Source of the DNA: Gemmatimonadota bacterium | GTDB taxonomy: Bacteria; JBHIER01; G020348925 | Reading direction: 5' to 3' | Assembly: GCA_020348925.1 (NCBI GenBank) | Contig: CP070758.1 | Span: 979,788-1,016,471, forward strand | Length of the DNA stretch: 36,684 bases | Shown here: positions 1-36,684 of the stretch, piece by piece | How positions within the stretch are numbered: position 1 is the stretch's first letter | Layout: every line of letters starts with the position of its first letter | Position numbers and translations under genes: made by a program | Notes under the pieces: generated by a model | The model's database searches: none | Told to the model about the DNA's origin: nothing | What the model saw: only the letters and a program-made list of their open reading frames with translations

Positions 1-386
1 GCTATCTTCGGAGTTCATTACGAGACCAATCATTCTTTAGATTTCGAACCAATTTGAAATGTTTCGCCAGAGAGGAAGAATCTATCGCGGCATTAGTTTG
101 AGGAGTTCACCCTCGCAACCCAGATCCGAGAACGGTGGGGGTCAGGCCTTGACATTGGACAGTTTTCGGCATGCCATCATGGGACGGGTATCAGACAAGA
201 GATCTCCCATCGTTCGAGATGATTTCTATGATTCGAGGGCGGAATCAGGACTCTTTGTTAAGAACAAAAAGCAAGTATTTTCTTTGATAATCTTTACTTT
301 TATGAATCATTTTGGAATAAGCGATGAAATGCATCAAGGATTAATTTTATCTCTTTATCTGGATTTGAGTAAATAGTACTAAATGA
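1..386. other. Left-end region without a convincing gene
   Basis: A 105-codon plus-strand frame is open at 59-376, but its product is rich in Arg and Ser, matches no family I recognise, and runs across the palindromic motif at 137-156. I see no good ribosome binding site before it. I regard the region as non-coding or as decayed sequence flanking the locus. Confidence 0.5.
137..156. repeat. Short repeat-like motif with imperfect palindrome
   Basis: The stretch GGGGTCAGGCCTTGACATT contains the imperfect palindrome GTCAGGCCTTGAC, which is one base short of perfect. From memory, near-identical strings recur between genes in many unrelated bacteria, often near REP-associated tyrosine transposases. 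I see no transposase and no second copy in this window, so a repeat assignment rests on recall and not on the sequence alone. Confidence 0.3.
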
Positions 387-913
387 GTTAACGAAGGTGC
401 ACCAGAGTCGACGACAGGTCGAGGAGGAGAATCCTATTTCCAAGAAAAAATACCTGATCTTGTAGAAAGGGATGTCAGAATCGAGAAGAGAAGCGACGGC
501 CTGTACTCAGTTTCTGTTTTTGAGCCCATCATGGACGATTTCCTGGCCTGCTATCTGAAAAGAAACCATGAACTCGGGGACTTCAAAATCTTTGCTTCCA
601 GAAAAGAGGCCGAAGCCTATGCCTCTCTCTTGAAAAAGCCGAGGGATCAGCCTTGACCTCGCCGGCATATATTCTGAAAGGGCTGAAGAGCCTGGACTGC
701 AGGCAGAGGCTTATGGAAGGCATAGATAGCCTTGAGACTGAGATTGAACGGTAATGCAAAGAATATGGGACAGATGTATTGATGGGGTACAAAGCCAATA
801 TGAACAATGGAAGGGTGACAGTGAAAAAACTGCCGCTTCAGAATCAGAAACACTTTGAGATTGAATTTAGAAGAAAGTTGGAGAAAAAAGTTGATTATGA
901 CTTCCCTGAATGA
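387..913 (+). pseudogene. Decayed plus-strand coding fragments, function unknown
   Basis: Two adjoining plus-strand frames read like genuine protein. The first is open from 387 to the TGA at 654-656, without an ATG near its beginning, and includes PIMDDFLACYLKR and FKIFASRKEAEAYASLLKK. The second can start at the TTG at 653, overlapping that stop as TTGA, and runs to a TAA at 752-754. It stays protein-like in the same frame beyond that stop to a TGA at 911-913, with KKLPLQNQKHFEIEFRRKLEKK; an ATG at 782 could restart it. The lack of a start in the first part and the in-frame stop in the second suggest remnants of one or two small genes. They run opposite to the main locus and converge on it. 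I do not recognise the family. Confidence 0.35.
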
Positions 914-1041
914 ATCTATTATTCTATCTAGATGCAATACATAAAAGATCTTCCACCGTTTGGTAATCTTTGCATCCTTCACATCCCTCTGGGACTTCAG
1001 GCAGAGCAAGACCTTTCTTACTCTTGATATTATTTGAGAAA

Positions 1042-3525
1042 TCAGGGTCTACATTCACCTATACCTAAAATCACATTGACAATTCCTACAGCATCTAAAA
1101 TATTGACTGTTTCATCTCCATTACAATCAGCAGCCCAATTCTCAAGTTCAGAGAGTGGATCTCCAGTCTCCAAAATAATATTGACAACTCGAACTACATC
1201 CAGAATGTTTATCTCCTCATCGGAATTGACATCTCCTCTGACAAGTGTAGTTTTCGATAGGACATAATCTCCGGCGATTACTGAAAAGTACACACATTTC
1301 CCTTCGATTGTCGACGATCCTAAGATAATGGGGATCTCATCTTTTTTGATAACCCATGTTCCGGGATCAAGATTGCAGACGAGAACCTTGACACTGTCTG
1401 AACCTGGAATGGTCAGTGATAACTGTTCGGTCAATTCAATCCCGCTTTTGCTGAAGCAAACCACGCGATCAAGAATTCTGGCACCGACCAATTGAACACT
1501 TTCAATGAGCCCCACTGCAGGATTATTCGTTGTCGTGACATCCATGACGGTCATGACATGTAAGAAGAGATCCTCGGCTCGACCTGCGCCAGGTGATACC
1601 TCCACACGCCACATACCATTCTCGTAATCATAATTACCCCCCTGAGGATCTGGCGGATAGTTCTGGTTCTCATATTCCACCCAGCAATCATATCCCGGGC
1701 CACCAATTTTTTGTAAAGTTGCATCCGACGGTAACAGACTTTTCACAACAAGTTTCCCTGAATACTTACCTGCACCATGAGAAGGACCATACCAGTAATG
1801 TGAAGCAGTCCGTTGAATAGTGATCGTATTTTCATCTATGGATGGTTCTTCGATGGAATGAATCTGCCACGTTTTTTTAAATGATGCATTCGAGGAAACA
1901 ACTCTATCGAAAATAATCAAGGTTGCCGGATATGTGGAATCAAAGTGGTTCAGCATGACCATAGATCGTTTCACGTCAGATACTTTTGGTGTCGGCTGGT
2001 TGGAATAGGCAGGAGTGAGATCTCCCCCGATGTAGCTGTAATCCGGTGTATTGGGATCGGGTCCGAACTGGCGTCCAATAATGTAAGCTTTTCTGAAATT
2101 GTCCAGCAGATCATCGTAATCCTTGGGTTTGGTCTCGTATGTTCCCCACGGAGGTTGACAGATTTGTCCTCCATCATTGGCCGTGTATGCGCCTCCTGAT
2201 CCATATGTCATATCTTCATTGGGATCAAGAATGAGCAGCACGTTGTGCGATTGGCTTTTCTCATGGTAATTGTTATCGTGGGCTGTTTTATCCTGATAGC
2301 ACCCTGTGGAAAGTGCCAGGGCACCCTTGTAATAAATCTGGAAACCTCCGAAGTGTCCTGGATTTGTATGACCTTTGAAATCGCATCCGCCCATCTCCAT
2401 AGTGACAACCGCATCATCGCTTTCTTCGTTGAGCCAATCCCAACCGGTGCGGGCAATCATCACAGCCATTGGATCTGGAAAGTATTTTGTCAACGGTAAA
2501 TCTGTAAGCGGGGAACTGGCAAGACCGGACGGACGAAATACAAATTCGAAAACTTTCTCCATATCATGAGACCCATCGTTTGAAGCTGCATAGTACGCAT
2601 ACCAGGAATTGTCACCGAGACCCGTCAGATAAGGATTATCCCAATACATCGCCATTGTCCGAAAAATCGGCCCTTTCTTGCCGGCGTTTCCTTTCAAGTC
2701 ATACCGGTCACCACGTTTAAACTGCCTTCCATCAGGACGTGTGTTATATATTGTACCGTATGGTACATATTGCATGTCGGATGTATACACGTCCCCCGCA
2801 CCCAGTTTCCTGCAGAACCATGCATTGTAGCAATCGTTGATGAATCTACCGACATATGAGTCGCCTTGCCAGTACATGTGTATTTTATAGAGTTCGTTTC
2901 GAGCCGGTATAAATTTATCCCAGTGGAGTGCTATGGCAGCATCCCACATTGTCGGACTTTCATCATAGATGGCACAGCCCGCAATGAGTTGAGAAAGTTG
3001 CACATTCGACTCCGCAATATGACCGACGATGACACTGTATGGATTATAGTCTGCCGGATAGCCGGGTGCTTCGGTATCAGCCAGACGCTCGAACTCAGCA
3101 ATGAAGTCGTTCTTTTGGGACGTACTCAGGAGATCATAACACCAGTCATAGACGCAGGCAGCACGGTTCATGATGTTGCTCGATTTATTTATCGAAACGC
3201 TTGTACTTGGTTTATTTATTATGGCCATTAATGCTTCACTCACCGCCCAGTTTCCTTTCGTCGAGTTTCCGTCCACTAAATACAACAACGCAGCGGACAG
3301 AAAATGTGTATTGGACAATGAGACAATATTGTTCCAGAGACCCTGAAACTCAGGATCGGATTTCTTACTTTGAAGCTCGACGACATCTGACGGTGTGATG
3401 AATACCCGGGGATGCTCGGATGGTACTGGGGGATATTCCGAAGCGACTACCTTACTATTGGGAAAGACTGTCAAGGCCAATATAATCGCAATTAAATAAT
3501 GAAGAGTAGATATAGTAGACTTCAT
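1042..3525 (-). CDS. Secreted heparinase II/III-family lyase (PL21-like) with C-terminal dockerin
   Basis: This is an 827-residue predicted polysaccharide lyase that should cleave uronic acid glycosidic bonds by beta-elimination outside the cytoplasm. The start is placed at the ATG at 3525 because it begins a clear Sec signal peptide (about residues 1-28) and follows the upstream stop by 32 bases; the open frame extends further, into that upstream gene. An alpha/alpha-toroid-like half is followed by the heparinase II/III beta-sandwich (GHTNPGHFGG, then SQSHNVLLI). GHIAES (H169, E172) and Y224 in GDSYVGRF have the same spacing as the heparinase II active-site set His202, Glu205 and Tyr257, known from the literature, so PL21 is the best guess. 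A two-repeat type I dockerin fills the last 64 residues (bases 1045-1236). It is the last gene of the locus. The exact substrate is open. Confidence 0.8.
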   Translation of the reverse strand: MKSTISTLHYLIAIILALTVFPNSKVVASEYPPVPSEHPRVFITPSDVVELQSKKSDPEFQGLWNNIVSLSNTHFLSAALLYLVDGNSTKGNWAVSEALMAIINKPSTSVSINKSSNIMNRAACVYDWCYDLLSTSQKNDFIAEFERLADTEAPGYPADYNPYSVIVGHIAESNVQLSQLIAGCAIYDESPTMWDAAIALHWDKFIPARNELYKIHMYWQGDSYVGRFINDCYNAWFCRKLGAGDVYTSDMQYVPYGTIYNTRPDGRQFKRGDRYDLKGNAGKKGPIFRTMAMYWDNPYLTGLGDNSWYAYYAASNDGSHDMEKVFEFVFRPSGLASSPLTDLPLTKYFPDPMAVMIARTGWDWLNEESDDAVVTMEMGGCDFKGHTNPGHFGGFQIYYKGALALSTGCYQDKTAHDNNYHEKSQSHNVLLILDPNEDMTYGSGGAYTANDGGQICQPPWGTYETKPKDYDDLLDNFRKAYIIGRQFGPDPNTPDYSYIGGDLTPAYSNQPTPKVSDVKRSMVMLNHFDSTYPATLIIFDRVVSSNASFKKTWQIHSIEEPSIDENTITIQRTASHYWYGPSHGAGKYSGKLVVKSLLPSDATLQKIGGPGYDCWVEYENQNYPPDPQGGNYDYENGMWRVEVSPGAGRAEDLFLHVMTVMDVTTTNNPAVGLIESVQLVGARILDRVVCFSKSGIELTEQLSLTIPGSDSVKVLVCNLDPGTWVIKKDEIPIILGSSTIEGKCVYFSVIAGDYVLSKTTLVRGDVNSDEEINILDVVRVVNIILETGDPLSELENWAADCNGDETVNILDAVGIVNVILGIGECRP

Positions 3526-3557
3526 GTTTTTTACTTCTTCGTTGGTGTAGGTTTTAT

Positions 3558-4727
3558 TCACCTCACATCTGAATAAAAATAGTGAAATTCTGTATCCCAT
3601 CCATCTAGACTGTCGAATCTCTTTTGTGGACACTCATTAATAGGGAAAAGTATCTCAGTTTTATCCCCGTAGTTATAATAAACCAATCTTAAACGTTTTC
3701 TTCTTTCCTGCTGGTTAAGGAACAAGGAAAATTCTGCCATATTCAAGGGGCCTTCTTCACCCAGATATGCGCCAAGAATATTATAGGTTAAGTCTATCCA
3801 TACCCACTGGTTCAACTGGTCATCGAATATTTCTGTGGTGGAATGCATACCTCCCATCCTGACGCTGAATTTATCGGATCTTAAATGAACCTTTTCCAGG
3901 TGAATTCTGCGAGCAGGAATTCCAAAAGAATTGCAGGCGTGAATAAAAATATGAGCAAGATTTGTACAAAAACCTTTGTCTTTTCCTGAAACCATTCGCT
4001 CGTACTGCTCAAAAGGCGGCACCTTCATTGAATCAGATGGTACACCAACATGATGCTTGAGATCATCCATTAAAGTTCTTGCCAACAATTTGGCCTTTTC
4101 GTAATTTGTATCAACACTCTTGATGAGTTCTCCCCATTTTTCTTCAGCGTATCGTTTTTCTTCGGTTTTCGGACTCTTATATATCCAGTTATCAATCCTA
4201 CAAGAAGGAGTAAAGTTCAGGTACGGATATGTTTTGACAGTGATCCAATTCGGATACCCCATTGCTCCCTTTGATGCCCAATATTTATTTGCATTACAGA
4301 GAAGCGTAATTGTATAGGGCTGTGATAAAGATCCATCTTTGGTAACCATTTTGACAACGATATTGGCTTCTTGGGTAGAACTTACATCTGTTCTAAAATC
4401 AGCCACTATAATACCTTCGAGAGATTTTTGATAATCTGACCGGTTGGTTGAAATAAGGAAGTGAGAAAAGTCTCTCAAATGTGGATCCAAGGTCAATTGA
4501 ATTGCAATTTCATCACTGGGAATTTCCTCAATTGATTTTATTGTCAACTCTTCCCGTCCCTGGTAATAATTCCCGTAAAGACTTTTCAATTCTGTTTTTA
4601 TTTTTTTTCTTTCTACATTTTCTTCTTTTTTATCCAAATGAGAAATTATGGAATGTTGTGCGGCACAGAAAACCGCAAAGCAAATTCCAAAAATCAAAAC
4701 TATTTGATAAAACATTCTATGAAACAT
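3558..4727 (-). CDS. Secreted transglutaminase-like (papain-fold) protein
   Basis: The 389-residue protein begins with a hydrophobic signal segment (about residues 6-23). After a region without a recognisable fold it has a transglutaminase-core-like domain. GFCTNLAHIF places a catalytic Cys at 254, GMHSTTEIF a His at 295, and WVWIDLTYN an Asp at 312, the order and spacing expected of the Cys-His-Asp triad. Bacterial members are often proteases or peptide-modifying enzymes and rarely true cross-linkers, so the reaction is unknown. The ATG is preceded by AAAGGATG at good spacing. It lies 127 bases after galK and 32 bases before the PL21-like lyase, so it may start a small two-gene unit. Its role in glycan use is unclear; processing of glycoprotein substrate or of co-secreted proteins is possible. 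Confidence 0.75.
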   Translation of the reverse strand: MFHRMFYQIVLIFGICFAVFCAAQHSIISHLDKKEENVERKKIKTELKSLYGNYYQGREELTIKSIEEIPSDEIAIQLTLDPHLRDFSHFLISTNRSDYQKSLEGIIVADFRTDVSSTQEANIVVKMVTKDGSLSQPYTITLLCNANKYWASKGAMGYPNWITVKTYPYLNFTPSCRIDNWIYKSPKTEEKRYAEEKWGELIKSVDTNYEKAKLLARTLMDDLKHHVGVPSDSMKVPPFEQYERMVSGKDKGFCTNLAHIFIHACNSFGIPARRIHLEKVHLRSDKFSVRMGGMHSTTEIFDDQLNQWVWIDLTYNILGAYLGEEGPLNMAEFSLFLNQQERRKRLRLVYYNYGDKTEILFPINECPQKRFDSLDGWDTEFHYFYSDVR

Positions 4728-4854
4728 AAAATTACATCCTTTCTAAAAATTTTATTTCTCGTTGTCTTACTACCGACAAAAGCGAATATGATAACTATTT
4801 ATATTGTTTCAGTACTGACATTTCATGACTGGATGTTGAGAAATCAAATATTCA

Positions 4855-6042
4855 CTATTCTATTTTTACTCCCTCAACCGCTTGAGAAACGTATATTTCA
4901 GGTTGTAGTCCCGTTTCTTTTGGATAAATATCAAAAATCTTTTGCTTGAAGATTGGCACCGACTCTTTCTCAACCAGGTTTACTGTGCATCCACCAAATC
5001 CCGCTCCAGTCAATCGTGCCCCTAGTACGCCGGAAACATTCCGGGCAATAGTTACGAGGGAATCCAGTTCTGAACAACTCACCTCATACAGATGATTAAG
5101 GCTTTCGTGCGATTCATTCATTAATTGTCCAAATTTATTCATGTCACCTACTTTCAGAGCATGCACTCCATTGAGAACTCTTTGGTTTTCGCTAACAACG
5201 TGTCCGCACCGAACTCCAATCGGATGTGGCAATTTTTCCCATTGTCTCATTAAATCTTTAATCCCAACATCCCTCAAGGTCTCTACATCAGGCATATATT
5301 TATTCAATATTTTGACGCCCTCTTGACATTCGGCGCGTCTTTGATGGTATGCAGAATTCGCCAAACCGCGAGGTTTGTTTGAATTGCAGATAACAATGTT
5401 ACACCTGTCCAAATCGAGAGGTATATGTTCATATTGTAAGCTCTGACAGTCAAGGAAAAGCGCGTGGTTTTTCTTAGCTAATCCGGAAGTAAACTGATCC
5501 ATTATACCGCATGGGACACCGACGAAATCGTTTTCTGCTTTTTGAGCTAAATCGACCAATTTGTCGACTTGAATTCCAAGATTAAATAATTGGTTAAAAG
5601 AAAAAGCAACAGACATCTCGAGTGCAGCAGAAGAGCTCAGACCGGATTCCAGGGGGACATCGCCACCTATCACAAGATTTGCTCCAAGCCCGGTTTCAAA
5701 TCCTTCTTCAGTGAATGTTGCCAACACTCCCTTGACATAGTTTACCCATCTTCTCTCGGTATCAATGCTCAGTTCCTTTACTGAAAATTCAACTTTCTGT
5801 TCGTAATTCCAGGAATAGATACACATATTTCCATCCGTTCGAGGAGAAGATGCCACATAAATTCTCCGATCAATCGCCATGGGTAACACAAAGCCATCAT
5901 TGTAATCCGTGTGTTCTCCGATAAGGTTTACACGTCCCGGAGCTGAAACGAATACACATGGTTGTCCTTCGAATATATCGCAAAAAGTGTTGCGAAGTAT
6001 AGATTTCATGTCGGATCGGTTTTCTTTCACTTTAACTCCCAT
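4855..6042 (-). CDS. galK: Galactokinase
   Basis: A 395-residue GHMP-family kinase that phosphorylates alpha-D-galactose with ATP to galactose-1-phosphate in the cytoplasm, the entry step of the Leloir pathway. The galactokinase signature GRVNLIGEHTDYNDG lies at residues 36-50. The phosphate-binding loop GLSSSAAL is near residue 135, the catalytic Asp is in CGIMDQF, and the third GHMP motif LTGAGFGGC is near the C-terminus. Length is normal for the family. The ATG at 6042 overlaps the end of galT by 11 bases (ATGGGAGTTAA), which suggests translational coupling. An internal ATG at 6009 is a possible alternative start, since neither site has a strong ribosome binding site. Confidence 0.95.
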   Translation of the reverse strand: MGVKVKENRSDMKSILRNTFCDIFEGQPCVFVSAPGRVNLIGEHTDYNDGFVLPMAIDRRIYVASSPRTDGNMCIYSWNYEQKVEFSVKELSIDTERRWVNYVKGVLATFTEEGFETGLGANLVIGGDVPLESGLSSSAALEMSVAFSFNQLFNLGIQVDKLVDLAQKAENDFVGVPCGIMDQFTSGLAKKNHALFLDCQSLQYEHIPLDLDRCNIVICNSNKPRGLANSAYHQRRAECQEGVKILNKYMPDVETLRDVGIKDLMRQWEKLPHPIGVRCGHVVSENQRVLNGVHALKVGDMNKFGQLMNESHESLNHLYEVSCSELDSLVTIARNVSGVLGARLTGAGFGGCTVNLVEKESVPIFKQKIFDIYPKETGLQPEIYVSQAVEGVKIE

Positions 6043-7009
6043 CTGATCTGATTGAGATTTCCCTCAACTCCTGTGCTCGTTCCTCGGGGAGGGTGTCATT
6101 GATAAAAGTTCCTGCTCCCATTTCGCAACCAGCCAGATACTTCAGCTTTTCCCGACTCCGATAGGGGGGATAAAATTCCACGTGGAAATGATAAAAACTG
6201 TAGTCCTTTCCGTCTGTGGGAGCCTGGTGCATAACCATCATGTAAGGAAAAGAAAAGCCAAATAAGTTATCGTACTTTTGGAGTACTATTTTCAAAATGT
6301 GAGCAAAATCTTCGATCATGTTTTCACTGAAATCCAACAAAGTCAATACATGGTTTTTCGACATAATGTGCACCTCGTAAGGATATCTGGCAAAAAAGGG
6401 TATGAAAGCGAAGAAGGATCGATTCTCCACAATTTTTCTCTTTCCCTCTCTCTTTTCTTCATTCAAGATATCACAGAATAAGCAGTTCGGTTTTCTTTTC
6501 ACGTATCCTTTCGCTGATTTCAATTCTCTTTCAATGACTGGAGGGATATATGGAAAAGCGTAAATCTGTCCGTGTGGGTGAGGCATGGTTACACCGATGA
6601 CGTCCCCTTTATTTTCGAAAATAAACACATATTTAATCTCTTCTCGTTCCCCCAATTTTTGAAATCGCATGCTCCACAATCCGATCAGCTCTACGATACG
6701 GGGAATCTCCATGTCAGCCAATGTCATCAGATGATCAGGATGATACAGGACTACATCACATACCCCGACCGATTTCTTCACCTTGTACAGGTTCGGGCGA
6801 CGGTTCTCGGGCTTAGGCGATGACAATGAAAATGTGGGAAAATCATTGGGGTAGATGTACACGTTATAATCGTCCGGTACTTTTCCTGATCCCGGACAAA
6901 ACGGACAATAATTCTCCGGCATTTGGGGTCGGTTTTGGCGGTGTGTCGCGATAGCCACCCACTCCTCGAGAATTGGATTCCAGCGAAGTTCAGACCTTGT
7001 TCTCTTCAT
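6032..7009 (-). CDS. galT: Galactose-1-phosphate uridylyltransferase
   Basis: This 325-residue HIT-superfamily enzyme transfers UMP from UDP-glucose to galactose-1-phosphate, giving UDP-galactose and glucose-1-phosphate. A zinc-type CPFC pair is at C35 and C38. The nucleophile motif HPHGQ is at residues 144-148, with the second His (146) as the expected catalytic base for the uridylyl intermediate. A further Cys pair LFCDIL and the C-terminal HFHVEFYPP complete the family pattern. It sits 12 bases after the symporter gene and overlaps galK, so the three are probably co-transcribed. No galE or galM is in this window, so the epimerase must be encoded elsewhere if the pathway is complete. Confidence 0.95.
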   Translation of the reverse strand: MKRTRSELRWNPILEEWVAIATHRQNRPQMPENYCPFCPGSGKVPDDYNVYIYPNDFPTFSLSSPKPENRRPNLYKVKKSVGVCDVVLYHPDHLMTLADMEIPRIVELIGLWSMRFQKLGEREEIKYVFIFENKGDVIGVTMPHPHGQIYAFPYIPPVIERELKSAKGYVKRKPNCLFCDILNEEKREGKRKIVENRSFFAFIPFFARYPYEVHIMSKNHVLTLLDFSENMIEDFAHILKIVLQKYDNLFGFSFPYMMVMHQAPTDGKDYSFYHFHVEFYPPYRSREKLKYLAGCEMGAGTFINDTLPEERAQELREISIRSDGS

Positions 7010-7021
7010 AGTGCGATTTTT

Positions 7022-8650
7022 TTAGAAGAACCGAATATATAAGAACACGATCATTGCTATCAAGACAATACTCCAAGTCTTGAATCGGTAATACCACGGA
7101 ACGGTTTTCAAAAAAGATTGATCCTTCTCAGCGAGAGACCTATCGATCATGGCCTTATCCGGAATTCCTTTTTCTCGAACTCTGAAAAACCAGATAATAA
7201 GGCAACAGAAAAGAAAGTCAATACCGGCGCGATTCAGAAAAGCGAGTTTTGGAATAATCCCGGCTGATTCTACAATAGTAAACAGAATTGCCCATATTGG
7301 TCCGGCCACAATAGTAATGAGACATCCTTTGGCATTTGCCCTCTTATAGAAAAAACCTGCCAGAAAAACAGCAACGACTGCCGGCCAGGCAATTGACCAG
7401 AATTTCTGAATGTACGTGAATATTGCGGTTAAATCTCTGAGAAAATATCCGAAGACGGTTGCAACGATCAAGACTGTAAACGTCGTCACTCGTCCCAAAC
7501 GAATTAAATCACGGTTTTCCGCATCTCTTTTCAAGTGACGTTTGTAGATATCAAATGTAAAGATGGATGAACTGGAAGTTAAGAGTGAAGCAATAGTAGA
7601 CATTACGGCTCCCATGAGACCGGCCATGACCAATCCGGAGATACCTGCCGGTAATAATCTCTTGACCAGTGTCGGAAAAGCAAGGTCGGCCTTCGAGAGA
7701 GCAAACTCCTGGCTCAACAGACCGGTCGCAGGATCATATAGTCTGAATGCAATAATTCCGGGGAGAACGACGAGAATGGGAACGATTAATTTCAAATATC
7801 CGGCGAAAACGACACCCATCTGTCCATGCCACACATTTCTTGCCGCCAGTGTTCTCTGGGTGATGAACTGATTACATCCCCAGTAAAAGATGTTTGCCAG
7901 CCACATCCCTCCGAAGAAAACACCAATCCAGGGCAATTCTGGGTGATTCCAAGATTGGACCATATGGAATTTTCCCGGTGAGCCAGCTACGATGGCCTTC
8001 AGACCCCCCAGGATAGTATTACTGTACTCCGGAGTTGCAGCCCCTACCTTCAGTAATCCTATTATTGTAACTGCAATCCCACCCAGCATCAAGACTGTAA
8101 CTTGAATGATATCTGTATATGCAACAGATCTCAATCCGCCATAGATAGTATATCCGCCTGCAACAATACATAAAATGGCCAGACCGTAAACCAGCGGTAA
8201 TCCAAAAATGGATTCCATCGCCAAAGAACCTGTGTAAAGTACTACTGCAAGCTCGATAAAGATGTAGCCCACAAGACTGATAACGGCAAATACCAATCTC
8301 ACCTGTTGATTAAAACGTTTCTCCAGGAATTCGGGCATCGTCGTTATTTTCGTTTTCAGATAATAGGGTAAAAAGAATTTCCCATATATAATCAGAGCAA
8401 TCGCAGCAATCCATTCATAGCTGGCGATGGCAAGGCCTATTGAGAAACCCTGTCCGGACATACCAACAAAGTGGTGTGTCGATATATTGGCTGCTATTAA
8501 GGAACCTCCGATAATCCACCACGGCAGGTTTCTACTGGCTAAGAAATAATCGTCCGATTCAGTTTTTTTTCGTGAGACCAAAATTCCTACTGCCGCCACA
8601 CATATCAGATACAATGCGAATATGATCAAATCCAAATTCACATTTTCCAT
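7022..8650 (-). CDS. Sodium/solute symporter (SSS family), probable galactose transporter
   Basis: The 542-residue protein is an inner-membrane transporter with about 13-14 hydrophobic helices spread over its full length and very few large loops. The N-terminal pattern (ESDDYFLASRNLPWW, then ISTHHFVGMSGQGF) and YTDIIQVTVLMLGG in the middle are typical of the SSS/SGLT family, which couples sugar uptake to sodium entry. The specificity for galactose is inferred from the adjacent galT and galK, 12 bases downstream, and from the galactosidase-type hydrolases in the locus. A good AAAGGGGAT ribosome binding site precedes the ATG at 8650. The 131 bases before it hold no gene and could contain a promoter. 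Confidence 0.85.
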   Translation of the reverse strand: MENVNLDLIIFALYLICVAAVGILVSRKKTESDDYFLASRNLPWWIIGGSLIAANISTHHFVGMSGQGFSIGLAIASYEWIAAIALIIYGKFFLPYYLKTKITTMPEFLEKRFNQQVRLVFAVISLVGYIFIELAVVLYTGSLAMESIFGLPLVYGLAILCIVAGGYTIYGGLRSVAYTDIIQVTVLMLGGIAVTIIGLLKVGAATPEYSNTILGGLKAIVAGSPGKFHMVQSWNHPELPWIGVFFGGMWLANIFYWGCNQFITQRTLAARNVWHGQMGVVFAGYLKLIVPILVVLPGIIAFRLYDPATGLLSQEFALSKADLAFPTLVKRLLPAGISGLVMAGLMGAVMSTIASLLTSSSSIFTFDIYKRHLKRDAENRDLIRLGRVTTFTVLIVATVFGYFLRDLTAIFTYIQKFWSIAWPAVVAVFLAGFFYKRANAKGCLITIVAGPIWAILFTIVESAGIIPKLAFLNRAGIDFLFCCLIIWFFRVREKGIPDKAMIDRSLAEKDQSFLKTVPWYYRFKTWSIVLIAMIVFLYIRFF

Positions 8651-8781
8651 TCTTATCCCCTTTCAGTTTAATTCAAAGGACTTCATTATTCTTGCTGTCG
8701 ATCTCCTTCGATTTGCACTATCGAATTGAAATATATCATTTCAACTTATATACTTAAAAATGATTAATCTCATAACAGTTG

Positions 8782-10022
8782 TCATAAAAGTATCCCACAG
8801 CATTTCTTGACTTTTATTCCACTTCCACAAGGGCAAGGGTCATTCCGGCCAACTTTCATCTTGCTTCGATTTCTTGATTTCATCGGTTTTTCTTGATTAA
8901 GAACATCCTCCTGCTGTCTTTTCCAAACTTCAGCAAGTTGCAGTAATTTTGCATGTGCATGTTCGAAAAATAGTTTATATGATCGACAAAAATAGTTGAG
9001 TGTGTTGTCATATGGATTTCGGTTGCGATCTTTCGTGCAGCCGCCTCTGCAAAACTCCACCCACTCACACTTCTTACATACTTTGGAAAGATCGGCTTTC
9101 ATTCGACCAAATTCATATTGGCGTTTGGAATTTAACATCACTGTCAAATTCTTTTGCATCACGTTTCCAAGCTTCCAATCAGATTCAACAAAAAAATCAC
9201 ACGAATACACATCACCATTATGCTCCACAACGACATAAACACCACAGGCAGGCAACAGTGTGCAATCAGGGGGATTTAAATCTACATAACGATAGAAAAG
9301 TGAATCAAAGTACCGAATGAACGTTGTTGGAGTACCTTCCTCAAAATCAGCCATCCACAAATTAAACAGCACACTCAGAAAGTTGCCATACTTTTCAGCG
9401 GACACAGAATATGAAGCCGGTTGAGTTGAATCACTGGAATTCGGTTCAAGACAGGGAATGAATTGCATGTGAGTCACCCCCAAATCCTTGTGGAATTCAT
9501 AGATCTCTTGGGGGTATTTGACCGAATAATCGTTCACAACCGTGAGCGTATTGATGGCCACACCGGCATCGAGCATACGCTTGGTACTTTCAACCACTCG
9601 AGACCATGAACCCCGCCCACCTCTCATTCGGCGATAGCGATCGTGGATGTGTTCAAGACCATCCAATGATAACCCAACCAGGAAGTTGTATGTATTGAGG
9701 AATTGAGTCCATTGGTTTGAAAACCGTTTCCGATCGTTTGATCACTTCCATACCGTTTCTGGAATTCAATCGCTTTTTCAAAGAACGTGAGACCCATCAG
9801 TGTTGGTTCTCCTCCTTGCCAACAGAAGGAAATATTTTCACCTGCCTGGATCATAGTTTGACGAATCGTCTCTTCCAAGATTATTTCGCTCATACGATGG
9901 ATTTCCGTATTTGAGAAGAGCTCTTTCTTATCAAGATAGAAACAGTATGTGCAAGCCATGTTGCAATCCGGACCAGCCGGCTTTATTAATAAAGAGTCCA
10001 ATTGTTTTCTGCTGTTGTCCAT
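8782..10022 (-). pseudogene. Anaerobic sulfatase-maturating enzyme (radical SAM/SPASM) with frameshift
   Basis: The intact enzyme would oxidise the active-site Cys of a sulfatase to formylglycine. The N-terminal part (9714-10022 is the useful stretch) has the radical-SAM cluster motif CNMACTYC (C20, C24, C27) and ends with GFQTNG; beyond that its frame gives nonsense to 9624. The C-terminal part resumes in another frame at TGG 9709-9711 with [18 protein letters not shown] and DRYRR. It continues through a SPASM-type Cys-rich region ([18 protein letters not shown]) and a SEC-C zinc motif ([15 protein letters not shown]). The junction lacks about seven residues normal for the family, pointing to a deletion of about 22 bases; AATGGA at the break could be the surviving copy of a short direct repeat. 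A sequencing error is the alternative. It follows the sulfatase by 13 bases. Confidence 0.85.
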
Positions 10023-10035
10023 CTTATGCCATCCA

Positions 10036-11553
10036 TCAATACAACGTTTGATTCGCTCGATAATTTTCTGTAATAAGCCAGGGGTCGTCGGTTTCCTCGC
10101 GCATTTTTTTCAACTTGGACCTCATTTCCTCGAGGACCTTCTCATACGCAGGATCATCGACAACATTTATCGCCTCGTCGGGGTCTCTTTCAAGATCGTA
10201 CAGCTCCTCCGCTGGCCGAAGTAAATAATCACTCACTTTTCGCTTTCCCATCAACTTTGATTTTCGTTTGAGTATCCCCTGCCAAGTTTTACTGACGAAC
10301 AAATCCGTGGCAAAGGGATATTCCAATTCGGGAAAAAGATTGCGTATGTATTTGTAGCGACGCGTTCGGACTGCCCGCATAGGATAGTACATCGTAATTT
10401 CGTGGAAAGTATGAGAGTGATATACTTCATCCCATCCTGGAGGATCTTTTTGGTTGAGAACAGGAAGAAATGATCTGCCGGGCAATGTGTACTCAGGTCC
10501 CTGAGTTCCGGCCCAATCAAGAAGAGTCGGTACCAGGTCGATAAAACTGACCATTGCATTGGTAACCTTTCCACCGCTTTCTATCTGGGGGGAACAAACA
10601 AGCATTGGGAGATGCACGCCTGAGTCATATATCGTCGTCTTTGCACCAGGGAACGGAATACCGTTATCACTGATATAAATGATCAGTGTCTCCTCATACC
10701 GTCCGGATTTCCTCAAATTTTCCATTACCATTCCGATGCCGGTATCCAGCCTTGTAATGGACTGATACTGATCAGCCAATTCTTCGCGCACCTCTGGAGT
10801 ATCCGGCAAGAAAGAAGGGACGTGTACATCATCAGGTTTGTACTTTACAGGGTCGACACCCGGATATTTTTGATGATTCCCGAATCCCGAAAAATTCTCT
10901 ACTCCCTTCATCTGGGTCATTCCCTGCGCCGATCGGTGTGGATCTGAATATCCGACAAGAAGAAAAAACGGTCGTCTCTTATCCTGGTTGAAGAATTCTC
11001 CCGCCTTATCGGCCATGGTCTTTACGTCGCGATTTCCCATGATATCACGACCGGAGATCACAAAATCGAACGGTATCTGCTCCTTGGGAGCTACATGGAG
11101 CTTTCCGACCAGACCGGTCTGGTATCCGTTGTCTTTTAACAAGGACGGCAGCGATTGCACCCAAGAGTGGTAGCTAAAATGATGCCAGTTATGTTGATGG
11201 CCAAACTGGCCGTTCTGATGAGTGTAGAGTCCGGATAGAATGGACCCTCTGCTGGCGCTGCACGAGGCCGCGACGGAAAAAGCATTGGTAAACTTGACTC
11301 CCTGTTTCGCCATACGGTCTAAATTGGGTGTGTGAATCTTTGCGTTGCCATAACATCCGAGTTGATCAATCCCATGATCATCAGAAATGAGTAGGAGTAT
11401 ATTGCGCTGCGATGGCGCATCTTTCCCCTTGGAGATTTTCTGAGATTGAGACGATTGTGCTTTTGGAAGTACGCTCAACATGAAGGCAGCTCCGCTCGCT
11501 TTGGCGCACTTCCCCAGAAATTTGCGTCGATTTATTTTGCCTTGTCTACTCAT
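10036..11553 (-). CDS. Tat-exported Cys-type sulfatase, S1_8/SGSH-like
   Basis: A 505-residue alkaline-phosphatase-fold sulfatase that should remove sulfate from saccharides in the periplasm or at the surface. The N-terminus has a twin-arginine signal, NRRKFLGK, followed by a hydrophobic segment to about residue 36. Metal ligands are in ISDDHG (D58, D59). The modification site is SCSASRGSILSG, with C98 to be converted to formylglycine and Ala in place of the usual Pro of CxPSR. The following YTHQNGQFGHQHNWHHF resembles heparan N-sulfatase (SGSH) and bacterial S1_8 relatives, from memory. A GGAGAG site precedes the ATG. Its Cys needs a maturase, yet the maturase gene directly downstream is frameshifted. 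Confidence 0.9.
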   Translation of the reverse strand: MSRQGKINRRKFLGKCAKASGAAFMLSVLPKAQSSQSQKISKGKDAPSQRNILLLISDDHGIDQLGCYGNAKIHTPNLDRMAKQGVKFTNAFSVAASCSASRGSILSGLYTHQNGQFGHQHNWHHFSYHSWVQSLPSLLKDNGYQTGLVGKLHVAPKEQIPFDFVISGRDIMGNRDVKTMADKAGEFFNQDKRRPFFLLVGYSDPHRSAQGMTQMKGVENFSGFGNHQKYPGVDPVKYKPDDVHVPSFLPDTPEVREELADQYQSITRLDTGIGMVMENLRKSGRYEETLIIYISDNGIPFPGAKTTIYDSGVHLPMLVCSPQIESGGKVTNAMVSFIDLVPTLLDWAGTQGPEYTLPGRSFLPVLNQKDPPGWDEVYHSHTFHEITMYYPMRAVRTRRYKYIRNLFPELEYPFATDLFVSKTWQGILKRKSKLMGKRKVSDYLLRPAEELYDLERDPDEAINVVDDPAYEKVLEEMRSKLKKMREETDDPWLITENYRANQTLY

Positions 11554-11616
11554 CTGGAACTCTCCCTATTTAAGGAAACTTCGCTCAATCGTCGTTTGCA
11601 TTAATACGAAGAACAT

Positions 11617-12909
11617 TTATTCAGCAAATGTAATCATTGACCGCTGCCGATTTGCAAAATCCATCATTGCATTCCAGTAGTCAATATTCAATTCATGCCC
11701 CGTATCGCGTTGATATTGGAGCAATCGGCCTATCTCGACGGTGCCTATCGTATCCCTGATAAAACCCTCACCAATAATACCTTTTTCACCAAGGAGTTCA
11801 TAGACAGGAGTAGCTGCCTTTAGTGCCTCAAGGGCAAGGGAGGGGGAGGCCCAAGTATCCCTGAGGCCTGCATTGTCCATAAGAGGACGTGGAGCGACGA
11901 GAGCCACCAGCAAGTGCCGGTCAATCGGTAAACGATTCACATTCTTCCCAAATCTGGCGAAGTTATCGTTAAACCAATGCGGAAACTTCTCGTTAATACG
12001 AGCAACGGACTCGCTTGGATTCATTCGACTTAAAGCCATCCCGCCGGTACCCGATTGATGTGGGATAACCAGATCGATGCGCTCATCCATGGCGGCGGCA
12101 AAAAGAGCTGCTTTTCCTCGTCGAGATAGGCCGGTCACACAGATACGATTGCTGTCGATATCCGTGTCAGTTTCAATATAATCGATCACCCGGTGTATGC
12201 CCCAGGCCCATGCTGCAATTGTGCCCCACCTTGTATCTTCACCGCCAGGGGCATCTGGATACGATGCGTGTATGCCATCAGTCCAATCTTCCCTATCAGG
12301 ATCCATGTCTGAAGCCGCAAACGTTGCCAGAGCATAACCGCGATCAAGAGTATTTTCTATAGCCCACATTTCGGCTCTGCTCCCGCGTTCGTAATAATCT
12401 CGCTTACAATGACGATGCAACCACGGCTGTTCAATAATGCTCACGCCTTTGTAGTCAAGTAAAGTGTGATTACCACAACCGTTGACGGCGATAAAGACAG
12501 GGACTGGACGCGAGATATCATTTGGAACAAACAAAGCAATATTAATCGTGTGTTTTTTATCCTCAGGCAGGAATAGAGCGAGTGAAATTTCCTTATATGT
12601 CGCCTTTCCATTGAATAATCGGTCATCCTTTTTTATGATAGTGGCCGTTACTGATGGTTTTGGCGGTAAATATCCGTACATATAATGTTGAAAAAGTCGC
12701 TTCAACTCAGGTCTGCGCTTCATATACCAATCATCCTTGGTTCTGATTGGAGTTCCATCCATCATTCGGAGAGGATCAGGCAGATCAGCTTGTTCGGGCA
12801 ATTCGTCAACTGAGGGTAGCTTCGTCTCCCATTTTGATCCAACCAAAATAAGTAAACCGAAAAATGTAATTATCAAATATCTCCATTGTAATACACGATA
12901 AAAAGGCAC
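11617..12909 (-). CDS. CE15-like carbohydrate esterase (glucuronoyl esterase family)
   Basis: A 430-residue alpha/beta hydrolase that probably cleaves ester bonds on uronic acids or acyl groups on the glycan. The start is set at GTG 12909: the bases before it read GGAGGTGATC, a near-perfect anti-16S match with five bases between GGAGG and the GTG, whereas a TTG at 12921 would include that site in the protein. A hydrophobic N-terminal segment (residues 9-24) serves as signal or anchor. The nucleophile elbow is GLSRRGK (S262) and the candidate His is H405 in TGHEL. Many CE15 enzymes have a catalytic Glu just before SGxGG; here it is Gln (HQSGTGG), so the acid may lie elsewhere, as in non-canonical members. 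It follows GH97 by 33 bases. Confidence 0.75.
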   Translation of the reverse strand: MPFYRVLQWRYLIITFFGLLILVGSKWETKLPSVDELPEQADLPDPLRMMDGTPIRTKDDWYMKRRPELKRLFQHYMYGYLPPKPSVTATIIKKDDRLFNGKATYKEISLALFLPEDKKHTINIALFVPNDISRPVPVFIAVNGCGNHTLLDYKGVSIIEQPWLHRHCKRDYYERGSRAEMWAIENTLDRGYALATFAASDMDPDREDWTDGIHASYPDAPGGEDTRWGTIAAWAWGIHRVIDYIETDTDIDSNRICVTGLSRRGKAALFAAAMDERIDLVIPHQSGTGGMALSRMNPSESVARINEKFPHWFNDNFARFGKNVNRLPIDRHLLVALVAPRPLMDNAGLRDTWASPSLALEALKAATPVYELLGEKGIIGEGFIRDTIGTVEIGRLLQYQRDTGHELNIDYWNAMMDFANRQRSMITFAE

Positions 12910-12942
12910 GATCACCTCCAAGAGTGAATCTCCATGACGATC

Positions 12943-15069
12943 TCAATCGTCTGCGATCGGCGTCAAATGGACGACATACCCTCCTCCAGGGGCCATTGCG
13001 GCGCTCAAGGAATCAACGCCGCGCACTTTGATAGTCTTCTGTGTAATGCTTGAAGGTATTTCTTTTGCCTCGGTTCCGTCGGCGTATATGAGAGCACTGT
13101 ATTCTCTGTCGTCCAAGAACTTCAACGGCAGTTTTAATGACCGGGGCTCCCAATCCGTCATCGCACCAATGAACCATTCATCGCCATGTTTTCGGGCAAC
13201 GGCAATATAATCACCGATCTTTCCGGCTAAGACCCTCGTCGCATCCCAACTGGCGGGAACAACCTTTAATAACTCAGCACCCGGTTGTCCGCGATATGCG
13301 CCAGGATAATCACTGCACATCTGAAGGGGACTTTCATAGACCACAAACATGGACAGATGGTGGCAGCGTGTTCCCATAGCCATCGGACTCTCATATTGCG
13401 CCCTAAATTGTGTCTCTGTCACATTATGAAAAGCACCTGGCGTATAGTCCATCGGTCCGGCCAGCATTCGTGTGAAAGGAATTGTGACATTATGTTCTGG
13501 TGTAACGCGTGTACTCCACTTGGTGTGCTCTAAGCCCAGAACGCCTTCGCGAGTGAGACAATTCGGATACGTCCGTCTCATACCGGTCGGTTTATACGAA
13601 CCATGAAAATCAACCAGGAGGTGATGTTCCGCTGCTTTCTTTACGACCTGATGATAAAAATCGACCATCTCTTGATCGTCACGATTCATATAATCTACTT
13701 TTACGCCCTTGACTCCCCATTTTTCATAGAGTGGAAAAGCCCTGTCCATCTGATCCCGGGTATTCTGCCAATTCAGCCACAATATGACATCAACATTTCG
13801 CTCTTTGGCATAACCTAGAATATGCGGCATATCTATTTCAGGGATAGTCGTCGTGATATCCTGCGCAGGATCTTTGTGGGCTCCGTACCATTTCGCATCG
13901 ATCAGGAGGTATTCCAGTTTGAACTCTGCAGCAAAATCGATATAATGCTTCATTGTTGATGTGTTCATGCCGCCTTCAAAATCAACATCCGTAACAGTCC
14001 GCGCCGACCACCACGGCCAGGCAACTTTCCCCGGTTTGATCCAGGAAGGATCAGAGATGGCACATGGTTCGTTGAGATTGATGATAATATTGGACTCAAT
14101 AAGATCTCCAGGTTTTTCGCCTATCATGATTACACGCCATGGAGATCTATGAGGTGGTGAACCCTTAACACAGACCCCATCTTCGTTTGGCAAAGGGGAC
14201 AAGCTTGAACGCAGAGCATATTCTTCACCATCTATTGCTTCTAAATACATGCCCGCATAATCTCTCAAGTTCGCTTCAGTTATAGCTAAAAAGGGTCCAT
14301 CGTCAATTTCAACCGTCAAGGGTAATCCAACAAGTGTGTCGGGCTCGATAGCACCAATTGTTTTTTGCCCAAAAACGTCCTCATAATTCGTGGTGAATCC
14401 TTTCAGCTCCAATGCCCAACATATATAATTCTCCAAAAATCGAAATTCGCTGTGTTCGGCCAGTATTTCAAAATCTCGAAGTGTGCTTTGTTCGGGAAAA
14501 GAATAATGAAAAGCAACGCCATCATTATACACTCTGAAAATGACATCGAGTTTTCGTCTCTGCCCGGATTTTTCCTGCAAGGAAATGACTGCTTCATTAT
14601 AATGGTTGCGCACATGTTTCGATTTGCCGACTACTAAATCATACGTTTCATCGTGTGTTTCTCTTCTCACATTCGTAATCTCGAGGCTTTTCGAGAAGTC
14701 TCCTCCTCTCAAGCGAAGTGAAAGGTGAGATTCAGAAAGAAGGACTTTGTTGTTAAAGATTATCGAGTAGATGAGTTCATTTATGTCACTCATAGAGACA
14801 ACAACTTGAATTTTTTCACTCGGCGAAGAAACAGCAAGCGGAGTATCGAAATTTTTAGTAGCGAAACATGAGAACGAAGATAACAGAATAAGTGCTATGA
14901 CAAGAAGTATAATTGTATGGTTTTTAAAGTACCTGTTTTTAGAAGGAAATACTTTGCTTCGATCAGGTTTCCACCCTAAAGCTGACCTCCAATAGTGAAT
15001 AAACGAAATGTTTACCGAATTCTTTCTCTCACTCTTTTCAATCTGTGGCAGCAGCCTATTTGCTTTCAT
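12943..15069 (-). CDS. GH97 glycoside hydrolase, probable retaining alpha-galactosidase
   Basis: A 708-residue family 97 hydrolase with the usual N-terminal beta-sandwich, central TIM barrel (about residues 345-610) and C-terminal sheet. WPWWSARTV, YLLIDAKWYG, and GVKGVKVDYMNRDDQ are family hallmarks. D459 in KVDYM corresponds to the nucleophile of retaining GH97 enzymes, such as alpha-galactosidases; inverting SusB-type glucosidases lack it, from memory of the family. E508 or E514 would be the acid/base. A retaining galactosidase suits the galactose genes nearby. The start overlaps the GH2 stop by 14 bases and has GAGGAGG nine bases upstream, so it is well supported. Oddly, about 50 polar residues precede the hydrophobic segment (51-70), which makes a signal anchor or unusual signal peptide likely. 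Confidence 0.88.
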   Translation of the reverse strand: MKANRLLPQIEKSERKNSVNISFIHYWRSALGWKPDRSKVFPSKNRYFKNHTIILLVIALILLSSFSCFATKNFDTPLAVSSPSEKIQVVVSMSDINELIYSIIFNNKVLLSESHLSLRLRGGDFSKSLEITNVRRETHDETYDLVVGKSKHVRNHYNEAVISLQEKSGQRRKLDVIFRVYNDGVAFHYSFPEQSTLRDFEILAEHSEFRFLENYICWALELKGFTTNYEDVFGQKTIGAIEPDTLVGLPLTVEIDDGPFLAITEANLRDYAGMYLEAIDGEEYALRSSLSPLPNEDGVCVKGSPPHRSPWRVIMIGEKPGDLIESNIIINLNEPCAISDPSWIKPGKVAWPWWSARTVTDVDFEGGMNTSTMKHYIDFAAEFKLEYLLIDAKWYGAHKDPAQDITTTIPEIDMPHILGYAKERNVDVILWLNWQNTRDQMDRAFPLYEKWGVKGVKVDYMNRDDQEMVDFYHQVVKKAAEHHLLVDFHGSYKPTGMRRTYPNCLTREGVLGLEHTKWSTRVTPEHNVTIPFTRMLAGPMDYTPGAFHNVTETQFRAQYESPMAMGTRCHHLSMFVVYESPLQMCSDYPGAYRGQPGAELLKVVPASWDATRVLAGKIGDYIAVARKHGDEWFIGAMTDWEPRSLKLPLKFLDDREYSALIYADGTEAKEIPSSITQKTIKVRGVDSLSAAMAPGGGYVVHLTPIADD

Positions 15070-17695
15070 CAGGTGGATCCTCCTCTATGAGATATGTGAC
15101 ATCGATTCGGTCCTCAACGATTTTGTGCCCTTTTTTAGCGACAGCTTTGAGTCGGTTCTCACCAGCATTGAGAAATACATCCCAGAAAAAAACGTAATGC
15201 TTTTCTTTTTGACCGAGAGCTTCTCCATTCAAAAACAGTTCGACAGAATCACAATTGCTGTAGACTCTTATCTTTCTGGATTTTCCCCTGGGACCTTGAT
15301 AGAATCGCTGAGTATGAGAGACAATATATACCATCGGCTCTTCCGTCCACTGGCTTTGATAGAAGTAGTAGACATCCTTCGGCCGGCGGACCATGTCGCA
15401 CAGCCCCTTTTGATTAATCCTGGGAACGTTGCCACGCTTCACAAAGGAACCGAAATCAAAGGCGTTCCAGACGGCACCCCCGGCAATCCAGGAGCGTTCA
15501 TTTATTACTCGTAAATAGTGTTCGTGAAAATCGATTTGATATTCCTCGCTGAAATCAAAAGCAATAGGGTTTTCCACATGATGGCCTCGCTTGCTTCCGA
15601 CCCCGTATTCGCTGATAATAATTTTCCAGTGAGGATGAGCTTGGTGCTCCTCATCCATCACTCTTTCAAAATCTTCAAAACTCCCCTCGTACCAGCCGTA
15701 GTATCTGTTACGTCCAATAACATCGGTTATGTCAGCTAAGGCTGGATCTTTCAAGTGATTGTGAGCTTGTACCGTCAGTCTGGAGGGATCTTCCTGGTGA
15801 GCGATATCATTCAATTCTCGCAGCAGTTGAATTATCTTGGGGACCTGTTCACGATTGGCGAATCTCATTGCCGATTCGTTGGTGATGCCCCATAGGATTA
15901 CCGATGGATGATTTCGATCCCTTCTGACCATCTCCCGCATCATTGCTTTTGTATTTTCAAAGAATTCTTCACCTCCGATAGAATTTACCAAGGGTATCTC
16001 TTCCCATACGAAGAGACCCATTTTATCACATGCATCCAGTACGGAAGGATCATGAGGATAGTGAGCGAGACGGATAAAATTTGCTCCCATCTTTTTTATA
16101 ATCTCAATATCCCGAACCTGCAGAGAATCAGGCACAGCATTCCCCAAACCCAAATAATCCTGGTGTTTGTTTACGCCTCGTAATTTCAAAGGTCTGTCAT
16201 TCAGGAAGAAACCATTATCCGGATCGAATGAGTACCACCGAAAGCCGAATGGAGTTTCTATTTCATCAACAGGTGTTTTATCGACAGAGAGAGTGGAAAA
16301 AACAGAATATAGATATGGATGTTCAGGACTCCACAGAGAGGGATATTGGATAGTGGATGAGACCTGGTCGATTTGTAAGGATGAACCCGCTTCGATTTTC
16401 CTTCTATCGATTGCTGTAGCACAAATCTCCCCCTCAGTGTTGACGATATTGGTCAGGAGTACGACATCGGCTTCCTCTTCCGAGTCATTTCTTACAGTGG
16501 TCGCAACCCACACTTTCGCGGCAGCTTCACTTACTTCAGGAGAGGTGATGTACACATCTTGAATATACGGGTTATTCATCACGTGTAATCTGACATCCCG
16601 GTACAGCCCGCCGTACATGATGAAATCCGCTGTGTGCGGTGGTGTATTGTAGTCGTAGGAGTTGTCCACCTTTACTACGACCAAATTCTTTGTCTCACCG
16701 AAATTCACCTGGTCCGAGATGTCAAAGGAGAATTCAGTGTAACCTCCGATATGCTTCCCTAGCCTACGCCCATTTATCCATACCTCGGCAATTTGATTCG
16801 CCGCCTCAAACTGGATGATGATTTTTTTCCCTTTTGTTGAAGGATCGAGTGAAAAATATTTTCGATACCATCCTGGTCCCCTGTAATAGGCGTGATACTC
16901 TTCATAACCATCGTTGATATTTCGTGTGTCATAGACGTCTGCTGCGTTCCAGCAATGGGGAAGTGACACGTCCTCCCAATTATCATCATTATAATGTTCT
17001 TGAAAAGCATCATGAATGTCCTGTTTTAGAAATTTCCAACCCTGATTCAGGTCTAATGTACGCCGAGTCACCTGTTTGCTGGGGAAAAAGAGAGGCTTGA
17101 ACTCCTCGGACATTTTCATCACACTGATAAAGTGTCCTTCACCCGCTTGTAAATGGTAGGTGATTTTTTTCTCCTCGCCCCACAGCTCCTTATCGATGAC
17201 CAGCTCGGCATCAATCTCTTCTTCAGAGGCAATAAAAATGGCAAGTTCCTTTTCTATAATCTTTTCAGAGTAAAATGCTATGAGAAATACATTGGACTGA
17301 ATCATAGCACTGACATTGCGTTGAAATTTCTGGCGACGATGTGAAGTAAAGATGGATTCATTTGTATACAGCCATCCATCAAAAAAGAAAAAATGAAGTG
17401 GCCTCCCTTTATAATGAAGATTTTTAGCCGCCAGCCAAGTCCATCCCTCCCTCAAGGAAGGATTGATTGTCAATCCATCATCCGAAGTTATTACTCCGAA
17501 AACTTTAAAAGGATCAACTTCACCGTTTTTTAGTTGAATATTCAGATCTCTGTCAGGCGTGAAGTAAAGGATCTTTTCCGATGAATTTCCATCTTTAACG
17601 ATGTTTGTATTAACTGCATTACCAAACGATATTATTAATAGAAGCATCAGCAGCACAGAAACAGGTATTCCCCAGGATCTATCATCCCTTTTCAT
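15056..17695 (-). CDS. GH2 beta-galactosidase/beta-glucuronidase-type hydrolase
   Basis: An 879-residue exo-acting family 2 hydrolase. The start at ATG 17695 gives a signal peptide (residues 1-27) one base after the upstream stop, with AAGGAGAG as ribosome binding site; the open frame to 17803 merely runs into the preceding gene. Residues 30-205 form an extra N-terminal region not part of classical GH2. The jelly-roll sugar-binding domain (about 210-375), the Ig-like sandwich (to 490) and the catalytic barrel follow. GVNKHQDYLGLG, the acid/base in GITNESA (E607) and the nucleophile in ISEYGVG (E696) are conserved. A C-terminal Ig-like module (about 800-870) completes it. Beta-galactosidase is favoured by the neighbouring galactose genes, but glucuronidase activity cannot be excluded. 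Confidence 0.88.
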   Translation of the reverse strand: MKRDDRSWGIPVSVLLMLLLIISFGNAVNTNIVKDGNSSEKILYFTPDRDLNIQLKNGEVDPFKVFGVITSDDGLTINPSLREGWTWLAAKNLHYKGRPLHFFFFDGWLYTNESIFTSHRRQKFQRNVSAMIQSNVFLIAFYSEKIIEKELAIFIASEEEIDAELVIDKELWGEEKKITYHLQAGEGHFISVMKMSEEFKPLFFPSKQVTRRTLDLNQGWKFLKQDIHDAFQEHYNDDNWEDVSLPHCWNAADVYDTRNINDGYEEYHAYYRGPGWYRKYFSLDPSTKGKKIIIQFEAANQIAEVWINGRRLGKHIGGYTEFSFDISDQVNFGETKNLVVVKVDNSYDYNTPPHTADFIMYGGLYRDVRLHVMNNPYIQDVYITSPEVSEAAAKVWVATTVRNDSEEEADVVLLTNIVNTEGEICATAIDRRKIEAGSSLQIDQVSSTIQYPSLWSPEHPYLYSVFSTLSVDKTPVDEIETPFGFRWYSFDPDNGFFLNDRPLKLRGVNKHQDYLGLGNAVPDSLQVRDIEIIKKMGANFIRLAHYPHDPSVLDACDKMGLFVWEEIPLVNSIGGEEFFENTKAMMREMVRRDRNHPSVILWGITNESAMRFANREQVPKIIQLLRELNDIAHQEDPSRLTVQAHNHLKDPALADITDVIGRNRYYGWYEGSFEDFERVMDEEHQAHPHWKIIISEYGVGSKRGHHVENPIAFDFSEEYQIDFHEHYLRVINERSWIAGGAVWNAFDFGSFVKRGNVPRINQKGLCDMVRRPKDVYYFYQSQWTEEPMVYIVSHTQRFYQGPRGKSRKIRVYSNCDSVELFLNGEALGQKEKHYVFFWDVFLNAGENRLKAVAKKGHKIVEDRIDVTYLIEEDPPDESK

Positions 17696-17696
17696 C

Positions 17697-18938
17697 TTAC
17701 TCTCCTTGTGTATCGAGTATAGACTCATGCCCCTCTCTTTCCACTGAGGTAGACTCAGACCTGAAGGTTTCCGAAGTACACCCGCCAATTCCCAAAACCA
17801 CATTTACAATCCCCAGAGCATCGAGCATATCAATCTGCTCATCTCCATTGCAGTCGGCTCGCTGAAGAGCATTCTCATCCAATACTTGAATACTCAAAAT
17901 ATGGTTCACTATGGCCAGAACGTCCAGTATATCAATACTTTCATCACCGTCCACATCGCCTATGATGATACTTCCCGTTTTTCGATTCGGAGTATAAAAC
18001 TCCTCGTCATATACCGTACCCTCTCTCAAATAATGTCTCAGGCGCAGGCTGTCCGCCCCCACTGTTAATTCAGTATATCCATAATGGTTACTGTTTTTAC
18101 CGTAAGCCGCGACGAAGTAGCCGTTGCCGTCATGGTTCGGTTCGGGTATATCAATGGGTGCACCACCATTTCCTGTTACAACCTGGACTGTACCGTTTTC
18201 AGGATCGAGGGGGGGATTTTTCTCACCATTCAATTGGAGTTTCTTTGACCTCACATAATAATGAGCGTGCCCGGTAAAAATGATATCACATCCGTTTTGG
18301 TACAGAGGGATCCCCCAGGTATCGTGTATGTCGTCCTGATAACTTTTTTCTCCGAAATCGAAGATAGGGTGATGCCAGAAGGCGAAGAGCCACGTTTTCG
18401 GATTATTCTCAATAGCATCCAGGAGCATGGTATATTGCGTGCCGGTTTTCGAGGACTTATCCGAATCCAGAATGACAAACCGGGCATTCTCGTAATCAAA
18501 AAAGAAGAATTTCCCCTCGTTCCCGTACTGTTCCACCTGGCCTGAGAGATACAAATTCCAGTTTGTTAATCCGCTAATTGTCTCTGTATTGTCATGATTT
18601 CCAGGAGCTGCCATGTATTGCGGCGGGATGAAGTCCTGGTCAAAACCACCCAAAACACTTTTCGTTTCCTGGTAAAAACCTTCCCATTCACTCCGGTTAT
18701 CTCCATGATCGACAACATCCCCAACGTTGATGATAAATACATAATCCGGAGTATTCACCACCATCGATTGCATGATCTGTTTATGCTGGGTGCGGGGTGG
18801 ATTATTTCTGGTATCACCGTAAGCAATCCACTTCCATGAGTCCGCATTTATAGATAGAGGCATAAGAATAAAAAGTAAGAGCAATGAAGCTCCAAAATAC
18901 ATACAGCCAGGAAGATACTGTCCATTTCTCAAATTCAT
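17697..18938 (-). CDS. Secreted metallophosphoesterase with C-terminal dockerin
   Basis: A 413-residue calcineurin-like phosphoesterase that probably removes phosphate from an unknown extracytoplasmic substrate. A signal peptide occupies about residues 1-32. The five metal-binding blocks are present in order: YGDTR, NVGDVVDHG, PGNHDN, FWHHPIF and FTGHAHYY. Residues 327-387 (bases 17778-17960) form a two-repeat type I dockerin (GDVDGDESID and DCNGDEQIDMLDALG) ending in GIGGC, then a polar tail of 26 residues. It lies 24 bases after the PL12-like lyase and one base before GH2. It resembles the other phosphoesterase of this locus in its catalytic part, but that one is a lipoprotein without a dockerin. 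Confidence 0.87.
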   Translation of the reverse strand: MNLRNGQYLPGCMYFGASLLLLFILMPLSINADSWKWIAYGDTRNNPPRTQHKQIMQSMVVNTPDYVFIINVGDVVDHGDNRSEWEGFYQETKSVLGGFDQDFIPPQYMAAPGNHDNTETISGLTNWNLYLSGQVEQYGNEGKFFFFDYENARFVILDSDKSSKTGTQYTMLLDAIENNPKTWLFAFWHHPIFDFGEKSYQDDIHDTWGIPLYQNGCDIIFTGHAHYYVRSKKLQLNGEKNPPLDPENGTVQVVTGNGGAPIDIPEPNHDGNGYFVAAYGKNSNHYGYTELTVGADSLRLRHYLREGTVYDEEFYTPNRKTGSIIIGDVDGDESIDILDVLAIVNHILSIQVLDENALQRADCNGDEQIDMLDALGIVNVVLGIGGCTSETFRSESTSVEREGHESILDTQGE

Positions 18939-18962
18939 GATCTCTCTTTTACTGATGACCCT

Positions 18963-21206
18963 TCAATTTTCCTCTATTCGGGAAAAACTGATTGTGCCGT
19001 CTTTTCTTTCCACCTCAATCCTTTGCCCGTCAAGAAACACTTCAGGTGTGTTCTGTACCATAAGTTGGAAACTGACGATGCATTCCCCTTCGACATCTAC
19101 ACGATTGTTCTGAACAGATATATCAACATTCGACCCAAGTAGAGATGCAATCTTTCTGCCTCGGTATTTGAGACATGATCCTTCGACCATTTGGTATTCA
19201 GTAATATCCCTGTTTCCATCAAAACGTACAAAGGCCATCCTGGCATCTGTTTCGAAATCTTCAACTCCACACCGGTGTCCCGAGATCTCCTGTTCGAAGA
19301 AAAGGTCAGTCCTATCAATGGATGAGATACGTACAGCCGTCCCACAAGATGAACCCCTTTTTTCTGATTCAGATTGAACGGGGAGACGCTCTACATTGAA
19401 CATCGGTGCTTCAATTCTGAATGGATAGAGAACCGTCGCCCAAGTGATGGGCGGCTCTCCACGGGTTGAGCATCGTATCACTGGGGCACTTACTCTGTGC
19501 CGATAGTTGTAGGAAAGCCAGCCTTCCTCGAAACTCATATTCACATCAGGCAATAATGAATAGAGGTGGAAGTTGGGTGCAGCAATATATTTACCTTCAG
19601 GCTCCATTGAAACATCCCCCAAGATCTTGTCACTCAGATGCCAGTACTGATCATAACGATGTTTCCCACGACCCAACAATCTGTCCACCACAATCCAGTA
19701 GTCCGGTTTGGCAAAAAACACAGATCTTCGATGAGTTACCTGCGGATGGCTGTTTTGAACACCGACAACGTAATCGAATTTCGATAATGAATGCCATTGG
19801 GCTTCAGGTGGTGTATATCGCCGCGGTTGATTCTGTTCATCTATGACTATTGTATTATGAGCTGCAGTACTCTTAAAATAATCTCTTTCCTTGCCTTCAT
19901 TATAGGTAAATCTTCCCGGATCTTTCAACAAATCCTGACCGTATGCGGTCACAACAAGGTTCAACATATCGTAATGTGCATGCCACGGTTCATTTGAGCC
20001 GCAATCAAACAACAGATAAAGCTCTTCATTATAAGGAATTCCATTATTGCCCCAACCGCTTCGCATGACATAATAACCTCCATCCGGGAAAGCGGCAGAA
20101 CATTCAACGGGTGGATTCCCTTCCCTTCCATCGGTGGCCACGTAAATCATATCCGGCCAATTCCAAAACTTTCCCCATTTGTACAGAACAGTTCGTTCAT
20201 CCCGCTCATCCGTGTCACCGATTTGAGGGACGACACCGGTTGGTTTATACAGATTCATGAGAGCCTTGGCCGGTTGTAGGAATGAATCTTCAATTGGCGA
20301 AAGAGGTATCTGCGAATATAATGACGATTCGATTCCATTTTTTTTTGCCAACCTCACAAAATCAAACCAGACTTCCAACTCATGAGCGTGATAAGGCGGA
20401 CTGACCTCCACATGCATACCATCTTCATGGTAGCTGTGCTCAAGCTGAAAGCGCATACGAAACCATATTTCCTTGTTCCACAATTCATATTGCCGAAACT
20501 CTGGGAATAATATAACGGCCAGCGATAGGCCGGCGTTTTCAAATGTTCCCCAATTCGAATAGCGCCGCCAATTCTCTGGTTGATATGAAAATTCCGCCTG
20601 TTCTGCAATGGACTGGAGTATCATTGCATGGAACTCAGGACTTACCGAAGGTGATTTGAGATCTTGTACAAACATCCAATAGGAAATGATCCAATTTTGG
20701 AGACGACGCCCAGTGTCTATGGTTCTTGGATATCCCGGATTCCCCAATTGAATCCAGCTCTTGATTTGTTCCATCCAGGCATAGACATATTTTTCATCTT
20801 TCGTCTGCTGATACACTCCCACATAATTTGAAAACCAATTCATCCGGTTTAGCGAAAATTGCCACTCCTTATCTTCATGAATCAATGTCCAATCGATTTT
20901 ATCGCCAAAATCATGGGTCGATGATTTTATACGAAAGATATTTTTGACATTTCGATCGGCTTTCTCTCTGTCATATTCAAATTCAAAACCATCCAATTTT
21001 CTATTCGTACGGTACTGAAAATATTTCAGTAATTCACTTCTTGCCTCAGGCAGATTATCTTTCTGATAGGCAGTTTTTACCTTCTCCATTCCCGGAAAAT
21101 CAAGATTAAGATGCTGGAACACCTCATCAGAAGAAGTCTGGGCAGAAAGGGACAGCAAAGGCACCCATAGCAAACAAGCCACTTGTATGATTATTCTTGA
21201 AAGCAT
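18963..21206 (-). CDS. Heparinase II/III-family polysaccharide lyase (PL12-like)
   Basis: A 747-residue lyase expected to cleave at uronic acids by beta-elimination. Signal peptide residues 1-22 end at LSAQ. An alpha-toroid (about 30-330) leads into the heparinase II/III sandwich. Candidate catalytic residues are N218 in RYSNWGTF, Y272 in VSPPYH, H409 in EPWHAHYD and H450 in STAAHNT. The 54-residue step from Asn to Tyr equals that from Asn240 to Tyr294 in heparinase III, from memory, which favours PL12 (heparan-sulfate lyase type) over other families. It has no dockerin and no T9SS tag, so it probably works in the periplasm beside GH88, whose gene ends 24 bases upstream. Confidence 0.85.
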   Translation of the reverse strand: MLSRIIIQVACLLWVPLLSLSAQTSSDEVFQHLNLDFPGMEKVKTAYQKDNLPEARSELLKYFQYRTNRKLDGFEFEYDREKADRNVKNIFRIKSSTHDFGDKIDWTLIHEDKEWQFSLNRMNWFSNYVGVYQQTKDEKYVYAWMEQIKSWIQLGNPGYPRTIDTGRRLQNWIISYWMFVQDLKSPSVSPEFHAMILQSIAEQAEFSYQPENWRRYSNWGTFENAGLSLAVILFPEFRQYELWNKEIWFRMRFQLEHSYHEDGMHVEVSPPYHAHELEVWFDFVRLAKKNGIESSLYSQIPLSPIEDSFLQPAKALMNLYKPTGVVPQIGDTDERDERTVLYKWGKFWNWPDMIYVATDGREGNPPVECSAAFPDGGYYVMRSGWGNNGIPYNEELYLLFDCGSNEPWHAHYDMLNLVVTAYGQDLLKDPGRFTYNEGKERDYFKSTAAHNTIVIDEQNQPRRYTPPEAQWHSLSKFDYVVGVQNSHPQVTHRRSVFFAKPDYWIVVDRLLGRGKHRYDQYWHLSDKILGDVSMEPEGKYIAAPNFHLYSLLPDVNMSFEEGWLSYNYRHRVSAPVIRCSTRGEPPITWATVLYPFRIEAPMFNVERLPVQSESEKRGSSCGTAVRISSIDRTDLFFEQEISGHRCGVEDFETDARMAFVRFDGNRDITEYQMVEGSCLKYRGRKIASLLGSNVDISVQNNRVDVEGECIVSFQLMVQNTPEVFLDGQRIEVERKDGTISFSRIEEN

Positions 21207-21230
21207 CTTAGATCCCGATGCAGTTTTCTT

Positions 21231-22445
21231 TCATTCTCTCTCAAAAATCAGTGCGGCCAGTGCTTCCATTAAGTAATAATCTCCCCAAATGGTTTCGCTG
21301 TCCGCATTTTTATAAATCTGATAACACCCATTTCTGAGTATACCGACCAGACTTTCTGGCTCGATAAAGGGAGTTAAATGACCTTTGATTAGATTGGCTA
21401 CCATTTGTTTTCCAAATTCATAATATATGATCCTGGCGTTTGGATCGGTGACAGTCTTCGAGAGTTGAAGGAAGGCTGATGCTGCGATAGCACCCGCCGA
21501 TGTATCCTTGTATTTTCCAGGATCGTCATAATCGTACCATGGAACGCCGTCATCAGGAAGATGAACAATAATATATTCGCCGAGAGCTTTCGCTGCATCG
21601 AGAAAAACGTCGTTCCCAGTTGCTTCATAGGCTTTTAAAAATCCATAGAAACCCCACGATTGTCCCCGTGACCAGCAACTCGAATCGGAATAACCTTGAT
21701 GAGTGTGCTTTTTAATAATTTTACCTGTGGATGAATCATAATGCACAGATTGCCATGTGGAACCATCTTCCCGAATGAAATCGGTAAGAGTTGTCTGGGC
21801 ATGTAATAGTGCTATTTCGGGACATGAATTTTTCAAAGGATCATTTTCGTTCGCATTGAAGTGAGTCCACCAGAGGAGCTGCAGATTCATCATGGTGTCA
21901 ATGATAACATTTTCTTTATCCTTGAGATTCTGAGGAATTATTCCGCCTGAAGATTGAAACATCTCAACAAGTTGACGGGCGGCCTGTAAGGCGCTGTTGA
22001 GATAGCTCGGATTTTTCGTCAGTTTGTAGGCGTAAACGGAAGAGTAGAAATAGACAAATCCGCGATCATGATTTCCCTCATGCTCGTAGCCCAGGATTGA
22101 ATCGTTCCATGCCCTGGCCCATTCGAGATATTTTTCCTGCCCTGTTTTCTCATACGCCATCCACAGCATTCCGACCCAGAATCCTCCCGTCCATTTGGGA
22201 TTCCTGTGCGTTTTCCACTCACCGGTCGCATTATCGGCAAGCATCGGAAAATAGCCCGGCTCAATATGCTGGACAGTCCACTCAATCCGATCCAGCATTG
22301 TTTCCCATGCCTGTGTGTAGATGTCAGTTCTATCTGACCTTGCCGTGGTCGGCCGGGCATGTAAACAGCACACAATAAAGAATAAAAGGACAGTGCTTAT
22401 ACGAACCGATGAAAAGTCCATACCAGACGCTAAAAAAGTCTTCAT
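21231..22445 (-). CDS. GH88 unsaturated glucuronyl hydrolase
   Basis: A 404-residue (alpha/alpha)6-barrel enzyme that hydrolyses the unsaturated 4,5-delta-uronic acid left at the non-reducing end by polysaccharide lyases. D127 in GNHDRGFVY and D183 in VIIDTMMN match the two catalytic Asp residues of the family. WTGGFWVG and CWSRGQSWG are further typical blocks. The start at ATG 22445 lies seven bases after the stop of the phosphoesterase gene; an ATG at 22421 would give a shorter, also plausible signal peptide (VLLFFIVCCLHARPTTA). Its place directly before the PL12-like lyase gene supports a joint task in breaking lyase products. Confidence 0.92.
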   Translation of the reverse strand: MKTFLASGMDFSSVRISTVLLFFIVCCLHARPTTARSDRTDIYTQAWETMLDRIEWTVQHIEPGYFPMLADNATGEWKTHRNPKWTGGFWVGMLWMAYEKTGQEKYLEWARAWNDSILGYEHEGNHDRGFVYFYSSVYAYKLTKNPSYLNSALQAARQLVEMFQSSGGIIPQNLKDKENVIIDTMMNLQLLWWTHFNANENDPLKNSCPEIALLHAQTTLTDFIREDGSTWQSVHYDSSTGKIIKKHTHQGYSDSSCWSRGQSWGFYGFLKAYEATGNDVFLDAAKALGEYIIVHLPDDGVPWYDYDDPGKYKDTSAGAIAASAFLQLSKTVTDPNARIIYYEFGKQMVANLIKGHLTPFIEPESLVGILRNGCYQIYKNADSETIWGDYYLMEALAALIFERE

Positions 22446-22452
22446 ATTCGTC

Positions 22453-23409
22453 CTACCTCGACACGACCTCAAATGTATCAACGATGTTTCCTTCAATATC
22501 GTAGACCATACCATTGATATTTTCCCCCATCACCTTTATAAAGATAAAGTGATGGATATTCATGGTGACATTCTCTGCATTGTTTGTCAAATCTCCGTAT
22601 TTTGCCTCGTCCCACTTTTTGATGGGTGCTCCACCACCACCAGTAATGACGTGCAGGAGCCCGTCGTGGGCGGAACGATGATAGATATGTTCGTGCCCCG
22701 CAAAGAAGATATCCACACTATGTTTGTTCATGAGTGCCCACAAAGTGTCCCTGTCGGCAGGATACTTGTCAAGCGAATTCCCAAGATGATTCTTTACAGG
22801 ATAGGCGGGTTCGTGAATAAAGACAAAAATGTTTTCTGCTAATGTGGTTTTGAGATCGAGTTTGAGCCATTCAAGCTGCTCGGCCGTGATTTTATGTCTT
22901 TTCCTGAATTCATGGGAATTCAGTACAACAAAATGTGAATTCCCATAATTGAAGCTGTACCAGCGTTCATTTCCGGGTAAATTAAATTGATTGCAGTACA
23001 GCTCCTCGGATACAGGATTCCCTCCGCTCACATCGTGATTCCCGATTACCGGGTACAGTGGGATCCCGGCTTCGACAAGCGGTTGCATTGGTTCATTAAA
23101 TTGTATTTCATATTCTTTGAGCAGGCTGTCAACTGTAACGTTTTTCCCTCCACTGGTAATCAAGTCACCGGTTAACACAACAAAGGCTGGATTGAGCCTG
23201 CTTATATGGCGAACGAGTTTTTCAAAGATGTCAGGATGTGAGCGGCTATCGCCCATTACGACAAAGGAAAACCGATCGGTTTCACTCTGAAGTGAAGGCA
23301 ACATGCCGCGCCATTTTCCTAAATTCTCCCTATAGTTCACACATCCGAAAAACCAAGAGATTACGATCAAAAAAACGAAAGAAAAAAGATGTTTCTGTAC
23401 AAGTTTCAT
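22453..23409 (-). CDS. Calcineurin-like phosphoesterase lipoprotein
   Basis: A 318-residue metallophosphoesterase probably anchored by lipid. The start at ATG 23409 is preceded by GGGGGTG and gives a hydrophobic leader ending in FFGC, a possible lipobox with Cys23. Metal-binding blocks follow in order: MGDSRSH, LTGDLITSG, GNHDVSGG, FIHEPAYP and AGHEHIYH. Fold and motifs suggest a purple-acid-phosphatase-like enzyme; the substrate is unknown. It is the first gene after the terminator at 23473-23523, so it may have its own promoter in the 140 bases before it, and it begins the block of degradative enzymes. Confidence 0.85.
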   Translation of the reverse strand: MKLVQKHLFSFVFLIVISWFFGCVNYRENLGKWRGMLPSLQSETDRFSFVVMGDSRSHPDIFEKLVRHISRLNPAFVVLTGDLITSGGKNVTVDSLLKEYEIQFNEPMQPLVEAGIPLYPVIGNHDVSGGNPVSEELYCNQFNLPGNERWYSFNYGNSHFVVLNSHEFRKRHKITAEQLEWLKLDLKTTLAENIFVFIHEPAYPVKNHLGNSLDKYPADRDTLWALMNKHSVDIFFAGHEHIYHRSAHDGLLHVITGGGGAPIKKWDEAKYGDLTNNAENVTMNIHHFIFIKVMGENINGMVYDIEGNIVDTFEVVSR

Positions 23410-23472
23410 CTTGCACCCCCAAAAGTATCGTTCAATCCAGCCCATTTTATACCAATAAGAAAGTAATCAGAA

Positions 23473-23523
23473 AAAAGGCGGGAATAAAAACACTCTCAAG
23501 GGAAGCTCTTACCCCCGCCTTTT
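23473..23523 (-). terminator. Rho-independent-type terminator after the beta-helix gene
   Basis: On the minus strand AAAAGGCGGG is followed, after a loop of about 31 bases with some internal pairing, by CCCGCCTTTTTT. The GC stem with flanking A and T tracts lies about 30 bases beyond the stop at 23550. Because A and T tracts flank both arms it could also work from the other strand. It separates the surface-protein genes from the hydrolase genes. Confidence 0.65.
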
Positions 23524-23549
23524 ATTCTGCGTTACACGTTCAAACCGAT

Positions 23550-26500
23550 CTACTTTAACAACATCATCTTCATCGTTTTGGTGAAAGACCCGGCATTAAG
23601 CCGATAGAAATAGACTCCACTGGATACTTCACTCCCGTCCTCGCCCCTGCCGTCCCAGCGAACAACGTGATATCCTATGGGCTGTTTCTCATTGACAAGG
23701 GTTTTCACCTTCTGTCCCAAGACATTATACACCACCAACTTCACCGGACTCTCCTTGGCGAGGGCATAATCAATCGTTGTCACCGGGTTGAAGGGATTGG
23801 GATAGTTCTGGGCCAGGCTGTATTCAATCGGAAGATTCATAGCCGATTTGACCAATGCCATAAATGCAGCAAAATCCTCAGGCGAAAGGTAGGTCTTCAA
23901 TGACTTCAGGAACTCCAAGGTCTCGGAATTGAACGCTGCCTTTGCACCGGCTGGTGGGCACGTACCTGTACCAAGGATTACGTTCACAATACCCAATGCA
24001 TCCAGAACGTCGATCTCACCATCCATGTTGCAGTCCGCCAGAACTAAGCCTTCACCCTCAAGAGGTGCAGTACCCAATATGTGGTTCACCACGCCCAGAA
24101 CGTCAAGAACATCGACGACACCGTCACCATTGCAATCACCCGCAATCCCCCCACTCCCACTCCAGGTTCCCCAGCGAGGATCGCCCAGATTTGTCCCATC
24201 GGAAGCCGTTCCGACGCCGAGACAACTCTCCACTATGGCCAGATCGAGGGTCGCAGAAGATGTGTCCTTGAACATCGGATCGTCTTCGAAGTTGAAGATC
24301 GGGAAAGTGAGTGTGGTATCATCCTCTGAAACGATGTTCTCAGCACATTCCCAGAACATGTTATACTCGACCGTTGGAGAAGGTCCGTACACACGCACAC
24401 CTTCCGCCGCCTGATTGACAAATATGTTGTCCCGGATGACAACCATTGTATCGTTCTCGGCGTGAATCCCGATATTGCTCGTACGACCGCTTACAGTGGG
24501 GTCATTGTAAAAGAAGGTACAGTGCGACACCTCTAAGTCTCCTACGTTATTAAGACGGATATTGTTCTGACCAACTTTATAGAAGGTGCAATTCGTAATT
24601 CTCGCTACACCCACGTTGCGAGCATCGTGTTTGCCGTATATACCGGTCTCACCGATCTCCTTGAAGAGACAGTTGTTAACGATCAGGGTATCCGTATAGT
24701 TGTTGTCATTCATGTGAATGGGTCTCAGACGATACCCGACGAACTCGCAATCCTCAATAACAACTGTACCGAAATCGTCGGCCTCGTCATTGAAATAGAT
24801 GCCGTACGGTATTCCATTCTCAACTATTCCATCACCCTCTATTCTCACACCTTTGATGGTTATCGGTCCATAGATTTTGTATCGGGACTCGTTGAAGGCA
24901 GCTTTCAGCACAGGCTTTTCGGATAATCCGGGCTTGGCCATCAAAACCAGGGGTATTGCCGGAAAGCTGAACTTTACGGAAGAGTAATAAACTCCCCCAT
25001 CTGTTGTCAGCGAGATCGTGTCTCCGGCAGTCAGGTGCTCTTTAATCGGCACGAACCAGTCCGTACCCGCTTCAACTTCCCAGCGTGTCACAGCGGATGG
25101 ATCGGTAATTCCCCATCGGGGATCGCCCATGTTGCCACCATCAGAAGCCGTACCGATACAAGGAGATGTCATTACATTCAACGCCAATGAAAAGTTGTCA
25201 ACAGACGTGTCCTCAAATCCAGGATTGGCGTAAATATTCCCAACAGTGGAGACATTTGTGGCGTCAGCGTCATCGATGTCCAAAGCGTTATCCCAGAAAC
25301 AATTGAACTCCACCTCGGGGTCAGATCCATAAACCTTCACACCAGCCACGCCGCAGGACATGAAGATGTTATCCCTGATAACCGTCCCGTTAACGTGATC
25401 TTTGGGGTAGATTCCCCTTTGGCCGACATTGTAAAAAGTACAATTAGTGACCGTCAACGGACCACCGCCTTCGACAATGTAAATGGCGTGGTTATTGAGA
25501 TTCCAGAAGGAGCAATTGGTGATGGTGGCCGTATTGACGAGCCCCGATGTCTCTTTGAAGTAGATGGGAGGATTATTCGCATCGTGAAACACGCAGTTGT
25601 TGACGACGAGGTTGTCGATAATCGGCTCCTTGGAAACGATGGCGTTTCCGCGCATGTTGTAGAAATCGCAATCCTCTAAAACCACGAAGTCAACAGGCTT
25701 GTTCTGATAGAGCATTCTGTATGTCGAGTTGTCCCCGTTCTCCGCATAGAGCCCGTCAAATGCCAGACCGATGACCGTCAAGTTGTCATTCACCTTGCCG
25801 ACGTATCCCCCATCGTTGGTGGATAATACCGGCTTGTTTGTCAATCCCGGTGCGGCCATCAGCACCAGCTCTTGGCTGGGTATATAGCCTGAAGCCGGGG
25901 TCATGTAACTGCCGCCGTCGGTGACAAACACGACCGTATCACCTTCGGTCAGGACATCCTTGATATTGTTAATCCAGTTATTGTTTGCCTGGATCTCCCA
26001 GAGGGTGACAGCATCAGCGTCGTACGTTCCCCATCGCGTATCACCCATATCCCCGCCATCGGAGGCTGTGCCGATGCAGGGAGAGGTGAGAGCAAGGGCA
26101 AGGGAAATATCATCACCATACGTATCCTCGTACCATGGATTGGCGAAGATGTTCCCCGTGGGAAATGTCAGCGTCGTGTCGTCCGACTCGATATACGTTT
26201 CTGTCGTATCGTTCCAGAAGCAGTTGTACTCCACAATGGGATCCGTACCGTAGGCCTTCACACCGCTGGTGCCGCACATCATGAAGATGTTGTCCCGAAT
26301 CACTAAGCCATTGGTACAGCTTAACGGATAGACACCTCGTCCGGCAATGCTGAGAAAACTGCAGCTTGAGACCTCCACCGTGTCCTCAGCACCACTGAAA
26401 TACAGAGCATGTGAATTCGCATTCCAGAAGGAGCTGTTGGTAACCTTGACGTACTTGATGAGTCCGGGATTGTCTTTGAAATACAACGGGCTGCCGTTGA

Positions 26501-27020
26501 TATCCCAAAACGAGCAGTTGTTTACAATGATGGTATCTGTGATCGTTGACTTCGACGTGATGGCTCTTCCTCTTATGTTATAAAAATCACAGTCCTCCAC
26601 CACAAGCTTTTCGATATTCTTGTTGAGATAAAGAATCCGGTATGTGCCACCGTCTCCGTTTTCATCGTGTAAACCGTTAAAGGCAAGCCCAGAGATCTTT
26701 AAGTTGCCATTCACCTTACCGATATAACCCGGATCGTTGGTGGACAGAACCGGCTTGTTGACCAATCCCGGCGCGGCCATCATCACTAAGTTTTTTGAAG
26801 GAAAATATCCTGAGTTCGGGGTCATGTAGCTTCCCCCGTCCGTGACAAACATGATCGTGTCACCATCCGCAACCAAGCTCGAGATGGGCGCAAGCCAGTC
26901 ATCGCTCTCTATGACTTCATGCACGGTGGCAAAAACGGGCGTCGTCATCACAAATATGACAGCCGCCATGATGAGAAAAGAGAACAAATTCACCTCTTTT
27001 CCAAAAAATTTCCACTTCAT
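23550..27020 (-). CDS. Triple-unit beta-helix protein with dockerin and T9SS sorting domain
   Basis: A 1156-residue secreted protein, probably displayed on the surface. Of two adjacent ATG codons the second (27020) is better spaced from GAGGTG; the first is at 27023. After a signal peptide (to about 32) come three tandem units of 306 residues (counted from the first ATG: 36-341, 342-647, 648-955). Each opens with an EGDT-x-x-F-TDGG-like strand, has right-handed beta-helix rungs (VVNNCxFxD, VIRDNIFM) and ends with CIGTASDGG and GDPRWG. Units 1 and 2 are close; unit 3 is diverged. A dockerin (961-1018) and a T9SS type A domain (1065-1157, NYPNPFNPVTTI to MKMMLLK) follow. Beta-helices of this kind bind or cleave acidic polysaccharides; I see no certain catalytic residues, so binding or lyase activity both remain possible. 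Confidence 0.88.
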   Translation of the reverse strand: MKWKFFGKEVNLFSFLIMAAVIFVMTTPVFATVHEVIESDDWLAPISSLVADGDTIMFVTDGGSYMTPNSGYFPSKNLVMMAAPGLVNKPVLSTNDPGYIGKVNGNLKISGLAFNGLHDENGDGGTYRILYLNKNIEKLVVEDCDFYNIRGRAITSKSTITDTIIVNNCSFWDINGSPLYFKDNPGLIKYVKVTNSSFWNANSHALYFSGAEDTVEVSSCSFLSIAGRGVYPLSCTNGLVIRDNIFMMCGTSGVKAYGTDPIVEYNCFWNDTTETYIESDDTTLTFPTGNIFANPWYEDTYGDDISLALALTSPCIGTASDGGDMGDTRWGTYDADAVTLWEIQANNNWINNIKDVLTEGDTVVFVTDGGSYMTPASGYIPSQELVLMAAPGLTNKPVLSTNDGGYVGKVNDNLTVIGLAFDGLYAENGDNSTYRMLYQNKPVDFVVLEDCDFYNMRGNAIVSKEPIIDNLVVNNCVFHDANNPPIYFKETSGLVNTATITNCSFWNLNNHAIYIVEGGGPLTVTNCTFYNVGQRGIYPKDHVNGTVIRDNIFMSCGVAGVKVYGSDPEVEFNCFWDNALDIDDADATNVSTVGNIYANPGFEDTSVDNFSLALNVMTSPCIGTASDGGNMGDPRWGITDPSAVTRWEVEAGTDWFVPIKEHLTAGDTISLTTDGGVYYSSVKFSFPAIPLVLMAKPGLSEKPVLKAAFNESRYKIYGPITIKGVRIEGDGIVENGIPYGIYFNDEADDFGTVVIEDCEFVGYRLRPIHMNDNNYTDTLIVNNCLFKEIGETGIYGKHDARNVGVARITNCTFYKVGQNNIRLNNVGDLEVSHCTFFYNDPTVSGRTSNIGIHAENDTMVVIRDNIFVNQAAEGVRVYGPSPTVEYNMFWECAENIVSEDDTTLTFPIFNFEDDPMFKDTSSATLDLAIVESCLGVGTASDGTNLGDPRWGTWSGSGGIAGDCNGDGVVDVLDVLGVVNHILGTAPLEGEGLVLADCNMDGEIDVLDALGIVNVILGTGTCPPAGAKAAFNSETLEFLKSLKTYLSPEDFAAFMALVKSAMNLPIEYSLAQNYPNPFNPVTTIDYALAKESPVKLVVYNVLGQKVKTLVNEKQPIGYHVVRWDGRGEDGSEVSSGVYFYRLNAGSFTKTMKMMLLK
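24159..26918 (-). repeat. Three tandem coding units of about 918 bases
   Basis: The beta-helix gene contains three head-to-tail units at 26001-26918, 25083-26000 and 24159-25082. Units 1 and 2 share long stretches, for example GDT-V-FVTDGGSYMTP, APGL-NKPVLSTND and SPCIGTASDGG; unit 3 keeps the frame of the pattern but has diverged. This indicates internal duplication, with unit 1/2 the more recent or more constrained pair. Confidence 0.85.
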
Positions 27021-27109
27021 CATACACCTCTTTTCGTTATCGATGTACCTCTCGCATTACTACTTTCTATGCATAAAAACATCGCGATTGTAAACCGTAA
27101 TTTCCTCAT
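27020..27109 (-). CDS. Small ORF, 29 residues, coupled to the beta-helix gene
   Basis: The ATG at 27109 follows AGGAAAGGAG with four bases between, an excellent ribosome binding site. The product starts MRKLRFTIAMFLCIESSNARG, short and partly hydrophobic like a stunted signal peptide. Its TGA (27020-27022) overlaps the ATG codons of the beta-helix gene, and its own ATG overlaps the stop of the ORF before it as ATGA. This layout argues for translational coupling. Whether the peptide itself has a role, or only its translation matters, cannot be seen. I recognise no family. Confidence 0.5.
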   Translation of the reverse strand: MRKLRFTIAMFLCIESSNARGTSITKRGV

Positions 27110-27234
27110 TTGTCTCCTTTCCTGGTAAACAATTTGACAGTTTCCCACGGATCCATATCCAAGTATAATGGTGATGGTGTATCACCCCCTTTCACTATTT
27201 CGTTTTCACTTGAACAATTTTCGTTACGTTTCAC
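27106..27234 (-). CDS. Small ORF, 42 residues, GTG start
   Basis: A GTG at 27234 lies eight bases after AAAGGAGGG, a strong ribosome binding site. The ORF encodes 42 mostly polar residues, including ENCSSENEIVKGGDTPSP and DMDPWETVKLF, without a signal peptide or membrane segment. Its TGA overlaps the next ATG (ATGA). An ATG two bases further upstream with respect to the same site is followed at once by TGA, so a start-stop unit in another frame is the competing reading. It lies 63 bases after the propeller lipoprotein gene. Function unknown. Confidence 0.5.
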   Translation of the reverse strand: MKRNENCSSENEIVKGGDTPSPLYLDMDPWETVKLFTRKGDK

Positions 27235-27297
27235 ATCTGCGGCCCTCCTTTCTCCTATTCTCACCTTACCTATTACACCTCAAACAGTCATTACACT

Positions 27298-28857
27298 CTA
27301 TTCATCTCCGGTCGTAAACGTAGAATTCCAATTCGTTTCAAATGAGTTGCCATGAATATCCTCGGCACCATACCTGTTGTACTCTTGAAACGTCTCTCTG
27401 TCATCCTCAAAGGTCCCAAGGACCCTCACCTGATATTTGGTAACTGCTCGAAGGAGTTCTGTCGGTGTGAAGACCATTTTCGTGGCAGGGGGATTGGGAT
27501 CAACCGGTGGCTCTCCTTGTCGTCCCCCGGCTTCCCAGACTACCAACGCTCTGTCGTATATATAGGGGAACAGAATGGTCGTGTCCATGGTGGTCGGATT
27601 CAAAGGGGCAATAACCACTGTGGAATCCTGCCATGTCTCAAAATGGTACGAGCCTTCGATGCGTAAATTTTCGATAGGCAAATTATTCCTCGTCGCCCAG
27701 AGATTTCCCTGATCATCACTGCGATATATTCCGGATGAAGTTGCGGCATATATACGCTCCGGAACCAACGGATTGCTCACCAGCATTGAAAGAGTTGTTG
27801 AAGGTGGAATGTTGCCCGTGGCAAGCCAACTCTGACCTGCATCAAAACTCTGAAAGATTCCACCACCCGTGCTGATCACAACTGTACTGATATTCTGAGG
27901 ATGCAGGACAATAGATTGAATTTCCAGGTTGGTTAATCCTGAATTCATCATAGTCCAATTGGAACCGCCGTTTTCTGTTTTATACATTCCACCCCCATCT
28001 GAACCGGCAAAGACCAAGGCGGTATCTTGTGGATGTATGGCAAGAGTATTGAAATTGAATGTAAATAAACCTGTTCTCAGCCTTGTCCAGCTCTCACCCC
28101 CGTTCATACTCTTCAGGATAAAATCACCCTGAGTAGCGGCATACAGGGTATGTGAATCAAGGGGATTTATCACGATATTCCGGGGTCCTCTGCTCGGATT
28201 CACCCCATTATTTTTTGCACTCCAGCTCACTCCGCCATTATCAGATTTGTAAATGCCGGTTGAATTCATGGCAGCGTAAATTATGTCTTCATTCGTGGGA
28301 TCAACGGCGAGAGCCAAAACGTTCATTTCGGGTAACCCGTTGCTTATTTGCTGCCAAGTAGCACCTGCATCCAGGCTCCTATAGATACCGCTGTCACTGG
28401 TCGCAGCATACAATAGATTTGAATTCCGGGATACGACCAGATCTGTCAAGACCATCTGCATCGTTAATGGAGTAAGCCAAAACCATGACTCGGCCCCGTC
28501 TTCACTCTTAAATATTCCTTTTCCCGCAGTGGCTGTATATATAATACTCGGATTGTTCTGATCGATTGCAATAACAGGTGTGGATCCGATAGTAATGGAG
28601 GACCACATCCAGAAATTCTCTATGACCGAGGCCTCATTCATGAGTTCGTCAAACCAGATCGTAACAGTTGTGTTTCTGGGAACATCAGTCGCAGTACCTA
28701 CTGGAACACGATGTTCCACACCCGGTCTTCGCACATCTTCAGCTACATAGTCGGGATCGGTTGGCACACGTTTTTTGGAACAGCCGGCAAGACACAAGAA
28801 TATGAATATTATTATGAGTAAAGCTATGAATAGAATAACAGTATTTTTTAACCTCAT
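27298..28857 (-). CDS. Lipoprotein with Asp-box propeller inserted in an Ig-like domain
   Basis: A 519-residue predicted outer-membrane lipoprotein: the leader ends in CLAGC with the lipidated Cys at 26. Residues 47-90 look like the first half of a bacterial Ig-like (Big_5/SbsA type) domain (VPRNTTVTIWFDELMN). Residues about 95-400 contain seven Asp-box repeats of the type GIYRSxDxGxxW, the mark of sortilin/BNR-like beta-propellers. Residues about 460-517 look like the second half of the Ig-like domain (TKYQVRVLG, AEDIHGNSF, FTTGDE). Such propellers usually bind glycans or proteins; enzymatic activity is not suggested. GAGGAGAG precedes the ATG. Position between the PorV-like gene and the beta-helix gene suggests a surface glycan-binding role. 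Confidence 0.8.
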   Translation of the reverse strand: MRLKNTVILFIALLIIIFIFLCLAGCSKKRVPTDPDYVAEDVRRPGVEHRVPVGTATDVPRNTTVTIWFDELMNEASVIENFWMWSSITIGSTPVIAIDQNNPSIIYTATAGKGIFKSEDGAESWFWLTPLTMQMVLTDLVVSRNSNLLYAATSDSGIYRSLDAGATWQQISNGLPEMNVLALAVDPTNEDIIYAAMNSTGIYKSDNGGVSWSAKNNGVNPSRGPRNIVINPLDSHTLYAATQGDFILKSMNGGESWTRLRTGLFTFNFNTLAIHPQDTALVFAGSDGGGMYKTENGGSNWTMMNSGLTNLEIQSIVLHPQNISTVVISTGGGIFQSFDAGQSWLATGNIPPSTTLSMLVSNPLVPERIYAATSSGIYRSDDQGNLWATRNNLPIENLRIEGSYHFETWQDSTVVIAPLNPTTMDTTILFPYIYDRALVVWEAGGRQGEPPVDPNPPATKMVFTPTELLRAVTKYQVRVLGTFEDDRETFQEYNRYGAEDIHGNSFETNWNSTFTTGDE

Positions 28858-28882
28858 AATCTCTCCTCAATCGTTATGGATG

Positions 28883-29893
28883 TCAGAACGCAAAAATGAT
28901 CGAAAATCTCTGAGCATTATCCAGTAAGCCATAAGTACCGTAAGCGTAATCGACTCTCATTTCAATTCCCTGGGAGCTTATTATTTTCAAACCAAAACCG
29001 AGGGTCACATCCGCCTCGTCATATTCGATTTTGTATCCCCCGCGAAAAAACACCATATCTCTGACAGCCAGTTCCCCTCCTGCAGCGGCTCGATGGGTAA
29101 AATCCCGGGAGTCCATAACTTCCGAAGCAATCGTCACCCGTAAGTCATCTCTTCGGACGACATCCGTAGCCACACCGAACCGAATGAGCAGCGGAATATC
29201 CCAGGAATCGGTTCCCAACTGAGCCCTCGTATACTTCGTTCCTGGATCCTCGATGTGTTGAACGGTCAAGCTGGGTCCCTCCAGTTGCATTTGCCCGCCA
29301 AGATTGGAAAGGGCGAAGCCGATGCGCATGTCGTTCAAAAAGTTGGTCATAAATATACTTCCCACATCGATGGCCACTGTGCTGGCTTTTTCCTGGTCCA
29401 ATCGCTCGGAGATATACTTCAGAGTCATCCCTGCAGAAAAACGGTCGGTGAGCCTCTTGGAGTAAGTGAGTCCGGCGGCAAAGTCCGCGGCGCTGAAGGT
29501 TCGTCCGGTTCCGTCAGGTTTGTCAATGGTCGTTTCCTCCATTTCCCCGGAGGAGAACGAATATATGCTACAACCTATTGTTCCCAGGTTTCCTGTATTG
29601 TAAGAGATACCGAAAAAATAGAGACGCATATCCAGCAGCCAATCAGTGATCTGAAAGAGCGCCTCGTTCTTTTTCAGGGTGGCCAAACCACCCGGATTCC
29701 AATAGAGGGAAGTGATGTCATCCGATACAGCGACGTATGCATCCCCCATGGCGGTGGCCCGCGCTCCGACTCCAATTTTGAGAAAATTGGCCATTGAAGT
29801 TCCCACCTGGTTCAGGTCCGACTCCTGCCCGAACGAAGTCATGCAGCTCAGGATAAGGAGGACCAGACAAAAAGAGAGGCTCCTGATATTCAT
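28883..29893 (-). CDS. PorV/PorQ-family outer-membrane protein
   Basis: A 336-residue beta-barrel protein of the FadL-like PorV/PorQ (UPF0164) family. After a signal peptide (ends near SFGQ, residue 23) it has the family start NFLKIGVGARATAMGDAYVAVSDD and SLYWNPGGLA, then regular amphipathic strands to a terminal Phe (IIFAF). PorV proteins shuttle T9SS cargo at the outer membrane. The gene lies 12 bases after a T9SS-tagged protein gene and AAGGAG precedes its ATG, so the two are probably made together. Some family members act as general porins, so a dedicated T9SS role is inference. Confidence 0.85.
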   Translation of the reverse strand: MNIRSLSFCLVLLILSCMTSFGQESDLNQVGTSMANFLKIGVGARATAMGDAYVAVSDDITSLYWNPGGLATLKKNEALFQITDWLLDMRLYFFGISYNTGNLGTIGCSIYSFSSGEMEETTIDKPDGTGRTFSAADFAAGLTYSKRLTDRFSAGMTLKYISERLDQEKASTVAIDVGSIFMTNFLNDMRIGFALSNLGGQMQLEGPSLTVQHIEDPGTKYTRAQLGTDSWDIPLLIRFGVATDVVRRDDLRVTIASEVMDSRDFTHRAAAGGELAVRDMVFFRGGYKIEYDEADVTLGFGLKIISSQGIEMRVDYAYGTYGLLDNAQRFSIIFAF

Positions 29894-29905
29894 CTCGAAA
29901 ACTCC

Positions 29906-32284
29906 TTATTTGATGATCACAAATTTTCCGCTCGTATTTCCTAAATCAGACTGCAGATGATACAAGTACAAGCCGGGTGCCACTTCCCTGTTTTCGTGAC
30001 TGCGGAGGTTCCACTCTTCCTCCGAGGATATGGGAGAACTGGCATCATGATACAGTGTTTCGATCAATTCCCCGGCTACATTGAAAATTCGAATGGTGCA
30101 GACTGCCGGGAGATGGGTGAATTTGAGCATCCGCTCCCTCGGTGCCGTCTCCTGGGGATTAATAACTTTATAAGGATTGGGTACAACTTTGACAAGATCG
30201 AGCTCGGATTCGGTCATCGCAACGAGAGCATGAGGGGTGACGGTCACCACATTTGGACCGGATGTTCGTGCATTCTGGAGTGGCTGTACACCTTCCGATG
30301 TCTCATCACCGGCCCCATACGCAATCACGGCATAGCGATATGTAAAACCGTTAAATACATTATCATCCGTATATACATATCGAACAGTGTCCGGTACAGC
30401 TTTGCCCAAGTCTTGAACAAAGACTTCTCTCACCGAATCCGTTGGAGCGGTTATACCTTCAAATCCTGTATCGCTGCCCCGCTGAAAACTCGGGAGCACC
30501 GGTGAGGGACCGGTGATTCCGTTGGCCAAATCGTATTGGGCTGCCGGCACGTAGTCGATGACGGTGCCATTTTCGTCAGTGATAGGAAGGGTTCCCCACG
30601 TACTCCCCCCATCTTCACTGCGGAAGATCTTGTACCCTTCGAAGGGCTGCCGCCCCACCAAAGCGTTTAAAGAGTCTTGTTCACTCAGAGTACCCCATCT
30701 CAGGATGACTTTTCCGCTTTCCACTTCGGTTATGATTTGCGGCTCAAAGGGGGGCTTTGGCACGATCCAGCCGGATTCGAATATTCCCCTGGCAACCTTG
30801 GCATTTTTGAAGAGATCGGCGCGACTTTCGCCCATAATCGTGGCGCAGATCAGGGTATCGGTTTCACCGGGATCTAATCGGAAAGGACCGGTATTGATGG
30901 TCATACCGGCTTTATATCCATCATTGTACAGTACTTCGGAGCCCATCGGGAAAGGATACTCCCAGGTCCAGTTGTCTATCCGATCGCCATCAGGATCATC
31001 CGGATCCGTGTTCCCCCCCCACTGGCCGGTATTGGCCACATTCAGCCAATAAAAATTTTCACAATAATTGCCGATCCCATGAACCTCCCCACTGTTGGTG
31101 GCATCAAAAGCATCCCAGGCTGTAATCCCCAACTCCTCACCGGTCAAGGTATCCTTGGGTGTCTGTAAGAAAATCACCCCTGCCAGGGCCACCCTGTCCA
31201 CCGGGCTTTCATCGGTCAGCTTGGCTTTGATTCCCGAGTCCCACTCACCGTACGTAGCGCCGGCCACCTCCCCATCCCCATCCCAGCCGTAGCCGATTTT
31301 ATATTCCTTCCCCCTCTCCTCATCAACATCATAGGTGTCAAAAGCAAAACAGTCCGTTTTGGAATAGCTATTATATTGGGCATAGCTGGCCCAGGGGAAA
31401 TCGAAATCGGCAAACATTCCGACATAGGTAGTCTCAATGGGCGCAGTGCCGATATTGGTGACGGTAAATATCCAGAAGAGAACATCCTCGGCCAGGTCTC
31501 CTTTCCAGCTCAGTCCACGGAGTGCCGTATAGACCATCAAGTGCCCGCGTGAACTTGAATCGTCGTCCCGCGTTTTGGCAAAACTCACAGTGAAGCTCTC
31601 TTGATCAGCGATCACTTTTCCAGGGTAATACAGGTCGGGGGGAGAGTATTTATTGGGCCCTGCACCAGGAAATCCCAGAGAAGTATCCAGAGGAAGGGGA
31701 ATTGGATCGGCCCAGCCCAGATTGTATATCGTGGGATAGGTAGAGTCCGTTCTGTCCAGTACAGGATCGCTGGTCGGATACGTCTCCGGCCAACCGCCCT
31801 GAGGCCAACCGCTGCTGTCGTCGCTCACCGCGACAAGATTAGTATTCTCCTCAGTTGAGAGTGGCGGAATGTAATCGGGAAAACCGTCAAAATGAAAGCC
31901 CTTATAGAACCGATAGCTGGCCTGATCACCGCTCTCCACCAGCGCCTTGTTGGCACTGTTGGGGTCTTTCATAGGATTCCAGTCTGGACTCAAGTCCGTA
32001 GAAAAACCACCGACGTGAAACGAAACCCCTGTGGCATAATAGATGTGGCGTCCGCCCAGTTCCGGATTGTACGGAAACTCGAAAGCCGGAAATTTGGTCA
32101 ACTCAAGGTACTTCAATCGTCCGGAACCAATATTGTTGGTGTTGGACATTCTGGTGACCAATTTCCCGACGCCAAAATTTCCCCAACGCTCCCACTCCAA
32201 CCGCTGCTGACCAATAACGACTGCGTTCATTGTCATTAGCAGGGCTGCAAAAAACAGGGTGCCACATATACTTCTTTTTTTCAT
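29906..32284 (-). CDS. T9SS-sorted surface protein beside the TonB receptor
   Basis: A 792-residue secreted protein with a signal peptide (to about residue 26, VVIGQQ). The large N-terminal part (30-500) matches no enzyme family I know and is rich in aromatic and acidic residues. Residues about 515-690 look like fibronectin type III (VILRWGTL, GYKIFRSEDGG, YRYAVIAYG). The last 90 residues form a T9SS type A sorting domain (VVPNPYKV, IFNVAGELIETL, APGLYLYHLQS, GKFVIIK). Similar proteins accompany TonB-dependent receptors in FCB lineages without SusD, from general knowledge, so it may be the substrate-capturing partner. AGGAGT lies six bases before the ATG. Confidence 0.75.
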   Translation of the reverse strand: MKKRSICGTLFFAALLMTMNAVVIGQQRLEWERWGNFGVGKLVTRMSNTNNIGSGRLKYLELTKFPAFEFPYNPELGGRHIYYATGVSFHVGGFSTDLSPDWNPMKDPNSANKALVESGDQASYRFYKGFHFDGFPDYIPPLSTEENTNLVAVSDDSSGWPQGGWPETYPTSDPVLDRTDSTYPTIYNLGWADPIPLPLDTSLGFPGAGPNKYSPPDLYYPGKVIADQESFTVSFAKTRDDDSSSRGHLMVYTALRGLSWKGDLAEDVLFWIFTVTNIGTAPIETTYVGMFADFDFPWASYAQYNSYSKTDCFAFDTYDVDEERGKEYKIGYGWDGDGEVAGATYGEWDSGIKAKLTDESPVDRVALAGVIFLQTPKDTLTGEELGITAWDAFDATNSGEVHGIGNYCENFYWLNVANTGQWGGNTDPDDPDGDRIDNWTWEYPFPMGSEVLYNDGYKAGMTINTGPFRLDPGETDTLICATIMGESRADLFKNAKVARGIFESGWIVPKPPFEPQIITEVESGKVILRWGTLSEQDSLNALVGRQPFEGYKIFRSEDGGSTWGTLPITDENGTVIDYVPAAQYDLANGITGPSPVLPSFQRGSDTGFEGITAPTDSVREVFVQDLGKAVPDTVRYVYTDDNVFNGFTYRYAVIAYGAGDETSEGVQPLQNARTSGPNVVTVTPHALVAMTESELDLVKVVPNPYKVINPQETAPRERMLKFTHLPAVCTIRIFNVAGELIETLYHDASSPISSEEEWNLRSHENREVAPGLYLYHLQSDLGNTSGKFVIIK

Positions 32285-32383
32285 AGTCGGACTCCTATCG
32301 TAATGTCGGAGTATTGTGAATGAACAATAGCGGAGGTAGAGGATATATTGACGTTCATTTGAAGTTCACCAATTCATATTTGT

Positions 32384-34972
32384 CTAAAAGACAACCTGCA
32401 ATCCGATTCGTGCGATGCGGCCGTCTGAGATGCGTCTCGGATTGGCGTCGTGGGCGGGGGGCGTGTCGGCATCACCGTCATCGTTCCATTTCCCCGTAAC
32501 ATCATACACCCAATAGATATTTTTTCGATTGAAGACGTTAAAGATCTGAAGATACAAGGTTTCCCTGAGACCGAAAAAGTTGAAATATTTGCTGAGTCTC
32601 ATATCAACGTTAATATTCCACGGCATACGTTTCGTATTTTTTTGCTCGGCCAGTTCTGAATAGGGTCTTCCCGATTTCATCTTGCCGTTCAGGCTGACGG
32701 CCCAGTTCTTCGGATCGCTGATACGTATTAAGGCTGCCAGATCGTGAGTTCTATCCCAGTCAGCCAGCCACGTCTTGTAGGCAATGGGCTCGCTGGAAAC
32801 GGTTTCGGCTGCCGTCATAGGGCTTGAGGTACTGATCAGGGTTTGAGATAAAGTGTAATTGACCCGACCCGAAAAATAATGACTGAATCTTTTATCCAAA
32901 GTAAGTTCTAGACCCTTGGAATTGCCAAAATCGACGTTATCGAAATAGACATAACTCTCGGCCCCCTGGATCCAGGTAACACCGGCAAGGTCGGCCAATT
33001 CTCTGTAGAAGGCCGTGAGGTTCATGGAAAGATTTTCCATAACATAACTTTGCACGCCGGCTTCATAGGTTATCGATTTCTCAGGTTTCATGTTTGGATT
33101 GTGTATGGCCAATCCGATGTCCTGGAGATTAGGACGGTCAGGGAATCGACCCTCTTCGTTGATGCCGGATAAAAGATTTACATAGCTGGCAAACTGATAG
33201 AAGTGACCGTAGGCAAAGTGGAAAGCTGCTCTGTCCGAAATGGGATAGGAAATTCCCAATCTGGGACTGAATCTTACTTTCGGTTCTGTCTCCAAAAGGA
33301 TGGTATCAAAAGGAATCTGCGGGTCCAGCATATATTTTTCGTCGATGTTCCAGCTTTCCAAACGCAGTCCGGCATTCAGGATCATTCCGATACTCTCAAA
33401 TTCCATTTTATCCTGGACGTAAACAGCCCATTCAATAGGTCGGCTATTGGTATAGGCTTTATGATTCACATAAAATTCTCCATCGATTTCACTGCCGGGC
33501 GTGGTCCACGCGTTCTCATACCGATGAAAAAGATCGATGTGACGAAAATCAACACCGGCTTTCAACAGATGGGTGGACGCCACCTGGCTGGTCATGTTGA
33601 AAACAAGCTGGAACGTTCTCGTCGTATCCGCCCAAAAATCATTATAGGCCCCTGTGTAGTAAAAGCCATAAATATCCTCTTCCTCCCTGGATTCCATGGC
33701 GATTCGTTGCTCCCTGGTTTTGTGAACACCCATCCAATAATCTATTTTCTGATAGGAGGCTACCAATTCGTAGAAAGTGCTCGGGCTCAGTAGGTGGGTC
33801 AGCTTCAACGTCAGGCCACTGCTTTTCGTGTCGCTCCAAGGCATACCGTAAGGCAGGTATTTATAATCGTGGTAATATTTAACCTTTTTGACGTGAGCGG
33901 CGACAAAACTTCCCATTATTTTGAAGGCCGGACTCGCTTTCCAGGTCAGTTTCATAAGAGTGTTCCATTCGTCTTTCCAATCCGCTGCCACCTCCTCACC
34001 GAGGGGATTGCCATGTTCGTCCTCGATCGGGACCTGCCCTTTCGAGTCGGTCCACTTTGGGATCAGGTAGCTTTTAAATCTTCCATCAGTCGTGCGTATC
34101 TGAGCATTTGTAAAAAAAGTGAGTTTTTTCAGAGAAGGTACCGGACCGCTAAAGGTACCCTCAGCCTGAAAGGTGTTGCGATCGTAGTCCGGAATGCCAA
34201 AGTTATCTGTGTAGCCACTGAATTTGCCACTGTATTTCTGTGAACCTTCTTTGGTAACCATATTCACCACGCCTGACATCTTGCCTCCGTATTCGGCGTT
34301 GAACGTTCCCAGGATGGTCATCATTTCAGTCACTGTGCTACCGGACGTGTTCTGTGTATAATTGGCCCCGCCCCATATCGGGTTGTCCACTCTTGCACCG
34401 TCCACCACAAAAGCCGTCTCATTTTCACGTCCCCCCCGGATATGAAGACCATCACCCGGTGCATTCCTGATAATGCTCGCTCTTTCAGTTGGTTCAACAG
34501 AGGAAAGGCCGGTCTGCGTTTCCAGTAGTTGAGGAAGATTTTCCACCGGTGCTTTATCGATCTCATCACCACCAAAGGCCTGAAGACTTGAGGTGAGATC
34601 CTTCTGAATAGCCGGTCGCTCAGCCACCACGGTTACTGCTCCCATCTCGATGACGGTTGGGGACAATTCGAAATCAACCTTGGTTGTCACATCCGTTACA
34701 ACTCTCACCTGTGTTTTGCTCAAGGAGCCGTAGCCCACCATAGTGGCTTTGACCGTATATTCTCCTGGAGGGACATTGATGATGTAGTAGAAGCCCTGTA
34801 AATTTGCGCTGGCTCCCATCGTAGTTCCCTCAATAATTATGTTAGCACCTGGGAGAGGTTCATCACTCTGGGTATCTCTTATAGTCCCTGAAATCTTGCC
34901 TGTCGTTCCAGCAAAGAGACTTGTTTGAGAAAAAATAGCCAAAAGTAATATGAAACGAATCACAGTTTTCAT
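32384..34972 (-). CDS. TonB-dependent receptor with carboxypeptidase-like N-terminal domain
   Basis: An 862-residue outer-membrane transporter, probably for oligosaccharides. The start at ATG 34972 is preferred over 34984 because GGAG lies six bases before it. A signal peptide (to about 21) is followed by a carboxypeptidase-regulatory-like domain (GKISGTIRDTQSDEPLPGANI, to about 105), the plug (AVTVVAERPAIQ; LHIRGGRENETAFVVDGARV; GGKMSGVVNMVTK, to about 250) and a 22-strand-type barrel ending in IARIGLQVVF. It has the SusC-like layout, but no SusD gene lies next to it; the T9SS-sorted protein takes that place, 99 bases downstream. The 149 bases before it must hold its promoter unless read-through from the repressor gene occurs. 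Confidence 0.92.
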   Translation of the reverse strand: MKTVIRFILLLAIFSQTSLFAGTTGKISGTIRDTQSDEPLPGANIIIEGTTMGASANLQGFYYIINVPPGEYTVKATMVGYGSLSKTQVRVVTDVTTKVDFELSPTVIEMGAVTVVAERPAIQKDLTSSLQAFGGDEIDKAPVENLPQLLETQTGLSSVEPTERASIIRNAPGDGLHIRGGRENETAFVVDGARVDNPIWGGANYTQNTSGSTVTEMMTILGTFNAEYGGKMSGVVNMVTKEGSQKYSGKFSGYTDNFGIPDYDRNTFQAEGTFSGPVPSLKKLTFFTNAQIRTTDGRFKSYLIPKWTDSKGQVPIEDEHGNPLGEEVAADWKDEWNTLMKLTWKASPAFKIMGSFVAAHVKKVKYYHDYKYLPYGMPWSDTKSSGLTLKLTHLLSPSTFYELVASYQKIDYWMGVHKTREQRIAMESREEEDIYGFYYTGAYNDFWADTTRTFQLVFNMTSQVASTHLLKAGVDFRHIDLFHRYENAWTTPGSEIDGEFYVNHKAYTNSRPIEWAVYVQDKMEFESIGMILNAGLRLESWNIDEKYMLDPQIPFDTILLETEPKVRFSPRLGISYPISDRAAFHFAYGHFYQFASYVNLLSGINEEGRFPDRPNLQDIGLAIHNPNMKPEKSITYEAGVQSYVMENLSMNLTAFYRELADLAGVTWIQGAESYVYFDNVDFGNSKGLELTLDKRFSHYFSGRVNYTLSQTLISTSSPMTAAETVSSEPIAYKTWLADWDRTHDLAALIRISDPKNWAVSLNGKMKSGRPYSELAEQKNTKRMPWNINVDMRLSKYFNFFGLRETLYLQIFNVFNRKNIYWVYDVTGKWNDDGDADTPPAHDANPRRISDGRIARIGLQVVF

Positions 34973-35133
34973 CTTTCGCTCCATTGATTGAAGGCTATAC
35001 TTGATGAATCAAATCATAGTTTGAGGTTCCTATATTTATTCACCTCATCTTTTTTTTCAACAAGAAGACATTTTTTGGGGATTCCTTATAATATTTGAAT
35101 GTTTCTACATAGAATTAAAAACACATATCAATC

Positions 35134-36147
35134 TTAGCACGATTTTCGAATTTTCAACTCTGTCTCAACTTCAATCGTATTAATATCTCCATCCTCTTTA
35201 TCTTCTATCTTTTTTATCAACAACTGGGCCGCTTTTTCCCCAACTTCGAAAGCAGGTTGTCGCACGGTCGTTAACGGAACCTCAAAGCACTCGGCAGTTT
35301 GAATATCCGCAAATCCTGCAAGCGCAATATCCTTAGGTACTGTAAGCCCCATTTCCTTTATTGCCCTAAAAGCCCCAATTGCAGCAGGATCATTGACGGC
35401 AAAAACAGCCTGAGGACGGTCCGGGAGATTCAATAACTCTTTCATAGCCTGGTAGCCAAGATCCTCGTGGAAACCTCCCATCACAATGTAATCTTCAAGT
35501 ATAGGAAGTTTGTTCATCAATAAAGCATTTTTATATCCTTCAAGTCGATCCAGACTGATGGAAACATCAAGAGGACCTGAAATGTGAGCAATTTTTTTAT
35601 AACCACATTTGATCATATACTCGACCATTCGACATGCACCCTCCTCATCATTAACAACTACACGATTGGCATTAAATCCCTTTAAATATCGATCAAAAAA
35701 TACAAAGGGAGTGCCATTGTTTTGTAAATGATAATAGGGAGTTGGATCCACCGTATCCTGGGCTATCGATACTAATATCCCATCGACCCGTTTTGACTCT
35801 AAGGTAAGTATCGCTTCCTGCTCTCTTTCAGCTTTTTCATCGGAATGACAAATAATTATCTGATATCCGTTATTATAAGCAACATGCTCAATACCTTTTA
35901 GGGCATCGGGAAAAAATGAGTGGCTAATTTCCGGGAAAATAACACCAATAGTATTCGTTCGCTTCTGAACTAAACTTTTAGCAATTCCGTCAAGGCGAAA
36001 ATTCAATTCCTTGGCCAGATTTAGGACTCTGGCCTTGGTTTCTTTGCTAATATCGGGATGATCATTGAGGGCTCTCGATACTGTCATCGTTGAAACATCG
36101 AGTCGCTGGGCCAATGTTTTCAAAGTTACTCTGTTAGATTTTGCCAT
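35134..36147 (-). CDS. LacI-family transcriptional regulator
   Basis: A 337-residue repressor. The N-terminal helix-turn-helix (VTLKTLAQRLDVSTMTVSRALNDHPDIS, residues 7-34, here split as VTLKTLAQRL and DVSTMTVSRAL) and hinge are followed by the periplasmic-binding-type sugar domain (IGVIFPEISHSFF; VDGILVSIAQ; FVFFDR; ISGPLDVSIS; AVFAVNDPAAIG; PLTTVRQPAF). The start is placed at ATG 36147, not at 36276, because a full promoter and operator-like repeats lie between these points. It probably senses a sugar released by the locus and controls it and itself. Confidence 0.92.
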   Translation of the reverse strand: MAKSNRVTLKTLAQRLDVSTMTVSRALNDHPDISKETKARVLNLAKELNFRLDGIAKSLVQKRTNTIGVIFPEISHSFFPDALKGIEHVAYNNGYQIIICHSDEKAEREQEAILTLESKRVDGILVSIAQDTVDPTPYYHLQNNGTPFVFFDRYLKGFNANRVVVNDEEGACRMVEYMIKCGYKKIAHISGPLDVSISLDRLEGYKNALLMNKLPILEDYIVMGGFHEDLGYQAMKELLNLPDRPQAVFAVNDPAAIGAFRAIKEMGLTVPKDIALAGFADIQTAECFEVPLTTVRQPAFEVGEKAAQLLIKKIEDKEDGDINTIEVETELKIRKSC

Positions 36148-36184
36148 TGAAATTGTCCATTCTAAGGTTGTTTGAAGTGTAATT

Positions 36185-36234
36185 GTTATCGATACCGTTA
36201 GCGATAGTGTTATCGATACCGTTAGCGTTAACGG
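36185..36234 (-). promoter_or_regulatory. Duplicated operator-like repeat before the LacI-type gene
   Basis: The 19-base string GTTATCGATACCGTTAGCG occurs twice, at 36185-36203 and 36209-36227, with a 24-base period. Each copy holds the palindrome TATCGAT-A, and the end of the second merges into CCGTTAGCGTTAACGG, an imperfect palindrome to 36234. The block lies directly downstream of the -10 box, where a bound repressor would block transcription. Palindromes with a central CG are the typical form of LacI-family operators. Autoregulation is inferred. Confidence 0.7.
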
Positions 36235-36263
36235 AAGATATGTCACTATTCTCCGTTTGTCAA
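36235..36263 (-). promoter_or_regulatory. Sigma-70-type promoter of the LacI-type gene
   Basis: On the minus strand TTGACA (36258-36263) is followed, after exactly 17 bases, by TATCTT (36235-36240). This is a perfect -35 box at optimal spacing with a fair -10 box. Transcription should begin near 36228, inside the operator-like repeats, about 80 bases before the ATG at 36147. Confidence 0.7.
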
Positions 36264-36684
36264 GGAAATTTTTCAATTTTCCTCAAACTTTTTATTTTGT
36301 TCTGTTCCCAAGACCATATTAGAAATATGTAATGTTTATTATAAATTAATTATTTACAAATGAATAAAATAAATTTTACTGTTTACTTTCATTTATTATT
36401 ACCCTAAGGATTTTTCACATTCCTATGCCCTACTATCAATCAAAATTATAATAATTACTTCCTATTCTGAATAATATCAGATTTGCATCGAGCTGGACGT
36501 TAGAGTTGTCTTAAATAGGTTAACTATAACTATCTATTGCCGTGTTCTTTCATACATTATCTGTTATGTAGAAAGTCAAGAGATTTCTTGACGATTTTTT
36601 CGGACAGGGTGTACTCCTTCCTGAGATGTTGGTGAGACATCGTCTGGTTTTTCTTGTTCTCTGAAAAGTGCAAACCCGCTAAGC
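36264..36684. other. Right-end AT-rich region without a defensible gene
   Basis: From 36264 to about 36570 the sequence is very AT-rich and has stops in all frames. The last 125 bases are more GC-rich and stay open in several frames on both strands. One minus-strand frame running in from the window edge to a TAA at 36557-36559 could be the end of a gene (it contains MSHQHLRKEYTLSEKIVKK), but competing frames look equally good, so I make no gene call. Confidence 0.5.

Follow-up and report, generated by a model that had tools for sequence, protein, structure and literature searches.

Upstream of a gene for a large exported beta-helix protein in a Gemmatimonadota genome lie two small overlapping open reading frames (ORFs), each with a strong ribosome-binding site, raising the question of whether the leader encodes small proteins, controls translation through its reading frames, or carries a different kind of signal. 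The genome is 5.04 Mb in size and is scaffolded, with 100-N gaps; the window, i.e. the whole 36,684-nt stretch of DNA that was analysed, is one contig. The beta-helix protein is a T9SS cargo comprising a signal peptide, Beta_helix/DUF4957/DUF5123 repeats, a type I dockerin module, and a Por_Secre_tail (Table 1). Its gene follows a gene for a lipoprotein-like BNR/sortilin-repeat protein; further upstream lie a PorV-like gene, a gene for a 792-aa protein, a TonB receptor gene, and a LacI regulator. The gap between the BNR gene and the beta-helix gene is a 274-nt leader, which holds the ORF chain and is present as a single copy in its own genome. Dockerin-like modules are found in several secreted proteins of the locus, and dockerin and T9SS tail sequences occur at many further places in the genome. 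Elsewhere in the window, an anSME-like radical SAM sulfatase maturase gene that adjoins a sulfatase gene is split into overlapping out-of-frame ORFs, pointing to a frameshift or an assembly error.

Table 1. Features of the beta-helix locus (positions in the window; anti-SD energies computed against an assumed standard 16S tail)
Feature	Position	Strand	Details
Secreted protein with dockerin-like module	1042..3633		
Split maturase gene	8782..10022	-	132 + 294 aa
Secreted protein with dockerin-like module	17697..18938		
Beta-helix T9SS cargo gene	23550..27023	-	1157 aa; dockerin-like module
Beta-helix gene SD	27025..27035	-	GAAAAGAGGTG; -13.1 kcal/mol
ORF2	27109 (ATG) to 27020 (TGA)	-	29 aa, MRKLRFTIAMFLCIESSNARGTSITKRGV; AAGGAG 4 nt upstream
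SD-like motif 3	27113..27122	-	GGAAAGGAGA; -13.4 kcal/mol; RBS of ORF2
Small hairpin	27170..27186	-	GGTGAT-ACACC-ATCACC; would partly mask motif 2
SD-like motif 2	27181..27193	-	GAAAGGGGGTGAT; -22.7 kcal/mol; strongest in leader
ORF1	27234 (GTG) to 27106 (TGA)	-	42 aa, VKRNENCSSENEIVKGGDTPSPLYLDMDPWETVKLFTRKGDK; AAGGAGG 9 nt upstream
ATGTGA start-stop	27231..27236	-	ATG at 27236, 7 nt from ORF1 SD
SD-like motif 1	27243..27252	-	GAAAGGAGGG; -17.0 kcal/mol; ORF1 SD
BNR/sortilin-repeat gene	27298..28857	-	519 aa, lipoprotein-like; upstream of beta-helix gene

The two-ORF chain in front of the beta-helix gene is real. In particular, the 42-codon GTG ORF (ORF1) and the 29-codon ATG ORF (ORF2) claimed in the initial annotation are present with strong ribosome-binding sites, ORF1 and ORF2 overlap by ATGA, and the end of ORF2 overlaps the beta-helix start within ATGATGA, as had been claimed. 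The beta-helix start is either ATG 27023 or ATG 27020, of which the latter is better spaced from GAGGTG. The start of ORF1 is less clear-cut. The ATG of the ATGTGA sequence is better spaced from the ORF1 Shine-Dalgarno sequence (SD) than is the GTG and is directly followed by TGA, which reduces the third overlap to a one-codon start-stop and leaves the GTG start in doubt. A second in-frame GTG is located upstream of the ORF1 start at 27264 (52 aa, SD GAGGTG).

To assess how improbable such a chain is, we counted chains in 316 gaps of at least 100 nt (~0.8 Mb of the genome) and in dinucleotide shuffles of the leader in which the ATGATGA start was kept, with SD strictness defined as the minimum number of matched bases. 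These gaps hold 20 single chains at SD>=4 and 6 at SD>=5; double chains number 2 and 1, respectively, the last being the chain of the window. A double chain arises in shuffles with P = 9e-3 (SD>=4), 1e-3 (SD>=5), and 5e-5 (SD>=6); when the SD motifs are held fixed, P = 1.2e-3 (SD>=5) and 2.5e-4 (SD>=6), which counts against a leader in which the motifs alone matter. Almost half (48%) of the genome's ATG starts continue as ATGA, so the overlaps are cheap and a preceding frame will often end in that TGA; the rare part is the combination of an SD with an open frame, and the strong SDs are what is unusual about the chain. On a chance reading, the genome uses SDs, the leader is rich in purines, and the ORFs end by coincidence in ATGA, a ubiquitous sequence. 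Such a reading would fit the frequency of double chains at SD>=4 (2 of 316 leaders, 0.9% of shuffles), and the chain was selected post hoc from one window. Nevertheless, all members of the chain have strong SDs, and strong upstream SDs are non-random genome-wide in signal-peptide leaders (see below); we consider chance an improbable explanation.

The initial annotation had proposed that the two ORFs might encode small proteins working together with the beta-helix protein, and both have good ribosome-binding sites, with a hydrophobic start in ORF2. The codon usage of ORF1 is ambiguous, with a log-odds of 0.012 per codon, at the low end of the coding range (9.4% of gene windows are as low and 19.5% of non-coding windows as high; genes, 0.126 +/- 0.094). 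The codon usage of ORF2 is non-coding-like, with a log-odds of -0.114 per codon (0.5% of gene windows are as low and 68% of non-coding windows as high). No relatives of either peptide above chance were found in the own genome, in 290 other genomes (a set composed of genomes from outside the host phylum), or in Pfam, PHROGs, and NCBIfam. Together with the absence of the ORFs from homologous loci, described next, these results leave functional small proteins very unlikely.

We obtained syntenic loci by searching genome contigs with the TonB receptor; the beta-helix protein as a query of the genome contigs gave no match. The gene order TonB - 792 aa - PorV - BNR - beta-helix is common to loci from Melioribacteraceae (L100), Thermochlorobacteriaceae (L098), and Neomarinimicrobiota (L099), the beta-helix frame of the last leaving the contig end, and the BNR/beta-helix pair is also present in another Neomarinimicrobiota genome (L135), in a KSB1 genome (L137), and in an own-genome paralogue (L072). 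The BNR gene is thus kept as immediate neighbour in five other genomes and one paralogue. The gap between the two genes is 133 nt (L134, the same locus as L099) and 146 nt (L135) in the two Neomarinimicrobiota genomes, 70 nt in Melioribacteraceae (L136, the same as L100), 13 nt in Thermochlorobacteriaceae (L138, the same as L098), 191 nt in KSB1, and 152 nt in the paralogue. The closest BNR homologue (49%; CP070656.1, L133) was left out, having a 100-N assembly gap 152 nt after the BNR stop. The beta-helix paralogue (L072 5446-9030 (-)) is itself broken by a single in-frame stop into parts 8050-9030 and 5446-8049.

An SD-preceded ORF of at least 10 codons is present in 0 of these 6 gaps, and no uORF is conserved in position or sequence at the homologous loci. 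Frameshifts or missing ribosome-binding sites in the leader at homologous loci that keep the beta-helix gene had been named beforehand as the outcome that would refute the annotation's reading, and the six syntenic leaders, none of which has such a chain, provide that outcome, with the caveat that identity to the relatives is low (BNR ~26-40%, beta-helix ~23-31% outside the tail). At such distances (about 25-40% protein identity), a lineage-specific uORF function may still exist. Two of the six leaders do contain tandem 16S-complementary motifs, AAAAGGGAGGTGATT and AAAAGGGAGGTGAAT in L137 and GAAAGGAGGTGATT and GAAAGGGGGTGGTC in the paralogue, in neither case with an ORF of 10 codons behind them; the motif is missing from the other 4 of the 6 readable leaders, a point against a reading based on the motifs.

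These comparisons bear on the possibility that ORF1 and ORF2 are translated serially, with reinitiation at ATGA setting beta-helix output and the peptide sequences mattering little. Consistent with serial translation, the strong-SD double chain is rare in shuffles (5e-5 to 1e-3) and unique in ~0.8 Mb at SD>=5, the SD and spacing of ORF2 are good, and regulatory intergenic small ORFs are known, e.g. mgtQ of Salmonella (PMC8092293). Arguing against it, the chain is missing from the six syntenic leaders, a better-placed ATG-TGA competes with the ORF1 start, the beta-helix gene has its own SD, ATGA is common at ATG starts, and the leader has neither an attenuator nor an unusual fold. We regard such serial translation as unlikely, though less so than chance.

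The RNA properties of the leader complete this picture. The predicted fold is ordinary (z 0.14, 0.25, -0.77, and -0.51), no Rfam family matches the leader, the count of terminator-like structures is at chance level, and no alternative RNA structure or attenuator of the kind expected for leader-peptide control was found. The proposal that the leader controls translation is thus partly supported, by the strong ribosome-binding sites and the poor fit of chance, but the marks of leader-peptide control are absent: an attenuator, an unusual fold, an Rfam family, and a conserved uORF.

The leader contains three SD-like motifs in addition to the SD of the beta-helix gene (Table 1); no 16S tail was identified in the 2.4 Mb of the host genome that were read, so the anti-SD sequence used for the energies is assumed. 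Start codons at initiation spacing are an ATG-TGA and a GTG for motif 1 and an ATG for motif 3, and motif 2 has no ATG, GTG, or TTG. Specifically, motif 2 sits inside ORF1, ~170 nt upstream of the beta-helix start, and serves neither ORF; the initial annotation had overlooked it. It has one property of a STAB-SD element, complementarity to the 16S tail (here the assumed tail) far upstream of a start. Most likely, the functional elements of the leader are these tandem 16S-complementary motifs, not the peptides.

A scan of 2.4 Mb of the genome shows that upstream SD motifs are linked to signal-peptide genes. We searched leaders of 80-400 nt for strong SD-like 7-mers, leaving aside the 25 nt closest to the start. 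With signal peptides assigned by a simple hydrophobicity rule and genes by a home-made caller, so that absolute numbers are rough, signal-peptide leaders (n=152) contain 48 sense sites, compared with 15 reverse-strand sites and 12.7 sites after shuffling, and leaders of other genes (n=335) contain 44 sense sites versus 35 and 23.4, respectively. Two or more sites are present in 10 signal-peptide leaders versus 0.8 in shuffles, and in 10/152 signal-peptide genes versus 2/335 other genes (Fisher p = 2.5e-4). In a hold-out of 1.6 Mb that was fetched after the motif idea arose, at least one site is present in 19/98 signal-peptide versus 22/231 other leaders (p = 0.013); for a strict 10-mer, the corresponding 4/98 versus 2/231 (p = 0.067) is only suggestive. 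The best upstream anti-SD energy in signal-peptide leaders also differs between sense and reverse strands (p = 5e-7, for the assumed 16S tail). ATG follows orphan sites more often than background (31% versus 15%), indicating that small ORFs do begin behind some of the upstream SDs.

The beta-helix gene belongs to this class, having a signal peptide and a strong sense-strand SD motif 26-400 nt upstream. Stand-alone GAAAGGRGGTGAT-like motifs precede signal-peptide genes at further loci of the own genome (L050, L072, L073, L076, L078, L083, L085, L086, L153, L162, L171, L186, L196, and L218), and such motifs often have no start codon at initiation spacing. Palindromes of the CCCCTCCTTTTGAAAAGGAGGG type (intergenic, in the L198 and L080 leaders) are a distinct repeat outside the SD class and inflate the loose motif count.

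The motif recurs in other genomes. AAAGGRGGTGRT is present in 44 copies in the own genome, versus 3 for the reversed control; the KSB1 genome that carries L137 has 12 copies versus 1. The four genomes without the motif in the homologous leader (G291, G292, G293, and G296) contain 0-1 copies. The distinct genes behind intergenic copies of AAAGGRGGTGRT encode a signal peptide in 11 of 11 cases, nine of them from six other genomes (G001, G045, G055, G097, G294, and G295), and the intergenic copies in other genomes include two tandem pairs with spacings of 42 and 45 nt. The composite pattern AAAGGRGGTG-N40-70-GGAGG-N5-9-ATG has 159 matches versus 27 for the control in 386 genomes (pattern counts alone, from a table summed by hand). 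Three motif matches in other genomes (L235, L250, and L255) lie antisense to the 16S rRNA end and were set aside. Other-genome loci with GAAAGGRGGTGAT-like motifs before signal-peptide genes are L241, L242, L243, L246, L249, L254, L256, L258, and L260. In G055, a near-identical leader, AAAGGAGGTGATAGTT...TTAATTGTTTTTT...AAGAAGGAGGTAAAAGATG, is present at five loci (C26, C198, C222, C239, and C317), and both of the loci that were read have, behind this leader, genes for similar proteins with a signal peptide and a carboxypeptidase-regulatory-like start. A partial literature search found no description of orphan SD motifs before exported-protein genes, which is weak evidence of novelty.

The orientation bias and the gene-class association would also fit with GAAAGGRGGTGAT being a DNA element, i.e. 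a promoter or regulator site before exported-protein genes whose SD resemblance is incidental. Three properties argue against a DNA element: the consensus follows the complement of the (assumed) 16S tail for more than 10 nt, with A/G at a wobble-tolerant position; the motif lies at widely differing distances from the start (80-227 nt, median 146); and tandem copies lie 42-97 nt apart across several genomes. Of the explanations weighed here, a DNA element is the one to which we give least credence.

Our preferred reading, to which we assign a probability of about one half, is a leader with multiple SDs that works like STAB-SD by tethering ribosomes or protecting the mRNA; ORF2 may in addition supply ribosomes to the beta-helix gene. 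At least one orphan SD would bind a 30S subunit without starting a gene, and the docked ribosomes would be tethered on, or shield, the mRNA of the large exported protein in STAB-SD fashion. Optionally, ORF2, whose SD is usable, would be translated at a low level, and its ribosomes would be passed to the beta-helix start by termination-reinitiation. The data themselves show the motifs, with their strand bias, their association with signal-peptide genes and their recurrence in other genomes, as well as the lack of ORF conservation; that 30S subunits bind, that the mRNA is protected or loaded with ribosomes, and that ORF2 is coupled to the beta-helix gene is what we infer. In the 48% of the genome that was read, RNase J, the STAB-SD nuclease, was not seen; only one beta-CASP/RMMBL protein was found. 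More tentatively, GAAAGGRGGTGAT, in 1-3 copies 75-230 nt upstream, could be a non-initiating ribosome dock that, in several candidate phyla, marks mRNAs encoding exported and outer-membrane proteins. If so, these mRNAs would be stabilised or pre-loaded, and their handling would be tied to protein export.

The class of orphan SD motifs is more interesting than the ORF chain, and the leader is one example of it. Stand-alone non-initiating SDs are known from a few Firmicutes leaders; if they are a systematic class before exported-protein genes across FCB-type phyla, they would represent a general, overlooked layer of mRNA control. Such orphan SDs would also be a trap for small-ORF annotation, since a start codon behind one looks like a gene with a perfect ribosome-binding site, and the chain of the window illustrates this trap.

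Comparison with known systems places the leader closest to STAB-SD, with partial likeness to three others. ATGA stop-start overlaps couple translation within operons, and the ORF2 stop overlaps the beta-helix start in the same way; unlike in usual ATGA coupling, the upstream ORF has 29 codons, is non-coding-like, and is unconserved, and the beta-helix gene has its own SD. In mgtQ of Salmonella, an intergenic small ORF acts with alternative stem-loops and ribosome-destabilising acidic codons (PMC8092293). The leader here likewise places a small ORF between genes, where it could determine the level of downstream translation, but has no unusual fold or acidic codon run. The mycobacterial katG mRNA has a polypurine stabiliser 4 bp from the start codon (PMC2358910); the motifs here are similarly purine-rich and 16S-complementary, but lie about 170-230 nt upstream, and the link to stability, a finding for katG, is here a proposal. 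STAB-SD is an SD-like 5′ UTR sequence that does not initiate translation but binds the 30S subunit and blocks 5′-3′ decay (PMC4113751, PMC3997798); the element of cry3A and similar Firmicutes stabilisers are attributed to Agaisse and Lereclus 1996, as cited in those two papers. The leader resembles STAB-SD in that a strong 16S-complementary SD, in the case of motif 2 unaccompanied by a start codon, lies far upstream of the start of a gene for an abundant product. In Firmicutes, however, STAB-SD occurs singly, close to the 5′ end of the mRNA, and is directed against 5′-3′ decay by RNase J1, whereas the motifs here number 1-3, sit within what looks like an operon, come from FCB-type candidate phyla, and are statistically tied to signal-peptide genes.
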